The notes under the pieces: model-generated | Seen by the model: only the letters and a program-made list of their open reading frames with translations | The model's database searches: none | Told to the model about the DNA's origin: nothing | Made by a program: the position numbers and the translations under genes | NCBI GenBank assembly: GCA_019749945.1 | Contig: JAIEPF010000010.1 | Span: forward strand, 62,001-126,000 | DNA from: Burkholderiales bacterium | GTDB lineage: Bacteria; Pseudomonadota; Gammaproteobacteria; Burkholderiales; SG8-41 | DNA length: 64,000 bases | Reading direction: 5' to 3' | Part shown: piece after piece, positions 1 through 64,000 of the stretch | Layout of the letters: each line of letters starts with the position of its first letter | How positions within the stretch are numbered: the first letter of the stretch is position 1

Positions 1-1
1 T

Positions 2-85
2 CCCGCTTTTGTGCCTATCGAATTGACTGGCGAGGATGCCGCGGCAGTGCAAATTGTTGCTGAGCTGATCGCTATCTTGACGTAG
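2..85 (+). CDS. C-terminal end of an unidentified protein (partial)
   Basis: An open frame runs from the window edge to a TAG at 83-85 and gives 27 residues ending ELIAILT. The composition (GEDAAAVQIVAELIAIL) looks like a real amphipathic C-terminal helix. The 5' part lies outside the window, so no family can be assigned. It is followed at 34 bases by a small gene on the same strand and may be cotranscribed with it. Confidence 0.4.
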   Translation, partial: PAFVPIELTGEDAAAVQIVAELIAILT

Positions 86-118
86 CTACCGCAAGCGAAG
101 ATGTTTTAAAGTATTGAT

Positions 119-283
119 ATGTTTAAATTACTTAAACGTCGTCCCGCCGAATCCAGCCGGTTCTCGGAATTTATTCGTGAGGCTTCTTCCGCAGAAAAGA
201 AGAAGGTCTATACGAGGGTGATGAAGCGCGCCAGTGAAGCGCAGAACGCGGTGCTGAACCGCTGCTCTAAACCGGAAAAATAG
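119..283 (+). CDS. Small basic hypothetical protein (54 aa)
   Basis: ATG at 119 opens a 54-codon frame ending at TAG 281-283. The product begins MFKLLKRRPAESSRFSEFIR and continues with a Lys/Glu/Arg-rich helix containing AEKKKVYTRVMKRASEAQ. It has no signal peptide, membrane segment or cysteine pair (one Cys near the end). The charged heptad-like spacing suggests a small soluble helical protein. It resembles small uncharacterised proteins I have seen in proteobacterial accessory regions, but I cannot name a family. The upstream gene end (stop at 85) and this gene are on the same strand. The reverse-strand frame over it is low-complexity and probably a shadow. Confidence 0.5.
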   Translation: MFKLLKRRPAESSRFSEFIREASSAEKKKVYTRVMKRASEAQNAVLNRCSKPEK

Positions 284-389
284 CGTTCCCGGGCTGTATT
301 GGCTGTGGATGGCGCTCTCCCGTTTTTTCATCGCTTGAGAGACTAGGCTAGGCTAGGTTGCCTTCTACTGAATCAATGCCGCGCCCAAG

Positions 390-806
390 CTATGCAAACG
401 GCGAGATCAGCGGTATGACCTGCCGCCCGTTTTTGCGATAGACCGCAAAGTCGCGGTCGAGCGTGATGACCGCGGCTTCGTCGTAGAGCTCCGCCAGCCG
501 CACCAGGCAGGCATCGGCGAGAGACATCGGGCGGTCGTGGTAGCGCGCCACCAGCCGCCGGATGGCGGCGAGTTCGTTCATTAATCCGAATTCAATGGTC
601 AGTGTGCCCGCTGCCAGCAGTTCCAGCAGGGCGGATTGTCCGCGCGCGGTGCCGCGCAGCAGGTGCCAGGCTTCCGCGAGCACGGCTTCGCAGGTGATGC
701 CGGGCGGGGCAATGGTGGCAAAACTCGACCGGGCCCATTGATGATGTGTGTCGCGCGCACTCAGCAGCGCGACCAACGGGCCGGTGTCGACGATGGCTCG
801 GTGCAT
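390..806 (-). CDS. vapC: VapC-type PIN-domain ribonuclease toxin
   Basis: This 138-aa protein has the PIN-domain acidic residues: Asp7 in IVDTGPLVALL, Glu40/Glu45 in CEAVLAEAW, Asp98 in MSLADACLV, and Asp117/Asp119 in VITLDRDF. PIN toxins are Mg2+-dependent RNases held inactive by a cognate antitoxin. Its ATG (804-806) shares one base with the stop codon of the antitoxin gene upstream (TGATG), the usual translational coupling in VapBC modules. Length and motif spacing are normal, so it looks intact. The RNA target is not predictable. Confidence 0.85.
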   Translation of the reverse strand: MHRAIVDTGPLVALLSARDTHHQWARSSFATIAPPGITCEAVLAEAWHLLRGTARGQSALLELLAAGTLTIEFGLMNELAAIRRLVARYHDRPMSLADACLVRLAELYDEAAVITLDRDFAVYRKNGRQVIPLISPFA

Positions 807-1048
807 CAGCGGCCGAAATCCTCGAGGTACTGCGGGTTGGTGGATGTGTCGGGCGCGGCGTCATCGACGCAGCCGGCGAGGTCGGCGGCGAGGGCGAGTA
901 ACGATCCGCCACGCGCGGCCTGCGCATCGGCGAGGTAGTGGGCCAGTGCCTCGCGTACCACATCGCTTTTGGCGACGCCGCGCTGCTTGACGGTAGCGGT
1001 CAGCTTGCGGTCGAGTTCATCCGGGAGTTTCAAAGAGATGGTTTTCAT
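806..1048 (-). CDS. vapB: VapB-type ribbon-helix-helix antitoxin
   Basis: An 80-aa protein starting MKTISLKLPDELDRKL, a typical ribbon-helix-helix DNA-binding N-terminus, followed by an Ala-rich linker and an acidic C-terminal tail (CVDDAAPDTSTNPQYLEDFG) of the sort that wraps around PIN toxins. I chose the ATG at 1046-1048. The frame stays open to 1075, but the extra residues (MVLLRYDDR) are not typical of the family. It lies directly upstream of vapC with a one-base overlap and probably autorepresses through the inverted repeat at 1067-1093. Confidence 0.8.
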   Translation of the reverse strand: MKTISLKLPDELDRKLTATVKQRGVAKSDVVREALAHYLADAQAARGGSLLALAADLAGCVDDAAPDTSTNPQYLEDFGR

Positions 1049-1066
1049 GCGGTCATCATAACGAAG

Positions 1067-1093
1067 TAATACCATTACGGCAATACAGTATTA
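1067..1093. promoter_or_regulatory. Candidate VapB operator (inverted repeat)
   Basis: Arms TAATAC (1067-1072) and GTATTA (1088-1093) form a perfect 6-bp inverted repeat separated by 15 bases, immediately upstream of the antitoxin start (1048). RHH antitoxins typically bind such repeats to autorepress their operon. Assignment as operator is inference from position and symmetry. Confidence 0.45.
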
Positions 1094-1243
1094 TATTGGG
1101 TATGTATCCGGATTCAATAAAATTTTATGAATTAAAACAATAACTTATGTGTTGTGAGTCATCTGCCGCCAACCATGCTAAAAATAACATGCTCAAAATG
1201 GCGCAACAAAGTACGGACGTTGATTTTCCGGGTCCCGCCCACC

Positions 1244-2128
1244 ATGCGATTACACAACCGCTCCCGCAAACTGATCTACGCCCTCGGCGCCGTCGCCGGC
1301 TTCCTGTGCGCGACCGCTTACGTGCTGTACGCGGTCTTCACCTCCACCAGTTCCACTGCAGCCATCGGCCTGCTGTTTGTGCCGGTGTATGGTTTGCTGG
1401 CGGCGGTGATCGGCTGGGCGGTGGTGTATGTCGGATTTTCATTTGCCGATGCGATCACCGGGCGGCAGTCCTGGCGCAGCGGGCACCTGCTGGCGGCGTC
1501 GATGTTGCTGGCGATTGCGCTGCTGGTGATCAGCGCCCTGCTGCTGTTGCGCGATGCGCTGGCGGTGGCGCGGAACCCGCGGGCCACGTCGGAAATGCTG
1601 ATCGAAATCAGCCAGTCCTGGCTGCCGCTGGGGCGGCGCGATGTGGACGTGGCGCTGCTGAAAAACCCGGCGGCACCGGCGGTGCTGCTGACGGCGGTGG
1701 TGGATGCCGGAGATGACAATACGCTGGTGTCGCTGGCCGGCGCCCATGCCAATACCCCGCTGGCCTCCCTGGAAAAAATCGCCGCCGGGCCGCTGAGTTA
1801 TGACCGTGTGGCGGGCCTCGCCGGCAATCCGCGCCTGACGCCGGCGATGGCGCGGCGCCTGGCCAACGTCAACCGCGGCCTTTTCCCCGGCGATGTCGAA
1901 TACAGGCTCTACCAGACCTATGTGCTGGCGGCGCTGGCGAGGAATCCGGCGACGCCGCAGGATGTATTCGACCGCCTGGCTGCGCGCGAGGCGCCGGAAT
2001 ATTTCCTGTCGGTGGCGGTGATTTATGCCCCTCGCGCAAGCTGCGCGCAGATCGCGCGGGCCGGGCAGTCGGGCAGCGAAGTCCTGTACAGCACGGCGCA
2101 GTCGCAGTTGAAGAAGCGCGGCTGTTGA
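1244..2128 (+). CDS. Membrane protein with C-terminal LRV-like repeats
   Basis: I start this 294-aa protein at the ATG at 1244 (MRLHNRSRKLIYALG), because the upstream in-frame extension is not protein-like. Three hydrophobic segments fall at about residues 10-32, 38-62 and 74-96. The rest is soluble and made of degenerate units beginning with Asn-Pro or His-Ala-Asn and ending in Leu-Ala: NPRATSEMLIEIS, NPAAPAVLLTAVV, ANTPLASLEKIA, NPRLTPAMARRLA, NPATPQDVFDRLA. This N-P-x-(T/A)-P pattern resembles leucine-rich-repeat-variant helical repeats used for protein contacts. No enzymatic motif is visible. It stands alone between vapBC and a convergent gene, and the topology predicts a repeat domain carried on a membrane anchor. 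Function unknown. Confidence 0.7.
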   Translation: MRLHNRSRKLIYALGAVAGFLCATAYVLYAVFTSTSSTAAIGLLFVPVYGLLAAVIGWAVVYVGFSFADAITGRQSWRSGHLLAASMLLAIALLVISALLLLRDALAVARNPRATSEMLIEISQSWLPLGRRDVDVALLKNPAAPAVLLTAVVDAGDDNTLVSLAGAHANTPLASLEKIAAGPLSYDRVAGLAGNPRLTPAMARRLANVNRGLFPGDVEYRLYQTYVLAALARNPATPQDVFDRLAAREAPEYFLSVAVIYAPRASCAQIARAGQSGSEVLYSTAQSQLKKRGC

Positions 2129-2172
2129 GCCGGGGATTTGCCGGCAGGATGTCCGGACATGCTGTGCCCGGT

Positions 2173-2808
2173 TCAGTTGCGGAACAAGCGTGGCAGGGCG
2201 CGGCACACCGGATGGTTTTCGGTACCGGGCGCCAGGCAGGTCAGGTATTCGCAGAATCGCCGCGAAAACGTGCTGCTCCTGGCCTGGCAGCTGTCCGGCC
2301 CGGGCAGGTTGGACAGGGCGGGCGCTGCGCTGATGCCGCCTGTCTGAAAAGAGTTGAAAAAATCCCGCGCCTCCTGCGGCGAAACCCGTTCATCCGGCGC
2401 GGCTTTGACCACCAGTTCGTAATAGCGGCCGGATTCGACGACGGCCCGGTGCATGGTCCATGCGCCGCCGACCCTGAACATGAATTCGTTGGGGGCGAGG
2501 TCGGCGTCGTCCTGTCCGACGTTTCTGACGCTTTGATCGTTGTTGCCGAGGCGCGCGATGATGTCTTCGCGGACGGAGGTTCCTCCGGCCACGCGGCGCG
2601 GATCATGGCGGAAAACGGAATATTGCCGCTGGTCGGCTTCGACGCGGAACTCCACGCTGCCGGAAGGCAAATCCATGCGCATGGACGGCGCCGGCATCAA
2701 CACGCGAAAATCACGTTCCGCCGGTGCATACAGTGTCCACGACTGTGCGGCCGCCGTGCCGGGCAATAATGCAGCCAGCACTGCAGCCAGTATCCATATG
2801 GTTTTCAT
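2173..2808 (-). CDS. Exported hypothetical protein
   Basis: A 211-aa protein with a clear Sec signal peptide (MKTIWILAAVLAALLPGTAAAQ, cleavage near residue 21). The mature part contains a beta-rich domain beginning SWTLYAPAERDFRVLMPA and a four-cysteine C-terminal segment (SCQARS, RRFCEYLTCLAP, HPVCRAL) that could form two disulfides in the periplasm. The wording YAPAERDFRVLMP is common in uncharacterised exported betaproteobacterial proteins. No catalytic motif is visible. It converges with the LRV-like membrane protein gene at 2128 and is transcribed away from it. Confidence 0.65.
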   Translation of the reverse strand: MKTIWILAAVLAALLPGTAAAQSWTLYAPAERDFRVLMPAPSMRMDLPSGSVEFRVEADQRQYSVFRHDPRRVAGGTSVREDIIARLGNNDQSVRNVGQDDADLAPNEFMFRVGGAWTMHRAVVESGRYYELVVKAAPDERVSPQEARDFFNSFQTGGISAAPALSNLPGPDSCQARSSTFSRRFCEYLTCLAPGTENHPVCRALPRLFRN

Positions 2809-2895
2809 ACTGCTGCTCCTATGCCGGCAATCGGGCGGGCCGGGCGCATCCTATGAGTGGTGCCGGATGCACTATGCTCCGCTGGCTCCATAAAC

Positions 2896-3807
2896 TCAAC
2901 GCCGCCTGCCTTTGGTCTTGCGATCCAGTTTCTCGACGGTTTCCCGCTCGATTTTGTAATATTCCTCCAGCCCGATCAGGTCTTCGACCGCCTTGCGCGC
3001 GATCACATACTCCTTCTGGCTGATGCCGGTGTAGTCGCCGGTCTTTTTCAGTTCGAGCAATGCCTTGCGCATGAAATGGAACTGCACGCCCACCGACAGG
3101 ATGGCGTCGATGCTGCCGGCGTAGCCCATGTCTTCGAGCTGTTTGAACGAGTACAGCGGCCGGCCGTCGCGGTTGCCGCGGCTTTGCACATAGATCATCG
3201 GCAGTTTGCATTGTTTGGGCGCTTTTTTGGTTTCTTCCGGCGTGCGCGGGAAGATCAGCCCCATGTCCGCGCCCTGGTCGCGCGCCACCAGCATGCGTTT
3301 GACGGCTTCGTGGTAACCCTGCTCGCGGCAGGCATCGGAGCGCGCGATGATGACAAAATCGCGGTCGCTCTTGTCGCGCTGCACGCAGGCGAGGCGGATC
3401 TTGTCGCGGAATTCGTTGAGCGGAATGTTGTGCGCGACATAGGTATGGTAATGCGCGCGTTTGGGGAACAACTGGTCTTCGATGTGTATGCCGGCAATCC
3501 CCGCGCGTATGCATTCACGCACCGTGCGCATGGTGTGCAGCGGCTCACCCCAGCCGGCGCCGGCGTCCATGATCACCGGAATGTCCACCGCGTTGGCCAT
3601 GTTGCCGGCGACGGTGATCTGTTCTGTCATCGACAGCAGCGGCTCGCTGATGGTGGTGCTGCCGCCGGTGACGAAGCCGCCGTTGTAGATGGTCTTGAAG
3701 CCGATGCTTTCCGCGAGTCTGGCGGTCAGCGCATCGTGGATGGCGGGCAGTTCGAGGAATTTGCCGGCCTTGACCAGGGCGCGGAGTTTGGTGGTGGCGC
3801 GTTGCAT
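2896..3807 (-). CDS. Isocitrate lyase/PEP mutase superfamily enzyme
   Basis: A 303-aa single-domain TIM-barrel protein of the PEP mutase/isocitrate lyase superfamily. Visible elements are the Mg2+-binding stretch IPVIMDAGAGWGEP (about residues 77-90), GIAGIHIEDQLFPKRAHYH (about 104-122) and VIIARSDA (about 153-160). The family's catalytic loop usually reads K(K/R)CGH in lyases. Here it is KRAHYH, lacking the cysteine, so true isocitrate or methylisocitrate lyase activity is unlikely. Candidate activities are decarboxylation or C-C cleavage of oxaloacetate-like or phosphonate-like substrates. It is preceded by an AT-rich island (3820-3855) that contains an IHF-like site. Confidence 0.8.
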   Translation of the reverse strand: MQRATTKLRALVKAGKFLELPAIHDALTARLAESIGFKTIYNGGFVTGGSTTISEPLLSMTEQITVAGNMANAVDIPVIMDAGAGWGEPLHTMRTVRECIRAGIAGIHIEDQLFPKRAHYHTYVAHNIPLNEFRDKIRLACVQRDKSDRDFVIIARSDACREQGYHEAVKRMLVARDQGADMGLIFPRTPEETKKAPKQCKLPMIYVQSRGNRDGRPLYSFKQLEDMGYAGSIDAILSVGVQFHFMRKALLELKKTGDYTGISQKEYVIARKAVEDLIGLEEYYKIERETVEKLDRKTKGRRR

Positions 3808-3838
3808 CGGGAGTCCTTGGTTATAAAAATATTAATTA

Positions 3839-3851
3839 AATCAATTATTTA
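3839..3851 (+). promoter_or_regulatory. IHF-like site in AT-rich island
   Basis: AATCAATTATTTA matches the enterobacterial IHF consensus WATCAANNNNTTR exactly. It lies in an AT-rich block upstream of the PEP-mutase-family gene (start 3807). Similar islands with perfect matches occur at 20227-20239 and 37812-37824. A functional role is inferred. Confidence 0.35.
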
Positions 3852-3892
3852 TGACTTATTTCCAGAGCGCCGCAAGCATCCCGCCTGCGATG

Positions 3893-4762
3893 TCAAAGGG
3901 TGCGCGCCTTGAAGGTATCGCATTGCGCGAACTCGCCGCTGTCCAGGCCGCGGCGGAACCAGCGCGCGCGCTGCTCGGAACTGCCATGGCTGAAGGATTC
4001 CGGCGTGACATAACCGCGCGCCTGCATCTGCATGCGGTCGTCACCGACGGCGGAGGCGGCGCCCAGTGCTTCCTCGACGTCGCCGCTTTCCAGAATTTTT
4101 CGCGAGCGGTCGGCGTGATGCGCCCAGATTCCTGAAAGGCAGTCAGCCTGCAGTTCCAGGCGTACCGACAACTGGTTGTACTCGGTTTCGGAAAGGCGTT
4201 GCCGTGCGGAATGTACTTTTTCTGAAATGCCCAGAAGGTTTTGCACATGGTGGCCGATTTCGTGTGCGATCACGTAAGCCTGGGCGAAATCCCCCGGCGC
4301 CTTGAAGCGCTTTTGCAGATCGTCAAAAAACGCCAGATCGATATAGACCTTTTCATCGCCGGGACAGTAAAACGGCCCCATCGCCGCCTGCGCGCGGCCG
4401 CAGGCCGACTGCACCGCGCCGCGGAACAGCACCAGTTTCGGTTCGCGGTACTGCGCGCCGCCTTTCTGGAACAGCGTACGCCAGGTGTCTTCGGTGTCGG
4501 CGAGCACGACAGAGACAAATTTTGCCTGCGTGTCATGGGCCGGCGGTTTTTGCGCGGGTGCGGAAATGCCGGGCTGCGCACCTGGCTGGGTACCTTCGAG
4601 TACGCTCATCACCAGCGATGGGTCGACGCCAAGGAACATCGCGACGACGGCAATCACGACTACGCCGATGCCGCCGCCGGCAATACCGCGGCCCATGCCG
4701 CCACCGCCATCGCTGCGGCGGTCTTCAACATTTTCACTTTCCCTGCCGCCGCCCCATCGCAT
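3893..4762 (-). CDS. ypfJ: YpfJ-type neutral zinc metallopeptidase
   Basis: A 289-aa membrane-anchored peptidase. A Gly-rich N-terminus (MRWGGGRESENVEDRRS) precedes one hydrophobic segment at about residues 28-49 (IAGGGIGVVVIAVVAMFLGV). The catalytic zinc motif HEIGHHVQNLLG lies near residue 166, followed by the third-ligand/substrate region ELQADCLSGIWAHH near 203. The C-terminus has the typical GDDRMQMQARGYVTPESFSHG block. This is full length for the YpfJ/KPN_01571 family. Its substrate is not established. The gene is monocistronic, with AT-rich DNA on both flanks. Confidence 0.85.
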   Translation of the reverse strand: MRWGGGRESENVEDRRSDGGGGMGRGIAGGGIGVVVIAVVAMFLGVDPSLVMSVLEGTQPGAQPGISAPAQKPPAHDTQAKFVSVVLADTEDTWRTLFQKGGAQYREPKLVLFRGAVQSACGRAQAAMGPFYCPGDEKVYIDLAFFDDLQKRFKAPGDFAQAYVIAHEIGHHVQNLLGISEKVHSARQRLSETEYNQLSVRLELQADCLSGIWAHHADRSRKILESGDVEEALGAASAVGDDRMQMQARGYVTPESFSHGSSEQRARWFRRGLDSGEFAQCDTFKARTL

Positions 4763-5147
4763 GATTTTTTCCTAGTCTGATTCCGGGTCGCCTGTCCCCA
4801 TGATAGAGCGATTGAATCCCGTCGTTCCTTGTGGTCCGCATGTTGCGCAGTGCAGGCCATGATGCATTCATGGTGGTGGCTGCGCAGTCCGGTGGGCCGC
4901 ATAGCCGAGATTTATATATAAGTATATGTTTTTAAACATTTATTTAAATCCGCGCCGTGGTTGGTGCAGCGATGGTCGAATCATCGCTGCAGGCACAGCG
5001 TGTCGCGTCCGCAGTGGCGCTGCATACGATGTGGCCCGGCATTGAAGCGCCGCAACTGTATTAATATCGGGTGAAGGGCGCGTGGTGTCCGTGCAGTCTG
5101 GCCGGGGCAGCCCCGCGACGAACTCTTGAATTGACTCTGGAGCATAA
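4763..5147. other. Intergenic region between divergent ypfJ and moxR-type genes
   Basis: These 385 bases hold no convincing gene. The middle (about 4909-4949) is a strongly AT-rich island containing the perfect palindrome ATGTTTTTAAACAT at 4926-4939. Because the flanking genes diverge, promoters for both probably lie here. I could not define -35/-10 boxes with confidence. Confidence 0.5.
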
Positions 5148-5993
5148 ATGAAGACTGCAACAAACCGCGTGCGCGGCGTCGAACACGACATCGTGCAGAT
5201 GCCGCAGGTCGGCGACACCGCGCCGTATTACGAGCCGCAGGGCAATGAGGTCGCGATTTTTGAGGCGGCCTACAAGCGCCGCCTGCCGGTGATGCTGAAG
5301 GGCCCGACCGGCTGCGGCAAGACGCGGTTCCTAGAACACATGGCGTTCCAGCTGAAACGTCCGCTGGTGACGGTGTCCTGCCACGAGGATCTGACCAGTT
5401 CCGATCTGGTCGGTCGTTTCCTGCTCGAAGGCGCCGACACGGTGTGGCACGACGGCCCGCTGACACGCGCGGTGAAAACCGGCGCGGTGTGTTACCTCGA
5501 TGAAATCGTCGAGGCGCGCACCGATTCGACGGTGGTGATCCATTCGCTGACCGACCATCGCCGCAAGCTGACCATCGAGAAAAAAGGCCAGGAAATCGAC
5601 GCGCATGAGGATTTCATGCTGGTGATTTCCTACAACCCCGGTTACCAGACCGTACTGAAGGATCTGAAGCCTTCGACCAAGCAGCGCTTCATCGCGATCA
5701 ATTTCGATTTCCCGCAGGAGGAGGTCGAACGCAAGATCCTGGTCAGGGAAGTGCCGGGCACCAAGCCGGAAATCGCGGAGAAGCTGGTCGCCATCGGCCG
5801 CAAGGCGCGGCTGCTGAAGGATCACGGCCTGGAGGAATCGACATCGACCCGTGCGCTGGTTTATGCGGCGAGCATGATGGCCGCCGGGCTGGATCCGGTG
5901 ACTGCCTGCCAGGTGGCAATGGTCAATCCGATCACCGATGACGTCGAACTGGCGGATGCGCTGATGGAAATCGTGCAAGCGCATTTTTCCTGA
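5148..5993 (+). CDS. cbbQ: MoxR-type AAA+ ATPase of the CbbQ/NorQ family
   Basis: A 281-aa single-domain AAA+ ATPase. The Walker A motif is GPTGCGKT (about residues 52-59), Walker B is [10 protein letters not shown] (about 118-127), and a sensor-1 region reads [11 protein letters not shown]. CbbQ/NorQ/NirQ proteins work with a VWA-domain partner to remodel metalloenzymes: CbbQ-CbbO reactivate RuBisCO, NorQ-NorD mature nitric oxide reductase. The VWA partner follows 201 bases downstream on the same strand. Neither RuBisCO nor nor genes are in the window, so the client enzyme is unknown and the symbol marks family only. The start at 5148 follows a CTCTGGAG purine stretch. Confidence 0.85.
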
Positions 5994-6046
5994 GCGCGAT
6001 CAATCATCACTGAATGATGTGCATTGTCTGATCTCGGTGCTTTCTT

Positions 6047-6104
6047 CCCTCACCCGGCGCTGCGCGCCACCCTTTCCCGTCGGGAGAGGGGCTGGGGGTG
6101 AGGG
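6047..6104. repeat. REP-like intergenic palindromic element
   Basis: The 58-bp stretch between the ATPase and VWA genes starts with CCCTCACCC (6047-6055) and ends with GGGTGAGGG (6096-6104), an exact 9-bp inverted repeat. The inside is also G/C-skewed (CCCTTTCCC and GGGAGAGGGG), so the whole can fold into a long stem. This CCCTCACCC / GGGAGAGGGGCTGGGGGTG layout is typical of dispersed REP-type elements in proteobacteria. I found no second copy in this window. Confidence 0.6.
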
Positions 6105-6194
6105 GCAGTGAGATGATGTGATCTAAGCTCCTTGAGCTTCGGTCTGCCCGCCGCAATGCTTCAATGATTATTTCTGAACAAGTAAGCTGAATAC

Positions 6195-8702
6195 ATGAAT
6201 CAAACTCCGGCCATCGACAAGGCAGTCAGCCAGATCAAGGAACTCAGCGCCGTCGCGCACCGCGAAGTCGGGGATGTGCTGCCGGCGATCCTGCCGCATG
6301 GCGAGGATGTCACGTTGCAGTGGCTGGCGGCTTGCGTTGCGTTGTGCAGTTTCGAACGCGATGCGGGGCGGGCCTTTATCCGCGGCAGCCTCGAGGCCGA
6401 GCATGTTTCCGAAGAAGTCTTGCCGTGGACCGGTCAGGCGCTGGCTTTCATGCAGTGGCGCGCGTCGTGGCGCGCGCTGGAAGGCTTCATGGCCAATGTC
6501 GCCCGCGCCTACGGCACGCTGGGCCATGCCGGCGAGGAGCGCTGGGCGGAAATCGGTTTTGGCTGGTGTGCGCGGCAGATCGAAAGCGGCGCGGCCTATT
6601 TCGCGACGCCGGTGGTGGAGCTGGCCGGCCGCCATGGCGGCATTGCCGCAATCGAGCAACTGGCGACACCCGCGGACGAGTTGTTCGAATCGCGCAAGCT
6701 GATGCTGTCGACCTACCTCGCGGGCGCGATCCGCGTGCGCAACCTGCTTGGCGCACAGGCCATTCTGCCCTGGGCCTCGCGCGGCGCCGATATCCTGCAG
6801 TCGGGTCGGGCGCGCGGCGAGGCTTATTTCCGGCTGGAGTCCGAGGAGAGTCTCTCCCTGCTGCTGGAACACCTGCCGGGTTACCGGCTGACCGACCGCA
6901 ACCGTTTGCTGGGCATGCTGCTCGACGTCTGGTTCGGCGGCGAGTTCGAGCTGAAGGAAAGCAGCTGGTCGCCGGAAAAAGGCCGGCCCTTCATCGAGAC
7001 CGACGGCAAGAGCATTTATTTTCCTGCGGTGATGGCCGACCGCGAGGAGGCCATCCTCGCCGTGCTGCACACCGCCGGCCATATGTACTACCGCAGCTTC
7101 GAGCGCACGGCGATGCAGGCCATGTTTGCCGAGGCGAAAGTCGATTTCCCGGCCCAGGGCCCCGTGTCATGGGGGCCGCTGTTCCTGCGTTTTGGCGACG
7201 ATGCGCTGCGTTTCCAGTTGATCCTGGATATTTGCGAAGACCTGCGCGTCGATTTTCGCGTGCAGCGCAATGTGCCGAATTACCTGAAGCGGCTGCGCAA
7301 TGCCGCGCACGGCCTCGGTGTGCGTCACCCGGAAACGGCGGCTTATTACGATCTGGCGCGGGAAAGCATCGAGGCCGCGCTGGCGCACTATGCCGGCGGC
7401 GCCGTGGACGAACGTTTTGCCCCGCTGTTCGCGGAAAGCGCAACCATCGCCGATGCCTGGCGCGCGGCGGCAAAAATCTACAGCGCGATGACGCTGCCCG
7501 TGGTGACCGACCTCGAAGCCTTCCACGGCGCATACCTGCCCGGGCGCAGCCCGAACGCGTCGCGCATGGCGCATCCGCAGGAAAGCGACGACCAGTCGCA
7601 GCAGACCCAGGCCGGCTCCGAGCAGAAAAGCGAACAGCAGGAAGAGGGCGGCGAGGAAACCGAGGCGCCGCAGAACGCCGAATCGGGCGACCAGCGCGAC
7701 GACGGCGAAAAAAAGGAAATGCCGAGTTATGGCGATTCCTCGGGCCAGTCGGCGCGCGCTTCCGGCCAGAGCGACAAGGAAACCCCCGGCCAGGGCAGCA
7801 GCGACAAGGGCATCCCCTATCCGGAGTGGGATTACCGCGAGTCGCGTTACAAACGCAACTGGAGCTGGGTGCAGGAAAAACGGCTCGCCGAATCGAACAT
7901 GGGTGAAACCAGGCGCCTGATGGCGCAGTATGCGAATGCGCTGAAGCGGCTGAAAAAAGCCATCCAGTCGCAGAAGCCGACGCGCACCGCGCCGCTGACG
8001 CAGCAGCTCGATGGCGATGACATGGATCTCAATGCGGTGGTGAGTTATGTCGCCGAGAAAAAAGCCGGACGTTCGCCGCGCCCCAACATTTACAAGCGCC
8101 GCGAGGTTCGCAAGCGCGAAGTCGCGGTGACGCTACTCGCCGACATGTCGACCTCGATCATGCAGCACCTGCCCGAAGGCGGCGGCCGGCTGGTCGATCG
8201 TGTACGCGCCGGCGTGCTGCTGTTCGCCGAGGGCATGGAGGAGGTCGGTGATGCCTACTCGATTGCCGGCTTCTGTTCCAAGTACCGCGACAATGTCAGT
8301 TATTACATGCTCAAGGATTTCGACGAGGAACTGACCGAGGAGGTGCGCGCGCAGATCGGCGGCATGTCGGGGCGGCTGGCGACGCGCATGGGCGCGGCGA
8401 TCCGCCATGCCACGGCGTCGTTCGAAGGTGTCGAAAGCAGGAGGCGCTTGTTATTGCTGCTGTCCGACGGCCGCCCCGAGGATTACGATGACGGCGGCGA
8501 CCGGCGCTATCTGCACGAGGACACGCGCATGGCGGTGAAGGAGGCGGTGGCCAAAGGCGTGCATCCGTTCTGCGTCACGGTCGATACCATGGCCAACCAG
8601 TACCTGCCGCAGATCTTCGGCCCCGGGCATTATCTGGTGCTGGACCATATCAACAGCCTGCCGAACAAGCTGCCGGAAATTTACCTGCGGCTGCGGCGCT
8701 GA
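6195..8702 (+). CDS. cbbO: VWA-domain protein of the CbbO/NorD family
   Basis: An 835-aa cytoplasmic protein. The N-terminal about 450 residues are helical and family-specific. Residues about 455-545 form a low-complexity acidic Gln/Glu/Ser linker (ESDDQSQQTQAGSEQKSEQQ). The C-terminal VWA domain (about 640-835) has the MIDAS-type motif DMSTSI and LLLLSDGRPEDYDD. It partners the AAA+ ATPase upstream, probably as the adaptor that binds the client enzyme. Start ATG 6195 gives MNQTPAIDKAVSQIKEL. A hairpin at 8715-8742 lies just after the stop, before a convergent gene. Confidence 0.85.
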   Translation: MNQTPAIDKAVSQIKELSAVAHREVGDVLPAILPHGEDVTLQWLAACVALCSFERDAGRAFIRGSLEAEHVSEEVLPWTGQALAFMQWRASWRALEGFMANVARAYGTLGHAGEERWAEIGFGWCARQIESGAAYFATPVVELAGRHGGIAAIEQLATPADELFESRKLMLSTYLAGAIRVRNLLGAQAILPWASRGADILQSGRARGEAYFRLESEESLSLLLEHLPGYRLTDRNRLLGMLLDVWFGGEFELKESSWSPEKGRPFIETDGKSIYFPAVMADREEAILAVLHTAGHMYYRSFERTAMQAMFAEAKVDFPAQGPVSWGPLFLRFGDDALRFQLILDICEDLRVDFRVQRNVPNYLKRLRNAAHGLGVRHPETAAYYDLARESIEAALAHYAGGAVDERFAPLFAESATIADAWRAAAKIYSAMTLPVVTDLEAFHGAYLPGRSPNASRMAHPQESDDQSQQTQAGSEQKSEQQEEGGEETEAPQNAESGDQRDDGEKKEMPSYGDSSGQSARASGQSDKETPGQGSSDKGIPYPEWDYRESRYKRNWSWVQEKRLAESNMGETRRLMAQYANALKRLKKAIQSQKPTRTAPLTQQLDGDDMDLNAVVSYVAEKKAGRSPRPNIYKRREVRKREVAVTLLADMSTSIMQHLPEGGGRLVDRVRAGVLLFAEGMEEVGDAYSIAGFCSKYRDNVSYYMLKDFDEELTEEVRAQIGGMSGRLATRMGAAIRHATASFEGVESRRRLLLLLSDGRPEDYDDGGDRRYLHEDTRMAVKEAVAKGVHPFCVTVDTMANQYLPQIFGPGHYLVLDHINSLPNKLPEIYLRLRR

Positions 8703-8714
8703 CAGGGGCAACCC

Positions 8715-8742
8715 ATGCCATCAGGATCGCTCCCGATGGCAT
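8715..8742. terminator. Hairpin between convergent genes
   Basis: ATGCCATC (8715-8722) and GATGGCAT (8735-8742) form an 8-bp stem with a 12-base loop between the cbbO-type stop and the end of the Bug receptor gene. There is no T-run, so terminator activity is only suggested by position. Confidence 0.35.
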
Positions 8743-8768
8743 CCCGACAGGGGGCGGAAATCCCCGGT

Positions 8769-9734
8769 TCAGTTGACCTTGGCCCCCGACTCCCTGACAA
8801 CCTCTGCCCATTTTTTGTGATCGGCTTTCAGCGTCGCCGCGAAAGCCTGCGGTCCGGTTTGAACCTTGGGACCCACGAGGTGTTTGGCGGTATCGGGATT
8901 CGCCAGAACGCGTTCGATTTCGGCAGCGAGTTTTTTCACGATGGCCGGCGGTGTGCCGTTCGGCGCGAGTACGCCCCACCAGGTTACGGCCTCAAAGCCC
9001 TTGTAGCCGGCCTCGGCAATGGTTTGCACATCCGGTGCGTCAGGGGCGCGCTTGAGTGATGTGACTGCGAGGACCTTGATCGTTCCCGCTTGCATGTGCG
9101 GCTTTGCGCTTTCCAGCGAGGAAATGTAGAAATCGGCGCGTCCGGCAATAAGATCCGGAATCGCCTGCGCGGCGCCTTTGTATGGAATGTGCACGAAATT
9201 CATGCCAGTGGCCTTTTTCAGAAGCTCTCCGCTGAGGTGGGCGACGGTTCCGTTGCCGGGAGATGCGAAATTCAGTCCGCTGGATTTGGTTTTTGAACTG
9301 GCGATCAACTCTTTGACAGACTTGATGGAAGAGCGCGCCGACACGCTGACAGCAAGAGGTGCTTCATAAACCAGGCTGATTGGCGTGAAGTCCCGGAAGG
9401 TGTCGTAAGGCAGTTTCGGGTAGAGGGCCGGACCGATGGCGAGGTTGCTGGTCTGTCCCATGACCAGCGTGTAGCCGTCAGGAGTGCCGGTTGCGGCCAC
9501 GCCGATGCCCAGTGTGCCGCCGGCTCCACCGCGGTTGTCCACGATGAACTGCACGCCCAGATTTTCAGACATCTTGCTGGTGATGATGCGCGCAACGATG
9601 TCGGTGCCACCTCCGGGCGGGAAAGGCACGATGAAGCGAATGGGCTTGTTCGGGTATGCGGATTGCGCAACTGCGCTCCCGCAGGCAATGCATAGCAACA
9701 AGGCAGTCAGATATATGCTGGGTTTTTGTGACAT
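8769..9734 (-). CDS. Bug/TctC-family periplasmic substrate-binding protein
   Basis: A 321-aa tripartite-tricarboxylate-transporter-type receptor with a signal peptide (cleavage near AVAQS, residue 24). Family signatures are present: YPNKPIRFIVPFPPGGGTD, NRGGAGGTLG, PDGYTLVMG, LNFASPGNGT, HIPYKGAAQAIPDL. Bug proteins bind small carboxylates in the periplasm. It is the last gene of an apparent three-gene minus-strand operon (RraA-like, D-2-hydroxyacid dehydrogenase, Bug). This suggests the ligand is a hydroxy- or oxo-acid handled by those enzymes. No TctA/TctB membrane subunits are adjacent, which is usual for orphan Bug receptors. Confidence 0.9.
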   Translation of the reverse strand: MSQKPSIYLTALLLCIACGSAVAQSAYPNKPIRFIVPFPPGGGTDIVARIITSKMSENLGVQFIVDNRGGAGGTLGIGVAATGTPDGYTLVMGQTSNLAIGPALYPKLPYDTFRDFTPISLVYEAPLAVSVSARSSIKSVKELIASSKTKSSGLNFASPGNGTVAHLSGELLKKATGMNFVHIPYKGAAQAIPDLIAGRADFYISSLESAKPHMQAGTIKVLAVTSLKRAPDAPDVQTIAEAGYKGFEAVTWWGVLAPNGTPPAIVKKLAAEIERVLANPDTAKHLVGPKVQTGPQAFAATLKADHKKWAEVVRESGAKVN

Positions 9735-9806
9735 GGTGTTCCTCCGTTATTGTAGTAATGTTGCCGTTTACGGCGGGCCGGATGGCTGGCCTGCCGGTAT
9801 TGCGCC

Positions 9807-10757
9807 TTATGTTCGTGCTGAATCCGCCGTCTGCAATTCTGCAAGAATGTTTCGTGCCGCCGCTACACCCATGTTGATGTAGGCATCCTTGGTGACGCCG
9901 CCGATGTGCGGCGTCATGATCAGGTTTGTGATGTTGCGCAGCAGGTGTTCCCGGGGCGGCGGTTCGGTTTCGAAACTGTCGAGAGCGGCGGCTCGCAGGT
10001 ATCCCGATTCGAGAGCATCCCGTACAGCGGACTCATCGACCAGGCCGCCGCGCGCGGTATTGACCAGGATGGCGCCGTGGCGCATCTGTGACAGGGTTTC
10101 CCGGTTGATCATGCGCCGGTTGTCCGCCGTCAACGGGCAATGCAAAGACACGATGTCCGCTGTCTGCAGCAGTTCCGGCAGTGTCGTCATGACGATGTCC
10201 GGTGGCGCTGCATTGACGTGGGGATCGTGTCCGAGGATGCGCATGCCCATCGCCGTGCCCATGGCGACGACGCGCCGGCCGATGGCGCCCAGCCCGATCA
10301 GTCCGAGTGTGCGTCCCCCGAGTTCGATGCTTTTGTGGGTCGCCTTGTCCCAATGCCCTGCATGCATCCGCGCGTTCAGCTGCGTGATGGACTTGGTGCA
10401 AGCAAGAATCAGCGCCCAGGTATGCTCGGCCACGGCCCCGGCATTGACGGCGGTCGCGGCTTTTACGGCCACGTTGCGGGAACGGGCCGCTTCGACATCG
10501 ATCGTATCGATACCGCTGCCATGCTTCGAGATCACGCGCAGTTGAGATGATGCAGCTATGATTCCCGGCGTGATTTTTCCGTAACGGACGATGATCGCGA
10601 CCGGCTGGTGGCGGGCGCAAAGCGTGATCAGGGTTTGTTCGTCAGGCTGCTTTCCGGCGAAGACGATTTCGAAATTGCCCAGCAAGGCGAGGGCCTCATC
10701 GGCCAGGTCCGCTGCCGTAACAACGATGGCCGGCTTCTGCCGCACCGTTGTGTGCAT
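9807..10757 (-). CDS. D-2-hydroxyacid dehydrogenase (NAD-dependent)
   Basis: A 316-aa member of the phosphoglycerate/glyoxylate/hydroxypyruvate reductase family. The Rossmann motif is LGLIGLGAIGRRV (about residues 150-162). The catalytic triad regions are visible: Arg in LVNTARGGLVDE, Glu in DSFETEPPP, His in MTPHIGGVTKDAY. Family members reversibly reduce 2-oxoacids to D-2-hydroxyacids. I take the ATG at 10755-10757, which overlaps the upstream stop by one base (TGATG). A GTG one codon earlier is also possible. Coupling to the RraA-like gene and a downstream Bug receptor points to uptake and oxidation of a hydroxyacid. Confidence 0.88.
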   Translation of the reverse strand: MHTTVRQKPAIVVTAADLADEALALLGNFEIVFAGKQPDEQTLITLCARHQPVAIIVRYGKITPGIIAASSQLRVISKHGSGIDTIDVEAARSRNVAVKAATAVNAGAVAEHTWALILACTKSITQLNARMHAGHWDKATHKSIELGGRTLGLIGLGAIGRRVVAMGTAMGMRILGHDPHVNAAPPDIVMTTLPELLQTADIVSLHCPLTADNRRMINRETLSQMRHGAILVNTARGGLVDESAVRDALESGYLRAAALDSFETEPPPREHLLRNITNLIMTPHIGGVTKDAYINMGVAAARNILAELQTADSART

Positions 10758-11446
10758 CACGCCGCCCCTTCGGATTTCACGCCGGCCGCGCGAAGCGCGT
10801 CGGCCAGCCAGTGCGGTACCAGCTTGCCCTGGCGGATCGCGGCGATGCGTGCGGTCTCATCGGCGACCTTTTTGCGGCCGAGTTCAATCATTTTGGCGAC
10901 GCGCTCGCGCTCAATAACCACCACGCCGTCGGCATCGCCGACGACCAGATCTCCGGGATTGACAGCGACGCCTGCAATCGCGATCGGCCAGTTGACGCGT
11001 CCCGGAACAAATTTGGTAGGCCCGGAGGGATTGGAACCGACCGAGAATACGGGGAAACCGTTCGCGCGCAAGGCTTCGACGTCGCGTGCCGCGGCGTCGA
11101 GGACCATGCCGGCAAGCCCGGCCTGCTGGGCCTGGGTGGTCATGATTTCGCCGATCAGGGCGCAGGTCTGGTCGCCCTTGCCATCGACAACAATGACATC
11201 ACCAGGTTGCGCGATGGCCAGTGCCGCATGAATCATCAGGTTGTCGCCGGGGCGCACCTCGACGGTGATTGCCGGCCCAGCCACTTTCATGGTCGGCGAT
11301 ACTGCGCTGATGCGCCCATGCAGGGTGCCGCGCCTGCCGTAAACATCGGCGAGTATTGCTGCGGGCAGTTCGCGGGCTGCTGCGACCAGTTCCGGTGCGG
11401 TGCGCTCGAAGTGGTTGCGAATTTCCGGATAACTGTGTTGACCCAT
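10757..11446 (-). CDS. RraA-like / 4-hydroxy-4-methyl-2-oxoglutarate aldolase family protein
   Basis: A 229-aa protein starting MGQHSYPEIRNHFERTAPEL at 11446 behind an AAGGA ribosome-binding site. The frame stays open much further upstream, but that part is antisense to the IclR gene and not protein-like. Typical elements are GRRGTLHGRISAVSPTMKVAG, the GDVIVVDGKGDQTCALIGEI region, DAAARDVEALRANGFPVFS and GDLVVGDADGVVVIERE. Family members are class II oxoacid aldolases or decarboxylases, while RraA itself inhibits RNase E. The catabolic context favours an enzyme. First gene of the three-gene operon. Confidence 0.85.
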   Translation of the reverse strand: MGQHSYPEIRNHFERTAPELVAAARELPAAILADVYGRRGTLHGRISAVSPTMKVAGPAITVEVRPGDNLMIHAALAIAQPGDVIVVDGKGDQTCALIGEIMTTQAQQAGLAGMVLDAAARDVEALRANGFPVFSVGSNPSGPTKFVPGRVNWPIAIAGVAVNPGDLVVGDADGVVVIERERVAKMIELGRKKVADETARIAAIRQGKLVPHWLADALRAAGVKSEGAA

Positions 11447-11532
11447 CTTTTTTCCTTGGGTGAGTTGGGGGGGGTGTGGCCTAGGTAAAAAGTGGGCGGA
11501 CTGTAGACCCCCCTCTTGTTGATCGCAACGGT

Positions 11533-11549
11533 GTTTCGTACAATGAAAC
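11533..11549. promoter_or_regulatory. Candidate IclR operator (inverted repeat)
   Basis: GTTTC (11533-11537) and GAAAC (11545-11549) form an inverted repeat with a 7-base centre in the 104-base gap between the divergent RraA-like operon and the iclR-type gene. IclR proteins usually bind such short palindromes in the shared intergenic region. It abuts the annotated ATG (11551). If translation instead starts at GTG 11584, the site sits in a more normal leader position. Confidence 0.4.
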
Positions 11550-11550
11550 G

Positions 11551-12288
11551 ATGGCCGTGAACAATCAAGGTAATCAGGGTGCAGTGAAAGGCGGCGGGGT
11601 TGTCGCCGTGACTCGCGCGATCGCGATTCTTGATGCGTTCCATACCAGTGAAGCCGCGCTGACCTTGGGGGAGCTGGCCCGCAGGACTGGCTTGCACAAG
11701 ACCACGGTACTGCGCATCGCGCGGACGATGGCGGCGGCACGTTATCTGGTGCAACTGGATAACGGATCATGGCGTCTGGGCCCCGGCGCCGGCTGGCTCG
11801 GGGCGCGTTATCAGACCGTATTCGGACATACGGCAAGCATCGAGCCGGTATTGCGCGAGCTGTCGCAGACCACGGGCGAGAGTGCAGCATTCTATGTGCG
11901 CGAAGGCAATTTCCGCAGTTGCGTCGTGCGAGTCGATGGGCCGCAGACCATCCGGCATCATGTGCGCATGGGGGAAATGCTCCCGGTAAATCGTGGGGCG
12001 ATCGGGCGTGTGCTGCTGGCTTTTTCGGGGGAATCCGGCGAACTTTATGACCGCATACGCCGCGTCGGTCATCACGCGACCCGCGGAGAAAGAGACCCCC
12101 AGGTGGCGAGCGTGGCATTTCCGGTGTTCGGCATGAATCACCGATTGATCGGCTGCGTTGCGGTGTCGGGGCCGTTGGACCGATTTACGCGTCAGGCTTG
12201 TGCGAAGCATGAATCTGCATTGCGCAAGGCGGCTGCCCACTTGAGCTACGAAATTGGCGGCGGCGCTTTGGCATCGGTTACAGCTTGA
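11551..12288 (+). CDS. IclR-family transcriptional regulator
   Basis: A 245-aa regulator. The winged HTH spans about residues 15-75 (AIAILDAFHTSEAALTLGEL, then RTGLHKTTVLRIARTM). The C-terminal ligand-binding domain has ESAAFYVREG, HHVRMGEMLPVNRGAIGRVLL and the closing FGMNHRLIGCVAVSGP. The ATG at 11551 has no clear ribosome-binding site and abuts a palindrome. GTG 11584 (codon 12), preceded by ATCAGGG, is an alternative start. It is divergent from the RraA/dehydrogenase/Bug operon and is probably its ligand-responsive regulator. Confidence 0.88.
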   Translation: MAVNNQGNQGAVKGGGVVAVTRAIAILDAFHTSEAALTLGELARRTGLHKTTVLRIARTMAAARYLVQLDNGSWRLGPGAGWLGARYQTVFGHTASIEPVLRELSQTTGESAAFYVREGNFRSCVVRVDGPQTIRHHVRMGEMLPVNRGAIGRVLLAFSGESGELYDRIRRVGHHATRGERDPQVASVAFPVFGMNHRLIGCVAVSGPLDRFTRQACAKHESALRKAAAHLSYEIGGGALASVTA

Positions 12289-12441
12289 GCGAAGCGGGGA
12301 TACTGTTCCGGGCGCTGACCGGAGTTCGTTGACGCGCGGTCTCTTCGGCGTAACATCGGCAGCGGAAGAAAAGTTGGACAACAACCTGATCGACGCAGGT
12401 GCGGCTACGGTATTGAAAACAACAATGAGGAGGATGCGGCG

Positions 12442-13140
12442 ATGGTGATCGGCGGTGAATTGCTCGACATGACGGTGCGGCTGGGTGCGGCGCTGGCGGC
12501 CGGCGGCCTGATCGGCATTGAGCGCAGCTACCACGGCCGCCCCGCCGGATTCCGCACCCACACGCTGGTGTGCCTGGCGTCGGCGTTGCTGATGCTGGTG
12601 ACGGTGTATGAAAGCCAGTGGTTTACCCAGGCGGGCAATTCGCGGGTGGTGGTCGATCCGACACGCATGGCGCAGGGCATCATGACCGGCATCGGTTTTC
12701 TCGGCGCCGGCGTGATCATGCGCGAGGGCCTGTCGGTGCGCGGCCTGACCACCGCGGCGTCGATCTGGGTGACGGCTGCGATCGGCATCCTGTTCGGCAT
12801 CGGCTTCTACATCCCGGCGATGATGGCGGTGGCGGCGACCTTGTTCACCCTGTCGTCGTTCCGCTGGATTGAAAGCCGGATGCCCACCGAGTTTTATGCC
12901 CAGTTCCACATCAAGTTCAGGCGCGCCAGCGTGATGACCGAGGCGGATTTGCGCGCCATCACCAGAGAAACGGGTTTTTCGATTGCCAACATGACTTTTG
13001 AGCTGACCGATGGCGGGCAGAGTTTTGAATACCGCATGGGCATCAAGACGCTGAAATCCCGCAACATGCTGGCCTTGTCGGAGCGGCTGAAGCAGGAAGC
13101 CTCGGTTGTCGAGTTCCGCATCACGCCGATCGGCGCCTGA
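12442..13140 (+). CDS. mgtC: MgtC/SapB-family membrane protein
   Basis: A 232-aa protein preceded by a strong GAGGAGGA ribosome-binding site. The N-terminal MgtC domain has about five membrane segments and the signatures AGGLIGIERSYHGRPAGFRT, GIMTGIGFLGAGVIMREG and VRGLTTAASIWVTAAIG. A soluble C-terminal domain of about 85 residues follows. MgtC proteins affect Mg2+ adaptation and modulate F1Fo ATP synthase in pathogens; the role in environmental bacteria is unclear. No Mg2+-leader structure could be identified in the 153 bases upstream. It is transcribed alone. Confidence 0.88.
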   Translation: MVIGGELLDMTVRLGAALAAGGLIGIERSYHGRPAGFRTHTLVCLASALLMLVTVYESQWFTQAGNSRVVVDPTRMAQGIMTGIGFLGAGVIMREGLSVRGLTTAASIWVTAAIGILFGIGFYIPAMMAVAATLFTLSSFRWIESRMPTEFYAQFHIKFRRASVMTEADLRAITRETGFSIANMTFELTDGGQSFEYRMGIKTLKSRNMLALSERLKQEASVVEFRITPIGA

Positions 13141-13271
13141 CCGGAAGTCTGTGATCTGAAGGCTGTGATGCGGGCAGTCCGCAATACGGCAGCGCAGGGT
13201 GCGGCCTTTCACCCTGCCGGCAATTGCGGCAGAATGTGCCGCACTGATTGTGAAGCGAGAGGAGAAAAACC

Positions 13272-13772
13272 ATGGGCCATACACTGGAACAGTTTGCCAA
13301 ACAATGCCACGATTTCATCAAGGCCGAGCCGGGTCCTGCCGGGCGCAAAAAAATCGCCGCGCTGCTGCAGGAGGTGCTGAAGGACAGGCAATTCATCGAC
13401 AAGCATGTTGATCCCAGCGTCGGCGAGCGCAAGATCATTTACGAGGATCCGGAGTTCGGTTTCTGCATCCTCGCCCACGACTACACCGATGCCAAGACCA
13501 GCGGGCCGCATGATCACGGGCATTCCTGGGCGATTTACGGCCAGGCGCGCGGCGAGACCGAGATGCGAGATTACCACCTGCTGGAGCCGGCCAGTGCCGA
13601 CAAGCCGGGCAAGGTGAAACACGTCCGCACCTACAAACTGACGCCGGGTATCGCCCACGTCTACAACGAGGGCGACCTGCACTCGCCGAAACGCGAGGGT
13701 CCGACCAGCCTGATTCGCATCGAAGGCACCAACATGGCCAAGGTGAAGCGCTTCAAGTACGAGCAGGTCTGA
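13272..13772 (+). CDS. Cupin-fold protein, cysteine-dioxygenase-like
   Basis: A 166-aa protein. The metal-binding cupin motif PHDHGHSWAIYGQARGETEM gives His80, His82 and Glu near 95. A second motif, TPGIAHVYNEGDLHSP, supplies a further His. Cupins with this arrangement often bind Fe2+ and act as thiol or small-molecule dioxygenases. The N-terminal helical part (LEQFAKQCHDFIKAEPG) is characteristic of this uncharacterised subfamily. No Cys-Tyr crosslink pair can be assigned. Start is preceded by GAGAGGAG. A strong bidirectional terminator follows directly. Confidence 0.72.
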   Translation: MGHTLEQFAKQCHDFIKAEPGPAGRKKIAALLQEVLKDRQFIDKHVDPSVGERKIIYEDPEFGFCILAHDYTDAKTSGPHDHGHSWAIYGQARGETEMRDYHLLEPASADKPGKVKHVRTYKLTPGIAHVYNEGDLHSPKREGPTSLIRIEGTNMAKVKRFKYEQV

Positions 13773-13785
13773 ACGGCTGTGCCGT

Positions 13786-13812
13786 AAAAAAACCGCCTGC
13801 GGGCGGTTTTTT
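13786..13812. terminator. Bidirectional rho-independent terminator
   Basis: A7 followed by CCGCC-TGC-GGGCGG and T6 forms a stem of about 11 bp with U-tracts on both strands. It lies between the convergent cupin (+) and lplT (-) genes and probably ends both transcripts. Confidence 0.85.
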
Positions 13813-13835
13813 GTTTTATGGCCTGTTGGCAGGCC

Positions 13836-15131
13836 CTAGTGCCGGGCGTCGGTGGGAATGGCCGGCAGCCGGCCCTGGGCGAGGTTGTACAGGTGGCGTT
13901 TGCGCACCAGCACCATCGACAGCGAAACAAACAGGCCGAACAGCGCGATCACCCAGTAGATCGACAAATTCAGCCAGATCAGCAGCGCATAAAGGCTCAG
14001 CATCGCCAGTATCGACAGGTTTTCATTGAAATTCTGCACGGCGATGGAGTGCCCGGCGCTCATCAGGATGTGGCCGCGGTGCTGCAGCAGCGCATTCATC
14101 GGCACCACAAAAAATCCGGCAAGGCCGCCGATCAGCATCAGCAGCGGTATTGCGACAGACAGGGACGTGACGAAATTCATCGCGATGACGATGATGCCCA
14201 TGGCGATGCCGACCGGCACCACGTTGACCGCCTTGTGCAAAGGCACGACCTTGGCGGCGATGATGGCGCCGACAGCGATGCCCACCGCGCAGACGCCCTG
14301 CAGCAGGGTGGACTGCGACAGCGTATAACCGAGCGCCACCTCGGCCCATTTCAGTACGATGAATTGCAGCGTGGCGCCGGCGCCCCAGAACAGCGTCGTG
14401 GTGGCGAGGGAGATCTGACCCAGCTTGTCGGTCCACAGCAGTTTTACGCAATGCGCGAATTCGCGCACCAGGTACAGCGGATTTTTGCTCGGCGGCCGGT
14501 GATCGACGCCGGTGTCGGGGATATAGAGGTTGAATACGGCGGCGATGCCGTAGAACAGCATGATGATGGCGATCGCGGCTTCGGCCGGGGTGTCGACACC
14601 GGTGTCGATATGCGGCAGATCGATCGCGAGCAGCTTGCCCGACACGGTTGAACTGATCAGCACGCCGCCGAGCAGCGTGCCGACAATGATCGAACTCACG
14701 GTCAGGCCCTCGATCCAGCCGTTGGCGACGACCAGCCGGTGGTGCGGCAGGTATTCGGTCAGGATGCCGTATTTGGCCGGCGAGTATGCGGCGGCGCCAA
14801 GGCCGACCACGGCATAGGCCAGCAGTATGGTCATGTATTCGGAGGCGCCGGGGATGTTCCACAGGTCATGGAAAAACAGCAGCATGCAGCCGGCGATCTT
14901 GACCGTGTTGGTGATGAACATGACGCGGCCCTTGGGCATCGAGTCGGCGAAGGCGCCGACAAAGGCGGCAAAAACGACATAGGAAATCGTGAAGAAAAAT
15001 TTCAGCAGCGGCGTCATCCACTCCGGTGAATGCAGTTGCATCAGCAGTGCGATCGCGGCGACCAGCAGCGCATTGTCGGCGAGCGACGAAAAAAACTGCG
15101 CCGCCATGATGATGTAGAAGCCTAGGGGCAT
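13836..15131 (-). CDS. lplT: Lysophospholipid transporter LplT (MFS)
   Basis: A 431-aa major-facilitator protein. I use the ATG at 15131 (MPLGFYIIMAAQFFSSLADN). The 37 extra residues in the longer frame are Pro/Gln-rich and not conserved in style. About 12 hydrophobic segments are visible. Signatures include FSSLADNALLVAAIALL, the TM2-3 loop GAFADSMPKGRVMF and SPAKYGILTEYLPHHRLV. LplT flips lysophospholipids into the inner leaflet for reacylation by Aas. Here the aas acyltransferase is not adjacent. Converges on the cupin gene and diverges from a LysR gene. Confidence 0.88.
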   Translation of the reverse strand: MPLGFYIIMAAQFFSSLADNALLVAAIALLMQLHSPEWMTPLLKFFFTISYVVFAAFVGAFADSMPKGRVMFITNTVKIAGCMLLFFHDLWNIPGASEYMTILLAYAVVGLGAAAYSPAKYGILTEYLPHHRLVVANGWIEGLTVSSIIVGTLLGGVLISSTVSGKLLAIDLPHIDTGVDTPAEAAIAIIMLFYGIAAVFNLYIPDTGVDHRPPSKNPLYLVREFAHCVKLLWTDKLGQISLATTTLFWGAGATLQFIVLKWAEVALGYTLSQSTLLQGVCAVGIAVGAIIAAKVVPLHKAVNVVPVGIAMGIIVIAMNFVTSLSVAIPLLMLIGGLAGFFVVPMNALLQHRGHILMSAGHSIAVQNFNENLSILAMLSLYALLIWLNLSIYWVIALFGLFVSLSMVLVRKRHLYNLAQGRLPAIPTDARH

Positions 15132-15425
15132 GGTTCCAGTGGCGCCGGTTGTCCGGGCGCGGTGTAGTGGTTTGCCAAGGCCAGGTGCGGCATGTTGTGG
15201 TTGTTGATTCGGCTGGCCGGGAGCGGAGACGCCTGTCGGCAACCTTTGTTCAGCCGGAGGTTACAGGAACCGCGGCTTTATACCATAGTTCAATAAGGGG
15301 TTATAGCGTTTGGCCTGTGCTTTCGTTTGCTGCGCTGCAAGCCTGCCGGGGCCGGCCCGCCGGCTTTGTCGGCAAGGCCTGAACAGGTAGTATCGCCATT
15401 TCCACCGGACATCCCCCGATTCGCC

Positions 15426-16334
15426 ATGGCCGATCGTCGCCTGCAGGTATTCCATGCCGTCGCCCGCCAGCTTTCGTTCACGAAGGCGGCGGAGCAGTTG
15501 TTCATGACCCAGCCCGCGGTCACCTTCCAGATCAAGCAGCTCGAGGAACACCTGAACACCCGGCTGTTTGAACGCAGCCACGGCAGCATCGCGCTGACCC
15601 CCGCCGGGGAACTGGTATTGGGTTATGCCGAAAAAATCCTGACCCTGTCCGAGGAGCTGGAAACCCGGGTCGGCGAGCTGACCGGTGCGATCAGCGGGCC
15701 GCTGCTGCTCGGCGCCAGCACCACCATCGCCGAGTTCTACCTGCCGCAGATCCTCGGCGAGTTCAAGGCGGCGCACCCCCATGTGCAGGTGCACATGACG
15801 GTGGCCAATTCGGAGACCATCGAATCGCGCGTGTCTGAACATGCGCTGGATCTCGGCCTGATCGAGTCACCTTCGCACCTCGCCGGGGTGCAGACCGAAG
15901 TGTGCTGCGAGGATGTGCTGGTGATGATCTGCAGCCCGAAATACAAACTGGCCAAAGCCAAAAGCGTTTCGGCGGCGGAAATCGCCGGCGAACCCTTCAT
16001 CAGCCGCGAGTCCGGATCCGGCACGCGCGAGTTTTCCGATCATTATTTCCAGCAGAACAGGATTGCGCCCGATGCGATCAATATCGTCATGGAGCTGGGC
16101 AGCTCCGAGGCGATCAAGGGCGTGGTCGCGACCGGGCTCGGTGTGTCCGTGCTGTCGCGCGTGACCGTGGCCAAGGAACTGAAGCTCGGTGTGCTGATGG
16201 CGGTGCCGCTGGATCCGCCGCTGATCCGCAACCTGTCGGTGGTGACCCCGCGCAACAGGTTCCGTCCGCGCCTGGTTTCGACTTTTGTCGAATTCGCGAT
16301 GACGCGGATGAAGGACATGGCCCTCGCGCAATGA
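15426..16334 (+). CDS. LysR-family regulator, CbbR/YeiE-like
   Basis: A 302-aa LysR regulator starting MADRRLQVFHAVARQLSFTK at 15426. The HTH is FTKAAEQLFMTQPAVTFQIK (about residues 18-37). The effector domain has SGPLLLGASTTIAEFYLPQI, ISRESGSGTREF and SSEAIKGVVATGLGVSVLS. The RESGSGTR motif groups it with CbbR/YeiE-like proteins. Its stop overlaps the ATG of the next small gene (ATGA), so the two are coupled. The 294 bases between it and lplT hold the divergent promoters. The target is unknown. Confidence 0.88.
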   Translation: MADRRLQVFHAVARQLSFTKAAEQLFMTQPAVTFQIKQLEEHLNTRLFERSHGSIALTPAGELVLGYAEKILTLSEELETRVGELTGAISGPLLLGASTTIAEFYLPQILGEFKAAHPHVQVHMTVANSETIESRVSEHALDLGLIESPSHLAGVQTEVCCEDVLVMICSPKYKLAKAKSVSAAEIAGEPFISRESGSGTREFSDHYFQQNRIAPDAINIVMELGSSEAIKGVVATGLGVSVLSRVTVAKELKLGVLMAVPLDPPLIRNLSVVTPRNRFRPRLVSTFVEFAMTRMKDMALAQ

Positions 16335-16675
16335 CCGGGGATGAGCGGCGGCAGGCCCTGCTCGCGGTGTTTGACCGGCTGGAGCCGCGGCAGCAGGGCA
16401 TGTTGCTGGATTTTGCGGCGACCCTGCCGGCGCGTGATGACCCTGTGCCGGCAACGATGCGGCCGGAGCCGCGTCCCGCCGAAGAGTCGGTGGTGGCGGC
16501 GATCAGACGCCTGACCCGTGGTTTTCCCGCCGCCGGGCGGCGCCGGCTGATCGGGCCGGTGTCGGCACTGATGGCACAGCATGCATTGCAGGGGCGGGCG
16601 GCAACCGAGGTCATCGATGAACTCGAGGCGGTGTTTGAGCGGCAGCATGCAAAGACAGTGCAGAGTGCGAAGTGA
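16331..16675 (+). CDS. Small hypothetical protein coupled to LysR gene (114 aa)
   Basis: ATG at 16331 overlaps the LysR stop by four bases (ATGA). The 114-aa product begins MTGDERRQALLAVFDRLEPR and continues QQGMLLDFAATLPARDDP. The C-terminal half is Arg/Ala-rich (IRRLTRGFPAAGRRRLIGPV). It is a soluble, helical, basic protein without a signal peptide. It resembles short conserved betaproteobacterial proteins found next to alr, but I know no function. Its 3' end (VQSAK) and stop are built from a 7-bp tandem repeat tract, so the C-terminus may be recently altered. Confidence 0.65.
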   Translation: MTGDERRQALLAVFDRLEPRQQGMLLDFAATLPARDDPVPATMRPEPRPAEESVVAAIRRLTRGFPAAGRRRLIGPVSALMAQHALQGRAATEVIDELEAVFERQHAKTVQSAK

Positions 16676-16697
16676 TGAGTGCGGAACGAAGTGCAAT
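16658..16697 (+). repeat. 7-bp tandem repeat tract (GTG-N4)
   Basis: GTG trinucleotides occur at 16658, 16665, 16672 and 16679, an exact 7-base period (GTGCAGA, GTGCGAA, GTGATGA, GTGCGGA), with another at 16691. The tract overlaps the stop of the preceding gene. It resembles the heptad tracts at 23028-23062 and 63395-63422. Confidence 0.6.
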
Positions 16698-16718
16698 CCT
16701 TCATTTGACTGACCGTCC

Positions 16719-17792
16719 ATGCCACGGCCGATAACCGCGACCATTGATCTCGCGGCGCTGGCGCATAACCTCGGCGTTGCGCGCGCGCATGCGCCGCATG
16801 CCAGGGTGTTTGCCGTGATCAAGGCCAATGCCTACGGCCACGGCCTGCTGCGCGCCGCGAAAGCCCTGGCCGCGGCGGACGGTTTTGCGGTGCTCGAATT
16901 CGATGCCGCAATCCGGCTGCGTGATGCCGGTTACACGCAACGCATTGTTTTATTGGAAGGTTTTTTTGATGCGCGGGAAGCAGAGGCGGGTGCTGCGCAA
17001 AAAATCGCCAGCGTGCTGCATACCCGGGAGCAGTTTGCGCTGATCAATCCGCTGGCTGCAGGATCCCGGCTCGATGTGCTGCTCAAGATCAACAGCGGCA
17101 TGAACCGCCTGGGATTCATGCCGCAGGCCGTGAGCGGCGTTTATGAAACACTGCAGGAAAATCCCGCGGTCGGCAAAATCACGCTGATGACCCATTTTGC
17201 CGATGCCGACGGCGCGGGCGGCGTGGCCGCGCAGATGGCGGTGTTCGAGCGCGCTGCGGCGGGCATTGCCGCGCCGCGCAGCCTCGCCAATTCGGCGGCG
17301 ACGCTGCGTTATCCGGAAACGCACTTCGACTGGATCCGGCCTGGCATCCTGCTCTACGGTTCTTCGCCGTTCACCGATCGCAGCGCGGCGGAACTGGGAC
17401 TGAAGCCGGTGATGACGCTGGCGTCCGAAATCATCAGTGTCTGCGACTTGAAGCCCGGTGATAGCGTCGGTTACGGCGGCACTTTCCGCGCTGAACGGGC
17501 GATGCGCATCGGCATCGTCGCCTGCGGTTATGCCGACGGTTATCCGCGCCATGCGCCCAGCGGCACACCGCTGCGGGTGGGCGACAGGATGACCGCGACC
17601 GTGGGCCGGGTGTCGATGGACATGCTGTGTGCCGACATCACCGGCATGCCCGAGGCGGGCATCGGCACCCGTGTCGTGTTGTGGGGCGAGGGCAACCCGA
17701 TTGATGCCGTGGCGCAGGCCGCAGGCACCGTCAGTTATGAACTGGTGTGTGCATTGGCACCGCGTGTCCCGGTGATCGAACAACCGGAATGA
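16719..17792 (+). CDS. alr: Alanine racemase
   Basis: A 357-aa PLP enzyme that makes D-alanine for peptidoglycan. The PLP lysine lies in VFAVIKANAYGHG (about residues 29-41). The catalytic tyrosine region is DSVGYGGTFRAE and the C-terminal beta domain has TVGRVSMDMLCADI. Fold-type III barrel elements such as LLKINSGMNRLGF and LANSAATLRYP are present. Length is normal. It is followed after 27 bases by a hydrolase gene and then radA, all on the plus strand. alr next to radA is a common betaproteobacterial arrangement. Confidence 0.93.
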   Translation: MPRPITATIDLAALAHNLGVARAHAPHARVFAVIKANAYGHGLLRAAKALAAADGFAVLEFDAAIRLRDAGYTQRIVLLEGFFDAREAEAGAAQKIASVLHTREQFALINPLAAGSRLDVLLKINSGMNRLGFMPQAVSGVYETLQENPAVGKITLMTHFADADGAGGVAAQMAVFERAAAGIAAPRSLANSAATLRYPETHFDWIRPGILLYGSSPFTDRSAAELGLKPVMTLASEIISVCDLKPGDSVGYGGTFRAERAMRIGIVACGYADGYPRHAPSGTPLRVGDRMTATVGRVSMDMLCADITGMPEAGIGTRVVLWGEGNPIDAVAQAAGTVSYELVCALAPRVPVIEQPE

Positions 17793-17819
17793 ACAACAAC
17801 GAGCAAAGGGGGAACGGCG

Positions 17820-18680
17820 ATGCCGTGGCGTGACTGGCAGGACGATATCGAGCGGCAATTCAATCCGCGGGCATGGGCGACCGATGTGGATGCGCAGCAC
17901 GCGCTGCGCGGCAAACTGTCGGCGGCGGCGCGGCAGCGGCTGAAGGGCGAGTTCGACCTCGCCTACGGCGACACGCCGCGGCAGAAGCTTGATGTCTACC
18001 ATGCGGGCGACAGCAAGGCGCCGATCGTGGTCTACCTGCACGGCGGCTACTGGCGGGTCGGCGAGAAGGAAAAACAGGCGATCCTGGCCGAGCCGCTGGT
18101 GCAGGCCGGGTTCCCGGTGGTGATGCTCGGCACCGATCTGTGCCCGGCGGTTGCGCTGGATGAGATCGTGACACAGGTGATGCGCGGCATCGTCTGGGTT
18201 GCACGGAATGCGCAGCGTATCGGTGGCGACGGCCGGCGTATTTATCTCTATGGCCATTCCGCGGGCGCGCACCTCGCGGCGATGGGGCTGGCCGAGGACT
18301 GGATGCGTCACGGCCTGCCTGCAGACCTGATCTGCGGCGCGACCCTGGTGTCCGGCATCTACGACGTCGAACCGGTGCTGCATATCAGCGTCAACGACCT
18401 GATCCGGCTGACTCCGGACCGGATTGATGCACTGAGTCCGCAGTTCCATCCGCCGCGGCGACCGCTGCCGCTGGTGCTGGCCGCAGGGGGCGAGGAGGCG
18501 CCGGGCTGGGTGGCGCAGACCCATGAGTACGCCGCAGTGTGCGAACGCGCCGGCTGCAAGGTGGAGGTCATTGTCGTGCCGCACGAGGGGCACTTCAGTA
18601 CGATCCCGATGCAGGCCGATGCCGGGCACCCGATCAACCAGGCGATGCTGCGTCACCTGCGCGCGCTGCATCAGGGCTGA
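17820..18680 (+). CDS. Alpha/beta hydrolase, kynurenine-formamidase-like
   Basis: A 286-aa alpha/beta hydrolase. The oxyanion-hole motif is VVYLHGGYWRVG (about residues 69-80) and the nucleophile elbow is LYGHSAGAHLAAM (about 141-153), with a C-terminal HEGHFSTI carrying the catalytic His. HGGYW with GHSAGAH is typical of esterases and arylformamidases of the BD-FAE family. The substrate is unknown. No signal peptide. Its end is 2 bases before the GTG of radA, so it probably sits in the alr-radA transcript. Confidence 0.82.
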   Translation: MPWRDWQDDIERQFNPRAWATDVDAQHALRGKLSAAARQRLKGEFDLAYGDTPRQKLDVYHAGDSKAPIVVYLHGGYWRVGEKEKQAILAEPLVQAGFPVVMLGTDLCPAVALDEIVTQVMRGIVWVARNAQRIGGDGRRIYLYGHSAGAHLAAMGLAEDWMRHGLPADLICGATLVSGIYDVEPVLHISVNDLIRLTPDRIDALSPQFHPPRRPLPLVLAAGGEEAPGWVAQTHEYAAVCERAGCKVEVIVVPHEGHFSTIPMQADAGHPINQAMLRHLRALHQG

Positions 18681-18682
18681 GC

Positions 18683-20059
18683 GTGGCTAAAGCCAAAACG
18701 GTCTATGTCTGCACCGAATGCGGTGGCCAGGCCTCGAAATGGCAGGGCCAGTGTCCGCATTGCCAGGCGTGGAATACGCTGGTCGAATCGGTGGCGGATA
18801 CCGCCGCACCATCGGCGAACCGGTTTTCGCTGATCGCCGAAACCGGCAAGCTGCAGCGCCTGTCGGAAGTCGAGGCGCGCGAAGAGTCGCGCGTGTCCAG
18901 CGGCATTGAAGAATTTGACCGCGTGCTCGGCGGCGGTCTGGTGCCGGGCGCGGTGATCCTGATCGGCGGCGATCCCGGCATCGGCAAATCGACGCTGCTG
19001 CTGCAGTCGCTGGCCACCATGGGTGCCGCGCGCAAGGTGATTTATGTGTCGGGCGAGGAGTCGCCGCAGCAGATCGCACTGCGCGCGCAGCGGCTCAATG
19101 CCGAGGCGGCGCATGTCCATGTGCTGCCCGAAACCAGTCTCGGCAAGATCCAGGCGGTGATCCAGTCCGAAAAGCCCGAAATCGCCGTCATCGATTCGAT
19201 CCAGACTTTGTACTCCGATGCGCTGACCTCGGCGCCGGGCTCGGTGGCGCAGGTGCGCGAATGCGCGGCGCAGCTGACGCGGCTGGCCAAGGCAAGCGGC
19301 ACCACCATCATATTTGTCGGCCATGTCACCAAGGAGGGCACGCTGGCCGGGCCGCGCGTGCTCGAACACATGGTCGATACCGTGCTCTATTTCGAGGGCG
19401 ACACCCATTCCAGTTTTCGCCTGATCCGCGCCTTCAAGAACCGTTATGGCGCGGTCAATGAGCTGGGCGTGTTTGCGATGACCGACAAGGGATTGAAAGG
19501 TGTGGCCAATCCCTCGGCGCTGTTCCTGTCGCAGCATGACAGCGAAGTCGCGGGCTCCTGCGTGATGGTGACGCAGGAAGGTACGCGGCCGCTGCTGGTG
19601 GAGGTGCAGGCGCTGGTCGATGAGGCGCATGCGCCGAACCCGCGGCGCCTCAGTGTCGGGCTGGAGCAGAACCGGCTGGCGCTGCTGCTGGCGGTGCTGC
19701 ATCGTCATTCCGGCATCGCCTGTTTTGATCAGGATGTGTTCGTCAATGCGGTGGGCGGGGTGCGCATTTCGGAACCCGCGGCCGATCTCGCGGTGCTGAT
19801 GGCGGTGGTGAGTTCGTTAAAAAACAAACCGTTGCCGAAAAAACTGGTGGTGTTCGGCGAAGTCGGCCTGGCCGGCGAAGTGCGGCCGGTGCAGCGCGGC
19901 CAGGAGCGGCTGAGGGAAGCCGCCAAGCTCGGCTTCACCCATGCGCTGATTCCGCAGGCCAACGCGCCGCGGCAGGCGATCGCGGGCCTCAAAGTCATCG
20001 CGGTGCGGCGCATCGAGGATGCGGTCATCGGTTTTCGCGATGGATTCGGCGCGGCTTGA
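18683..20059 (+). CDS. radA: DNA repair protein RadA
   Basis: A 458-aa RecA-like branch-migration protein. I start at GTG 18683 (VAKAKTVYVCTECGGQ), because the longer frame overlaps the hydrolase gene. Domains in order: C4 zinc finger (CTECGGQ...CPHC, about residues 10-28), Walker A GDPGIGKST (about 95-103), the RadA-specific FKNRYGA motif (about 252), and a Lon-like C-terminal domain. RadA acts in recombination intermediate processing. All key motifs are intact. Confidence 0.93.
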   Translation: MAKAKTVYVCTECGGQASKWQGQCPHCQAWNTLVESVADTAAPSANRFSLIAETGKLQRLSEVEAREESRVSSGIEEFDRVLGGGLVPGAVILIGGDPGIGKSTLLLQSLATMGAARKVIYVSGEESPQQIALRAQRLNAEAAHVHVLPETSLGKIQAVIQSEKPEIAVIDSIQTLYSDALTSAPGSVAQVRECAAQLTRLAKASGTTIIFVGHVTKEGTLAGPRVLEHMVDTVLYFEGDTHSSFRLIRAFKNRYGAVNELGVFAMTDKGLKGVANPSALFLSQHDSEVAGSCVMVTQEGTRPLLVEVQALVDEAHAPNPRRLSVGLEQNRLALLLAVLHRHSGIACFDQDVFVNAVGGVRISEPAADLAVLMAVVSSLKNKPLPKKLVVFGEVGLAGEVRPVQRGQERLREAAKLGFTHALIPQANAPRQAIAGLKVIAVRRIEDAVIGFRDGFGAA

Positions 20060-20173
20060 GCGGATTCAGGGCGTCGTAAGGATTTACCGGTAAACTGGTT
20101 TCAAGCGCCTGCTGGAGACGTCATGTCTGCGGCGGGTGCGGCGGGCGCGCTTCAACATCGGAGGAGGTGCTGC

Positions 20174-20233
20174 ATGAACAAGCCCTGTGTCAGCGCCCTT
20201 CGTTCCGGCGCCGCGGTGATTGTTATTAAGTAA
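20174..20233 (+). CDS. Possible 19-aa leader peptide upstream of liv genes
   Basis: Between radA and livG an unusually strong Shine-Dalgarno (GGAGGAGG, about 20159-20167) precedes ATG 20174 and a 19-codon frame, MNKPCVSALRSGAAVIVIK, ending TAA 20231-20233. The last codons encode Val-Ile-Val-Ile-Lys, and the stop lies in the AT-rich island before livG (20280). It could be a leader peptide for the branched-chain-type transporter operon, or the remnant of a lost gene. No attenuator hairpin was identified. Confidence 0.35.
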   Translation: MNKPCVSALRSGAAVIVIK

Positions 20234-20239
20234 TTGATT
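20227..20239 (-). promoter_or_regulatory. IHF-like site upstream of livG
   Basis: On the minus strand AATCAATTACTTA matches WATCAANNNNTTR exactly. It lies in an AT-rich island (about 20219-20262) just upstream of the liv operon. Role inferred. Confidence 0.35.
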
Positions 20240-20279
20240 TTATTGATAATTATAAGAAAATCATCGATTCTTTCCAAAC

Positions 20280-21047
20280 ATGACCGGCACCGACTACATC
20301 CTGGAAACACGCGGACTGACCAAGGCCTTCAGTGGTTTTGTCGCGGTCGACGGCGTCGATCTGCGCGTGCGGCGCGGCACGATACATGCCCTGATCGGTC
20401 CCAATGGCGCCGGCAAGACCACCTGCTTCAATCTGCTGACGCGGTTTCTGGCGCCCACGCAAGGCACGATCATTTTCAACGGCCGCGATATTACGCAGCT
20501 GCGCCCGTCGGCGATTGCCCGTCTCGGCCTGGTGCGATCGTTTCAGATTTCCGCCACTTTTCCGCACATGACGGTGCTGGAAAACGTACGGGTGGCGCTG
20601 CAGCGCAAGACCGGCATGTCGATGCATTTCTGGAAGTCCGGCCGCGCGCTGGACGCCTTGAACGGGCGGGCGCTGGAATTGCTGGAGGCGGTGGACCTCG
20701 GCGCGTTTGCCGGCACCATGACCGTCGAGCTGCCGTACGGTCGCAAGCGGGCGCTTGAAATCGCCACCACGCTGGCGCTGGATCCGGAAATGATGCTGCT
20801 TGATGAGCCGACACAGGGCATGGGGCATGAGGATGTCGGTCGCGTCGTTGACCTGATCCGCAAGGTGGCGGTCAACCGCACCGTGCTGATGGTGGAGCAC
20901 AACATGAACGTGGTGGCTGATTTGTCGGACACCATGACCGTGCTGGCCAGGGGCGCCGTGCTCGCCGAGGGGCCGTATGCGGAGGTATCCCGCAACCCGC
21001 AGGTGCTGGAGGCCTATGTCGGGACTGAGCAGGAGGCTGCGGCATGA
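20280..21047 (+). CDS. livG: ABC transporter ATP-binding protein LivG
   Basis: A 255-aa ATPase subunit of a branched-chain amino-acid-type (HAAT) importer. Walker A is GPNGAGKTTCF (about residues 41-51). The signature region is LPYGRKRALEIATTLAL, the usual LivG variant. Walker B is MMLLDEPTQGMGHED, and the H-loop lies in VLMVEHNMNVV. First structural gene of livGFKHM. It overlaps livF by four bases (ATGA). Start ATG 20280 lacks a good ribosome-binding site. Confidence 0.92.
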   Translation: MTGTDYILETRGLTKAFSGFVAVDGVDLRVRRGTIHALIGPNGAGKTTCFNLLTRFLAPTQGTIIFNGRDITQLRPSAIARLGLVRSFQISATFPHMTVLENVRVALQRKTGMSMHFWKSGRALDALNGRALELLEAVDLGAFAGTMTVELPYGRKRALEIATTLALDPEMMLLDEPTQGMGHEDVGRVVDLIRKVAVNRTVLMVEHNMNVVADLSDTMTVLARGAVLAEGPYAEVSRNPQVLEAYVGTEQEAAA

Positions 21048-21766
21048 CCAGTGCCTTCAGTCCGGACGTTGAAATGCTGCGGGTGACCAACCTGCATGCC
21101 TATTATGGCGAGTCTCATGTGCTGCACGGCATTGATTTCAATGTGAATCGCGGGGAGGTGGTGACCCTGCTCGGACGCAACGGGGCGGGCCGCACCTCCA
21201 CGCTGCGCGCGGTGCTGGGTCTGACCGGGCAGCGCAGCGGCTCGATTACGGTGAACGGGCGCGAGACGATCACGCTGCCCACCCATCAGATAGCGCATCT
21301 CGGCATCGGTTATTGCCCGGAGGAGCGCGGGATTTTTGCCAGCCTCAGCACCGAAGAAAACCTGCTGTTGCCCCCGGCCGTCGCCAGCGGCGGCATGAGC
21401 GTGGAGGAAATTTACGGCATGTTTCCCAATCTGCATGAGCGGCGCCGCAGCCCCGGTTCCCGGCTGTCCGGGGGCGAGCAGCAGATGCTCGCGATCGCGC
21501 GCATCCTGCGCACCGGCGCCCGGCTGCTGTTGCTGGACGAGATCAGCGAGGGGCTGGCGCCCGTCATTGTGCGCACGCTGGGCGGAACCATCCGCGACCT
21601 GAAAGCCCGGGGCTACACCATTGTGATGGTCGAACAGAATTTCCGTTTTGCCGCGCCGCTGGCCGACCGGCATTATGTCATTGAGCATGGCCGAATCGTC
21701 GAATCCGTGAGCAGGGACGAATTGTCCGCGCGCATGGGGCGATTGCACGAACTTCTGGGCGTTTGA
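21044..21766 (+). CDS. livF: ABC transporter ATP-binding protein LivF with Arg in Walker A
   Basis: A 240-aa ATPase subunit pairing with LivG. The Walker A reads LLGRNGAGRTSTLRAV (about residues 35-50). The invariant catalytic lysine is arginine (codon CGC), so nucleotide hydrolysis at this site may be weak. The other motifs are intact: signature RLSGGEQQMLAIARIL, Walker B LLLLDEISEGLAPVIV, H-loop-equivalent TIVMVEQNF (Gln here is usual for LivF). It is coupled to livG by an ATGA overlap. Confidence 0.9.
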   Translation: MTSAFSPDVEMLRVTNLHAYYGESHVLHGIDFNVNRGEVVTLLGRNGAGRTSTLRAVLGLTGQRSGSITVNGRETITLPTHQIAHLGIGYCPEERGIFASLSTEENLLLPPAVASGGMSVEEIYGMFPNLHERRRSPGSRLSGGEQQMLAIARILRTGARLLLLDEISEGLAPVIVRTLGGTIRDLKARGYTIVMVEQNFRFAAPLADRHYVIEHGRIVESVSRDELSARMGRLHELLGV

Positions 21767-21802
21767 GTCTGCTTTTCCACCATTGAGAGGGAAGGAACCA
21801 AC

Positions 21803-23023
21803 ATGAAAAAGAAATTGATGATTACCGCAATCGCAGGCGTTTTACTCGGTTTGGCCGCGGGGGTTCCTGCGCAACAGGCTAAACTTTCCGGCGGACTGGT
21901 CAAAATCGGCATCCTGACGGATTTGTCGGGCACCTATTCGGATCTGTCGGGACAAGGGTCGGTCATCGCCGCGCGCATGGCGATCGAGGACTTTCTGAAG
22001 CAGGAAAAAAATCCGTTCAAGGTCGAGCTGGTATCGGCGGATCACCAGAACAAGGGGGACGTGGCCTCGAACAAGGCCCGCGAGTGGTTCGAGCGCGACG
22101 GCGTGGACATGATCGGCGACCTGGTGACCTCCTCCACCGCGCTTGCCGTGATGCCGGTGGCCAAGGAGATGAACCGGGTGACCATCGTCAACGGCGCCGC
22201 TTCAACCAACATCACCGGCAAGGCCTGCACCGACCTGAATGTCCACTATGCCTACGACACCTATGCGCTGGCCATAGGCACCGGACGCGCGGTGGTGAAG
22301 CAGGGCGGTGATTCCTGGTTTTTTCTGACGGCGGATTATGCCTTCGGCCATTCGCTGGAAAAAGACACCAGCGATGTGGTGACCGCAATGGGCGGCAAGG
22401 TGCTCGGTTCGGTGCGCCATCCGTTTCCCGGCACGGATTTTTCCTCTTTCCTGCTGAAGGCACAGGCCTCGGGCGCCAAGGTGATCGGACTCGCCAATGC
22501 CGGCACCGACACCACCAATTCGATCAAGCAGGCGGCGGAATTCGGCATTACTCCGAAACAGTCGCTGGCCGGACTGCTGATGTTCATCACCGACGTGCAC
22601 AGCCTGTCGCTGAAAACCGCGGGCGGCATGTATCTGACCGAGGGCTTTTACTGGGATCTCAACAACGAGACGCGCGCCTGGTCGAAGCGCTTCTTTGACC
22701 AGCACAAGCGCATGCCGACCATGGTCCAGGCGGGCGTCTATTCCTCCACCATGCATTATCTGAAGGCGGTCAAGGATGCGGGCACCGATGAGGCGAAGGC
22801 GGTGGTGAAGAAAATGAAGGACACGCCGGTCAATGATTTTTTTGCAAAAAACGGCAGCATTCGCGAAGACGGCCGGCTGTTGCACGACTTCTACCTGCTG
22901 CAGGTGAAAAGGCCGGCGGAGTCGAAGGGACCGTGGGACTACTACCACGTGCGCCAGGTGATTCCGGCGGCTGATGCGGCGATACCCGCAGCGAAAAGCG
23001 AGTGTCCCCTGCTCAAGAAATAA
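21803..23023 (+). CDS. livK: Periplasmic ligand-binding protein of the LivK type
   Basis: A 406-aa type I periplasmic binding protein with a signal peptide (MKKKLMITAIAGVLLGLAAG, cleavage near GVPAQQ). The start of the mature fold reads KIGILTDLSGTYSDLSGQGS, followed by VELVSADHQNKGDVASNKAR. HAAT family receptors of this length often bind amides, aromatic acids or branched-chain compounds rather than leucine itself, so the ligand is open. It is preceded by a GGAAGGAA ribosome-binding site. A 7-8-bp repeat element lies between its stop and livH. Confidence 0.9.
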   Translation: MKKKLMITAIAGVLLGLAAGVPAQQAKLSGGLVKIGILTDLSGTYSDLSGQGSVIAARMAIEDFLKQEKNPFKVELVSADHQNKGDVASNKAREWFERDGVDMIGDLVTSSTALAVMPVAKEMNRVTIVNGAASTNITGKACTDLNVHYAYDTYALAIGTGRAVVKQGGDSWFFLTADYAFGHSLEKDTSDVVTAMGGKVLGSVRHPFPGTDFSSFLLKAQASGAKVIGLANAGTDTTNSIKQAAEFGITPKQSLAGLLMFITDVHSLSLKTAGGMYLTEGFYWDLNNETRAWSKRFFDQHKRMPTMVQAGVYSSTMHYLKAVKDAGTDEAKAVVKKMKDTPVNDFFAKNGSIREDGRLLHDFYLLQVKRPAESKGPWDYYHVRQVIPAADAAIPAAKSECPLLKK

Positions 23024-23027
23024 AGCA

Positions 23028-23150
23028 GTGAACGGGTGAAAGGTGAAGGGTGAACGCGTGACATTCTGCGGGACTAAGTTTGTGCGCGGCTTCCGCGCCA
23101 AGTGCAGCGGGGTTGCCCGTTCACCCGTTCACCCCTTCACTCGTTCACCG
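23028..23150. repeat. Inverted pair of 7-8-bp repeat tracts
   Basis: The left arm has GTGAA units starting at 23028, 23036, 23043, 23050 and 23058 (period 7-8). The right arm has TTCAC units with CAC at 23122, 23130, 23138 and 23146 (period 8). The arms are mutually complementary, so the mRNA between livK and livH can form a long imperfect stem around a loop of about 60 bases. The element may modulate the livK:livH expression ratio. Confidence 0.6.
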
Positions 23151-23158
23151 TTTTAACC

Positions 23159-24073
23159 ATGTTTGAACTGCTCGGCATTTCCCCGCAGGCCCTCTACAGC
23201 CAGCTGCTGATCGGACTGATCAACGGTTCGTTCTATGCCGTGCTGAGCCTGGGCCTGGCGATCATTTTCGGGCTGCTCAACATCATCAATTTCAGCCATG
23301 GCGCCCAGTACATGATGGGCGCTTTCCTGGCATGGATCGGATTGACACAGCTGCCGCAATGGCTGGGCAATCCTGATTTTGCGGTCAATTACTGGGCTGC
23401 GCTGGTGCTGGTGCCGCTGATCGTCGGAGTTTTCGGGGTGTTCATCGAACGTACCATGCTGCGCCGGCTGTACAAGCTGGATCATCTTTACGGCCTGCTG
23501 CTGACTTTCGGCATTGCGCTGATCATCGAAGGGGTGTTCCGCGACTGGTACGGCGTTTCCGGGCAGCAATACGAAATTCCGGAAGTCTTTCAGGGCGTGA
23601 TCAACCTCGGCTTCATGTACCTGCCCAAATACCGGGCCTGGGTGGTGGCGGCCGCATTGGCAGCCTGTTTTGCAACCTGGTTCGTGATCGAGCGGACCAA
23701 GCTCGGCTCCTATTTGCGTGCCGGCACCGAGAATCCGCGCCTGACGCAGGCTTTTGGCGTCAATGTGCCGCTGATGATCATGCTGACATACGGCTACGGC
23801 GTGGCGCTGGCGGCGTTTGCCGGGGTGCTGGCGGCGCCGATATTCACCGTGTCTCCGAAAATGGGCGCGGATCTGATCATCGTGGTTTTTGCCGTGGTGG
23901 TGATCGGCGGCATGGGTTCGATACTGGGATCGATCGTGACCGGCATCGGCCTGGGTCTGATCGAGGGCCTGACCAAGGTGTTTTATCCGGAAGCGTCCGC
24001 CGTGGTGATTTTTGTGATCATGGCCATCGTGCTGCTGGTCAGGCCCGCCGGCCTGTTCGGAAAAGAGCAATGA
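23159..24073 (+). CDS. livH: Branched-chain-type ABC permease LivH
   Basis: A 304-aa inner-membrane permease starting MFELLGISPQALYSQLLIGL at 23159 (the upstream frame lies in repeat DNA). About eight hydrophobic segments are visible. Characteristic motifs include INGSFYAVLSLGLAIIFGLL and NIINFSHGAQYMMGAFLAW, and the cytoplasmic loop GAVE-type region near RAGTENPRLTQAFGVNV. It overlaps livM by four bases (ATGA). Confidence 0.92.
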   Translation: MFELLGISPQALYSQLLIGLINGSFYAVLSLGLAIIFGLLNIINFSHGAQYMMGAFLAWIGLTQLPQWLGNPDFAVNYWAALVLVPLIVGVFGVFIERTMLRRLYKLDHLYGLLLTFGIALIIEGVFRDWYGVSGQQYEIPEVFQGVINLGFMYLPKYRAWVVAAALAACFATWFVIERTKLGSYLRAGTENPRLTQAFGVNVPLMIMLTYGYGVALAAFAGVLAAPIFTVSPKMGADLIIVVFAVVVIGGMGSILGSIVTGIGLGLIEGLTKVFYPEASAVVIFVIMAIVLLVRPAGLFGKEQ

Positions 24074-25002
24074 GCGCCCGGCCCATCCCCTGGGGTTTTG
24101 TCATCCTGATCGGCTTTGGGCTGGTGGCGCCGGTTCTGGGCATTTACCCCACGTTCCTGATGAAATGCTGGTGTTTTGCGCTGTTTGCCTGCGCCTTCAA
24201 TCTGCTGCTGGGCTACACCGGCCTGCTGTCCTTTGGCCACGCCGCCTTTCTCAGTGCCGCAGCGTATACGACCGGGCATGCAATCAAGGTCTGGGGACTT
24301 GCGCCGGAACTGGGGCTGCTGGCCGGAACGGTTTGTGCCGGTGTGCTCGGTTTCGTGTTCGGCAGCCTGGCCATCCGCCGCTCCGGCATCTATTTCGCGA
24401 TGATCACGCTGGCGCTGGCGCAAATGCTCTATTTTGTATGGGGACAGATGAGTTTTACCGGCGGCGAGGACGGTTTGCAGGGCGTGCCGCGCGGCGTGTT
24501 GTTCGGAATGCTCGACCTGTCGGACAACACGAACCTGTATTACCTTGTGTTCGCGATTTTTCTTGCCGGGTTTTTGCTGATTTACCGGGTGATCCACTCG
24601 CCGTTCGGCCAGGTTTTGCAGGCGATCCGGGAAAACGAGCCCCGTGCGATTTCTCTCGGTTATGACGTCGACCGCTACAAGCTGCTTGTGTTCGTATTGT
24701 CCGCCGCATTGTCAGGGCTGGCCGGTGCGACCAAGACGGTGGTATTCCAGCTTGCATCGCTGACCGATGCCCACTGGCACATGTCGGGGGAGGTTGTGCT
24801 GATGACCCTGCTGGGCGGGCTGGGCACGGTCTTCGGACCGGTGGTGGGTGCCTTTGTCATCATCGGTCTGCAGAATGGCCTGGCCGACAAGGTGGGGTCC
24901 TGGGTGCAGGTGATCATGGGCATTATTTTTGTCGTGTGTGTGCTCGCGTTCCGGCGCGGCATCATCGGGGAACTGGGGCGTTTCTTGAGGCGGCCGCTGT
25001 AG
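24070..25002 (+). CDS. livM: Branched-chain-type ABC permease LivM
   Basis: A 310-aa partner permease of LivH. The N-terminal pattern LLLGYTGLLSFGHAAFLSAA is typical of the family. About ten hydrophobic segments follow, with the loop VIHSPFGQVLQAIRENEPRA at about residues 175-195 (the ATPase coupling region). It is the last gene of the livGFKHM run. About 130 bases separate it from etfB, so the ETF genes probably have their own promoter. Confidence 0.92.
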   Translation: MSARPIPWGFVILIGFGLVAPVLGIYPTFLMKCWCFALFACAFNLLLGYTGLLSFGHAAFLSAAAYTTGHAIKVWGLAPELGLLAGTVCAGVLGFVFGSLAIRRSGIYFAMITLALAQMLYFVWGQMSFTGGEDGLQGVPRGVLFGMLDLSDNTNLYYLVFAIFLAGFLLIYRVIHSPFGQVLQAIRENEPRAISLGYDVDRYKLLVFVLSAALSGLAGATKTVVFQLASLTDAHWHMSGEVVLMTLLGGLGTVFGPVVGAFVIIGLQNGLADKVGSWVQVIMGIIFVVCVLAFRRGIIGELGRFLRRPL

Positions 25003-25131
25003 CGCGCGGCGGCAGGCCGGTCTGGCCACAGTATGGGCAATCGCGGTTTCGTCGCTTGCAGTGATACGGTAAAATCGCCGGTCTGCCAGTGAAAAATCCG
25101 GCGCCCGATTTCTTGTTTTCCCGGAGCATCC

Positions 25132-25884
25132 ATGAAGGTTTTAGTGACAGTCAAACGGGTTATCGACCCGTACGTGAAAGTGCGCGTCAAGTCCGACGGC
25201 AGCGGGGTTGAGACCGCCAACGTCAAGATGGCGATGAATCCATTCTGCGAAATCGCCATTGAACAGGCGGTGCGCATGAAGGAGGCCGGTGTCGTGACCG
25301 AAATCGTCGCGGTGTCGATCGGCGCGCCGCAGTGCCAGGAAACGCTGCGTACTGCGATGGCGATGGGCGCCGACCGCGGCATCCTGGTCGAGACCGGCAC
25401 GACCGACATGCAGCCGCTGGCGGTGGCCAAGCTGGTGAAGGCGATCATCGACAAGGAGCAGCCCAAACTGGTGATCATGGGCAAACAGGCCATCGATGAC
25501 GATGCCAACCAGACCGGACAGATGGTGGCGGCGCTGCTCGGCTGGCCGCAGTCGGCGTTTACCTCGGCGATCACCGTCAACGGTGATGCGGCGGAGGTCA
25601 CCCGTGAAATCGACGGCGGGCTGGAGAAGCTGACCATCAGGCTGCCGGCGGTGATCACCACCGACCTGCGCTTGAATGAGCCGCGTTATGTGACGCTGCC
25701 CAACATCATGAAGGCGAAGAAAAAACCGCTGGAGACGCTGAAACCGGAGGCGCTCGGTGTCGACATCACGCCGCGGCTTAAAACGCTGAAGGTCGAGGAG
25801 CCGCCGAAACGCAGCGCCGGGGTCAAGGTAGCCGACGTGAAGGAACTCGTCGCCAAACTCAAAAACGAAGCCAGGGTCATCTGA
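25132..25884 (+). CDS. etfB: Electron transfer flavoprotein beta subunit
   Basis: A 250-aa ETF-beta. It begins [20 protein letters not shown] and has [12 protein letters not shown] (AMP-binding region) and the NETs-type stretch [23 protein letters not shown] passes electrons from acyl-CoA dehydrogenases to ETF-ubiquinone oxidoreductase. Its stop overlaps the etfA start by one base (TGATG). It sits directly upstream of an acyl-CoA dehydrogenase gene, the likely electron donor. Confidence 0.94.
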
Positions 25885-26813
25885 TGTCCATACTCGTCAT
25901 CGCCGAACACGACGGCAAACAACTCAAACCCGGCACCACCAACACGGTCACCGCCGCGGCGAAAATCGGCGGCGACATCACCGTGCTGGTCGCCGGCCAG
26001 CAATGCGCCGATGCGGCGCAGGCCGCGGCAAAAATCACCGGTGTCAAAAAAGTGCTGCTCGCCGATGCGCCGCAGTATGCCGGCGGCGTCGCGGAAAACA
26101 TCGCCGCGCTGGTGCTGACCGTCGCCGGCCAGTACAGCCATATCCTCGCGCCGGCCACCGGCTTCGGCAAAAACTTCATGCCGCGCGTGGCGGCGGCGCT
26201 GGACGTGCAGCAGATTTCGGAAATCAGCGCCGTGGTTTCAGCGGATACCTTCGTGCGGCCGATTTACGCCGGCAATGCGCTGGCCACCGTGCAGTCCGCC
26301 GACAAGGTCAAGGTGATCACCGTGCGCGCCACGGGTTTTGATGCGGCAGGCGAGGGCGGCAGCGCTGCGGTGGAGAATCTCGCCGCGGCACCGGATACCG
26401 GCCTGGCGAAATTCAATGGCCAGGAACTGTCCAAGTCCGACCGCCCCGAGCTCACCGCGGCGCGCATCATCGTCTCCGGCGGTCGCGGCATGGGCAGCGG
26501 CGAGAATTTCAAGCTCCTCGAAGCGCTGGCCGACAAGCTGGGCGCCGCGGTGGGTGCCTCGCGTGCGGCGGTGGATTCGGGTTTTGTCCCCAACGATTAC
26601 CAGGTCGGGCAGACCGGCAAGATCGTGGCCCCCGAGCTCTACATCGCCGTCGGCATTTCCGGCGCGATCCAGCACCTGGCCGGCATGAAGGACAGCAAGG
26701 TCATCATCGCCATCAACAAGGATCCGGAAGCGCCGATCTTTGCGGTGGCCGACTACTGGCTGGAGGAAGACCTGTTCAAGGCGGTGCCGGAGCTGACCCG
26801 GGAACTGGGCTGA
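25884..26813 (+). CDS. etfA: Electron transfer flavoprotein alpha subunit
   Basis: A 309-aa ETF-alpha. The N-terminus is [20 protein letters not shown]. The C-terminal FAD-binding domain has [37 protein letters not shown] and [19 protein letters not shown]. It forms a heterodimer with EtfB, one base upstream. A terminator hairpin at 26854-26885 separates it from the acyl-CoA dehydrogenase gene, so that gene may be only partly cotranscribed. Confidence 0.94.
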
Positions 26814-26853
26814 GGCGCCTTACCTAAAGCATCGACCGGATGCGGTAACATGA

Positions 26854-26885
26854 AGGGCGCTTTTTGCAGAGCGCCCTTTTTGTTT
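26854..26885 (+). terminator. Rho-independent terminator after etfA
   Basis: AGGGCGC (26854-26860) pairs with GCGCCCT (26871-26877), followed by TTTTTG. It lies between etfBA and the acyl-CoA dehydrogenase gene. Confidence 0.7.
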
Positions 26886-26909
26886 GTGCACGCCGTCCGG
26901 AGATTCCTC

Positions 26910-28700
26910 ATGTCGACCTATAACGCGCCGCTGAAGGACATGCAGTTCGCCATCGCCGAGTTTGCCGGAATCGACGGCATTACCGCCTTGCCCGGCTGCA
27001 ATGAGGTCAATGCCGAGCTGGTCGGGGCCGTGCTGACGGAGGCCGGAAAGTTTGCACAGGGCGTGCTTGATCCGCTGAACCGCAGCGGGGACAAACAGGG
27101 CGCGTTATGGCGCGACGGCGTGGTCACCGCCCCGGCCGGATTCAAGGAAGCCTACGCGCAGTTCACGGAGGCCGGCTGGAACAGCCTGGGCGGCAGCGTG
27201 GATCATGGCGGCCAGGGATTGCCGCACATCATCGCGTTGCCGCTGCAGGAAATGTGGAACAGCGCCAACATGGCGTTCTGCCTGTGTCCGATGCTGACCA
27301 CCGGCGTGCAGGAGGCGCTGAGCCATCATGGTTCGGCGGATCTGATCAACACCTATATGCCGAAACTGGTGTCCGGCGAGTGGACCGGCACGATGAACCT
27401 GACCGAGCCGCAGGCCGGCTCCGACCTGTCGGCGGTGCGCACCCGCGCCGTGCCCGAGGGGGACCATTACCGCATCCAGGGCACCAAGATATTCATCACC
27501 TGGGGTGAACACGACATGGCGGAGAACATCGTGCATCTGGTGCTGGCCCGCCTGCCCGATGCGCCCGAGGGCGTGAAGGGCATTTCGATGTTCGTGGTGC
27601 CGAAGTTCCTGCCCGATGCCGACGGCAGCCCCGGTGCACGCAACGACATCCGCTGCGTGTCGATCGAACACAAGCTCGGCATCCACGGCAGTCCGACCTG
27701 CGTGCTGGCTTATGGGGATCACGGCGGGGCGACAGGTTATCTGGTCGGTGAAGCCAACCGCGGCCTCGAATACATGTTCACCATGATGAATCACGCAAGG
27801 CTGGGTGTGGGCATGGAAGGCGTGGCGATTGCCGAGCGTGCCTACCAGCATGCGCTGGAATACGCGAAAACGCGGGTGCAGGGGCGTGTGATTGGCCAGC
27901 GCAGCGGCGACCGTGTGACCATCATCCATCACCCGGATGTGCGGCGCATGCTGCTGACCATGCGCGCGCAAACCGAAGCGATGCGTGCGCTGGGATATTA
28001 CGCGGCCGGCGCGCTGGACCGCGCCAAACGCCATGCCGACGCAAAGGAGCGTGCGGATCATCAGTCCCGCCTCGATCTGCTGACGCCGGTGGTCAAGGGC
28101 TGGTGCACCGAGCTCGCGGTGGAGATTGCCTCGATCGGCGTGCAGGTGCATGGCGGCATGGGTTTTGTCGAGGAAACCGGCGCCGCGCAATACCTGCGCG
28201 ATGCGCGCATTACCACCATTTACGAAGGCACCACCGGCATCCAGGCCAATGACCTGATCGGACGCAAGGTCGGCGCGGAAAAAGGCGTGACGGCGCTGGC
28301 GCTGATTGCCGAGATGCGCGCGCTGGATGCACCGCTGGCGGCAGCAGGCGAAACGTACGCCGCGATGCGCGCGTCATTCACCCAGGCTGTGGACGGGCTG
28401 GAGTCGGCGACGCGCTGGCTGGTCGAGCATTACCAAAAGGCGCCCGAGGCTGCAGCTGCGGTGGCCGTGCCCTACCTGAAACTGTTCGGCACCGTCGCCG
28501 GCGGCTGGCTGATGGCGCGTGCAGCGCTGGTGGCAAGGGAGCGCCTGGCGGCGCCGGGTGCCGACCGCGCATTCTTTGAGGGCAAACTCGCGACCGCGCG
28601 TTTTTATCTCGAACACCTGCTGCCTCAGGCCGGCGCGCTGGCGCAGACCGTGACCCGGGGCGCGGCGAGCACGCTGGCGCTGGATGTGGCGGCGTTCTGA
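26910..28700 (+). CDS. Acyl-CoA dehydrogenase, DmdC-like long form
   Basis: A 596-aa flavin dehydrogenase. I start at ATG 26910 (MSTYNAPLKDMQFAIAEFAG). The frame open to 26850 crosses a terminator. The N-terminal extension PLKDMQFAIAEFAG and the long C-terminal domain are typical of the DmdC/FadE-like long subfamily. Visible elements: MNLTEPQAGSDLSAVRT (FAD/substrate loop), VQVHGGMGFVEETGAAQYLR, and the catalytic-base region ITTIYEGTTGIQAND. It probably feeds electrons to the EtfAB encoded just upstream. Substrate chain length cannot be predicted. Confidence 0.88.
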   Translation: MSTYNAPLKDMQFAIAEFAGIDGITALPGCNEVNAELVGAVLTEAGKFAQGVLDPLNRSGDKQGALWRDGVVTAPAGFKEAYAQFTEAGWNSLGGSVDHGGQGLPHIIALPLQEMWNSANMAFCLCPMLTTGVQEALSHHGSADLINTYMPKLVSGEWTGTMNLTEPQAGSDLSAVRTRAVPEGDHYRIQGTKIFITWGEHDMAENIVHLVLARLPDAPEGVKGISMFVVPKFLPDADGSPGARNDIRCVSIEHKLGIHGSPTCVLAYGDHGGATGYLVGEANRGLEYMFTMMNHARLGVGMEGVAIAERAYQHALEYAKTRVQGRVIGQRSGDRVTIIHHPDVRRMLLTMRAQTEAMRALGYYAAGALDRAKRHADAKERADHQSRLDLLTPVVKGWCTELAVEIASIGVQVHGGMGFVEETGAAQYLRDARITTIYEGTTGIQANDLIGRKVGAEKGVTALALIAEMRALDAPLAAAGETYAAMRASFTQAVDGLESATRWLVEHYQKAPEAAAAVAVPYLKLFGTVAGGWLMARAALVARERLAAPGADRAFFEGKLATARFYLEHLLPQAGALAQTVTRGAASTLALDVAAF

Positions 28701-28711
28701 GGAGCATGGTC

Positions 28712-29011
28712 ATGCTGCGTCTGTGGATAGTCTCTTCGGGGCTGCTGTTGAGCAGTGCGGTATGTGCGCAGACCGTACTGACCTGCGATCAGATTGTTGC
28801 CAGCGCACAGGCTGGCCTTGAAATGCGCGATCGCGGGGCGTCGCTGAACCAGGTGATGGCTGAAACCGAAAAAGGCGATTTGCGCGAGCGTTTCAAGCCG
28901 GATGAATTGGCGATGATCCGGCGTGCGGTGCGCCTGACCTTTACCAGCGAAATTTCGATTTATGAACTGGCTGAAACATGCGCCGCCAGCAAAGGCGGCA
29001 GCCGCCGCTGA
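28712..29011 (+). CDS. Small exported hypothetical protein
   Basis: A 99-aa protein with a signal peptide (MLRLWIVSSGLLLSSAVCAQ). ATG 28712 gives a proper 7-base spacing from GGAG at 28701; the ATG at 28706 is too close. The mature part has two cysteines (TCDQIV and AETCAASKG), a possible periplasmic disulfide, and a helical middle. No family recognised. It begins 11 bases after the acyl-CoA dehydrogenase stop and lies upstream of the methyltransferase-like array. Confidence 0.6.
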   Translation: MLRLWIVSSGLLLSSAVCAQTVLTCDQIVASAQAGLEMRDRGASLNQVMAETEKGDLRERFKPDELAMIRRAVRLTFTSEISIYELAETCAASKGGSRR

Positions 29012-29074
29012 ATCAGTTATATTGGCGCGCGCAAACATGGCTCTCGGGCCCGGTAACGTCACGGAGGGATGTAG

Positions 29075-29956
29075 ATGAAATTCGGACAGATGAACAGCAG
29101 TTGGCGGTCAGTGGCAGTAGTGGCGGGGATGATCTGGGTATGCATCGCAGGCGCGGCGCAGAAGCAGCCCAACGTGCCGCCGGAATATGAGCGCGAAGGC
29201 GGGCCCTATGTGCCGACGCCGAATGTGGTGGTGGACCAGATGCTGAAGCTGGCCAATGTCGGCGCCAATGATCACGTGATCGACCTCGGTTCCGGCGACG
29301 GCATCATCGTGCTGACCGCAGCCCACCAGCGCAAGTCCAGCGGTTATGGCGTCGATATCGACGAGGAGCTGGTGCGGCTCAGCAACCTGCGCGCCAAAAG
29401 TCTCGGTGTTTCAGGACGGGTGCTGTTCGAGGCCAGGGATATTTTCAAGACCAATGTCAGCAAGGCCACCGTGGTCACGCTGTACCTGCTGCCGGAGTTC
29501 ATGCGGCGGCTGCGGCCCAAGCTGTTCAACGAACTCAAGCCCGGCACGCGCATCGTGTCGCACGATTATCATTTCGACGAGTGGCAGCATGACGAAGACA
29601 TCAGTTTTGACGTGCCGGAGAAGGAATTCATTTCCGGCGTGCCGCACGCGACCCTCTACCTGTGGATCGTGCCGGCCAGGGTTGAGGGCAGCTGGCGCAT
29701 GCAGCTCGACGGCGGCGGCGAATACAACGTGATGCTGAAGCAGCGTTACCAGGTTCTTGAGGGCACGGTCGAGACCAGTGGCCGTCAGGCCGGGCTGCTC
29801 GAACCGAAGATGAAAGGGACTGAAATCAATTTCGTGCTGGTACAGGGCGCAAGCCGCGGCCAGTTCACCGGCCGGGTTGACGGCAATCGCATGGAAGGCA
29901 CCGCGAATTTCGGGGATGGCAAGGCCGTGCGCTGGAGCGCCAGCAAAGGTTCATAA
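29075..29956 (+). CDS. Exported FAM173-like SAM-methyltransferase-fold protein, copy 1
   Basis: A 293-aa protein with a signal-peptide-like N-terminus (hydrophobic about residues 12-27, ending IAGAAQ). The array signatures follow: YVPTPNVVVDQML, SAM motif I VIDLGSGDGI, acidic motif GYGVDID, TLYLLPEFMRRLRPKL, and PGTRIVSHDYHF. The C-terminal third has WIVPARVEGSW and a beta-type tail GQFTGRVDGNRMEG. The layout resembles FAM173/ATPSCKMT lysine methyltransferases. Motif I ends GDGI where the other five copies have GDGR. A GGAGGG ribosome-binding site precedes the start. Substrate and SAM source outside the cytoplasm are unknown. Confidence 0.7.
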   Translation: MKFGQMNSSWRSVAVVAGMIWVCIAGAAQKQPNVPPEYEREGGPYVPTPNVVVDQMLKLANVGANDHVIDLGSGDGIIVLTAAHQRKSSGYGVDIDEELVRLSNLRAKSLGVSGRVLFEARDIFKTNVSKATVVTLYLLPEFMRRLRPKLFNELKPGTRIVSHDYHFDEWQHDEDISFDVPEKEFISGVPHATLYLWIVPARVEGSWRMQLDGGGEYNVMLKQRYQVLEGTVETSGRQAGLLEPKMKGTEINFVLVQGASRGQFTGRVDGNRMEGTANFGDGKAVRWSASKGS

Positions 29957-30105
29957 CTGCCTAGCAGTTTGTTGAAAAACGTTATTGCCGGAAAACGGTC
30001 CTGCCTTGTTGGTTTTTCCACTATCGCTTAATCAACGACTTGAAGGCGTGTGCGCTCGGTCGCTGCGCTCCCAACGCGCTCGCCCATCACTTTTTCCACG
30101 CACTG

Positions 30106-31701
30106 CTAGTTCATCAGCAGTGCCGGCGGGGCGCTGTCTAGCACTCCCTGGCGGAACGCGGCCTGGCTGGCAGCCATGTCCAGCGCCGCGGCATTCCATG
30201 CGTCGTAGATGATTTTTCCCGATGCGGCCATGCTGCCGACGGCCTGCGGTTTCGCCAGCATGTCCCACAGCGTCGCGGCATGGCGTTCCGGCACGTCATT
30301 GATGGTCACGCGCTGCGGCGCCGGCAGCGGCGTTGGCGATGCAACCAGGAAACTGTTGATCTGCCGCGCGCCGGGCCAGTCGGGCCGGTACAGCGCGACA
30401 TGCGGCAGTTCACTCAGCAGCGTCGCCAGCAGATGGGAATAACCGCGCGTGTCGTCGAGATTGGCGAAAGTGTTGAAAATCGCCACACCGCCGGGTTTCA
30501 GGCAGCCCTTCAGGTCGCGGAAAAATTCACGGGTGATCAGGTAATCGGGCGTGCCGTCGCCGTGAAAAAGGTCGACCAGCACCACGTCGTGGCGCGGCGC
30601 GCATTCACCGACAAAAGTCCGTGCATCGGCCTGGTGCGTGGTGACGCGTTTCACATCAAATCCGAAATACCGCTGCGCCACCGCCACGGACGCCGGGTCG
30701 ATTTCGACGACGGCGACGCGGGTGCCGTCGCGCGCGAGGCGTGACGGCACGATGCCGGCGCCCAGGCCCAGCATCAGCGCCTCCTGCATCTGCGGACGGT
30801 AGGCGCGTGCCAGCGCCTCCAGCGCCCAGGTGTAAAAAGAGATCGAATGCTGGTTGGAGTCGACGCTGTTCTGGATCAGGCCGTCGTGGAAGTACATGCG
30901 CAGGAATTTTCCATCGGCATCGGCGCCGCTGCGCAGGATTTTCACGGTGCCGAACAGCGAACTGTGGCTGCCTTCGACCTGCCACTCGGCGCCGCTGAAG
31001 GCGACCGGGCCGAGGCGTCCGGTGTAACGGTCGCCCTGCCAGGCCAGCAAGGCGGCGCCGAGCACGGCGGCGATGCCGCAGGCGCTGACGGTGCCGCGGC
31101 CGGACATGGCGAGCCCTGATGCCGCCGCTGTCAGTGACAGCACCCCCAGCAGCAAGGCCACCAGCAGTGTGGCGGTGTAATTGCTGATGTACGGGATCAG
31201 GCCGAAGGCGGTGACGATGACGCCGGCGACCGAACCCAGCGTGCTGACAAAAAACACCAGGCCCGAGCCGGCGTCCCCTTTGCGTTTTTCCTGTTGTTGC
31301 AACAGCAGCGCCACCAGCAGCGGATTCATCGCCGAGGTCGCGACCAGCGGCAGGAACAGCAGGATCATGCAGGCGGCGAAGGCGCCGCCGCTCAGGCTCC
31401 AGCGCGCCAGCGGATGGAAGGCAAAGGGATAAATCGCGCAGGCGGCGATGATTGCCAGGCCGGCCAGCGCCGGCATGATCGCGAACAAGAGGCCGAGGCG
31501 GCGCGCCGGTGCGTTGCCGGCAAGCCGGCCGCCCCACCAGTAGCCGAGCGCCAGCGACACCAGTGTGATCGACAGGATGCCGGTCCAGATGTAGAGGCTG
31601 ACGCCGAAATAGGGCGTCATGATGCGCGAGGCCAGCAGTTCAAGCGCCAGGATCGCGCCGCCGGAAATGAAGATCAGGGTGAAAGGGATAACAGCGGGCA
31701 T
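30106..31701 (-). CDS. Membrane-anchored spermidine-synthase-like protein
   Basis: A 531-aa protein starting MPAVIPFTLIFISGGAILAL at 31701. The N-terminal half (about residues 1-235) holds about seven or eight transmembrane segments (SGGAILALELLASRIMTPYF, LVSLALGYWWGG). The C-terminal half is a SpeE-like Rossmann domain: LMLGLGAGIVPSRLARDG, VAVVEIDPASVAVA, DARTF, VVLVDLFHGDG. The polyamine-synthase glycine motif GGGDG is altered to GLGAG, so true spermidine synthesis is doubtful. It is convergent with array copy 1 and divergent from copy 2, embedded in the methyltransferase-like cluster. Confidence 0.8.
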   Translation of the reverse strand: MPAVIPFTLIFISGGAILALELLASRIMTPYFGVSLYIWTGILSITLVSLALGYWWGGRLAGNAPARRLGLLFAIMPALAGLAIIAACAIYPFAFHPLARWSLSGGAFAACMILLFLPLVATSAMNPLLVALLLQQQEKRKGDAGSGLVFFVSTLGSVAGVIVTAFGLIPYISNYTATLLVALLLGVLSLTAAASGLAMSGRGTVSACGIAAVLGAALLAWQGDRYTGRLGPVAFSGAEWQVEGSHSSLFGTVKILRSGADADGKFLRMYFHDGLIQNSVDSNQHSISFYTWALEALARAYRPQMQEALMLGLGAGIVPSRLARDGTRVAVVEIDPASVAVAQRYFGFDVKRVTTHQADARTFVGECAPRHDVVLVDLFHGDGTPDYLITREFFRDLKGCLKPGGVAIFNTFANLDDTRGYSHLLATLLSELPHVALYRPDWPGARQINSFLVASPTPLPAPQRVTINDVPERHAATLWDMLAKPQAVGSMAASGKIIYDAWNAAALDMAASQAAFRQGVLDSAPPALLMN

Positions 31702-31754
31702 GGCAATGGGTGGAAGGCAGGGCGAAAGGCGAAGGCTGTCGATAATCTGTCGGT

Positions 31755-31760
31755 TATAAT
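31755..31760 (+). promoter_or_regulatory. Candidate -10 box for the methyltransferase-like operon
   Basis: A perfect TATAAT lies 125 bases upstream of array copy 2, in the divergent gap after the spermidine-synthase-like start. No good -35 box is visible 16-18 bases upstream, so an activator would be needed if it is used. Confidence 0.3.
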
Positions 31761-31885
31761 GCGCCGCCAATCTACCACAGGCGCAGTCTCATTCAGGTGA
31801 CCGGGAATGCAATTGCGGGCAGCCTGTGGTGACGGTTCCAAATCCAATCGATGCACAGGTGTGGCGGCGTGTCATGGAGGCGATC

Positions 31886-32791
31886 ATGCAGCGTCTGTTG
31901 AGGGTATTTAATCGAGTACTGCCGGCACTGGCTTTTGCCGGAGTGCTGGCATCCGGTGCGCAGGCGGCGGGCGATCAGCCCAGCGTGCCCTATGTGCCGA
32001 CGCCGCAGGCGGTGGTTGACCGCATGCTGGAGATGGCCAAAGTCACGGCGCAGGATTACCTGATCGACCTCGGTTCCGGCGACGGCCGCATCGTCGTCAC
32101 CGCCGCGAAAAAATTCGGCGCACGCGGTTTCGGTGTCGATCTGAATCCGGTGCGCATCAGCGAAGCCAATGAAAACGCCCGCAGGAACGGCGTCACCGAC
32201 AAGGTGGCGTTTTACCAGCGCAACCTGTTTGACACCGATCTGTCGCAGGCGACGGTGATCACCATGTACCTGCTGCCGCGGGTCAACCTGGAATTGCGTC
32301 CCAAGCTGCTGGAACTGAAGCCGGGCACACGCCTGGTGTCCCATGATTTCGACATGGGTGACTGGAAAGCCGATGCGTCGGTGCGCATCAATGCGGCTGA
32401 CAAATTTTCCGGCGCCGGCGGCGACAGCGACGTGTATTTCTGGGTGGTGCCGGCGAAAGCGGGCGGCAGCTGGCGCTCGCAATTCCCGGTATCCGGCAAG
32501 CCGCAGACTTATGAATTCATGTTCGAGCAGAAATACCAGGTGATCAGCGGCTCGGTGCAGGTCAACGGCCGGGCGGTGAAAATACCCGATGCAAAACTGC
32601 GCGGTGCGGAACTGTCGTTTTCCTTCACCGCGGAAGTGAACGGCGCGCCGGTGAAGCACGAGTTCAGCGGGCGTGTCGATGGCGACCGCATCATAGGCCA
32701 GGCCGCGTTGTCGGGCAGCCGCCTGACGGCGCGGGTGGAATGGATCGCCGAGCGCGCCGCCCGCGTCGCCGGCACGGGAGCAATGAACTGA
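31886..32791 (+). CDS. Exported FAM173-like methyltransferase-fold protein, copy 2
   Basis: A 301-aa protein. ATG 31886 follows GGAGG at good spacing. Signal peptide to about residue 27 (VLASGAQAAGD). Motifs: YVPTPQAVVDRMLEMAKV, LIDLGSGDGRIVVTAAKKFG, GFGVDLNP, YLLPRVNLELRPKL, PGTRLVSHDFDMGDW, FWVVPAKAGGSW. The C-terminal beta domain contains FSGRVDGDRIIGQA. It keeps all the features of the class I SAM fold, and its VDLNP resembles the ELNP motif of eukaryotic FAM173. First of five consecutive plus-strand copies. Its stop overlaps the next start by one base (TGATG). Confidence 0.72.
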   Translation: MQRLLRVFNRVLPALAFAGVLASGAQAAGDQPSVPYVPTPQAVVDRMLEMAKVTAQDYLIDLGSGDGRIVVTAAKKFGARGFGVDLNPVRISEANENARRNGVTDKVAFYQRNLFDTDLSQATVITMYLLPRVNLELRPKLLELKPGTRLVSHDFDMGDWKADASVRINAADKFSGAGGDSDVYFWVVPAKAGGSWRSQFPVSGKPQTYEFMFEQKYQVISGSVQVNGRAVKIPDAKLRGAELSFSFTAEVNGAPVKHEFSGRVDGDRIIGQAALSGSRLTARVEWIAERAARVAGTGAMN

Positions 32792-33693
32792 TGCGGATTC
32801 GAATCACGGCTGGCGTCCTGCTGCTGGCGCTGGCGGCAACGGCAGGGGCGCAGGATTTCGGCGATACCCCTTATGTGCAGACGCCGCAGAACGTTGTCGA
32901 TGCCATGCTCGAAACGGCAAAGGTGACCGACAGGGACTATGTGATCGACCTCGGTTCGGGTGACGGGCGCATGGTCATCACCGCGGCAAAAAAACGCGGC
33001 GCGCGCGGTTTCGGCGTCGACCTCGACAAGCGTCTGGTGAAACTGGCCAATGACAATGCGCGCAAGGCCGGTGTTGCCGACCGTGCGAAATTCTATGCCC
33101 GCGACCTGTTCGAGACCGACCTCAGCCCGGCGTCGGTGATCACCATTTACCTGCTGCCTGAAGTGAACCTGATGGCGCGCAGCAGGCTGCTGGCGCTGGC
33201 ACCGGGCACGCGCATCGTGTCGCATGACTACGGCATCGGCGACTGGCTGCCGGACATTGAATATGAGATGGATGCACCGGGCAAACCGGTCGGCCGTTCG
33301 CAGAAAAGCAGGGTTCTCTACTGGGTGGTGCCCGACCACGTTGCCGGGCGCTGGACCTGGCCGCTCGATATCGGCGGCCGGCAGCAGTGGCTGGAGCTTT
33401 CGCTCAGCCAGAATTTCCAGAAGCTGGAGGCCGCGGCGCGGCTCGATGGTCGCAGGGTGCCCGTCGAGCGCGCCACGCTGACGGGGCGCCAGGTCGAGGT
33501 CACTTTGCTGCTGCCCGAACGCGGTCGAGTCGTGTTCAGCGGGCGGCGCATCAACCAGGCCCTGGAGGGCGAGATGCGCAGCGTTGACGGCGGCGGCAAA
33601 CCCGCGGCCTGGAGCGCGGTGCGCATCGAAATCCAGGATCCGGCGCATGTCATGGCACCGCCGCCGGTGATCCGGGAATTTATGCCGCAATAA
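32791..33693 (+). CDS. Exported FAM173-like methyltransferase-fold protein, copy 3
   Basis: A 300-aa protein starting MRIRITAGVLLLALAATAGA at 32791, coupled to copy 2 by TGATG. The signal peptide ends near TAGAQ. Motifs: YVQTPQNVVDAML (Gln where most copies have Pro), VIDLGSGDGRMVITAAKK, GFGVDLDKRLV, YLLPEVNLMARSRLL (the LRP element is lost) and PGTRIVSHDYGIGDW. The C-terminal domain ends in a Pro-rich tail (HVMAPPPVIREFMPQ) not seen in the others. The tail and motif drift suggest functional divergence between copies. Confidence 0.72.
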   Translation: MRIRITAGVLLLALAATAGAQDFGDTPYVQTPQNVVDAMLETAKVTDRDYVIDLGSGDGRMVITAAKKRGARGFGVDLDKRLVKLANDNARKAGVADRAKFYARDLFETDLSPASVITIYLLPEVNLMARSRLLALAPGTRIVSHDYGIGDWLPDIEYEMDAPGKPVGRSQKSRVLYWVVPDHVAGRWTWPLDIGGRQQWLELSLSQNFQKLEAAARLDGRRVPVERATLTGRQVEVTLLLPERGRVVFSGRRINQALEGEMRSVDGGGKPAAWSAVRIEIQDPAHVMAPPPVIREFMPQ

Positions 33694-33711
33694 ACATGCC
33701 GCACCGGGATT

Positions 33712-34590
33712 ATGCGTAAGATATTGTTTTTAAAGACTATTTTAATTACCGCCGGGTTTGCGCTGCTGCTGCCTTTACAGGCCCGGGCGCAGCTGGCGCA
33801 ACCGCCGCACTGGCAGTTTGATGTGCCGTTTGTGCCGACGCCCTATGTGGTGATCGAGGAAATGCTACGGCTGGCCAATGTGACCCCGCAGGATTTTGTG
33901 ATGGATCTCGGTTCCGGCGACGGCCGCGTGCTGATCACGGCTGCAAAAAAATTCGGTGCGCGCGGCATCGGGGTCGATCTCGACGGCGAACTGGTTGCCG
34001 AGAGCATTGAGGCGGCGGCTGCGGCGGGTGTCGGTGAGCGCGTCAAGTTCCTGCAGCAGGATCTGTTCAAGACCGATATCAGCCAGGCGACGGTGATCAC
34101 CATGTACCTGCTGCCCGGCGTGATGATGCGTCTGCGTCCGCTGCTGCTCAACCTGAAGCCGGGGACGCGGCTGGTGTCGCACGACTTCCGGCTCGATGAC
34201 TGGAATCCGGATGCGACGACACAGATCCGCAAAAATGCCTTCCTGTGGATCGTACCGGCGAAGGTGGCGGGAAAATGGGACATGAAATTCACATTGCCCG
34301 GCGCTGATTCGTCCGCGAGCGCGCACTCCATCACGCTGGAGCTGCGGCAGAAATTCCAGGAAGTCGACGGTTTCGCCCGTTTCGACGGTCGTCATGCCCA
34401 GGTCTGGGGGTCGCGCCTGTCCGGCGACCGTCTGAGCTTTGTCATCGTCGATGACCGCGATCGCGACCACGAAGCCAGCCTTTATTTTGAGGGCCGTGTC
34501 AGCGGTGATGTGATCGAAGGCAGCTTCCGCCGCGGCACCGGCAACACGCAGACCGTGCACGGCTGGCGTGCCGTGCGCGCCGCGCCATGA
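33712..34590 (+). CDS. Exported FAM173-like methyltransferase-fold protein, copy 4
   Basis: A 292-aa protein with a signal peptide (KTILITAGFALLLPLQARAQ). Motifs: FVPTPYVVIEEMLRLANV, VMDLGSGDGRVLITAAKK, GIGVDLDGELV, YLLPGVMMRLRPLL, PGTRLVSHDFRLDDW and WIVPAKVAGKW. The C-terminal domain has LYFEGRVSGDVIEGSF. The spacing GVMMRLRP, with MM before the LRP element, differs from the NLxLRP of copies 2, 5 and 6. Stop and next start overlap by four bases (ATGA). Confidence 0.72.
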   Translation: MRKILFLKTILITAGFALLLPLQARAQLAQPPHWQFDVPFVPTPYVVIEEMLRLANVTPQDFVMDLGSGDGRVLITAAKKFGARGIGVDLDGELVAESIEAAAAAGVGERVKFLQQDLFKTDISQATVITMYLLPGVMMRLRPLLLNLKPGTRLVSHDFRLDDWNPDATTQIRKNAFLWIVPAKVAGKWDMKFTLPGADSSASAHSITLELRQKFQEVDGFARFDGRHAQVWGSRLSGDRLSFVIVDDRDRDHEASLYFEGRVSGDVIEGSFRRGTGNTQTVHGWRAVRAAP

Positions 34591-35447
34591 TCGCGCTGCT
34601 GCGACGCTGCGGGGCCATCGCGCTGGCGGCGCTGTGCTGGCAGGCTGTCGCGGTGCGGGCGTCCGACGTGCCGTACGTGCCGACGCCGATGAACGTGGTG
34701 GACGCGATGCTCGTCCTCGGCGGCGTCGGCCCCGGGGATTACCTGATCGACCTCGGCTCAGGAGACGGCCGCATTTCGATCCGTGCCGCGACCCGCTTCG
34801 GCACCCCCGGCATGGGGGTGGATATTGACGACCGGCTGGTGCGCCTGGCGCAGGCCGAAGCGCAAAAGCAGGGCGTTGCCGGAAAAGTGGCGTTTGCCGC
34901 GCGCAACCTGTTTGACACCGACTTGAGCCGTGCCACGGTGATCACCGCGTACCTGCTGCATTCGGTGAACCTGCGTCTGCGGCCGATGCTGTTCGAACAG
35001 CTGAAACCCGGCACGCGCGTCGTGAGCCATGATTTCGACTTCGCCGACTGGCCGCCCGACCAGAAAATCACCATCGATGTGCCGGACAAGGTCTACGGAC
35101 CGCCGCGCAGCGATATCATGCTGTGGGTGATCCCCGCCAACTTCGCCGGCGTCTGGCAGTGGTCGCTGCCGGGCAGCCCGGTTTACGAGGCGCGCCTCGA
35201 GCAGAAATTCCAGATGCTGGTGGGCGCGGCGATGGCGCAGGGCCAGCCCCTGTCGCTGGCCGCGGCGCAGGTCAAGGGCGACACGGTGAGTTTCACGCTC
35301 AACGGCGCGGCGGGTGTCCAGCGCTACAGCGGGCGCATCGACGGCAATGTGATCAGCGGTGAAGTGGTGCCGCGCAGCGGCGAGCGTACATTGCCGTGGC
35401 GGGCGGAACGGATTAAAACGGGAACAATCAACATCGGCGGCATGTAG
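34587..35447 (+). CDS. Exported FAM173-like methyltransferase-fold protein, copy 5
   Basis: A 286-aa protein coupled to copy 4 by ATGA. The signal-type N-terminus is MIALLRRCGAIALAALCWQA; it has a Cys but no valid lipobox, so periplasmic rather than lipoprotein. Motifs: YVPTPMNVVDAML, LIDLGSGDGRISIRAATR, GMGVDIDDRLV, PGTRVVSHDFDFADW, WVIPANFAGVW and YSGRIDGNVISGEV. The usual YLLP is YLLH here (AYLLHSVNLRLRP). This is the most altered copy at that motif, the position corresponding to the substrate-side motif IV of class I methyltransferases. Confidence 0.72.
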   Translation: MIALLRRCGAIALAALCWQAVAVRASDVPYVPTPMNVVDAMLVLGGVGPGDYLIDLGSGDGRISIRAATRFGTPGMGVDIDDRLVRLAQAEAQKQGVAGKVAFAARNLFDTDLSRATVITAYLLHSVNLRLRPMLFEQLKPGTRVVSHDFDFADWPPDQKITIDVPDKVYGPPRSDIMLWVIPANFAGVWQWSLPGSPVYEARLEQKFQMLVGAAMAQGQPLSLAAAQVKGDTVSFTLNGAAGVQRYSGRIDGNVISGEVVPRSGERTLPWRAERIKTGTINIGGM

Positions 35448-35490
35448 CCTGGCGACATGACGCGGTCGGCAGTTCAATCAAGGAGCGGTG

Positions 35491-36408
35491 ATGAAAATGG
35501 CAAGTCTGAAAATCATGAAAGTGCTGGGCAGCGCGGCGCTGGTGGCGGGTGCACTGGCGTTGCCGGCGGCAGCGCAGGAAGGCCGCGGCGACGTGGTCTA
35601 TGTGCCGACGCCGCAGATTGTCGTCGATACCATGCTGCAAATGGCTAAAATCGGCCCCAAGGATTTCCTCATCGACCTGGGTTCCGGTGACGGCCGTTTT
35701 GTCATCACTGCGGCCTCCAAATACGGGGCCAGTGCTTTCGGCGTCGATCTCGATACCTACCTGCTGAAACTCGCCAACCAGAATGCGCAGAAGGCCGGCG
35801 TCACCGACAAGGTGCGTTTCATCGAGGAAAACCTGTTCACCACCGACCTGTCGCGGGCGACCGTGATCAGCACCTATCTGCTGCCGGAGATGAATTTGAG
35901 GCTGCGGCCCAAGTTCATGGCTCTGAAGCCGGGCACGCGCATCGTGACCCATGACTATCACCTCGGCGACTGGGAACCGGACGAGCAGCGCGAACTGATC
36001 GTGCCCGAGAAAAAAGTCGGCAACCCCGGCATCAGTTACCTGTTCTCCTATGTGGTGCCGGCGCGGGTTCCCGGCAAATGGCAGTCGCTGGTCAACATCG
36101 GCGGCCGTGACACGCCGCTGGAGTTCAACCTGCAGCAGGAATTCCAGGAAGTCGAGGGCAAGGTCGAAATCCGCGATCGCATCGTTGACCTTCGCGGCCG
36201 CATCATGGGTGAGAGCATACGCATGGTGGCAGCCGCCCGCGATGGCCTGCCGCGCCACGAGTTCAGCGGGCAGATCGGCGACGGCACCATCAAGGGCACC
36301 CTGGTCATCGGGGAAGGCACCGGGCGGCAGCAGCTGCCGTGGAGCGCGAGGCAGATTCAGCGCGGCGAACTGAAACGCGCCGCGGACGAACTGCCGGAAG
36401 TGAAATAG
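35491..36408 (+). CDS. Exported FAM173-like methyltransferase-fold protein, copy 6
   Basis: A 305-aa protein. ATG 35491 lies 5 bases after AAGGAG; a GTG at 35488 is less likely. The signal peptide ends ALPAAAQ. Motifs: YVPTPQIVVDTMLQMAKI, LIDLGSGDGRFVITAASK, AFGVDLDTYLL, YLLPEMNLRLRPKF, PGTRIVTHDYHLGDW and YVVPARVPGKW. The C-terminal domain has FSGQIGDGTIKGTL. Last of the array; 53 bases later the APC permease gene begins on the same strand, probably in the same transcript. Confidence 0.72.
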   Translation: MKMASLKIMKVLGSAALVAGALALPAAAQEGRGDVVYVPTPQIVVDTMLQMAKIGPKDFLIDLGSGDGRFVITAASKYGASAFGVDLDTYLLKLANQNAQKAGVTDKVRFIEENLFTTDLSRATVISTYLLPEMNLRLRPKFMALKPGTRIVTHDYHLGDWEPDEQRELIVPEKKVGNPGISYLFSYVVPARVPGKWQSLVNIGGRDTPLEFNLQQEFQEVEGKVEIRDRIVDLRGRIMGESIRMVAAARDGLPRHEFSGQIGDGTIKGTLVIGEGTGRQQLPWSARQIQRGELKRAADELPEVK

Positions 36409-36461
36409 ATGCGGAAAAACAACCGGCCGGAAACCAATCCGGTCGTCGAGGAGAAGATCGC

Positions 36462-37808
36462 ATGAGCAGCCCGAACAGCGCAGCAGCGCCGCGCCAGACC
36501 CTGTCCGTCACCGATGCCTGCGCGATGATTGTCGGCCTGATCGTCGGCGCCGGCATTTTCGGCACGCCGTCCATCGTCGCCGGCGCCGTCGGCGGCGAGG
36601 CCACGCTGTACGCGGTGTGGATCGCCGGCGGCATTTTTTCGATCATCGGCGCGCTGTGTTATGCCGAGCTGGCCACGGCCTTTCCCTCGGCGGGCGGTGA
36701 ATATCACTTCATCCAGCGCGCCTTCGGCCGTTCGCCGGCCTTTCTCTACGGCTGGGCGCGGATGACGGTGATTGTGGCCGGCTCGATCGCGGTGTTTGCC
36801 TACCTGTTCGGCGATTACATGTCGCGGGTGGTCAATCTCGGTCCCCATTCATCGCCGATCTGGGCGGCCCTCGTGGTGGTGGTGCTGACCTATGTGAATT
36901 ACCGCGGCATCCGCGAGGGCAAGACCACGCAGAACATCTTTACCGTGCTCGAAGTCGGCGGCCTGGTGCTGATCGTTGTCGCCGGACTTTTTTTCGCGGC
37001 GCCGCCGCAGGCCGCGGTGCCGGCGGCCGCAGGCGCCGGCCAGCCTTGGTACATGGGGGCGGGCATCGGCTCGGCAATGATTTTTGTTTTGTTCACCTTC
37101 GGCGGCTGGAATGATGCCGCGTATATTTCCGCCGAAGTGCGCGACCGCGACCGCAACATGGCGCGTGCGCTGCTGCTGGCGATCAGCGTGGTGACATTGC
37201 TCTACCTGCTGGTCAACCTGGCGTACCTGAAAGGCCTCGGTTACGACGCAATGGCGCGTTCGGACGCGGTCGCAGCCGATCTGCTGAAGGCGGTGTGGGG
37301 AGGAGCCGGGGAAAAACTGATCGCGATCATGATTGCCATCGCCGCGCTGACTTCGGTCAATGGTTCGATGATCGTCGGTGCACGATCCAATTATGCGCTC
37401 GGCCGCGACTGGCCGATGCTGGCTTACCTCGGGCGCTGGGACGAGGCCAGCGGTTCGCCGAAAAACGCGATGCTGGTGCAGGGCGTGATTGCGCTGGCCC
37501 TGGTGGGTTTCGGTGCGATCCAGAATTCCGGATTCAAGGGGCTGGTCGAATATTCGCTGCCGGTGTTCTGGGGCTTTTTCCTGCTGACCGGCATCGCGCT
37601 GTTTGTGCTGCGCCTGAAGGAGCCCGCAGCGCCGCGCCCGTTCAAGGTGCCGCTCTATCCGCTGCTGCCCGCCGTGTTCGTGCTGATGTGTGCTTATCTG
37701 CTGTATTCCAGCCTGACCTATCACGGCAGTCATGCGCTGGTCGGGCTGGGCGTGCTGGCGGTTGGTGCGGTGGTGCTGCTGGCTGCCCGGGCCCACAAAA
37801 ATAATTAA
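36462..37808 (+). CDS. APC-family amino acid permease
   Basis: A 448-aa transporter, start ATG 36462 behind GAGGAGA. About 12 hydrophobic segments. TM1 carries the unwound substrate-site motif IVGLIVGAGIFGTPS, and GGEATLYAVWIAGG and CYAELATAFPSAGGEYHF follow as typical APC elements. Substrate class is amino acids or amines; the exact one is unknown. It closes the methyltransferase-like operon. That invites the idea that it moves an amino acid or amine connected with their activity, but this is inference. A long hairpin follows at 37838-37863. Confidence 0.85.
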   Translation: MSSPNSAAAPRQTLSVTDACAMIVGLIVGAGIFGTPSIVAGAVGGEATLYAVWIAGGIFSIIGALCYAELATAFPSAGGEYHFIQRAFGRSPAFLYGWARMTVIVAGSIAVFAYLFGDYMSRVVNLGPHSSPIWAALVVVVLTYVNYRGIREGKTTQNIFTVLEVGGLVLIVVAGLFFAAPPQAAVPAAAGAGQPWYMGAGIGSAMIFVLFTFGGWNDAAYISAEVRDRDRNMARALLLAISVVTLLYLLVNLAYLKGLGYDAMARSDAVAADLLKAVWGGAGEKLIAIMIAIAALTSVNGSMIVGARSNYALGRDWPMLAYLGRWDEASGSPKNAMLVQGVIALALVGFGAIQNSGFKGLVEYSLPVFWGFFLLTGIALFVLRLKEPAAPRPFKVPLYPLLPAVFVLMCAYLLYSSLTYHGSHALVGLGVLAVGAVVLLAARAHKNN

Positions 37809-37811
37809 TAA

Positions 37812-37824
37812 AATCAATAAGTTA
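37812..37824 (+). promoter_or_regulatory. IHF-like site upstream of htpG
   Basis: AATCAATAAGTTA matches WATCAANNNNTTR exactly in the AT-rich block after the APC permease stop. Role inferred. Confidence 0.35.
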
Positions 37825-37837
37825 TAAATATTTTCGG

Positions 37838-37863
37838 ACTGCCGGCGGCAACCCGCCGGCAGT
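37838..37863 (+). terminator. Strong hairpin after the permease gene
   Basis: ACTGCCGGCGG (37838-37848) pairs perfectly with CCGCCGGCAGT (37853-37863) around a CAAC loop, an 11-bp stem. There is no T-run, so it may stabilise the mRNA end or act with Rho. Confidence 0.5.
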
Positions 37864-37874
37864 GTTCCGCCGCG

Positions 37875-37903
37875 CTTGAAATCCGCCGCGACCGGCCCCA
37901 CCT
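37875..37903 (+). promoter_or_regulatory. Sigma-32 (RpoH) heat-shock promoter for htpG
   Basis: CTTGAAA at 37875-37881 is a perfect sigma-32 -35 box. CCCCACCT at 37896-37903 matches the -10 consensus CCCCATNT at seven of eight positions, with a 14-base spacer. Transcription would start about 30 bases before the htpG ATG at 37942. Confidence 0.8.
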
Positions 37904-37941
37904 CTGCTCCACCGTTTTTGTTCACCCTTTCCGGAGTTGCC

Positions 37942-39891
37942 ATGGCCGAAACTGCCAATACCGATACCAGCGATACCAGCGCCGATACGACAAAGCCCCG
38001 CAAGGAAACCCTGGGTTTCCAGGCCGAGGTCAAACAGCTGCTGCAGCTGATGATCCATTCCCTGTACAGCAACAAGGAAATTTTCCTGCGTGAGCTGGTC
38101 TCCAACGCGTCGGATGCCTGCGACAAGCTGCGCTTCGAGGCGCTGACCGACAAGGCATTGCTGGAGAATGATGCCGAGCTGAAAATTCGCGTCGCCTTCG
38201 ATCCGAAGGCACGTACGGTGACTGTCAGCGACAACGGCATCGGCATGTCGCGCGAGGAAGTCATTGCCAACGTCGGCACCATCGCCCGTTCCGGCACCCG
38301 CGAATTCCTCGCCAAACTGACCGGCGATGCGGCCAAGGATGCGAACCTGATCGGCCAGTTCGGCGTCGGGTTTTATTCCTCATTTGTCGTCGCCGACCGC
38401 GTCACGCTGGTGACGCGCCGTGCCGGCCTTGCAGCTGAGCTGGGGGTGCGCTGGGAATCCGACGGCGGTGGTGAATACTCGCTGGAGACCGTGGTCAAGG
38501 CCGAGCGCGGCACCGAGGTCACGCTGCACCTGCGGGAAACCGAGGATGAGTTCGCCGATGGCACGCGGCTGCGTGCGATTTTGCGCAAGTATTCCGACCA
38601 CATCACGCTGCCGATCCTGATGAAGGAAGAGGAGTGGGACAAGGATTCCGGCAAATACCGCAGCACCGGCAAGGACGAAACCGTCAACCAGGCCAGTGCG
38701 TTGTGGGCGCGGCCGAAGTCCGAAATTTCCGATGACCAGTACATCGAGTTCTACAAGCATGTCTCGCATGATTTCGAGGCGCCGCTGGTCTGGTCGCACA
38801 ACAAGGTCGAGGGGCGCAAGGAATACACGCAGCTGCTCTACATCCCCTCGCGCGCGCCCTTCGATTTGTGGGACCGCGAGCAGCGGCGCGGCATCAAGCT
38901 CTATGTGCGGCGCGTGTTCATCATGGACGACGCCGAAAACCTGATGCCGCATTACCTGCGCTTTGTGCGCGGCGTCATCGATTCCGGCGATCTGCCGCTG
39001 AATGTATCGCGTGAAATCCTGCAGGAATCAAAGGACATCGAAACCATACGCGCGGCCTCGGTCAAGCGCGTGCTGTCGATGATCGAGGATCTCGCGGAAA
39101 ACCAGAAGGAGAAATTCGCCAAATTCTGGAAGGAATTCGGCCGCGTGTTCAAGGAGGGTATCGGCGAAGACCATGCCAACCGTGACCGCATCGCGAAGCT
39201 GCTGCGTTTTGCCTCGACACTGAAAGACACCGCCGACGAGGAGGTGTCGCTGACGGATTACGTGGCGCGGATGAAGCCCGGGCAGGAGAAGATTTATTAC
39301 GTGACTGCGGAATCGTTTGTTGCCGCCAAGGCCAGCCCGCACCTCGAAGTGCTGCGCAAGAAGGGCGTCGAAGTGCTGTTGCTGTCGGAGCGGGTCGATG
39401 AATGGATGATGTCCTTCCTCACCGAGTTCGAAGGCAAGCCCCTGCAGTCGGTGGCGCGCGGCGCGCTCGACCTCGGCAAGCTTGAGGACGAGGCCGAGAA
39501 AAAGGCGCAGACGGCCGCGGCCGAGCAGCACAAGGCGCTGACCGAACGCATCACCAAGGCGCTGGGGGAGCGGGTCAAGGAAGTGCGCGTGACCCTGCGC
39601 CTGACCGAGTCACCGGCCTGCCTGGTGGCGGATGAACACGACATGACCGCCGGTCTGCAGCGCATGCTCAAAGCCGCCGGGCAGAAAGTGCCGATGGCCA
39701 AACCCATACTTGAAATCAATGCCGAACATCCGCTGCTGCAGCGCCTGCAGGCGGAAACCGATGATGCGCGGTTCGGCGATTTTGCCGCGGTGCTGTTCGA
39801 TCAGTCGCTGCTGGCCGAAGGCGGCCAGCTCGAGGATCCGGCGGGTTTCGTCAAACGGCTGAACCAGCTGATGCTGGCAATGGGCAAGTAA
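37942..39891 (+). CDS. htpG: Molecular chaperone HtpG (Hsp90)
   Basis: A 649-aa Hsp90. I start at ATG 37942 ([20 protein letters not shown]), downstream of the heat-shock promoter. The GHKL ATPase domain shows [43 protein letters not shown] and [16 protein letters not shown]. The middle domain has the catalytic Arg region [13 protein letters not shown]. There is no C-terminal MEEVD, as expected in bacteria. Length is about 25 residues longer than E. coli HtpG owing to the Thr/Asp-rich start. Confidence 0.95.
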
Positions 39892-40080
39892 GGCATCACT
39901 CGGCCGTCGGCAATCGGGCTGTCAGCCTTGGTGACGCGGGCAGGCGGCCCGCTTTGGGTCCGGTAGTCCGGCCAAGTTATTGAAATTATGATTTAATTGT
40001 GTCCGGATTGCGGCCGCTGACAATGCCGCAACCCGTGCCGGGCATTATGGCCCGGCATGCCGCTGTAGCCGGAACATGGA

Positions 40081-40983
40081 ATGACTTTCAAGACAAAGCC
40101 GTCGGGAAATGCCGCAGCGCCCGGAAGCGAGGATGCGGGCGGCCGTGCATCGAGGCCGCGCGACAACACGCGGTTCCGCGAGCTGGAAGAGTTGCTGCGG
40201 ATTATCGAGACCCGCTCGGTGCAGCCGGTATTCCAGCCGATCCTGGCTTTCGGCACCGGCGAGATCCTGGCGTACGAGGGCCTGATCCGCGGGCCGGATG
40301 GCAGCCCGCTGCATACCCCCACCAAACTCTTCGATGCCGCCACCCGCGCCGGCCAGCTGATCGAACTGAACATGCTGTGTGCGCTGAAAGTGGTGCGCCA
40401 GTATGCGAGGCTGGGGCTGCAGCAGCAGCTGTTTCTCAATGTGACGCCGCAGACCGTGCTCGATGTGCGCGACGATGTGCAGCGCATCAGCCGCTTCATC
40501 CGGGACTGCGGGATAGATATCGCGCAAGTCACGATCGAGCTCACGGAAAGCCAGTACATTTCCGACCGGTCGATTTTTCGCGATGCGCTGATGCTGTTTC
40601 GCAAGGCGGGGTTCCGGGTGGCGCTGGATGACCTCGGCGAAGGCTTCTCAAGCCTGCGGCTGTGGTCCGAACTGCAGCCGGATTTCGTCAAGATTGACAT
40701 GCACTTTGTGCAGGGCGTCAGTGCGGATGAGGTCAAGTATCATTTTCTCAAATCGCTGCAGCACATCGCGGAGGGCTGCGGCTCATCGCTGGTCGCCGAA
40801 GGCGTGGAAACCATGGCCGACTTCTGCATACTCCGCGATCTGGGCATCGACAATGCACAGGGTTTCCTGATCGGCCGCGCCGCGAAGCAGCCTGTCAAAC
40901 GCATCCCCGGAGAGGTGTCCGAACTGATCGGAACCGGCAGCGCACCGCTGTTTCCGCAGGCAGCGCCGCGGCAGGAGGGCTGA
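40081..40983 (+). CDS. EAL-domain c-di-GMP phosphodiesterase
   Basis: A 300-aa stand-alone EAL protein with a charged 35-residue N-terminal tail and no membrane segment. Motif I is YEGLIRG (EGL instead of EAL; the catalytic Glu is kept). Other catalytic elements are present: LNVTP, IELTES, ALDDLGEGFSSL, FVKIDMHFV, VAEGVET, NAQGFLIG. It should therefore hydrolyse c-di-GMP, although DDLGEG replaces the common DDFGTG loop and dimer activation could differ. Convergent with the GGDEF-EAL gene, 13 bases apart. Confidence 0.85.
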   Translation: MTFKTKPSGNAAAPGSEDAGGRASRPRDNTRFRELEELLRIIETRSVQPVFQPILAFGTGEILAYEGLIRGPDGSPLHTPTKLFDAATRAGQLIELNMLCALKVVRQYARLGLQQQLFLNVTPQTVLDVRDDVQRISRFIRDCGIDIAQVTIELTESQYISDRSIFRDALMLFRKAGFRVALDDLGEGFSSLRLWSELQPDFVKIDMHFVQGVSADEVKYHFLKSLQHIAEGCGSSLVAEGVETMADFCILRDLGIDNAQGFLIGRAAKQPVKRIPGEVSELIGTGSAPLFPQAAPRQEG

Positions 40984-40996
40984 GCGGCCGCGCAGC

Positions 40997-43900
40997 TCAG
41001 CTGCCGAGACGCTTGCCGATCAACCGCTGAAACGCCGCGGCATCGGCCGGCTTTGCGTAGAAAAATCCCTGCGCCAGGTCGCAGCCGGCATTGATCAGGA
41101 AGTCCCGTTGTTCGCGGGTTTCGACGCCCTCGGCGACAACCTTGACGCCGAGGTTGTGCGCCAGCGCAATGATCGCCGTGGTCAGCGCGGCATCGTTGCG
41201 ATCGGTGGTGACATCATGCACGAAGGATTTGTCGATTTTCAGGCGGTCGATCGGGAACCGTTTCAGGTAAGACAGGCTGGAGTATCCCGTGCCGAAATCG
41301 TCCATCGCGAGATGCGCCCCCAGATCCCTGATCTTTTTCAGGATCTCAAGGCCGCCTTCAAGGTCCGTCATCACCATGCTCTCGGTGATTTCGAGTTCCA
41401 GTGACTGCGCGGGCAGGCCGGAAGCATCCAGCGCATTGCGGATCAGCCCGATCAGGTTCTTGTCGCGCAGCTGGCGCGCCGACAGATTCACCGCCATCAG
41501 CAGCGGCGGCAGGCCGGTTTTTCCGAATGCGGTGTTTTGCGCGCAGGCGGCGTTGATCACCCATTCGCCGATAGGCACGATCTGACCGGATTCCTCGGCG
41601 AGCGGAATGAACTGCGACGGGGTGATCAGGCCGAACTCCGGGTGCTGCCAGCGGATCAGCGCCTCGGCGCCCAGGACGGCGCCGGTCTGCAGGTCGACCT
41701 GCGGCTGGTAGTGCAGCAGGAACTGCCGGCGTTCCAGTGCCTGCCGCAGGTTGTTGGTCAGCGTGACCCGCTGGACAATCGTGTCGTTCATGCCGCGGGT
41801 GTAAAAACGCGAGGCGTTTTTGCCTTCTTCCTTGGCCTTGTACATCGCGATGTCGGCGTATTTGAGCAGCGCGCCGGCTTCCTCGCCGTCATCCGGACAG
41901 ACACTGATGCCGATGCTGCAGGTCAGGGTGATTTCGTGGGTCTGGATCGGAATCGGCCGCAGCACCGATTCCATGATGCGGGTGACGGCATCGGAGATGT
42001 CTTCGATGCGTTCCTGATCATTGAGCACGATCACGAACTCGTCGCCGCCGAGTCGGCCCACCGTGTCGCCTTCGCGGACGATGGCGGCGAGGCGGTTGCC
42101 GGTCAGTTTCAGCACCTGATCGCCGGTGGCATGACCAAAACCGTCGTTGATCATCTTGAAACCGTCGAGATCGATGAACAGCACCCCCACCTTCTGGCCG
42201 CGCCGTTTTGCCTGGATGGCGGCCAGTTGCAGCCGGTCCATCAGCAGCCCCCGGTTGGCGAGGCCGGTCAGCAGGTCGTGGGTGGCGCGGCGCTCCAGTT
42301 CGTTCTGGTAATTGCGGGCTTCGGTGATGTCGTTCAGCACGCCGACGAAATGGGTGACCCGGTTGTTGTGGTCCCTCACCGGCGCTATGTAGAGCTCGTT
42401 CCAGAACAGGTCGCCGCTCTTGTGGTAATTGCGCAGGACAACACGCCCTTCCGCCTGTTCGCGGATCAGCGTGCGCAGTTTTTTCAGGTCCGGCTGGTCA
42501 CGGTCCTCCCGCTGCAGGAAACGGCAGTTCTGGCCCATCACTTCCGCGGTCGTGTATCCGGTCATCCGCTCGAAAGCGGGGTTGGCGTAAATGATCGGAT
42601 GATCGACCTGCTGGTAATCGGTGATCAGGATTGCGTTGACGCTGGACTCGATCGCGCGCTCACGCAGGCGCAGCGCTTCTTCGCGCTGCACCCGCCGGTT
42701 GATGTCGCGGAAAAAAACCGATAAACCCGACTCGCAGGGCGAGACGCGGATGTCGAACCAGGTGTGCAGCGGCGGATAATATTCGACGAACTCTATGGTT
42801 TTCTGTTCGCGCAGCGCGCGGTGGTACTGGTGATAGATTTCCGTGTCCACCGCTTCGGGAAATTCATCCCAGATGCTCCGGTGCAGCAGATCCGCCGTGT
42901 TGCGCCTGAGCAATTCCCCGGCCTTCGGGGTCAGGTAGGTGAAGCGCCAACCTTCGTCCAGTACATAAAAGGCGTCGGTAATGCTCTCGAGGATGCGTTG
43001 CGTTTCGGATTTGGCCTGTGACAGCGCCACCGAAGCAGTGCGCTGGTCGCTGATTGCGGAAACCAGCGCCTGGTTGGCACGGCTCAGTGCGCTGGACCGT
43101 TCCCTGCCGAGGATCAGGGCCAGCGAGGCGATGGCCGCGAGCAGGCTGATCAGGATGCCGGAAGCGAGGACCAGCAGCGGTTTTTGATGATCAAGCTGTT
43201 GTTCAAATGCGGGCAGTGAACTGACGTGCACGCTCCAGGTCTGCCCGTACAGTGCCAGCGCAATGGTGCGCTGGAACAGCGGCGGGTGGCCGGCACTCTT
43301 GCTGTCCGCCGTGGCACTGTCGTGGAGCAGGGTATCCGCGGCACCCCCGGTGCCGTCGAAGACGGCGACACGCAGATCCCGGTAAGAATCACCGAGTGCG
43401 CCGCGGATGAAGTCATTCATGCGGAATGGCGCGTAGACGTAGCCGGCCAGCGCCGTGCGGCGCGTTTCCGTGGTGTCCGCCGGACGGCCTTTCACGTAAT
43501 GGGGCTCGTACATCAGGAAGCCGGGCTGCCGGTCGGCGTCGGTTTCCTGCAGCAGGATCACTTTGCGGGTGATCGTGGTTTTTCCGGTATCCCTGGCCTG
43601 CGCCATGGCCTGGCGCCTGACCGGGTCGGAGTACATGTCGTAACCGAGGACGCGCGTATTGCGCCCGGTAAACGGCTCCAGGTAAACGATCGCGGCATAT
43701 TCGTCGCGGACTCCGGCGGGCCACAGCCTGTATTCGGGAAACCCCTCGGCGCGTATCGCGGCCTGGTGCGCGGACAGTTCGTCGGGGCTTAAGCGTCGCG
43801 CGAAACCGACGCCCTGGATGCCGGGATAACGTTCATCCAGATTCAGGGCCGCGATGTAGCTCCGCCATTCGGCGCGATTGACAACATCGGAGGCGCTGAG

Positions 43901-44245
43901 CAAGCCGGCGCTGCCGCGCAGCACCTGTTCGTAACCGGACAGGCGTGATTCGATACGCAAAGGAATTTCTGCAGCCCTGGCGCGGAAGTGATTTGCCAGT
44001 TCCTGCTGTTCCAGTTCCCTGGCGAGATACCAGCCAGCCAGGGTCAGCGCCAGGAAAAAAGCGGCGACATATGCCGCGGCGATCCGGTTGCGTCCCAGGC
44101 CGAACACCGGAAAGGAATCTGCCTTGCTCAAAATTTTAATCCCTGTTGCCAAGTCATAAACATCTTGTGCCGGAGAGTATGCGGCAAATGTGCCTGATGT
44201 TGAATATCCTGACGTATTGGCTGTGTTGATTGGCAAATCAGCCAA
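40997..44245 (-). CDS. CHASE-PAS-GGDEF-EAL membrane sensor
   Basis: A 1082-aa dual c-di-GMP protein. A first membrane segment lies at about residues 56-75, then a periplasmic CHASE domain (about 90-340; GIQGVGFARRLSP, TITRKVILLQETD), a second membrane segment at about 355-380, and two PAS domains (about 410-670). The GGDEF domain has active site RLGGDEFVIVL with an I-site REGD five residues before it. The EAL domain has LGAEALIRWQHPEFG, IELEITES-like LELEITESM, DDFGTGYSSLSYL and VVAEGVET. Both catalytic sites look active. The N-terminal 45 residues before the first membrane segment may be overextended. Confidence 0.88.
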   Translation of the reverse strand: MADLPINTANTSGYSTSGTFAAYSPAQDVYDLATGIKILSKADSFPVFGLGRNRIAAAYVAAFFLALTLAGWYLARELEQQELANHFRARAAEIPLRIESRLSGYEQVLRGSAGLLSASDVVNRAEWRSYIAALNLDERYPGIQGVGFARRLSPDELSAHQAAIRAEGFPEYRLWPAGVRDEYAAIVYLEPFTGRNTRVLGYDMYSDPVRRQAMAQARDTGKTTITRKVILLQETDADRQPGFLMYEPHYVKGRPADTTETRRTALAGYVYAPFRMNDFIRGALGDSYRDLRVAVFDGTGGAADTLLHDSATADSKSAGHPPLFQRTIALALYGQTWSVHVSSLPAFEQQLDHQKPLLVLASGILISLLAAIASLALILGRERSSALSRANQALVSAISDQRTASVALSQAKSETQRILESITDAFYVLDEGWRFTYLTPKAGELLRRNTADLLHRSIWDEFPEAVDTEIYHQYHRALREQKTIEFVEYYPPLHTWFDIRVSPCESGLSVFFRDINRRVQREEALRLRERAIESSVNAILITDYQQVDHPIIYANPAFERMTGYTTAEVMGQNCRFLQREDRDQPDLKKLRTLIREQAEGRVVLRNYHKSGDLFWNELYIAPVRDHNNRVTHFVGVLNDITEARNYQNELERRATHDLLTGLANRGLLMDRLQLAAIQAKRRGQKVGVLFIDLDGFKMINDGFGHATGDQVLKLTGNRLAAIVREGDTVGRLGGDEFVIVLNDQERIEDISDAVTRIMESVLRPIPIQTHEITLTCSIGISVCPDDGEEAGALLKYADIAMYKAKEEGKNASRFYTRGMNDTIVQRVTLTNNLRQALERRQFLLHYQPQVDLQTGAVLGAEALIRWQHPEFGLITPSQFIPLAEESGQIVPIGEWVINAACAQNTAFGKTGLPPLLMAVNLSARQLRDKNLIGLIRNALDASGLPAQSLELEITESMVMTDLEGGLEILKKIRDLGAHLAMDDFGTGYSSLSYLKRFPIDRLKIDKSFVHDVTTDRNDAALTTAIIALAHNLGVKVVAEGVETREQRDFLINAGCDLAQGFFYAKPADAAAFQRLIGKRLGS

Positions 44246-44312
44246 TGCCGATTATTCTAGGGCATGGAGACGGTCGCAAGTCCTGCGGCGCAAACAATGA
44301 TCGGAGAGCGGC

Positions 44313-45302
44313 ATGCTGCATCTGTCTTTTTCGACCAAATACATGCTGCGGGCGCTGCTCGCGGTGCTGATGTTTCCGGCAGCGGGAGCCGGATATGCGG
44401 CAGACCTGTTTCCCGTACGGCCGCTGCGCATGCTGGTGGGTTATCCCGCGGGCGGTCCGAATGACATCACCGCACGCATTACCGCCGAGTACCTGTCGAA
44501 CGTGCTGGGACAGCAGGTGATTGTCGATAATCGGGCGGGAGCGGGCGGGACCATTTCGGCAACAATCCTGTCGCAGGCGGCTCCCGACGGTTACACCCTC
44601 GGCCTTTGCGCCAACGGGGAAATGGCCATTGCACCCAACCTGCGCCTGAAAATGCCGTACGATCCGCTGCGTGATTTTGCGCCGGTCAGCCGTGTCGGCG
44701 CCGGCCATCTGGCGCTGGTGGTGCCGGTGGCGCTGCCGGCCAAAACGACCGCGGATTTTGTCGGTCTGGCGAAAGCGAAGCCTGGCGCACTCAATTTTGC
44801 GTCTTCCGGCACCGGTTCGACGGCGCATCTGGCGGGGGAATTGTTCAAGGCGATGGCGAAGATCGACATTGTGCATGTACCGTACAAGGGGGCGGCGCCG
44901 GCGCTGGCGGATGTGATTGGCGCCCAGGTGCAGATGCTGATCACCGGTTATTCCGGCGTGGTGCCGCACGCCAGGGCGGGGCGCCTGCGCGTACTGGCCG
45001 TCACCGGGGCGCAGCGGCTCAAGGCGGCTCCGGAAGTGCCGACCATCGGTGAAGCACTGCCCGGATATGAAGTCAATTCCTGGTACGGCGTTTTCGCACC
45101 GGCGGCGACGCCGCGCGCGCTGCTCGAGCGTTTCCAGCGTGAAATCGCGGCGATGACGAGAACGCCGGCGGTGATTGCGCGCATGGTTGCGCTGGGCATC
45201 GAACCCGAGGGCAACACCGGCAAGGAACTGGCGGAGCAGATGAAGCAGGAGATCGCCAAGTGGCGCAAGGTGGTCGAGGTCGCGGGCGTGGCGAAGGAGT
45301 AG
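44313..45302 (+). CDS. Bug/TctC-family periplasmic substrate-binding protein
   Basis: A 329-aa receptor with a signal peptide (hydrophobic about residues 10-29, AAGAGYAADL). Family signatures: PVRPLRMLVGYPAGGPND, NRAGAGGTISA, PDGYTLGLCANG, LNFASSGTGSTAHL, HVPYKGAAPALADV. A GGAGA site precedes the start. It is convergent with the frameshifted oxidoreductase gene 10 bases later. The ligand is a small carboxylate of unknown identity. It is distinct in sequence from the receptor at 8769-9734. Confidence 0.9.
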   Translation: MLHLSFSTKYMLRALLAVLMFPAAGAGYAADLFPVRPLRMLVGYPAGGPNDITARITAEYLSNVLGQQVIVDNRAGAGGTISATILSQAAPDGYTLGLCANGEMAIAPNLRLKMPYDPLRDFAPVSRVGAGHLALVVPVALPAKTTADFVGLAKAKPGALNFASSGTGSTAHLAGELFKAMAKIDIVHVPYKGAAPALADVIGAQVQMLITGYSGVVPHARAGRLRVLAVTGAQRLKAAPEVPTIGEALPGYEVNSWYGVFAPAATPRALLERFQREIAAMTRTPAVIARMVALGIEPEGNTGKELAEQMKQEIAKWRKVVEVAGVAKE

Positions 45303-45312
45303 CCGCTGCTTT

Positions 45313-46667
45313 TCAGTCCCGGTTATCGCGCCAGCGGTACCACTGGTACATTGCCCGCTGGCCGACGCGGCGAAATGCCGCGAGGGGGAAACGCGGCAAT
45401 GGTGTCGCCACCGGCGGTGCCGGGTTTGCCCCGGGGTCACCGGCAATGACGCCGGCGAGCAGTTTTCCCGCATACAACCCGTAGGCCACGCCGCTGCCCT
45501 GGTAACCGAGGGCGTAATGTACTGACGGATCATCGGCTGCGTGATGGATGTGCGGCAGAAAATCCGCCGTCAGGCAGACCCAGCCCCACCAGTCATGCTC
45601 CACCGTGATGTCGCGCAATGCGGGCAGTTTTGCCTTGAGTTCCGCGAGCAGGAAATCGCGCTGTCGCGCGTGGCCGCGTGGGTCATCGCTGACCAGGCCG
45701 CGGCCGCCGAACAGGATGCGGTCATCAGGCAGGCGGCGCCAGTAATAGAGCAGGTTGCGGGTATCGGTCAGCACATGGCTGCTGCGGAAAGCGCTGGCAT
45801 TTTTTTCCGCCGCCGTCATCGGTCGGGTGACAATGATGTGCGACAGCACCGGCAGTGTGGTGCCGCGTACGCAGGCGTGCAGGTGTTCGGGCGTGTAGCC
45901 GTTGCTGGCGAGCACCACGCTGCGCGCCCGCACGCTGCCGTGCACTGTGGTCAGCACGTGGGTGGCGCCGGTTTTTTCCAGCCGGTGACGCCGCTGGCGC
46001 CGTGCACCGTTGCGCCTGCCGCACGCGCCAGTCCGAGCATGCCGTAGGCGAGTTTCAGCGGATGCACCGCCAGTGCGTCCGGAAAACGCAGCGCACCGTG
46101 CGCCTCGCCGCCGCCGATGTGTTCGTCACGCAGCTGTGCAGCGGTCAGGAATTGGGCCGGGTAGTCGAATTCACGCTGCAGCAGTTCGACTTCGCGCACC
46201 AGCGCCGCGGCGCGGCTGGCGCGGTGTGCAATCTTCAGGTGTCCGGCCTCGGTGCCGCCGCCGGTGATGTTGCCTTCCCGCAGCACGTCGCGCACGTTCT
46301 GCACAGCAGCCAGGCTTTCAGCGAATACGCGGCGCGCGATGTCGCGTCCCCATAATTCGATCATCCGCGCGTAACCATGGCGGCCGATGGCAGCGCGCGC
46401 GAACCCGCCGTTGCGCCCGCTGCAGCCCCAGCCGGGGCGATTGGCCTCGAGCACCATGGCTTTGATGCCGTACGTTTTGGCGAGATGCCAGGCGCAGGAC
46501 AGGCCGGTGTAACCGCTGCCGATGATGGCGACATCGGTGTCTGCTGCGGGCGGCGCAATGCCGTCATCGGGCGGGGCCGGACCGGCGGTGGCGGTCCAGT
46601 ACGAGGACATGTGTGGCGCACCCGTGCCGGGCGAGCATGCAGTCAGCGGATCGTAGGTGTTGGACAC
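45313..46667 (-). pseudogene. FAD-dependent oxidoreductase (DadA/PuuB-like) with a frameshift
   Basis: Two adjacent minus-strand frames encode one protein. The N-terminal part (45951-46667) has the start MSNTYDPLTACSPG and the FAD motif VAIIGSGYTGLSCAWHLA plus the R-N-G-G element SGRNGGF. The C-terminal part (45313-45957) has RARSVVLASNGYTPEHL, YYWRRLPDDRILFGGRG and the closing GYQGSGVAYGLYAGKL. The break is at a run of six A (T6 on the plus strand, 45972-45977). One more A, or a -1 slip, restores GWKKTGATHVLT. It may be a pseudogene, a homopolymer sequencing error, or slippage. All catalytic-fold elements are otherwise intact. Confidence 0.8.
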
Positions 46668-47037
46668 GATGGCAGCGATGCAGATTTCCGGTGCTGGGGG
46701 TCAGTGTGAATAACGCACTTGCCGGATTTTATCCGGCATTGATGCGGAAACATTACCCGGCGCGGGGCCAGCCCGGGGAAACCGGTTGCTTGTTGTCCTT
46801 GTCAGGCGACAGGCCCCCGTTCACCTGCGGGCGGGATCTGCATGGGATGGGCGTCGTTGCGGGGCGACGTTTCTGGTCATGGCCGACATTCGATAAAAGA
46901 ATGTAAATTATTGTTTTTATTAACAAATAATGTTCTGGCATGGCATCTGCAGATGCCGGGGTGAACAGTCAGGCCGCGCAGTTACGGGCCGTTGCACGAC
47001 CGATCGTAAACAACAAGCGGCAGAAAGGAGCAGCAAC
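46668..47037. other. Intergenic region upstream of the entericidin-like gene
   Basis: These 370 bases contain no convincing gene. An AT-rich stretch at about 46896-46932 holds an imperfect inverted repeat (TTATTGTTT and AACAAATAA) and is the likely promoter region for the small stress genes downstream. Nothing else was recognised. Confidence 0.45.
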
Positions 47038-47181
47038 ATGAAAAAAACCACGGCACTGTTGGCCTTGCTGATGCTGGGCGTCCTGGCGGGTTGCAACACC
47101 ATGCAGGGCATGGGCCAGGACATCGAACGCGGTGGCGAAAAACTGCAGGATTCCGCCAGGCAGACCCAGGAAAAAATGTAG
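47038..47181 (+). CDS. ecnB: Entericidin-like small lipoprotein
   Basis: A 47-aa lipoprotein starting at ATG 47038 after AAAGGAG. The signal peptide MKKTTALLALLMLGVLAGCN has a lipobox (LAGC, Cys19). The mature part reads NTMQGMGQDIERGGEKLQDS, which is characteristic of entericidin A/B. These are envelope-stress induced lipoproteins of the ecnAB antidote/toxin pair in enterics. Only one copy is present. The CsbD-like gene 52 bases downstream is also a stress gene, so they may be coexpressed. Confidence 0.85.
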   Translation: MKKTTALLALLMLGVLAGCNTMQGMGQDIERGGEKLQDSARQTQEKM

Positions 47182-47233
47182 CGCCTCGGGTCGGCGGATT
47201 CGCATGTCAATCAATTCAACAGAAGGAGCACTC

Positions 47234-47518
47234 ATGAACTGGGATCGCATCGAAGGCGACTGGAAGAAGGTCAAGGGCACCGTCCGCGAGCGGTGGGGGC
47301 GCTTGTCGGATGACCATCTCGAGCGGATAGCCGGCACACGCGACCTGCTGGTCGGCGGCATCCAGCAATCCTACGGTATTGCCCGCGAAGAGGCGGAGCG
47401 CCAGGTGATGGCCTGGGAAATGCGCAATGCATTTCTGGACACCGGCCAGCGTAATGCGAAGACGGAGAGCAGCGACAGGCACTGCTCAGCGGCGGGCGGC
47501 ATTGCTCCGTCGCAATGA
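47234..47518 (+). CDS. csbD: CsbD-family stress protein
   Basis: A 94-aa protein starting MNWDRIEGDWKKVKGTVRER at 47234, after AGAAGGAG. The first about 60 residues are a standard CsbD/YjbJ domain (WGRLSDDHLERIAGTRDLLV, QQSYGIAREEAERQV). The remaining about 34 residues (NAKTESSDRHCSAAGGIAPS) are unlike the family, whose members usually end near 60-70 aa. CsbD proteins are abundant general-stress proteins of unknown mechanism. It follows the entericidin gene. Confidence 0.85.
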   Translation: MNWDRIEGDWKKVKGTVRERWGRLSDDHLERIAGTRDLLVGGIQQSYGIAREEAERQVMAWEMRNAFLDTGQRNAKTESSDRHCSAAGGIAPSQ

Positions 47519-47539
47519 CGGGTGGTGCAATGCCGTTTT

Positions 47540-48610
47540 TTACGCTGCTTTTTTGCGGTTTTTTTCCAGCCAGCTGTCGACCAGCGCGACCGTGTCATCG
47601 ACCGCGGCGAGTTGCATGCCTTTTTGCGCGGCGACGGTTTTGACCAGGCGGTCTACGCGCTCGATGTTGGGCGCGCCGGCGGCCAGTGCGCGGGCGGCGG
47701 ATGAGGGGCTGCCCAGCGACAGCGCGGCATTGGCGTATTTTTCGAAGGGCACCAGGTTCTTTTCGCTGGCACCGAGCGAAACGCACAGCCGGACCACCCA
47801 GTCATAGACGTCGCGCGAGGCTTTGGCATCGCTGTGCACGGCATCCTTGATCGGACGCATTTCGTCCTTTTGCACGCAGCGGTAGTTGCCGGCGATCAGC
47901 ATCGCCCATTTCGCCAGCGGCACGAATACCGAGTCATGGACCTTGAGCTTGACCGGCAGCTCTATTTTTTTGCCGTCGCCCGGATCAAAACGGATGGCCT
48001 CGATATCGGCTTCAAGCTGGCGCAGGATGGCGGTGTGCGCATCGGAGTCGAAACGCGCGGCCTTGAAATTGGTCGGCAGCCGCACCTGCAGCACGTTGAC
48101 TTTTTCCTCGGGCGGACGGAAGGCCTGCGGGTCGGGGCTGCACAGTGTCAGTGTTTTCGGATCAAAGTTGTCCCACACCGAACTGTCGGTGAAGCAGTCG
48201 CGGCAGGCATCGGCATCAAGACCCGGGATGCGTTTCAGGTAAGGCAGGGGCGGCATGTTCATGATCGACATGCAGGGCACGCGGGATTTTGCGATCTTGT
48301 CGAGCAGTTCACGCACGCCGGGGGCGCGGTACTGCGGCTCCTGCATCGCCAGCGCGATCAGGTCATAGTCGGCCGGATTGGCGGAGTCGGGGCCGCCGGC
48401 GGAGAGTTTGCCCGGCAGCTCACGCGAACGGATTTCAACCAGGCCTTCGCGGCCCTTGATCGGCATGCGCACGATGGCGCCTTCCTTGTTGAACAGTTCG
48501 GCTTCGGCAGGGAGGCAGATCATCTTGACGGTATGTCCGGCGAGCAGCAGCTTGGTGGCCAGCAGTGAACCGTAAGAGGCCCCAAGAATCAGGATTTTGT
48601 AGGTACGCAT
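47540..48610 (-). CDS. Ketopantoate-reductase-like NAD(P)-binding protein
   Basis: A 356-aa protein behind a GAGGAG site. The N-terminal Rossmann motif is ILILGASYGSLLATKLLLAG (about residues 6-25), like ApbA/PanE but with GxSxGS instead of GxGAVG. The middle segment AMQEPQYRAPGVRELLDKIA matches the family layout. The C-terminal helical domain (VPLAKWAMLIAGNYRC) replaces the usual PanE K-N-N catalytic signature, which I could not find intact. A true pantoate role is therefore uncertain. It is a member of a longer, uncharacterised branch found in proteobacteria. Confidence 0.7.
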   Translation of the reverse strand: MRTYKILILGASYGSLLATKLLLAGHTVKMICLPAEAELFNKEGAIVRMPIKGREGLVEIRSRELPGKLSAGGPDSANPADYDLIALAMQEPQYRAPGVRELLDKIAKSRVPCMSIMNMPPLPYLKRIPGLDADACRDCFTDSSVWDNFDPKTLTLCSPDPQAFRPPEEKVNVLQVRLPTNFKAARFDSDAHTAILRQLEADIEAIRFDPGDGKKIELPVKLKVHDSVFVPLAKWAMLIAGNYRCVQKDEMRPIKDAVHSDAKASRDVYDWVVRLCVSLGASEKNLVPFEKYANAALSLGSPSSAARALAAGAPNIERVDRLVKTVAAQKGMQLAAVDDTVALVDSWLEKNRKKAA

Positions 48611-48812
48611 GGAAAACTCCTCATGTGAAATGAATCTGCCGGCCGGCGCGGATTTTGGTTTTTTCGCAGCCTGGCCGCAGACAAAGCAGCCGCAATGGTA
48701 GTCAGTTCATTGATCTGGTGCAATGACGCACCACAAGATGAAATGGCGCGTTATCGCCGCGGCGCAGCATTTGCAGCGGGTTGGCGGGGGACGGGATGCG
48801 CCGGAGCTGTGT

Positions 48813-49418
48813 TCAGTGATACGGAATGCCGCGGCCGACAACGGTGAATCTGCCGTCGCTTCCGGAGCGGACGGCCACGATTTCATTTTCTGCCGGCGAG
48901 ATGCCGGTCAGCGCCAGGATGTTGACGCCGTGCGTAACCAGCACCAGATTGCCGCCGGTGACCGGCTGTGCAAGTGATTTGCGGATTTCGCTGATCTGCT
49001 GCGGCCGGCGCGCGGGAGTTTCAAACGTGTTGTCGAGAGCGGGCCAGGGCCGCACTCTGCCGAATGCGAGTTGGGCGGTTTCCAGGCAGCGGCACCAGCG
49101 GCTTGAGCGCACTGCAGCAACGGGAATGCCGAGTTGCTTCAGTGCGCTGCCCAGACGCCGCGCATCTTCGCGTCCGGCCGGACTCAGGTTGCGCTGGGTG
49201 GCGCAGTTTTGCAGATCGAAGCCCGGCGGGTCGCCGACACCGGGTTCGGTGGCGGCGTGACGTATCAGCAGCACATGGCCGCCGGATTGAAGCTGTTGCC
49301 ACAACGCTGTTTCAGTATCACCGGTTGCAGCCCGCACCGGCAGCACAATGGCCGACAGCGCAGCCATCAACAGCAGGAGCCGCCGCCGGCGCCTAATCAA
49401 TGACGCCGATCCTGCCAT
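48813..49418 (-). CDS. Exported histidine phosphatase
   Basis: A 201-aa histidine-phosphatase-superfamily protein with an Arg-rich start and signal segment (RRRRRLLLLMAALSAIVLPV, cleavage near VRAA). The catalytic motif is LLIRHAATEPG (RHA, about residues 52-54). Further elements are the second arginine in SSRWCRCLETA and the second histidine in LVLVTHGVNILAL. Catalytic residues look complete. It acts in the periplasm on an unknown phosphoester. Its start overlaps the end of the beta-propeller gene upstream by 26 bases, so the two are translationally linked. Confidence 0.82.
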   Translation of the reverse strand: MAGSASLIRRRRRLLLLMAALSAIVLPVRAATGDTETALWQQLQSGGHVLLIRHAATEPGVGDPPGFDLQNCATQRNLSPAGREDARRLGSALKQLGIPVAAVRSSRWCRCLETAQLAFGRVRPWPALDNTFETPARRPQQISEIRKSLAQPVTGGNLVLVTHGVNILALTGISPAENEIVAVRSGSDGRFTVVGRGIPYH

Positions 49419-50373
49419 TGTGCGATCCGGTATACCACACGCGGCTGCCGTCGGTGGTCAGCTTGCGGATGCCGGTATTGGACGACGACAGCTTGATGGT
49501 CTGCATGGTGATGTTCGAGGGGTCAAAGCGGATCAGCGAGTCCAGCTTGATCTGGTTGACCCAGACGATGCCGGTGTCGTCGACGGCGACTGCATAAGCC
49601 CCCGCATTGCCGCCGGGCAGCGGATAGACGTCGGCAACCCTGTTGGCGACAGGATCAACCTTGACCAGCCGGCCATTGCCAAATAACGTGACCCACAGCA
49701 TGCCGTCAGGGGCTGTGGCGATGCGGCGCGGCCGGGAGCCGCGCCCCATGTCCAGTTCGGTAATTTTGCCGGCCCGCGGATCGAGGCGTCCCAGCTTGTC
49801 ATCGCCGCTGCGGCACCACCAGATATTGCCGGCGCGGTCGACGGTGATCCCGCTCGGATTGCCCGAGGTTTCATATTCGGCGATCCTGCCGGTGAGGATG
49901 TCGACGCTGCCGATCCGGTTGCCGGTTTGCATGGTGAACCACAGGGTCTCGCCGTCGTTGCCGAGCGCCAGGGTATGCGGCCCGCTGTTGCTGCCGGAAG
50001 GTACCGAAAATTCAGCAATCGCACCGGTCGAAGGTTTGAGTTTGCCGATCGTGCCGTTGCCGTACCCGGTAGTCCAGACCATGCCCTTGGGATCAACAAT
50101 CACACTGTTGGGCTGGTGGCCTCCCGGGAGATCCCAATCCTTGAAGCCCTGTGTTTTCGGATCGAAACGCACCAGTTTGTTCTCATTCGGCACCGCGATA
50201 TAGACGCTGCCGTCGGGGGACACCGCCGAACTCCGCGCAAACATCGGTCTCGGCAACGGCCATTCGCTGACCCTGGCCGGGACAACCGGCGCTTGTGCCG
50301 CATCACCGGCTGCGGCCGGGGTGGCCAGGCACAGGCAGGCGGCGAGCGCTGCAATTTTTCGCAACATGGCCAT
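49393..50373 (-). CDS. Exported beta-propeller protein, streptogramin-lyase-like
   Basis: A 326-aa protein with a signal peptide (LRKIAALAACLCLATPAAAG). The mature part contains six or seven propeller blades, each with the pattern xx(V/L)WxTxxxNGxIG(K/R)(L/V)DP: for example GMVWTTGYGNGTIGKL, TLWFTMQTGNRIGSV, IWWCRSGDDKLGRL, MLWVTLFGNGRLVKV and RVWYTGSHNGRIGVI. The catalytic His/Glu of true virginiamycin B lyase could not be located, so it is best called a periplasmic propeller of the Vgb/SMP-30-like fold. It overlaps the phosphatase gene by 26 bases. Confidence 0.8.
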   Translation of the reverse strand: MAMLRKIAALAACLCLATPAAAGDAAQAPVVPARVSEWPLPRPMFARSSAVSPDGSVYIAVPNENKLVRFDPKTQGFKDWDLPGGHQPNSVIVDPKGMVWTTGYGNGTIGKLKPSTGAIAEFSVPSGSNSGPHTLALGNDGETLWFTMQTGNRIGSVDILTGRIAEYETSGNPSGITVDRAGNIWWCRSGDDKLGRLDPRAGKITELDMGRGSRPRRIATAPDGMLWVTLFGNGRLVKVDPVANRVADVYPLPGGNAGAYAVAVDDTGIVWVNQIKLDSLIRFDPSNITMQTIKLSSSNTGIRKLTTDGSRVWYTGSHNGRIGVID

Positions 50374-50536
50374 TTTCGGCTGGACGGACGGCTAGGGGTT
50401 GTCCGGGGTTGGATTCGTAATTTCCGGGATTATAGCCTTGGGCGTTTCCGGGCGATGACGCCGCCGGGCGGCAATTCTGCTATCGTGGGCTCAGTCCGGG
50501 CCGCTGTGCACCGGGCAGGCCACGGGGGACGAGGCT

Positions 50537-50818
50537 ATGACTGGCGAAAAAATGCTGATAGGCGCGGCGCTGCTGCTGTTGCTGGCCGCCGCGGTACTGA
50601 TGATGGTGATGGTGGTGCAGCTGCGGGCAATGCGGCGTGAAGTCGAGGCGACGCGGCTGCAGCTGGCGAAAATGGACTGGGGCGTGATGCTGCTGAATGG
50701 CGTGCAGCAGCTGAAGCAGGCCACGGTCGCGCTGGAGCAGATCGACAAGCGTCTGCAAAAGCTGGAGGCGATCGAGAAAGTGCAGTTGTCGCATATCAAC
50801 CTGCGGCAGGGCGTTTAG
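50537..50818 (+). CDS. Small membrane protein with coiled coil
   Basis: A 93-aa protein: an N-terminal transmembrane helix (LIGAALLLLLAAAVLMMVMV, about residues 7-28), then a charged helix with heptad leucines (VEATRLQLAKMDWGVMLLNG, LKQATVALEQIDKRLQKLEA) that probably forms a coiled coil. Cytoplasmic or periplasmic orientation cannot be told. No family recognised. It is followed immediately by a bidirectional terminator. Confidence 0.65.
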   Translation: MTGEKMLIGAALLLLLAAAVLMMVMVVQLRAMRREVEATRLQLAKMDWGVMLLNGVQQLKQATVALEQIDKRLQKLEAIEKVQLSHINLRQGV

Positions 50819-50830
50819 GATCCGGCATGG

Positions 50831-50859
50831 AAAAAAGCGGCCCGCGGGCCGCTTTTTTT
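50831..50859. terminator. Bidirectional rho-independent terminator
   Basis: A6-GCGGCCC-GC-GGGCCGC-T7: a 13-bp near-perfect stem with U-tracts on both strands. It ends the small membrane protein gene (+) and the FAH-family gene (-). Confidence 0.88.
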
Positions 50860-50875
50860 GTCGCTGCAGCGGTGA

Positions 50876-51823
50876 TTATGGCGCGACGATGCGATTGCGC
50901 AGGATCATGTGCGGCTCCTCGAATGCGCATTCAATGACATCGCCGGGTTTCACGTAGAGCGATTCCGCGTTGGCCTTGCCGACCGCGACGCCGCCCGGCG
51001 CGCCGGTGGCAAACATGTCGCCAGGCTGCAGGTCGAGCAGGCGCGAAAAGTGCGGGATGATGTCCGGCAGTTTCCAGATCTGGTCGCTGGTGTTGACGCG
51101 CATGCGCTGCTCGCCGTTGACGCTGCAGGTGACCCAGATGTTGTACGGATCAGGCACTTCGTCCATGGTGATGATGCAGGGGCCCAGCGGGCCGAAGGAC
51201 GGCGCGTTTTTCGAGGTCCAGAAACGCGAGCCCGAGGCGACTTCGGCTTTCTGCGTGTCGCGGCAGGTCAGATCGTTGAGGATGGTGATGCCGGCGATGT
51301 ACTGCAGCGGGTTGTCGCCGCTGACTTCGTGGGCGCGCTTGCCGAGCACGAACACCAGTTCCGGCTCGTAATCGAGACGGGTCACCGTTTTCGGGCGCGG
51401 CACGTCGGCACCGTGGCCGGTAAGGCAGGAGTTCAGCTTGACGAAGCCGGTCGGCTCCCCGGGCATTTCCTTGATCAGGTCGTTCTTGCGCAGTTCTTCG
51501 AGATGGGTGCGATAGTTCTTGCCGACGCAGAGGAATTTGTCGGCATCGGGAATCGGCGGCAGGTACAGCACGTCGCTGTCCGGCGCCAGCGTGGTTTTGT
51601 CCAGTTTCGCGGTATTTTTTGCTGCGTATTCGAGTACGGCGCGGGCTCGCGCGAGGCCGGCTTCACCCAGCGCCAGCAGGCCTTTCATCGAGGCCGGAAT
51701 GATCTGTTTACCGTCGTCCAGTGCACGCTCGCCGGCGACGAGGTCGAGCATCCTGCCGTCAAGCTGGGCGCCGATGCGCACGGATTGCCGGGCGGAGAGC
51801 AGGGTATAGGTGGCCAAACGCAT
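50876..51823 (-). CDS. Fumarylacetoacetate hydrolase family protein
   Basis: A 315-aa enzyme of the FAH/2-hydroxyhepta-2,4-diene-dioate isomerase family. Metal-ligand motifs are visible: TRLDYEPELVFVLGK (E-x-E, about residues 147-161), GITILNDLTCRD (Asp) and the substrate loop RFWTSKNAPSFGPLGPCI. CVGKNYRTHLEE is the usual N-terminal catalytic-lid segment. It cleaves or isomerises 1,3-diketo or enol acids in aromatic-ring catabolism; the specific substrate is unknown. It has its own ribosome-binding site (GAAGGA) after the LysR terminator. Confidence 0.87.
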   Translation of the reverse strand: MRLATYTLLSARQSVRIGAQLDGRMLDLVAGERALDDGKQIIPASMKGLLALGEAGLARARAVLEYAAKNTAKLDKTTLAPDSDVLYLPPIPDADKFLCVGKNYRTHLEELRKNDLIKEMPGEPTGFVKLNSCLTGHGADVPRPKTVTRLDYEPELVFVLGKRAHEVSGDNPLQYIAGITILNDLTCRDTQKAEVASGSRFWTSKNAPSFGPLGPCIITMDEVPDPYNIWVTCSVNGEQRMRVNTSDQIWKLPDIIPHFSRLLDLQPGDMFATGAPGGVAVGKANAESLYVKPGDVIECAFEEPHMILRNRIVAP

Positions 51824-51838
51824 TGCGGAATCCTTCGT

Positions 51839-51875
51839 AAAAAAAAGCCAACGGCGCGATGGGCGCGCCGTTGGC
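51839..51875 (-). terminator. Rho-independent terminator of the LysR gene
   Basis: On the minus strand GCCAACGGCGCG pairs with CGCGCCGTTGGC (12 bp, 5-base loop), followed by T8. It separates the LysR gene from the FAH-family gene. Confidence 0.9.
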
Positions 51876-51963
51876 GGGGAATGATCAAAAAATCAGATCA
51901 CGACAATCACGGTCAAGGCAGTCATTTTACGGTTTTGACCGGATTTTTCCAGTTTCCCGGGGA

Positions 51964-52911
51964 TCAGGGTTTGCCCAGGTGATCAAACACCAGCGTTTTG
52001 GCCACCCTGCGCGTGAAGTCCATGAAACCTTGTGCGACCACCGGCAGCTGCTTGCCGACCGGATAGACAAAAACCCAATGGTGTTCTATCGGAAAACCTT
52101 CAACGTCGAGCACGGCGAGCTGCTCGTGCGATACGTCCAGACCGAGGGTATAGCGTGACATGATCGAAACGCCCAGGCCGGCGATAATCGCCTGCTTGAT
52201 GGCTTCGTTGGTCGACAGTTCCATGCGGACTTTTGGTTCGCAGCCGTGTTCCGCAAATGCCTGGAGCGAAATCATGCGCGTACCGGATCCCGATTCGCGC
52301 ATCAGGAAGGGTTCCTCGGCAAATCGCGCGAAGGGAATCTTCTTTTCCCCGGCCAGCGGGTGGTTTGCATTGGCATACGGCACCATTGGATTGGGCAGGA
52401 TGACCTGGGTCACCACATCCGCATCGCTGGGTGGACTGGCAAAGATGTAGAGGTCGTCCATGTTTTTCGACATGCGTTCCAGCAGCTCCGCCCGGTTGTG
52501 GATTTGCAGTGAGACCTCGACATTCGGATGCTGTTTGACGAATTCGGCCAGTACGCGCGGCGCAAAATACTTGCCGGTGGTGCTGACGGCGAGCTGCAGC
52601 CGTCCCGAACTCATGCCGCGGATATTGGCGAGATCCTGCTCCACCTTGGCCAGCGTGCTGAAAACATCGTGGCAGCTGGCTTGCAGCACCCGGCCGGCTT
52701 CGGTGAGGTAGATGCTCTTGCCGATCTGTTCAATCAGCGGCAGGCCGACGGTTTCAGAAAGCTTTTTCATTTGCACGGAAACCGTGGGTTGCGCCATGTA
52801 AAGCTCTTCCGCAGCCTTGGTGAAGCTGCCAAGCCGGGCAACGGCCTCGAATACGCTGAGTTGCGGCAACGTGCCGTGCTTGAGATAGCGGCGGATCTTT
52901 GTTTGCACCAT
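51964..52911 (-). CDS. LysR-family regulator (CbbR-type) behind a Mn2+ riboswitch
   Basis: A 315-aa LysR protein. The HTH lies at LGSFTKAAEELYMAQPTVSV (about residues 27-46). The effector domain has SGRLQLAVSTTGKYFAPRVL, FLMRESGSGTRMIS and [20 protein letters not shown], CbbR-type features. No cbb genes are adjacent. Its 5' leader carries a complete yybP-ykoY aptamer and terminator (53009-53160), so expression should respond to manganese. That is unusual for a LysR gene. Start ATG 52911 is preceded by AAAGGA. Confidence 0.88.
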   Translation of the reverse strand: MVQTKIRRYLKHGTLPQLSVFEAVARLGSFTKAAEELYMAQPTVSVQMKKLSETVGLPLIEQIGKSIYLTEAGRVLQASCHDVFSTLAKVEQDLANIRGMSSGRLQLAVSTTGKYFAPRVLAEFVKQHPNVEVSLQIHNRAELLERMSKNMDDLYIFASPPSDADVVTQVILPNPMVPYANANHPLAGEKKIPFARFAEEPFLMRESGSGTRMISLQAFAEHGCEPKVRMELSTNEAIKQAIIAGLGVSIMSRYTLGLDVSHEQLAVLDVEGFPIEHHWVFVYPVGKQLPVVAQGFMDFTRRVAKTLVFDHLGKP

Positions 52912-53008
52912 GTCAGTCCTTTCGATGTAAGCGTACGTCCACCACGCTGTTCAATTCAAGCTGAACAGCGCGACCTTCACCTCGGACGGACAGGCCTGGG
53001 ACGGCCAT

Positions 53009-53040
53009 AAAAAAAGACCTTGCCCGTGCAGGCAAAGGTC
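53009..53040 (-). terminator. Expression-platform terminator of the minus-strand riboswitch
   Basis: Minus strand: GACCTTTGCC pairs with GGGCAAGGTC around a short loop, followed by T7. The 5' half contains the CCTTT that also closes aptamer helix P1 (with AAAGG), so aptamer folding and termination are mutually exclusive. Ligand binding should therefore prevent termination. Confidence 0.85.
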
Positions 53041-53160
53041 TCGCTTACAACAATATGACCGACACGGTCATGATTGGTTGCCAACGGAGCCGGGAACCGC
53101 AAAGGATTCCGAATTGACGACCCGTCATTGCAGCTTGCGCTGCAAAAGCTACTCCCCTTT
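53034..53160 (-). ncRNA. yybP-ykoY manganese riboswitch upstream of the LysR gene
   Basis: Read on the minus strand, the conserved elements are in order: P1 AAAGG, GGGGAGTAGC (53148-53157), CGTCAATTCGG, GGTTCCCGGCTCCGTTGGCA, GTAAGCGAGACC and closing CCTTT. They align with those of the plus-strand copy at 53606-53719 (GGGGAGTAGC, CGTCAATACGG, CCCCGGCAGCATTGGCA, GCAAGCGAGACC). The class senses Mn2+ and normally controls Mn exporters (MntP, TerC/Alx, P-ATPases). Here the next gene downstream is LysR, 97 bases after the terminator. A 31-codon frame (53008 to 52913) lies between but has no ribosome-binding site. Confidence 0.85.
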
Positions 53161-53515
53161 GGAGGGAACCCGCGTTTTAACGCGTGCGGACTTATTAAAA
53201 CACATGATGGTTTGCATAACAAGACATTGCCTGGTCCGGGCTGTATTGCGCGCCTCAGGAGGCTGCCGCCGCCAGGATTTCACCGTACGGCGACAAATTA
53301 TTACAAAACATAATTGTAACGGTATAAAAAGTTAAATATAGCTGCGCTTCAAGGAAGCGCCCGATCACGCTGCGCTGCAGCGCCATCGACAAATCATTCC
53401 ACGGCAAGCGCAGTTCAACGGGGCATCGGCAACAAACTTTTCATTAATTAATGATCACCATCATATTCATCTAAATTTAATGCGATATGTAATGCAGTCA
53501 ATTGCGAAACTTCAT
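53161..53515. other. AT-rich spacer between two divergent riboswitches
   Basis: No gene is supported in these 355 bases. The left part contains a CGCG-TTTTAA-CGCG hairpin (about 53170-53184). AT-rich blocks at about 53290-53340 and 53440-53490 are plausible promoter zones for the minus- and plus-strand leaders. Short inverted repeats such as GCGCTTC-AAGGAAGCGC at about 53344-53360 are also present. Confidence 0.4.
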
Positions 53516-53544
53516 TTAACTTGTGCGTTTATCAAACTGATAAT
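53516..53544 (+). promoter_or_regulatory. Candidate sigma-70 promoter for the terC leader
   Basis: TTAACT (53516-53521) and GATAAT (53539-53544) with a 17-base spacer. Transcription would begin near 53551, giving a 5' leader of about 228 bases that includes the whole plus-strand riboswitch. Confidence 0.5.
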
Positions 53545-53605
53545 CCACACGTGCGCTGAGGCTTGCGCATGCGATCCGCAGGTGTTGCATCTGCGCGGTT
53601 GCAAT

Positions 53606-53719
53606 GACCGGGGGAGTAGCTTCGGCGGCGAGAGTCTGGTGCCGCATGTGATGTTGCCGTCAATACGGGATTTATCCCCGGCAGCATTGGCAGCCTTCAG
53701 GCTGCAAGCGAGACCGGGT
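53606..53719 (+). ncRNA. yybP-ykoY manganese riboswitch upstream of terC
   Basis: Conserved elements are in order: GGGGAGTAGC (53611-53620), CCGTCAATACGG (53657-53668), CCCCGGCAGCATTGGCAG (53676-53693) and GCAAGCGAGACC (53704-53715), closed by a CCGG/CCGG P1. The class binds Mn2+ and commonly precedes terC/alx genes, as here. No T-run terminator follows, so control is probably at translation of the GAAGGAG-led terC start (53779). Confidence 0.88.
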
Positions 53720-53778
53720 TGTGAGGGCGTGGAGAATACGCTACGCAATTTGATCTCGACTTTGAAGGAGTGAAGAAC

Positions 53779-55044
53779 ATGGACATACTCTCTGCTGAAT
53801 TTCTGTCGGCGTTACTGGCGATTGTCATCATCGATCTCGTGCTGGCGGGTGACAACGCGATCGTAATCGCGCTTGCCGCACGCAATTTACCAGCTGAGCA
53901 TCGAACAAAAGCTATTGTCTGGGGCACATTCGGCGCCATTGCCGTGCGTACCGCAATGACGCTGGTGGTGGTGTGGCTGCTGAAAATCCCCGGCCTGTTG
54001 CTGCTGGGCGGTGCGCTGCTGGTCTGGATTGCCTGGAAATTGCTGGCCGACAAGGACGAGTCGGAACATCAAGTCAGTCCCGCGAGTAATTTCTGGGGGG
54101 CAATGAAAACCATCGTTGTGGCTGATGCCGTGATGGGCCTGGACAATGTACTGGCGGTGGCCGGTGCGGCACAGGGCAGTTTTGTGCTGGTGGTCCTCGG
54201 GCTGCTGATCAGCATCCCGATTGTAATCTGGGGCAGCCAGCTGATCCTGAAGTATGTCGAACGTTATCCGGTGATTGTCTACATCGGCGGTGCCGTGCTG
54301 GCCTGGACGGCCGCCAAGATGATGATCAGCGAGCCGCTGGTAAAAGCCTATTTCGAGGGCCATCCATTATTGACCGGCCTGGTTTATGTGGTCGTTATTG
54401 CCGGGGTGCTCGGTACGGGATTCTGGGCAAACCATGTCAGGGCACGCGCCCGCGTGGCGAACCATGTTGTCGATTTGGCAATCATGCCCGGCGCCGATTC
54501 CGGTGCCGGCAATACTGGCAAACAAGGAGGTGCAACCATGATCAAGATACTGCTTCCGGTAGATGGTTCGGCGAACGCATTGCATGCGGTTCGTCATGTG
54601 GTCAACCGTTTCCTCGGCGACTCGGCAATGGAGGTACACCTGTTGCATGTGCGGGCTCCGCTGTCACAGCACATTGCCAGATTCGTCAGCAAGCGTGACC
54701 GTGAAAACTTCCACAAGGATGAGGCTGAGCGGGCGTTGGCACCGGCGCGTGAGTTGCTGAACCAGTTCGGTGTGCCGCATGCCGAACATGTCGAGCTGGG
54801 CGAAAAAGCGGCAACCATCCATCGACTTGCCCAGCGCCTGCGCGTCAACCAGATCGTGATGGGCACGGCGCGCAAAAACTCGATTACCCGCATGATCGAG
54901 GATTCGCTGACCAACCGGGTGATCGAGATTGCCCAAGTGCCGGTGGAAATCGTGGCGGGGCAGTCGGTGTCCAAGCTGGAGCGTTACGGGGTGCCTGCCG
55001 GCGTCGGTGCGGCGGTGGCCTTCCTGCTGGTCGCTGCCGACTGA
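53779..55044 (+). CDS. terC: TerC-family Mn exporter fused to a UspA domain
   Basis: A 421-aa protein, start ATG 53779 eight bases after GAAGGAG. Residues about 1-235 are a TerC/YjbE membrane domain with about seven helices: IDLVLAGDNAIVIALAARN and the second acidic motif VADAVMGLDNVLAVAGAAQG are the metal-path signatures. Residues about 254-395 form a UspA domain (IKILLPVDGSANALHAVRHV, VMGTARKNSITRMIEDS, G-x2-G-x9-S/N type). The domains are joined without a stop. An internal AAGGAGG plus ATG at 54538, in frame, could also yield a free UspA protein. TerC proteins export Mn2+; the riboswitch upstream fits. Confidence 0.85.
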   Translation: MDILSAEFLSALLAIVIIDLVLAGDNAIVIALAARNLPAEHRTKAIVWGTFGAIAVRTAMTLVVVWLLKIPGLLLLGGALLVWIAWKLLADKDESEHQVSPASNFWGAMKTIVVADAVMGLDNVLAVAGAAQGSFVLVVLGLLISIPIVIWGSQLILKYVERYPVIVYIGGAVLAWTAAKMMISEPLVKAYFEGHPLLTGLVYVVVIAGVLGTGFWANHVRARARVANHVVDLAIMPGADSGAGNTGKQGGATMIKILLPVDGSANALHAVRHVVNRFLGDSAMEVHLLHVRAPLSQHIARFVSKRDRENFHKDEAERALAPARELLNQFGVPHAEHVELGEKAATIHRLAQRLRVNQIVMGTARKNSITRMIEDSLTNRVIEIAQVPVEIVAGQSVSKLERYGVPAGVGAAVAFLLVAAD

Positions 55045-55063
55045 CCGCAAACGCAAAGTCCGC

Positions 55064-55098
55064 AAAAAAGCCCCGCTGTTTCCGGTGGGGCTTTTTTT
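55064..55098. terminator. Bidirectional rho-independent terminator
   Basis: A6-GCCCC pairs with GGGGC-T7 around a loop of about 12 bases, with U-tracts on both strands. It lies between terC-usp (+) and ppa (-). Confidence 0.8.
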
Positions 55099-55118
55099 AT
55101 GCTTACGGAACTGAAACT

Positions 55119-55667
55119 TCAGAAATTCGGTTTGCGCGAAGCCTGCTCGTAACCTTTGACGCCGCTGACGATTTCCTGTGCTGCCTCAGCCGCACCCACC
55201 CAGCCCAGCACCTTGACCCATTTGCCGGGTTCGAGATCCTTGTAGTGCTGGAAAAAATGCGCGATCTGGGCCAGCGTGCCCTGTGTCAGGTCGTCCGGCG
55301 AGCGGATGCCGGCGTAAAGCGGCGTCAATTTGTCGATCGGCACCGCGAGGATTTTGGTGTCGTTGCCGGCCTCGTCCTCCATTTTCAGCATGCCCACCGG
55401 CCGGCAGCGCACCACCACGCCGGTGATCAGCGGCACCGGCGACAGCACCAGCACGTCCACCGGATCGCCGTCGCCGGACAGGGTGTGCGGCACATAACCG
55501 TAATTGCACGGGTAACGCATCGCCGTCGACATGAAACGGTCGACGAACATCGCGCCGGTGGTTTTTTCCATTTCGTATTTGATCGGCTCGGCGTGCATCG
55601 GGATTTCAATGATTACGTTGAAATCGTCGGGCACGTCGTAGCCGGAGCTGACCCGGTCCAGGTTCAC
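55119..55667 (-). CDS. ppa: Soluble inorganic pyrophosphatase (family I)
   Basis: A 182-aa family I PPase that hydrolyses PPi to phosphate. Signatures: [39 protein letters not shown] (the D-x-D-P-x-D metal motif is in [11 protein letters not shown]), [14 protein letters not shown] and [12 protein letters not shown]. Length is normal for the hexameric bacterial enzyme. It coexists with a membrane H+-PPase and a PPi-type phosphofructokinase at 58-62 kb, so PPi has three competing uses. Confidence 0.95.
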
Positions 55668-55795
55668 GGTATTTTCCTCGGCAAGGGGATCACATTATAG
55701 CTTCGCCAGTCCGGCGGGCGTGCACCGCGTGCTAGCATCGTGGTTCCGTTCCATCGCTTTTACCCCAGCCCCATTCATTCCTCACGGAGCCATAC

Positions 55796-56386
55796 ATGAA
55801 ACTGTACATCACCCCCACTTCCGGCAACGCCTGGAAAGTGCGCCTGCTGCTGTCGATGCTGAAGCTGCCCTTCGAGACCGTGGTGCTCGATACCGAGAAA
55901 AAAGAACACAAGACGCCGGAATTCCTCAAGCTCAATCCGCGCGGCCAGGTGCCGGTGCTGGTGGACGGGGAGCAGGTGTTCTGGGATTCGACGGCCTGCC
56001 TGGTTTATCTCGCGCGCAAGCATGGCGGCGAACAATGGCTGCCGATGGATGCGGCGGGCATGGCCGGAGTGCAGCAATGGCTGGCGCTGTCGAACAACGA
56101 GCTGCATTACGGACTGCAATGGGCGCGCGGCAAAAAAATCGGCATTCGCGCGATCGGCGACTATGAAGAATACGCCGCCTATGGCCGCAATGGCCTTGCC
56201 GTGCTGGAAAGCCGGCTGAAAAACAACCAATGGCTGGTCGGCAGCCGGCCGACCATCGCCGACCTCGCCTGCTATTGTTATACCGCGGTGTCGCCGGAAG
56301 GCGGTTTTGACCTCGCTGCGTATCCGGGTGTTTCTGCCTGGCTCAAGCGCATCGAGGCCCTGCCGGGCTGGATCAAGCGCGTCTGA
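55796..56386 (+). CDS. Glutathione S-transferase
   Basis: A 196-aa GST. The N-terminal thioredoxin-fold domain reads MKLYITPTSGNAWKVRLLLS with the cis-Pro segment GQVPVLVDGEQ and the glutathione-binding WDSTACLVYLAR. An alpha-helical C-terminal domain has the N-capping-type motif RPTIADLACYCYT. Active-site Ser lies in TPTSGNAWK. Substrate unknown. The FIST gene starts 11 bases downstream and is probably cotranscribed. Confidence 0.88.
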   Translation: MKLYITPTSGNAWKVRLLLSMLKLPFETVVLDTEKKEHKTPEFLKLNPRGQVPVLVDGEQVFWDSTACLVYLARKHGGEQWLPMDAAGMAGVQQWLALSNNELHYGLQWARGKKIGIRAIGDYEEYAAYGRNGLAVLESRLKNNQWLVGSRPTIADLACYCYTAVSPEGGFDLAAYPGVSAWLKRIEALPGWIKRV

Positions 56387-56396
56387 GGCGCCGGCC

Positions 56397-57518
56397 GTGA
56401 CCGGATTCCGCCACGGACACGCCGCAGCCGCCGACTGGCGGACCGCGGCGCAGGACTGCCTTGCGCAACTCGATGCGGACAAAAACAAGGGTGGCGGAAA
56501 CCTGGGTTTTCTTTATGTGACGGATTTTTTCGCCGATGCGCTGCCGGACATCCATCGCCATTTTGCCGCGGCAACCGGTGTGGCGCACTGGGTGGGCACG
56601 GTGGGCATCGGCATCTGCGCCACCGGTGTGGAATATCTCGATGAGCCCGCGATTGTCGCGATGATCGGTGATTTTCCGCCAGACAGTTTTCGCGTGTTCG
56701 GCGCCGTTTCCGGACCGGCGCAGATCCAGTCCGCCGACTTGCGGTGCGGCGAGGCGCCGGCAAGCATCGCCGTGGTCCATGCCGATCCGCTGGCCGGTGA
56801 CATCGCACAGCAGCTCCGCCTGCTCGCCAAACGCACCGATAGCGGGTTCCTGATGGGCGGTCTGGCCAGTTCGCGCGGGCCCACCAATCCGCTGCTGGCC
56901 GATGGTGTGGAGCAGGGCGGCATGTCGGGCGTGGCTTTTTCCGACGCGGTGATCGTGGCGACGCGGCTGACCCAGGGCTGCGCGCCGCTCAGTCCGGCGC
57001 ATGAAATCACCGGCGCCCAGAACAACATCGTGGTCGAACTCGACGGCCGTCCCGCGCTGGAGGTGCTGCGCGCCGATGTCGGCATCATCGCCAACGAGGA
57101 ACTGGCGCAGCTCGGCGGGCAGATTTTTGTCGGGCTGTCCGTTCCCGGCAGCGATACCGGCGAATACCTGGTGCGCAACCTGATTGGCATTGATCCCGGC
57201 AACAAGCTGATTGCCATCGGCGACCACGCGCGCAAGGGGCAGCGCCTGCAGTTCTGCCGCCGCGACCACGAAACGGCGCGTGCCGACATGACCCGCATGC
57301 TGGACAGCATCCGTGAGGGTTTGTACACCAGCCCGCGCGGCGCACTGTATTACTCCTGCCTCGGACGCGGCGGCGCCTTGCTCGGCGGAAAATCCGAGGA
57401 ACTGAAAATGATCCGGTCGGCGCTCGGTGACGTGCCGCTCGCCGGTTTTTTCTGCAACGGTGAAATTTCGCACAACAGGCTCTATGGCTATACTGGGGTG
57501 CTGACATTGTTCCTCTGA
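56397..57518 (+). CDS. FIST-domain sensor protein
   Basis: A 373-aa soluble protein. I start at GTG 56397 (VTGFRHGHAAAADWRTAAQD), 11 bases after the GST stop, since the frame further upstream lies inside GST. FIST N-terminal domain: GFLYVTDFFADALP, GTVGIGICATGVEY. FIST_C domain: RPALEVL and the closing GFFCNGEISHNRLYGYTGVL. FIST domains are proposed small-ligand (amino-acid-like) sensors, usually fused to signalling modules. This one stands alone, so its output is unclear. Confidence 0.85.
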   Translation: MTGFRHGHAAAADWRTAAQDCLAQLDADKNKGGGNLGFLYVTDFFADALPDIHRHFAAATGVAHWVGTVGIGICATGVEYLDEPAIVAMIGDFPPDSFRVFGAVSGPAQIQSADLRCGEAPASIAVVHADPLAGDIAQQLRLLAKRTDSGFLMGGLASSRGPTNPLLADGVEQGGMSGVAFSDAVIVATRLTQGCAPLSPAHEITGAQNNIVVELDGRPALEVLRADVGIIANEELAQLGGQIFVGLSVPGSDTGEYLVRNLIGIDPGNKLIAIGDHARKGQRLQFCRRDHETARADMTRMLDSIREGLYTSPRGALYYSCLGRGGALLGGKSEELKMIRSALGDVPLAGFFCNGEISHNRLYGYTGVLTLFL

Positions 57519-57551
57519 AGCTGTTCCCATGATGGTATTGCAGGAGTAGTC

Positions 57552-58283
57552 ATGCCACTCACGCGCTTCCTCGCCGAACTCAGCCTGACCTGGCTCGACA
57601 TCGCGGCCAGCCTGTTTTTTGTTTTGTCCTGGACCGGCTATGCCCTGTTTGCCGAGTGGCGGGCCAAATCCGTGCCGACGCTGCACAGTACCATGGACGG
57701 TTTCCGCCGGGAATGGATGGTGCGCATGATCGAGCGTGAAAACCGCATGGTTGACGTCAACATCATGCGCAACCTGACCCGCAGCTCGCAGTTTTTCGCC
57801 TCGACCACGATGCTGGTGCTGGGTGCGCTGATCGCATTGCTGGGTTATGTGCAGCAGGCGATGGACGTGGTGTCCGGGCTGCCGTTCACGGTCAAGGCTT
57901 CGCAGCGGCTGCTCGAAATCAAGATCGTGCTGCTGGTGCTGATTTTTGTGTATGCGTTTTTCAAGTTTTCGTGGGCAATCCGCCAGCTCGGTTTCTGCTC
58001 GACGCTGGTCGGCGCCGCACCCCGGCAGCCCAGGGACAACCCCGAGCAGTACGCCGCCGACATCAACCGCCTGGCGCTGGTGACCTCGTACGCGGGCACC
58101 AATTTCAACCACGGCCTGCGCGCCTACTACTTTGCGCTGGCGGCGATGACCTGGTTCCTGCACCCCTACCTGATGATGATTGCAACGGCGTGGGTGGTGT
58201 ACATTCTTTATCATCGCGAGTTCGAGTCGCGTACGCTGTATGCGCTGATCGGCAACGATACTTCGCCGCAGATCAGGACCTGA
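57552..58283 (+). CDS. DUF599-family membrane protein
   Basis: A 243-aa inner-membrane protein, start after GCAGGAG. About four hydrophobic segments: WLDIAASLFFVLSWTGYALF (about 15-34), STTMLVLGALIALLGYV (about 82-98), LEIKIVLLVLIFVYAFFKF (about 118-136) and a C-terminal pair near 190-225 (ALAAMTWFLHPYLMMIATAW). The loop VRMIERENRMVDVNIMRNL is the DUF599 signature. Function unknown. A terminator follows at 58299-58328. Confidence 0.8.
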   Translation: MPLTRFLAELSLTWLDIAASLFFVLSWTGYALFAEWRAKSVPTLHSTMDGFRREWMVRMIERENRMVDVNIMRNLTRSSQFFASTTMLVLGALIALLGYVQQAMDVVSGLPFTVKASQRLLEIKIVLLVLIFVYAFFKFSWAIRQLGFCSTLVGAAPRQPRDNPEQYAADINRLALVTSYAGTNFNHGLRAYYFALAAMTWFLHPYLMMIATAWVVYILYHREFESRTLYALIGNDTSPQIRT

Positions 58284-58298
58284 AGTGGTTGCACAAAT

Positions 58299-58328
58299 AA
58301 AAACGGCCGGGTTGTCCCGGCCGTTTTT
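58299..58328. terminator. Bidirectional rho-independent terminator
   Basis: A5-CGGCCGGG pairs with CCCGGCCG-T5 around a TTGT loop; a 13-bp stem. It ends both the DUF599 gene (+) and hppA (-). Confidence 0.88.
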
Positions 58329-58345
58329 ACTGGATCCCTTGCCGT

Positions 58346-60415
58346 TTACAGCAGCGGCACGATCAGCAGCGCGACGATGTTGATGATCTTGATCAGCGGG
58401 TTGATCGCGGGACCGGCGGTATCCTTGTAGGGGTCACCCACGGTGTCTCCGGTCACCGCCGCCTTGTGCGCTTCGGAACCCTTGCCGCCGTGGTTGCCGT
58501 CCTCGATGTATTTCTTGGCGTTGTCCCAGGCACCGCCGCCGGTGCACATCGAAATGGCGACGAAGAGCCCCGTGACAATGGTGCCCATCAGCATGCCGCC
58601 GAGGGCCTGCACGCCGGCGTCCTTGCCCATCAGGAAACCTACGATCAGCGCCACCGCAACCGGAGCCAGCACCGGCAGCAGCGACGGCACGATCATTTCC
58701 TTGATTGCGGCGCGGGTCAGCATGTCCACCGCACGCGAATAATCGGGTTTGGCGGTGCCTTCCATGATGCCGCTGATTTCCTTGAACTGGCGTCGCACTT
58801 CAACCACCACCGAACCCGCGGCACGGCCGACGGCTTCCATCGCCATCGCGCCGAACAGGTAGGGGATCAGGCCGCCGGCAAAGAGGCCGATGATCACCGC
58901 CGGATTCGACAGGTCGAAGCTGACGACGCGGCCGGTTTCCTCGATCTTGTGGGTGTAGTCGGCGAACAGCACCAGCGCGGCCAGGCCGGCGGAGCCGATG
59001 GCGTAACCCTTGGTCACCGCCTTGGTGGTGTTGCCCACGGCATCCAGCGGATCGGTCACGTCGCGCACCGACTTCGGCATTTCCGACATTTCGGCGATGC
59101 CGCCGGCGTTGTCGGTGATCGGGCCGTAGGCGTCGAGGGCGACGATGATGCCGGCCATCGACAGCATCGAGGTCGCGGCGATGGCGATGCCGTAGAGGCC
59201 GCCCAGCGTGTAGGAGACATAGATCGCGACGCACACCGCCAGCACAGGCCAGGCGGTGGAGCGCATCGATACGCCGAGACCGGCGATGATGTTGGTGCCG
59301 TGACCGGTGGTTGATGCTGCGGCGACGTGCTGCACCGGGGCGTACTGGGTGCCGGTGTAGTACTCGGTGATCCACACCAGGAAGGCGGTCAGCACGAGGC
59401 CGACTACGGCGCTGCCGTAGAGCTTCAGCACCGACAACTGAGGATAGTGTTCGCTGATGTTGCCGAGCATCCAGCTGGTGATCGGGTAGAAGGCAATCAG
59501 CGCCAGCACGCCGGCGACGATCAGGCCGCGGTACAGCGCGCCCATGATGTTCTTGCCGTCGGAGGTCTTGACAAAAAACGCGCCGATGATCGAGGCGATG
59601 ATGGCGAAGCCGCCGAGCACCAGCGGGTACATCACCGCACCCTGCACGATTTCCGGCTTGGGCAGCATCAGCGCCGCGAGCACCATGGTCGCGATGATGG
59701 TCACCGCGTAGGTTTCGAACAGGTCGGCGGCCATGCCGGCGCAGTCGCCGACATTGTCACCGACGTTGTCGGCGATCACCGCCGGGTTGCGCGGATCGTC
59801 TTCGGGGATGCCGGCTTCAACTTTACCCACCAGATCGGCGCCGACGTCGGCGCCCTTGGTGAAAATGCCACCGCCCAGACGCGCGAAAATCGAAATCAGC
59901 GAGGAACCGAAGGCGAGGCCGATCAGCGGCTTGATGACGTCGCTCATCCTGGCGCCGGCGCCGGCGTTGCCGGTCAGGTACCAGAAGAACAGCACGGTGC
60001 CGAGCAGGCCCAAGCCGACCACCAGCATGCCGGTGATGGCGCCGCCGCGGAACGCGATGTCCAGCGCGGGGTTGATGCCGTTGCGGGCCGCTTCGGCGGT
60101 GCGCACATTGGCGCGCACCGACACATTCATGCCGATGTAGCCGGCCAGTCCGGACAGGAAAGCGCCGACAAAAAACGCCGCGGCGGTGGGGCCGCCGAGC
60201 AGGACCCAGATCAGCACGAACAGCACCGCGCCGACGATGGCGATGGTGGTGTACTGGCGATTCAAATAGGCTTGCGCACCGGCCTGAATCGCCGCGGCGA
60301 TTTCGCGCATGCGGTCATTGCCGTCGGGCTGCGCGACGATCCAGCGGATCGACACGCCGCCGTAGACCAGTGCGGCGAGGGCGCAGACCAGCGCAAAGAT
60401 CAAACCATTCGTCAT
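58346..60415 (-). CDS. hppA: H+-translocating membrane pyrophosphatase, K+-independent type
   Basis: A 689-aa membrane pyrophosphatase with about 16 hydrophobic segments that couples PPi hydrolysis to proton export. Catalytic loops: [39 protein letters not shown] and [20 protein letters not shown]. The K+-dependence segment is [19 protein letters not shown]. Lys at this position (Ala in K+-dependent enzymes) predicts a K+-independent H+ pump. The upstream neighbour on the same strand is a PPi-type phosphofructokinase gene, fitting a PPi-based economy. Confidence 0.95.
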
Positions 60416-60601
60416 GATTACTCCTAAACTATTGTTTTAATTGAATAAATTTTGCCGGTGCGTAGCCGGGGCCGCGCTAGGGTGCCTTTATTTCGCTCCA
60501 AACGCAAGACCCGGAAGCGGCACTTCTGGCGGGACCCGCATTATAGAACTGCCGATATCCCGCTTGCACCCTCTGCAGCGCGCCGGCGCCGGCGCGCGCC
60601 G

Positions 60602-61879
60602 TCAGGGTAAAGACCGGAATGCGGACTGCAGGCGCCGGGTGACCGGTTTCAGCTTCAGTTGCGCGTGTATCGGCAGGCCATCGGCAAACGGCGGCCAGGC
60701 TTCGCCGCGAATCAGCGGCGTGAAATAGGCGCGGGCGCCCGCGGTCAGGCGGTAACCATCGGTCGTGAGGAAGCTGCGCGGCAGGCGTTTTTCGCGGTTC
60801 ATCAGGCTGGTGAGCGCCGCGGCAGTTATTTTCCAGCGATAGGGATGGTCGCTGCTGCGTTTGATCACCGGCATCACATCGCTTGTGCCCCGCAGCGCAT
60901 AAGTCACGGCGGCGCGTCCCACGGCGTAGGCCTGGTCGACATCGGTTTGTGAGGCAAGATGGCGCGCCGCGCGCTGCACGTAATCCAGCACGCTCCAGTG
61001 CACCTTGACCTTCAGCGATTCGCGCAGCATCGCCGCGATCAAAGGCGCGACACCACCGAGCTGTTCGTGACCCGGGATGCCGTCGCCGCCGGCCTGGGTC
61101 AGGCGGCGGCCGTCGCGCAGTTTGACCCCTTCGGCGACCGCCACCGCGCACCAGCCGTGTCTGGCGATCCGCGCGCGAACCGCGGCGATAAAACGGTTGC
61201 GCTCGAAATGGATTTCCGGAACCAGCAACAGCAGCGGTCCGTCCTTGCCGGCGGGCAGGGCGAGGCCGCAGGCGGCGGCGATCCAGCCGGTGTGGCGGCC
61301 CATCACTTCCATGACAAACACCTTGGTCGAACTGCGCGCCATCGATGCCAGGTCGGCCATCGCTTCGCGCAGGCTGGTGGCGGCGAATTTGGCCGCTGAA
61401 CCGAAGCCGGGACTGGAATCCGAATGCAGGATGTCGTTGTCTATGGTTTTCGGCACCGCGAGCGACACCACCGGGCAACCCAGCCGCGGCAGGATGGTCG
61501 CGATCTGGTGCGCGGTTTCCGCGGAGCCGTTGCCGCCGTTGTAAAAAAAATAGCCGATGTTGTGGGCGCGGAATACCGCGGCGAGGCGTTCGTACTGCGC
61601 GCGGCCCTGCGGCAGCGGCGACAGGTCAAAACGGCAGGAGCCGAAGGCGCCGCCGGGGGTGTGCATCAGTGCGCGGATGGCGGCTGCCGATTCGGCGCCG
61701 GTGTCGATCAGGTCTTCGGCCAGCGCGCCGAGGATGCCGTTGCGCGCGGCATAGATGTGGCCAATGAGGCGGCCGCTGCGCCGCGCGTGTCGCGCGGTTT
61801 CGATGATGCCGCAGGCCGTGGCATTGATGGTGGCGGTGACGCCGCCCGACTGGGCGTAGAGGGCGTTGGCGGCGGGCAC
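60602..61879 (-). CDS. pfp: PPi-type 6-phosphofructokinase with mixed specificity residues
   Basis: A 425-aa phosphofructokinase of the PPi-dependent long clade. Motifs: ALYAQSGGVTATINATACG (phosphoryl donor loop), YFFYNGGNGSAETAHQIA, VPKTIDNDILHSDSSPGFGS and VMEVMGRHTGWIAAACGLA. Lys in PKTIDND is the PPi-enzyme residue (ATP enzymes have PGTIDND). But the donor loop is GGNGS; PPi enzymes normally have Asp as the fourth residue (GGDDS/GGNDS) and ATP enzymes Gly (GGDGS). The phosphoryl donor is therefore uncertain. Lies between adk and hppA on the minus strand. Confidence 0.85.
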   Translation of the reverse strand: MPAANALYAQSGGVTATINATACGIIETARHARRSGRLIGHIYAARNGILGALAEDLIDTGAESAAAIRALMHTPGGAFGSCRFDLSPLPQGRAQYERLAAVFRAHNIGYFFYNGGNGSAETAHQIATILPRLGCPVVSLAVPKTIDNDILHSDSSPGFGSAAKFAATSLREAMADLASMARSSTKVFVMEVMGRHTGWIAAACGLALPAGKDGPLLLLVPEIHFERNRFIAAVRARIARHGWCAVAVAEGVKLRDGRRLTQAGGDGIPGHEQLGGVAPLIAAMLRESLKVKVHWSVLDYVQRAARHLASQTDVDQAYAVGRAAVTYALRGTSDVMPVIKRSSDHPYRWKITAAALTSLMNREKRLPRSFLTTDGYRLTAGARAYFTPLIRGEAWPPFADGLPIHAQLKLKPVTRRLQSAFRSLP

Positions 61880-61902
61880 GAGTAGTTAACGCGTTGCTGC
61901 GA

Positions 61903-62571
61903 TTACCGCGGCCTGCGCGCTTCGACGGCGGCGAAGATCGCGTCGCGTATGTTTTCAACCGAGCCCACACCCGGGATCAGCACGTATTGCGGCGCGCGAG
62001 GGTCGCCGCTGGCGCCCCGGCTGATGTAATAATTGATCAGCGGTTTGGTCTGGGCGTGATAGGTCGCAATGCGTTCCCTCACGGTGTTTTCATTGTCGTC
62101 GGGGCGTTGCACCAGCGGTTCGCCGGTGACATCATCCCTGTCGGCGACGCGCGGCGGATTGAAGTCGATGTGGTAGGTGCGGCCCGATCCCGGATGCACA
62201 CGGCGGCCGCTCATGCGTTTGAGGATTTCCGCATCGGCGACCTCGATGTTGATCACGAAGTCGATATCGATATTCGCTTCGCGCAATGCTTCAGCCTGCG
62301 GCAGGGTGCGCGGAAAACCGTCCATGATGAAGCCTGACGCGCAGTCCGGCGCCTTGATGCGTTCCTTGACCAGCGCGATCACCAGCGGATCCGGCACCAG
62401 CGCGCCGCGCTCCATGTAAGAGCGGGCTTCGTTGCCCGCCGGTGAATTGCTTTTCATCGCCGCGCGCAGCATGTCGCCGGTGGATATCTGCGGGATACTG
62501 AACCGCCGGACCAGGAATTGGGCCTGGGTGCCTTTGCCGGCACCGGGCAGGCCGAGTAACAGTATGCGCAT
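61903..62571 (-). CDS. adk: Adenylate kinase
   Basis: A 222-aa enzyme interconverting ATP, ADP and AMP. P-loop [17 protein letters not shown] (about residues 4-20), AMP site [29 protein letters not shown] start [20 protein letters not shown]. Long-LID form without the four zinc cysteines. It sits downstream of kdsB on the same strand, 63 bases apart, the usual betaproteobacterial lpxK-ycaR-kdsB-adk order. Confidence 0.96.
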
Positions 62572-62634
62572 GGAATGATGCTGGATCGGTGTGAAAGGGC
62601 TGCAAGTATAGCCGCGCCGTCGCGGCTCGCAAAA

Positions 62635-63393
62635 TCAACGGCGAAACAACCCTTGCACTTTGCGCAAATCCGCGGGGGTATCGACGCCGGGATGCGGCGC
62701 CGCGGCACTGATGGCGACGCTGATGCGATAACCGTGTGCCAGCGCGCGCAATTGTTCCAGCGCTTCCGCACGTTCGATTGCCGCCGGTTTGAGTCCGGCG
62801 TAGGCGCGCAGGAAACTGCAGCGGTAGGCGTAAATGCCGAGATGGCGCAATGCGGGCAGGGTTGCGGGCAGCTTGCGTATGCCTTCCGCGAACGCGTCAC
62901 GCGCATACGGAATCGGTGCGCGGCTGAAATACAAGGCATAACCCTGGTCGTCGAGCACCACTTTGACCGCGTTCGGATTGGCCATGTCGCGCGCATCGCG
63001 GATGCGGCAGGCGGCGGTGGCGATGGCGGCGGCGCGGTGCGCGGCGAGGTTTTCGGCGACACGGCGGATCAGCGCCGGTGCGATCAAGGGCTCGTCGCCC
63101 TGCACGTTGACCACGATGGCATTGGCGGCAAGGCCGAGTTTTGCCGCAACTTCGGCCAGGCGGTCGGTGCCGGAGGCGTGGTTGCGGCGCGTCATCATCG
63201 CCTGAAAACCGTGCTTGTCGACCGCAGCGGCAATACGCGCATCATCGGTGGCGACGATCACCTGCGCTGCGCCGCTTTTTGCGGCACGCTCCGCGACGCG
63301 CACCACCATCGGCCTGCCGCCGATGTCGGCCAGCGGTTTGCCGGGGAAACGCGAGGACGCGTAGCGGGCGGGGATGACGACGGTAAAGATCAT
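62635..63393 (-). CDS. kdsB: 3-deoxy-manno-octulosonate cytidylyltransferase
   Basis: A 252-aa CMP-KDO synthetase that activates KDO for LPS inner-core synthesis. I start at ATG 63393 ([20 protein letters not shown]); the longer frame runs into a heptad repeat tract. Motifs: [12 protein letters not shown] (CTP loop), [10 protein letters not shown] (metal), [10 protein letters not shown]. The stop is followed by adk. The repeat tract at 63395-63422 lies immediately before the start and could affect translation initiation. Confidence 0.95.
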
Positions 63394-63394
63394 A

Positions 63395-63478
63395 GTGATG
63401 AGTGATGAGTGATGAGTGATGAGCAAGGCAGGAGGGCTGTGGTTCTGCCCATTACCGTTTACCCATTACTCATTACCG
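63395..63478. repeat. Inverted pair of heptad repeat tracts upstream of kdsB
   Basis: Left arm: four exact GTGATGA units at 63395, 63402, 63409 and 63416. Right arm: four 7-bp units ATTACCG, TTTACCC, ATTACTC, ATTACCG at 63451-63478, which are degenerate reverse complements of the left units. The arms flank a 28-base G-rich centre. It occupies the whole gap between ycaR and kdsB and may form an mRNA stem at the kdsB leader. Confidence 0.65.
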
Positions 63479-63480
63479 GT

Positions 63481-63660
63481 TCACAATTCTTCTTCCGCCG
63501 GAACCTTGCGCGCATCCTCTTCCAGCATCACCGGGATGCCGTCCTGGATCGGATAACCGAGGCGGCAGGGTTTGCAGATCAGCTCATTGGCCGCCTTGCG
63601 GTAGAGCAGCGGCCCCTTGCAGATCGGGCAGACCAGTATGTCGAGCAGCTTGTCATCCAT
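63481..63660 (-). CDS. ycaR: Trm112/YcaR-family small zinc-binding-like protein
   Basis: A 59-aa protein starting [20 protein letters not shown] at 63660, with two CPxCK/CKPC pairs (VCPICKG at about residues 10-16 and [19 protein letters not shown]). The closing [11 protein letters not shown] motif is the family hallmark. Function of bacterial members is not established; they sit consistently between lpxK and kdsB. Its start overlaps the lpxK end by 8 bases. Confidence 0.92.
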
Positions 63661-64000
63661 GGCGGCGGGCCTGTGCGAGCCGGGCGACGATGGTGTCGCC
63701 CAGTGATTCATCGGGTACGGCGTTGACGACCAGCGCCCAGTGGCGCGTGGTGGCGAATGCCGCGCATTTTACCGCATCCTTTTCGGTCATCACGACATGG
63801 TGGTCGCCGGCGAACCGCAGATCCTGCGCGGTGTAGACGTGATGGTCGGGGAATGCACGGGTCACGCAGTCCAGCCCGAGGCGCTGCAACTGCGCAAAAA
63901 ACCGAGACGGGTTGCCGATGCCGGCGACGGCATAAACCTGCCGGCCGCGGAAATACGCGGCGGTGACGGTTTGTTGCGGATCATGCAGGTTGCGCAAGGT
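63653..64000 (-). CDS. lpxK: Tetraacyldisaccharide 4'-kinase (C-terminal part)
   Basis: The C-terminal 115 or so residues of LpxK, which phosphorylates the lipid A precursor. The frame runs to the window edge without a start. Recognisable elements are [34 protein letters not shown] and [15 protein letters not shown]. The 3' end overlaps ycaR by 8 bases. First gene in this window of the minus-strand lpxK-ycaR-kdsB-adk run. Confidence 0.9.

Follow-up and report, generated by a model that had tools for sequence, protein, structure and literature searches.

The closest described relatives of the proteins reported here are archaeal and mitochondrial lysine methyltransferases. The archaeal enzymes aKMT and aKMT4 of Sulfolobus islandicus (PDB 5fa8, 5fad, 5jwj; NCBIfam NF041081) are cytoplasmic proteins of approximately 160 aa with neither a signal peptide nor a C-terminal beta domain, and many proteins serve aKMT4 as substrates for lysine methylation in vitro (PMC4639711). 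The mitochondrial lysine methyltransferases FAM173A/B (ANT-KMT and ATPSc-KMT) have been classed with the archaeal KMTs as "archaeal KMT-like" (PMC10238732), and the activity of FAM173B requires the motif-I Asp (D94A; PMC5828452). A further relative, 5bxy of Salinibacter ruber, was solved as an SAH complex from a crystallised chain of 158 aa lacking the beta domain; its name, "RNA methyltransferase", is an annotation only. More distant are the DOT1/KMT4 histone lysine methyltransferases, which are nuclear and have other substrate-binding regions. SAM synthesis is cytoplasmic and, as far as we know, neither a bacterial periplasmic SAM-dependent methyltransferase nor a periplasmic SAM pool has been described. 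Our search of the literature turned up no description of such exported or periplasmic methyltransferases, and a search by PDB code yielded unrelated text only.

In a window of 64,000 nucleotides, i.e., the whole stretch of Burkholderiales DNA analysed, positions 29075-36408 contain six paralogous ORFs, all of which are real and mutually homologous. We identified their products as exported relatives of the archaeal/mitochondrial aKMT/FAM173-type methyltransferases in which the SAM site is intact. The locus is laid out as follows:

28706..29011, + strand: P0008, small predicted exported protein of 101 aa, upstream of copy 1
29075..29956, + strand: P0001, exported methyltransferase-fold copy 1; clade b1 orthologues in the tree; dN/dS 0.22-0.31
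30106..31701, - strand: P0007, fused 7-TM/spermidine-synthase-like protein; NF037959 match, E 1.6e-49
31886..32791, + strand: P0002, exported methyltransferase-fold copy 2; structure modelled; dN/dS 0.14-0.17
32791..33693, + strand: P0003, exported methyltransferase-fold copy 3; start overlaps the copy 2 stop; dN/dS 0.16-0.22
33712..34590, + strand: P0004, exported methyltransferase-fold copy 4; dN/dS 0.14-0.22
34587..35447, + strand: P0005, exported methyltransferase-fold copy 5; start overlaps the copy 4 stop; dN/dS 0.15-0.31
35491..36408, + strand: P0006, exported methyltransferase-fold copy 6; dN/dS 0.10-0.16
36462..37808, + strand: P0009, APC-superfamily amino-acid permease, LAT/SLC7-like, 53 bp after copy 6

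An earlier note on this DNA had described six tandem paralogues. Six homologous genes are indeed present, but not as a single run, since the minus-strand P0007 gene, convergent with copy 1 and divergent from copy 2, splits copy 1 from copies 2-6. The contiguous run therefore consists of five methyltransferase genes and the downstream permease gene. The earlier note had mentioned neither P0007 nor the permease partner, nor how old and conserved the locus is. The P0007 ORF stays open to 31788, and P0002 has an alternative start at 31874. Three further copies were found by profile search elsewhere in the same genome. A promoter and terminator scan returned numbers at the chance level. Close relatives also keep the small P0008 gene upstream of copy 1, and its product returned zero matches in a Pfam/NCBIfam profile search; whether it is part of the system is uncertain.

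Copies 2-6 share 39-42% identity with copy 1. The TP of YVPTP, DLGSGDG, GVD, YLL and PGTR-x-V-x-HD are invariant in all six proteins, as are a P and a W where the domains join, bearing out the shared motifs listed in the earlier note. Chance resemblance is excluded by the profile E-values of the copies (1e-123 to 1e-139), and a chance motif match was ruled out by matches to NCBIfam and to the PDB by both sequence and fold. For every copy the top NCBIfam model was NF041081, the archaeal protein-lysine methyltransferase (E 4e-28 to 7e-38), at scores of 98-130 bits, which lie below its curated cut-off of 200 bits. The top PDB matches by sequence and by fold were 5bxy and aKMT (5fa8/5fad), and the FAM173-like kinship proposed previously thus holds for the FAM173/aKMT group. 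The likeness to aKMT extends over the seven-beta-strand fold, motif I, the pre-domain VPYVPTP, the YLL/FLL motif and the PGTRVVSH segment; the copies differ from it in being exported, Cys-free and organized in arrays. Their likeness to FAM173A/B rests on the published archaeal-KMT grouping, and those enzymes form no exported bacterial array. All six copies also passed the Pfam DOT1 gathering score (25-34 bits vs. a cut-off of 23), with partial profile coverage and more weakly than for aKMT. We treat the DOT1/KMT4 match as superfamily kinship, not membership; the fold likeness (PDB 8fjm) was weaker too, at only 17-18% identity.

Structure prediction and a fold search were carried out on mature P0002. 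The AlphaFold2 model (pLDDT 94.2, pTM 0.89) matched SAH-bound 5bxy at 53% catalytic-domain identity and a TM score of 0.91 on the target, and SAM/SAH-bound aKMT (5fa8/5fad) at 47% domain identity and TM scores of 0.90-0.91 on the target. Foldseek ranked 5bxy, 5fad, 5fa8 and 5jwj ahead of the next match by approximately seven orders of magnitude in E-value. A SAM fold of the aKMT type was thus seen, and this fold is well supported for the six proteins. A C-terminal extension is present in all of them and, in the P0002 model, is all beta (residues 168-264), in agreement with the beta domain that had been proposed; against Pfam, searched to an E limit of 10, this domain had no match below E 0.1.

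Motif I (D-x-G-x-G-x-G) and the post-I acidic residue are intact in each of the six copies. Among 236 exported homologues, the individual DLGSGDG residues are kept at 98.7-100% and the post-I D/E is present in all 236. Homology, fold and conservation of the SAM motifs were thus established computationally. The near-invariance of these positions in 236 divergent exported proteins would be difficult to account for unless a ligand is bound. This makes it improbable that the exported domain is a cofactor-free structural or protein-binding module, a reading with which the altered motifs of a few expanded-array paralogues (DLGSFDG, DLGSGNG, PAGSSP) would agree, as would the fact that we know of no periplasmic SAM.

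All six copies possess an N-terminal leader that is Sec-type by inspection, as had been claimed; leaders in relatives also include Tat-type (SRRSFI, TRRQFL, TRRDFLALSG) and, in some, lipobox (lipoprotein) forms. In all, 222 of 238 leaders passed a signal-peptide filter; among cytosolic sequences, the same filter accepted 0/21 neighbours and 5/246 internal windows. Cys is absent from 218 of 229 mature copies, its frequency per residue being 0.00024 vs. 0.005-0.014 in cytosolic neighbours. In their leaders and lack of Cys, the six copies depart from the cytoplasmic or mitochondrial-matrix location typical of the aKMT/FAM173 group. The existence of leaderless relatives in the same phylum (L101, L097) would be in keeping with miscalled leaders on ordinary cytoplasmic methyltransferases. 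We nevertheless give this explanation almost no credence, given near-universal leaders of three kinds, the absence of Cys, and the finding that in most cases a start downstream of the leader would cut the conserved YVPTP region short. Export of the six proteins across the inner membrane is strongly supported by these predictions. The idea of an exported methyltransferase, as put forward in the earlier note, withstood the analysis, in that no prediction indicated a missing SAM fold or cytoplasmic N-termini.

Purifying selection acts on every one of the six copies (dN/dS 0.10-0.31), which rules out pseudogenes or decay. Phylogenetic analysis placed the array positions largely in orthologous clades across genera. 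These clades, together with the approximately 40% identity between paralogues of one genome, ruled out recent duplication, which the earlier note had raised as a question, and the tree indicates that the array is ancient. A survey of genomes found the locus conserved, with the exported enzyme carried by 73 of the 74 genomes of the source family.

Our preferred reading, in which we place about as much belief as doubt, is that the locus encodes an extracytoplasmic SAM-dependent methylation system, probably acting on proteins, with the permease as a candidate cofactor route. Six class I (seven-beta-strand) methyltransferases of the aKMT/FAM173 branch would leave the cytoplasm via their N-terminal signal peptides and fold in the periplasm, where the fully conserved pocket would bind SAM or a close analogue for the methylation of exported substrates. 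By kinship, protein lysine side chains would be the likeliest targets, and the catalytic surface and C-terminal beta domain of each paralogue may select a substrate particular to it. Catalysis, lysine specificity, the identity of the cofactor and the cargo of the permease are what we infer here. If correct, this would open up a class of post-translational modification that acts on envelope proteins, along with a route by which free-living bacteria transport SAM.

The permease gene, P0009, matched Pfam AA_permease_2 (E 9e-57; 193 bits vs. a cut-off of 27), and the nearest solved structures were 6f2g (E 5e-53) and the SLC7 light chains (E 1e-35 to 1e-48), matches that assign it to the APC superfamily as a LAT/SLC7-like member. 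Of 300 Burkholderiales genomes, 48 carry the permease, and the exported methyltransferase is encoded in 46 of these (Fisher 4e-39, uncorrected for kinship). By position comparison, the two genes are adjacent in 40 genomes from 11 families, a recurrence that rules out a mere neighbour as the sole explanation. This permease-enzyme linkage is new here. The permease is not obligatory: of 60 Burkholderiales genomes that bear the methyltransferase, at least 13 lack any recognisable permease next to its gene. The large arrays of one family enclose an extra transporter of another sort (690 aa; symporter-like on inspection of its sequence).

A conserved pocket and a co-inherited permease could also serve a domain that captures periplasmic SAM, SAH, methylthioadenosine or a similar nucleoside for scavenging or sensing, with import by the APC permease and no methyl transfer; that no periplasmic SAM source is known also fits. 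We consider this unlikely. Conservation reaches beyond the pocket to motifs held in common with active aKMT (pre-domain YVPTP, YLLP/FLLT, PGTR-x-V-S-H, W), a set of several divergent paralogues would be superfluous if the task were simple scavenging, and we know of no APC permease that works with binding proteins. For the methylation system that we favour, the co-inherited permease is the best candidate for a cofactor route, and gene linkage suggests that P0009 possibly supplies SAM or swaps it for SAH. Candida Gap4 is a SAM-carrying permease of the APC family (PMC5177730), and mitochondria are known to exchange SAM for SAH (PMC9239748). A conserved exported family that has kept its SAM site intact and has a co-inherited transporter makes periplasmic methylation a testable question, for which the linkage names P0002/P0006 and P0009 as candidates for biochemistry.

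In the expanded arrays only, P0007 would add a second periplasmic domain of nucleoside-cofactor type. It passed NF037959 (fused MFS/spermidine synthase) at 169 bits vs. a cut-off of 40, and was predicted to have seven TM segments and, with a positive-inside pattern, a periplasmic soluble domain. All 21 genomes with a P0007 orthologue encode the exported methyltransferase (8e-17), ruling out a chance insertion, and within the sample only three families had the P0007-type partner. Decarboxylated SAM is the substrate of spermidine synthases, and this established fact, together with the predicted periplasmic location of the P0007 domain and its strict co-inheritance with full arrays, would suit another adenosyl cofactor (e.g., decarboxylated SAM) shared with P0007, from which a non-methyl group is transferred. 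We regard this as decidedly doubtful, as the solved structures closest to the exported enzymes (47-53% identity) are of SAM/SAH-binding proteins and most genomes with the exported enzyme have no P0007-type partner. Extending the methylation reading, we suggest only tentatively that bacteria possess an ancient, widespread periplasmic SAM-dependent methylation with a dedicated APC SAM/SAH transporter and, in expanded arrays, a P0007-type enzyme; this would overturn the picture of SAM chemistry as limited to the cytoplasm. Searches with curated SpeE enzyme models gave none above cut-off for P0007, in which a DGxxQ-like segment and acidic residues are conserved. Its domain resembles the NF037959 fused proteins and soluble spermidine synthases (e.g., 1uir, 3gjy), but differs from the solved SpeE enzymes in its seven TM segments, the predicted periplasmic placement of the catalytic-like domain, an identity of approximately 22%, and a soluble domain with exactly two Cys, a pair invariant in 31 of 31 sequences.

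Six homologous genes encoding exported methyltransferase-fold proteins (copies 1-6) lie in the window, where the earlier note had placed them, and the locus is laid out as follows.

28706-29011, plus strand: P0008, small predicted exported protein
29075-29956, plus strand: copy 1
30106-31701, minus strand: P0007, fused 7-TM/spermidine-synthase-like gene, convergent, between copy 1 and copies 2-6
31886-32791, 32791-33693, 33712-34590, 34587-35447 and 35491-36408, plus strand: copies 2-6, a tight run with overlaps of 1 and 4 bases and gaps of 18 and 43
36462-37808, plus strand: P0009, APC permease gene, 53 bp after the run of copies 2-6

Since the P0007 gene separates copy 1 from copies 2-6, the earlier description of six tandem paralogues is inexact: the six homologous genes stand, a single tandem run does not. 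Three additional homologues were found in the same genome outside this locus. The small protein upstream of copy 1 has two cysteines and no assigned family, and is kept in close relatives.

The archaeal protein-lysine methyltransferase model NF041081 was the top curated model for all six copies, with scores under its cut-off. By profile search of the PDB, the copies matched 5bxy (E 9e-60) and the archaeal methyltransferase aKMT (5fa8/5jwj, E 3e-50 or better), with all other matches far behind. Mature copy 2 was modelled with AlphaFold2 from 88 sequences taken from the window and fetched loci (pLDDT 94.2, pTM 0.89); the model comprised a seven-beta-strand methyltransferase domain followed by a C-terminal domain of beta strands only, which matched no Pfam family. 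Its top Foldseek matches were SAH-bound 5bxy (53% identity, TM 0.91) and SAM- and SAH-bound aKMT (47% identity, TM 0.90-0.91), in agreement with the SAM-methyltransferase fold proposed earlier. Given that FAM173A/B are published homologues of archaeal KMTs (PMC10238732, PMC5828452), the proposed FAM173 kinship holds as group kinship, not by direct comparison. Seven short exported forms (L115, L116, L117, L121, L122, L126 and the own-genome copy L092) do not have the beta domain; six of these adjoin the permease, and the domain is therefore not needed for that linkage.

As to whether the array was a recent duplication, a tree of 94 proteins showed that array positions (b1, a2, a3, a4/e2, a5/e1) largely correspond to orthologous groups across genera. 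All six window copies displayed dN/dS of 0.10-0.31 against relatives. The exported enzyme was present in 73/74 genomes of the window's own family, mostly in 5-17 copies, in 60/300 at order level (Burkholderiales), and in 6/274 of a class sample.

The claim that the array is exported is strongly supported by sequence. Leaders of 222/238 homologues passed a simple, home-made signal-peptide filter, as did 0/21 N-termini of cytosolic neighbours, 5/246 internal cytosolic windows, and 23% of shuffled leaders, the last because the leader region is hydrophobic in composition. Failing leaders were mostly evident by inspection or belonged to genes cut at contig ends. Relatives carry one of three leader types, Sec, Tat (SRRSFI, TRRQFL, TRRDFLALSG) or lipobox, and judged by sequence all three would lead across the membrane to the same side. 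No cysteine occurs in 218/229 mature copies (0.00024 per residue vs 0.005-0.014 in three cytosolic neighbours). Leaderless relatives (L097, L101) exist in related bacteria, export thus being a trait of this branch and not of the whole fold family; one has the beta domain and one does not, making them natural cytoplasmic controls. The leaders of L126 and L127 are probably of the lipoprotein type (LVSGC, LLTGC), which suggests that these versions are anchored to the membrane in the periplasm. In a subgroup of mostly solitary copies (L085, L075, L076, L095, L099), a CxxxC pair in an otherwise cysteine-free mature protein suggests a disulfide.

The SAM motif DLGSGDG, noted earlier as intact, was unchanged in 226/236 exported homologues and altered at one residue in the remaining ten; its first Asp and two Gly were invariant, and the post-I position was D or E without exception. 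FAM173B activity requires a motif-I Asp (PMC5828452). A few strongly diverged expanded-array copies, aligned over the same regions, have altered pre-domain motifs. A ligand-free fold is hard to reconcile with a motif kept across proteins often only ~40% identical. In family f184 (L109, L110, L111, L112) the array has expanded to about a dozen copies, several of which bear Tat-like leaders as well as changed SAM motifs (DLGSFDG), and it encloses a symporter-like gene of 690 aa.

Of 300 Burkholderiales genomes, 48 carry the permease, and 46 of these 48 also encode the exported enzyme (Fisher 4e-39, uncorrected for shared ancestry). A comparison of gene positions puts the permease no further than about 250 bp from an enzyme copy in 40 genomes from 11 families, on either side, including single-copy genomes without P0007, and every inspected adjoining copy has an export signal. 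As exceptions, the two genes lie apart in four genomes, two cases are at contig ends, and the permease occurs without the enzyme in two. Fourteen genomes have the enzyme and no strong permease match; a diverged permease adjoins in one, none in 13. The nearest solved relatives of P0009 are LAT/SLC7-type transporters, many of which are exchangers, and P0009 is a candidate SAM/SAH transporter.

The analysis directly shows the sequence relationships, fold, conservation, selection and gene linkage. For catalysis, substrate, cofactor and permease cargo, which we infer, the most economical reading is SAM-dependent modification in the periplasm, in which the targets are probably envelope proteins and the permease supplies or exchanges cofactor. 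Precedents for the transport step are SAM carriage by an APC-family permease in Candida (PMC5177730) and SAM/SAH exchange by an unrelated mitochondrial carrier (PMC9239748). Tat-type paralogues could instead leave the cytoplasm folded with SAM already bound, enough for one turnover; this route is closed to the Sec-type copies of this window. While the enzyme fold itself is already known, we found no description, in the literature searched, of an exported, cysteine-free, beta-domain-bearing branch with a transporter partner, and there is a substantial chance that this branch represents SAM chemistry in a compartment not previously known for it.

Orthologues of P0007 occurred in 21/300 Burkholderiales genomes, every one of which belongs to the 60 that encode the exported enzyme (Fisher 8e-17, uncorrected for shared ancestry; a distant match in one genome, G553, was left out), and adjoin array copies wherever both positions are listed. 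Hydropathy over 34 homologues and an AlphaFold2 model gave seven TM segments. Given about 2.7-3.1 K/R per loop in loops 2-3, 4-5 and 6-7, and 0-1 in 1-2, 3-4 and 5-6, the N-terminus is predicted to be inside and the spermidine-synthase-like, catalytic-like domain outside, i.e., periplasmic. Exactly two cysteines are present in that domain, and both are kept in 31/31 sequences, as a disulfide bond would require. Other members of NF037959, the fused MFS/spermidine synthase family, may have the same topology.

Follow-up and report, generated by a model that had tools for sequence, protein, structure and literature searches.

Heptamer repeats of bacterial intergenic regions have long been on record, yet they are still unexplained. 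The heptanucleotide repeats of cyanobacteria are known as STRR. REP/BIME and MITE elements are intergenic inverted repeats, present in operons as well, that possess a conserved sequence or core.

The heptamer repeats nearest to the present ones are those of two reports. Rehm et al. (2015; PMC4692102) described GGGNATC and GGGGA(C/T)T heptameric intergenic repeats in Xanthomonas and Nostoc; in the accessible part of that paper phase variation is considered unlikely, the function of the G-rich heptamers is left open, and three heptanucleotides in Calothrix are cited. MacGregor (2015; PMC4679880) described TAACTGA direct repeats in Beggiatoaceae, cyanobacteria and Bacteroidetes. According to the accessible sections, these repeats precede start codons, bring stop codons in forward orientation and are located where a canonical RBS is rare, and a binding-site role has been suggested for them.

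The repeats analysed here, one of which fills the gap between ycaR and kdsB, are of the same kind as the published ones, each of which is described for a set word in these sources, whereas here the word changes. Like the repeats of PMC4692102, as far as the accessible text goes, they are dispersed tandem arrays of heptamers, mostly non-coding and located between aligned ORFs, within 50 bp of a stop (sense) or a start (antisense), single or as an inverted pair, with varied copy number and next to genes of general metabolism, and their gene context is conserved between relatives (here in 55/74 orthologous gaps). In contrast to them, the kdsB-gap units of this and sister genomes are devoid of G-tracts, and in the genus other heptamers or an octamer take the place of this unit in orthologous gaps while the inverted layout stays. 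The TAACTGA repeats share with ours the proximity to start codons and the stops in forward orientation, but that report, in its accessible sections, deals with a single word that forms direct repeats almost exclusively and has no predicted structure, whereas inverted pairs and several words are found here. Cyanobacterial STRR also comprise several heptamer words per genome, although switching of the word at orthologous places is not described in the literature examined. REP/BIME and MITE elements are also intergenic inverted repeats; however, the conserved core is theirs, no shared centre having been found here. Open-access titles and abstracts, a set that covers few subscription journals, yielded no report of word switching of heptamer repeats at fixed places.

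The repeat element of the ycaR-kdsB gap

The window (the whole stretch of DNA that was analysed, 64,000 nucleotides) carries the following features at this locus:

62635–63393, minus strand: kdsB, with Pfam domain CTP_transf_3 (name taken from the first-pass annotation and synteny)
63394–63480, minus strand: entire ycaR-kdsB gap, 87 nt, filled by the element
63395–63422, minus strand: 3' arm in the sense of kdsB, (TCATCAC)x4, which is GTGATGA x4 on the plus strand, one base short of the kdsB ATG
63423–63448, minus strand: hairpin centre or loop, 26 nt
63449–63476, minus strand: 5' arm in the sense of kdsB, GTAATGA GTAATGG GTAAACG GTAATGG, four bases past the ycaR stop
63481–63660, minus strand: ycaR, with Pfam domain Trm112p

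Read on the kdsB strand, the order is ycaR TGA, ACCG, 5' arm, 26-nt centre, (TCATCAC)x4, T and kdsB ATG, the ycaR stop being at 63483–63481 and the ATG at 63393–63391 of the minus strand. The first-pass annotation had noticed here an exact GTGATGA x4 tract facing an inverted degenerate partner across a 28-base centre, and this observation is sound and above chance. Tandem Repeats Finder returns the perfect arm as a period-7 array of 4.3 copies (100%, 63394–63423) and the inverted partner as a degenerate period-7 array, also of 4.3 copies (73%, 63448–63477). Both arms are 71% complementary over 31 nt, and the coordinates of the flanking stop and ATG confirm that the element occupies the gap from stop to start. 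The central spacer exists too, with 26 nt in our register instead of 28, the register being the sole difference. The pattern GTRATGRx3 (up to 3 mismatches) has five matches in the window, all of them inside this element, while shuffles expect 0.04, and the predicted RNA hairpin of the gap has a folding energy of -27.3 kcal/mol, with a z of about -5 against mononucleotide shuffles. A search of Rfam with 62500–64000 gave one match (E 0.4, 14.1 bits vs a cut-off of 100). Neither an intrinsic terminator (a GC stem followed by a T-run) nor a promoter was detected in 63300–63700, the promoter search being limited to the sigma-70 type.

It had also been proposed that slippage of the perfect tract would alter the kdsB leader and possibly LPS synthesis. 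The repeat does sit in the kdsB leader, which thus carries a perfect x4 repeat, and the array content of the gap varies greatly among relatives, differing from species to species. However, a phase-variable simple repeat tuning kdsB and LPS via slippage is very unlikely, since the same kind of array precedes many housekeeping genes, the tract is outside the conserved ORF, between the ycaR stop and the conserved start, and 5/18 genomes of the same genus have no array in the kdsB gap (by eye). Only one base separates the tract from the ATG, which is the start of the orthologues too, so slippage would leave the reading frame unchanged. A special role in kdsB/LPS switching is not supported either, similar arrays being found before leuB, tatB, purD, the dihydroorotase gene, a nuoK-like gene and mlaC. 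Phase variation of kdsB was thus rejected as the main reading on the grounds of the arrays at housekeeping operons and the position of the tract.

In what follows G000 designates this genome, other G numbers the compared genomes, and L numbers the loci. Among 20 other genomes of the genus, KdsB was found in 19 and both genes in 18. Inspection by eye revealed a repeat hairpin in the ycaR-kdsB gap of 13 of these 18 genomes, and 12 of the 13 use a word other than that of G000. The words are GTAACTG/GTAATTA in G024, GTGACTG in G022, GTGATTC/GTAAATG in G008, GTAATTG/GTGACTG in G011, GTGAACA/GTAAGCA types in G005, G018 and G014, GAGGATC/GAGGATT in G023, G017, G020 and G019, and the 8-nt GTGAACGG in G010, and G007 has a TCATCGC type that is near the G000 word in one arm. 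The remaining 5/18 genomes have short, repeat-free gaps of 13 nt (G009, G015 and G016), 25 nt (G012) and 32 nt (G021). In G009, G015 and G016 (L197, L196 and L199, respectively) the kdsB start is probably a GTG located within a short palindrome, CGGTGAAATTCACCG.

Outside the genus, 5/9 genomes that belong to other genera of the family and have both genes show a hairpin in the kdsB gap, mostly with other words. Arrays just upstream of kdsB were also found in G030, G036 and, in another family, G063. Visual inspection of 80 loci from named public genomes showed clear heptad hairpins in the close relatives L065, L066, L067 and L069 alone, L065 being the same contig as G005.

Arrays in other operon gaps and in other genomes

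Genome-wide, the exact triple GTGATGA unit is present in the kdsB tract only. The relaxed pattern GTRATGRx3 (up to 2 mismatches) has 113 matches in the G000 genome vs 26 for the reversed control pattern, and at least 34 heptad clusters could be drawn by hand among the matches listed. According to our own simple gene caller, 24 of 34 clusters are flanked by co-directional genes, 2 by convergent and 2 by divergent ones; 3 are inside called genes and 3 at contig ends. The flanking pairs that were checked include leuD-leuB, tatA-tatB, purH-purD, aspartate carbamoyltransferase-dihydroorotase, an SspA-like protein (under the family cut-off) with the ClpXP specificity-enhancing factor, NADH dehydrogenase chain 6 with chain 4L (nuoJ-nuoK by position), MlaD-MlaC and ycaR-kdsB.

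The layout of these elements is stop, GTRA-type array, centre, TYAC-type array and start. In many cases the element takes up the whole distance, near 100 nt, between stop codon and start codon; GTGATG-type units come at the beginning and CATCAC-type units at the end. Unit counts in the occupied gaps show the same orientation: sense-strand units number 209 in the 5' half of the gap vs 15 in the 3' half, and antisense-strand units 224 in the 3' half vs 21 in the 5' half. The window contains a second element:

23024–23158, plus strand: inverted pair in a co-directional gap, with GTGAACG/GTGAAGG words and partly period 8 (CCCGTTCA)

Orthologues of 24 element gaps of G000 were located in six genomes of the genus by means of a joined query, and regions from five of them were used. 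A gap was counted as occupied when the period-7 score of its two halves exceeded that of mononucleotide shuffles (p<=0.02, gaps of 40–300 nt), a criterion that replaced a first period test (17/21, then 14/21 matches) too insensitive for degenerate arrays. Period-7 arrays are present in 20/22 tested gaps of G000 and in 55/74 tested orthologous gaps of the five other genomes (G022 16/18, G005 12/13, G023 12/14, G010 8/15 and G024 7/14). As a control, 126 other co-directional gaps of 50–300 nt near kdsB were taken from seven genomes and the window; only 7 reach the same level, G017's kdsB gap and the window element at 23024 being among these 7, and the 126 include G010's kdsB gap, which has period 8 and is missed by the period-7 test. 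The difference between 55/74 and 7/126 indicates that the places of the arrays are often kept.

Period 8 was found in four gaps of G010 and three of G024. In G010 the octamers GTGAACGA/GTGAACGG replace heptamers at leuD-leuB (L043), L046_2800 and kdsB. Orthologous gaps shorter than 40 nt number 22, three of them at L044, whose gap in G000 is 17 nt as called, with a start that is probably miscalled. The clearest short alleles, of 2–17 nt or with overlapping genes, are those of L037, L039, L050, L052 and L053; short orthologous gaps were seen at purH-purD, aspartate carbamoyltransferase-dihydroorotase, L037 and nuoJ-nuoK. A single array without partner is found at L051 in G010, G024 and G022.

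The abundance of GTRANNRx3 in the genus ranges from 0 (G009, G015 and G016) to 473 (G022). The former three genomes have no exact match, so some lineages of the genus possess the class and others do not. Among the other genomes of the family 12/16 have 57 matches or more, and among those of the order (n=24) only G054 (71) and G063 (125) exceed 6. An even sample of the phylum comprising 150 genomes, this one included, contains 36 with any match, mostly few, the control being of similar size in several of them. The reversed control is not empty, with 28 vs 127 matches in G000 and 108 vs 681 in G026. In G013 the reversed pattern outnumbers the pattern (30 vs 10), and a further word may therefore be in use there. 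GAGGATY arrays occur in 13/21 genomes of the genus, with none for the reversed control.

Turnover of the word at kept places

The place and the hairpin layout outlast the word, words being kept less well than places. A clear word class could be assigned in only 46/73 occupied gaps. In orthologue pairs with a dominant class, the class differs in 36/55 and agrees in 19. Because the loci were selected by the word of G000, pairs with this genome are biased towards difference, and the count without it is fairer: 15 pairs differ and 11 agree (n=26). Close relatives share the word more often, as in G022-G024 (4 alike, 1 different). The commonest word differs between genomes, and several unrelated words are used at once within one genome.

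This turnover bears on G-quadruplex elements, proposed for the GGGNATC heptamers. The genomic placement is the same as in the accessible part of Rehm et al., and the GTGATGG form present at other loci gives GGG runs in tandem. Nevertheless, there is no run of three G in GTGATGA (kdsB), GTAACTG, GTGAACA or GAGGATT, and word switching does not suit what a quadruplex requires, so that this explanation is hardly tenable. More generally, sequence-specific explanations such as quadruplexes lose weight in view of a genus whose words change at places that often persist together with their inverted layout.

A change of the word affects both arms jointly. Within the gap, the best 21-nt complementarity of the arms is 15.32, as compared with 11.60 after shuffling. 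It falls to 14.12 if the 3' half is that of the orthologous gap in another species (p 2e-5; the within-gap value is higher in 46/70) and to 13.82 if it is that of a different locus in the genome itself (p 1e-4; within-gap higher in 52/73). For instance, G000 and G022 have a homologous centre at L037 (GGGAAAAACATG...), flanked on both sides by arms that pass from a GTGATGG type to a GTAACTG type. The similarity of centres at the same locus is 7.89 vs 6.86 for unrelated gaps (p 0.007), a modest effect based on the 27/69 gaps that could be split. In the same 27/69 gaps, centres are not common to different loci of one genome (6.83 vs 6.86, p 0.95), and the sharing of arms across loci of one genome is weakly above background (p 0.10 for the 5' arm and 0.03 for the 3' arm).

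A mobile repeat of the MITE/REP type, moved by a transposase such as Y1/RAYT and diverged afterwards, would account for elements that are dispersed, intergenic and provided with inverted arms, as well as for short sites of empty appearance. Y1_Tnp is present in 10/21 genomes of the genus, G000 included. However, it was not found in the array-rich G014, G008 and G024, which are incomplete (91, 79 and 93%, respectively), and it is present in G009, which has no GTRANNR array. The cores AAACC and GGTTT are not clearly enriched in occupied gaps vs controls (14/73 vs 13/108 and 9/73 vs 15/108, respectively), although AAAAC is (16/73 vs 3/108). A classical MITE is disfavoured by the finding that different loci of one genome have no centre in common, and on balance a mobile origin appears unlikely.

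Perfect short tandem units whose word changes could also be written by a reverse transcriptase that uses a short template in the manner of telomerase. RVT_1, however, is present in only 3/21 genomes of the genus (G011, G017 and G019) and was not found in the seven genomes whose GTRANNR counts are highest, some of which are incomplete; such a mechanism is extremely improbable.

Folding, stop codons and possible roles of the arrays

A fold z<-2 against mononucleotide shuffles was obtained for 52/73 occupied gaps; among co-directional gaps in the vicinity of kdsB, kdsB gaps being counted with them, 38/115 reached this value. The share of the gap covered by the predicted stem is no larger in occupied than in control gaps (median 0.82 vs 0.80, p 0.71), which argues against a special role in bridging stop and start; a hairpin joining both was consequently dropped from the main claim. 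All three frames contain a stop in the initial 50 nt of 45/73 occupied gaps vs 8/108 controls (13.3 after shuffling). Words of the form GTRA combined with a period that is not divisible by three have this consequence, so the stops may be no more than a by-product of the word. Among the tested gaps, periods 6 and 9 are very rare.

Shine-Dalgarno-like matches (>=4) are rarer in occupied gaps, 16/73 vs 53/108 controls (p 3e-4). Together with arrays that abut start codons and a commonest word that varies by genome, this depletion would fit arrays of binding sites for an RNA- or DNA-binding regulator with which the word co-evolves. The simultaneous use of several unrelated words by one genome and the mixed functions of the flanking genes do not fit, and we regard such a regulator as improbable.

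The explanation that we favour, with moderate confidence, is that the arrays are fast-changing intercistronic heptad-repeat hairpins that are tolerated or kept as spacers between stop and start, the kdsB tract being one arm of such a hairpin. Arrays would arise or insert in short stop-to-start gaps and would be rewritten quickly by slippage and by copying between arrays. What maintains the complementarity of both arms could be correction templated by the hairpin, or else selection in favour of a stem-loop in the mRNA. As they have no effect on the frame and provide stops in all frames on entry, the arrays may persist as harmless or mildly useful spacers. A change of copy number at kdsB would then lengthen or shorten the leader stem without a frame switch of KdsB.

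A related but doubtful possibility is that the element is inherited by place and architecture and not by sequence, as a hairpin of 7- or 8-nt words in which both arms are rewritten in concert from a genus-wide dictionary while the locus-specific centre is kept. Most of the words contain a TRA stop triplet and periods 7 and 8 are coprime with 3, so translation would be halted in the 5' arm whatever its frame. This all-frame stop would explain the near-absence of periods 6 and 9.

In this genus the question can be put to the test: either selection acts on an intercistronic stem-loop or on an all-frame stop, or both arms are rewritten through copying. Nature provides filled as well as short alleles of a given operon gap for this purpose.

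Two side observations concern other arrays in G000. Contigs begin or end inside GTGATGG arrays of about 10–11 units at L034 1–146 (G000:C8 start) and at the end of L038 (G000:C18 end), so assembly breaks may hide the longest arrays. Finally, L046 2670–2901 is a composite element in which two words are ordered B-A, centre, B'-A', without nesting, and its centre, of roughly 60 nt, is conserved in G022 and G024.
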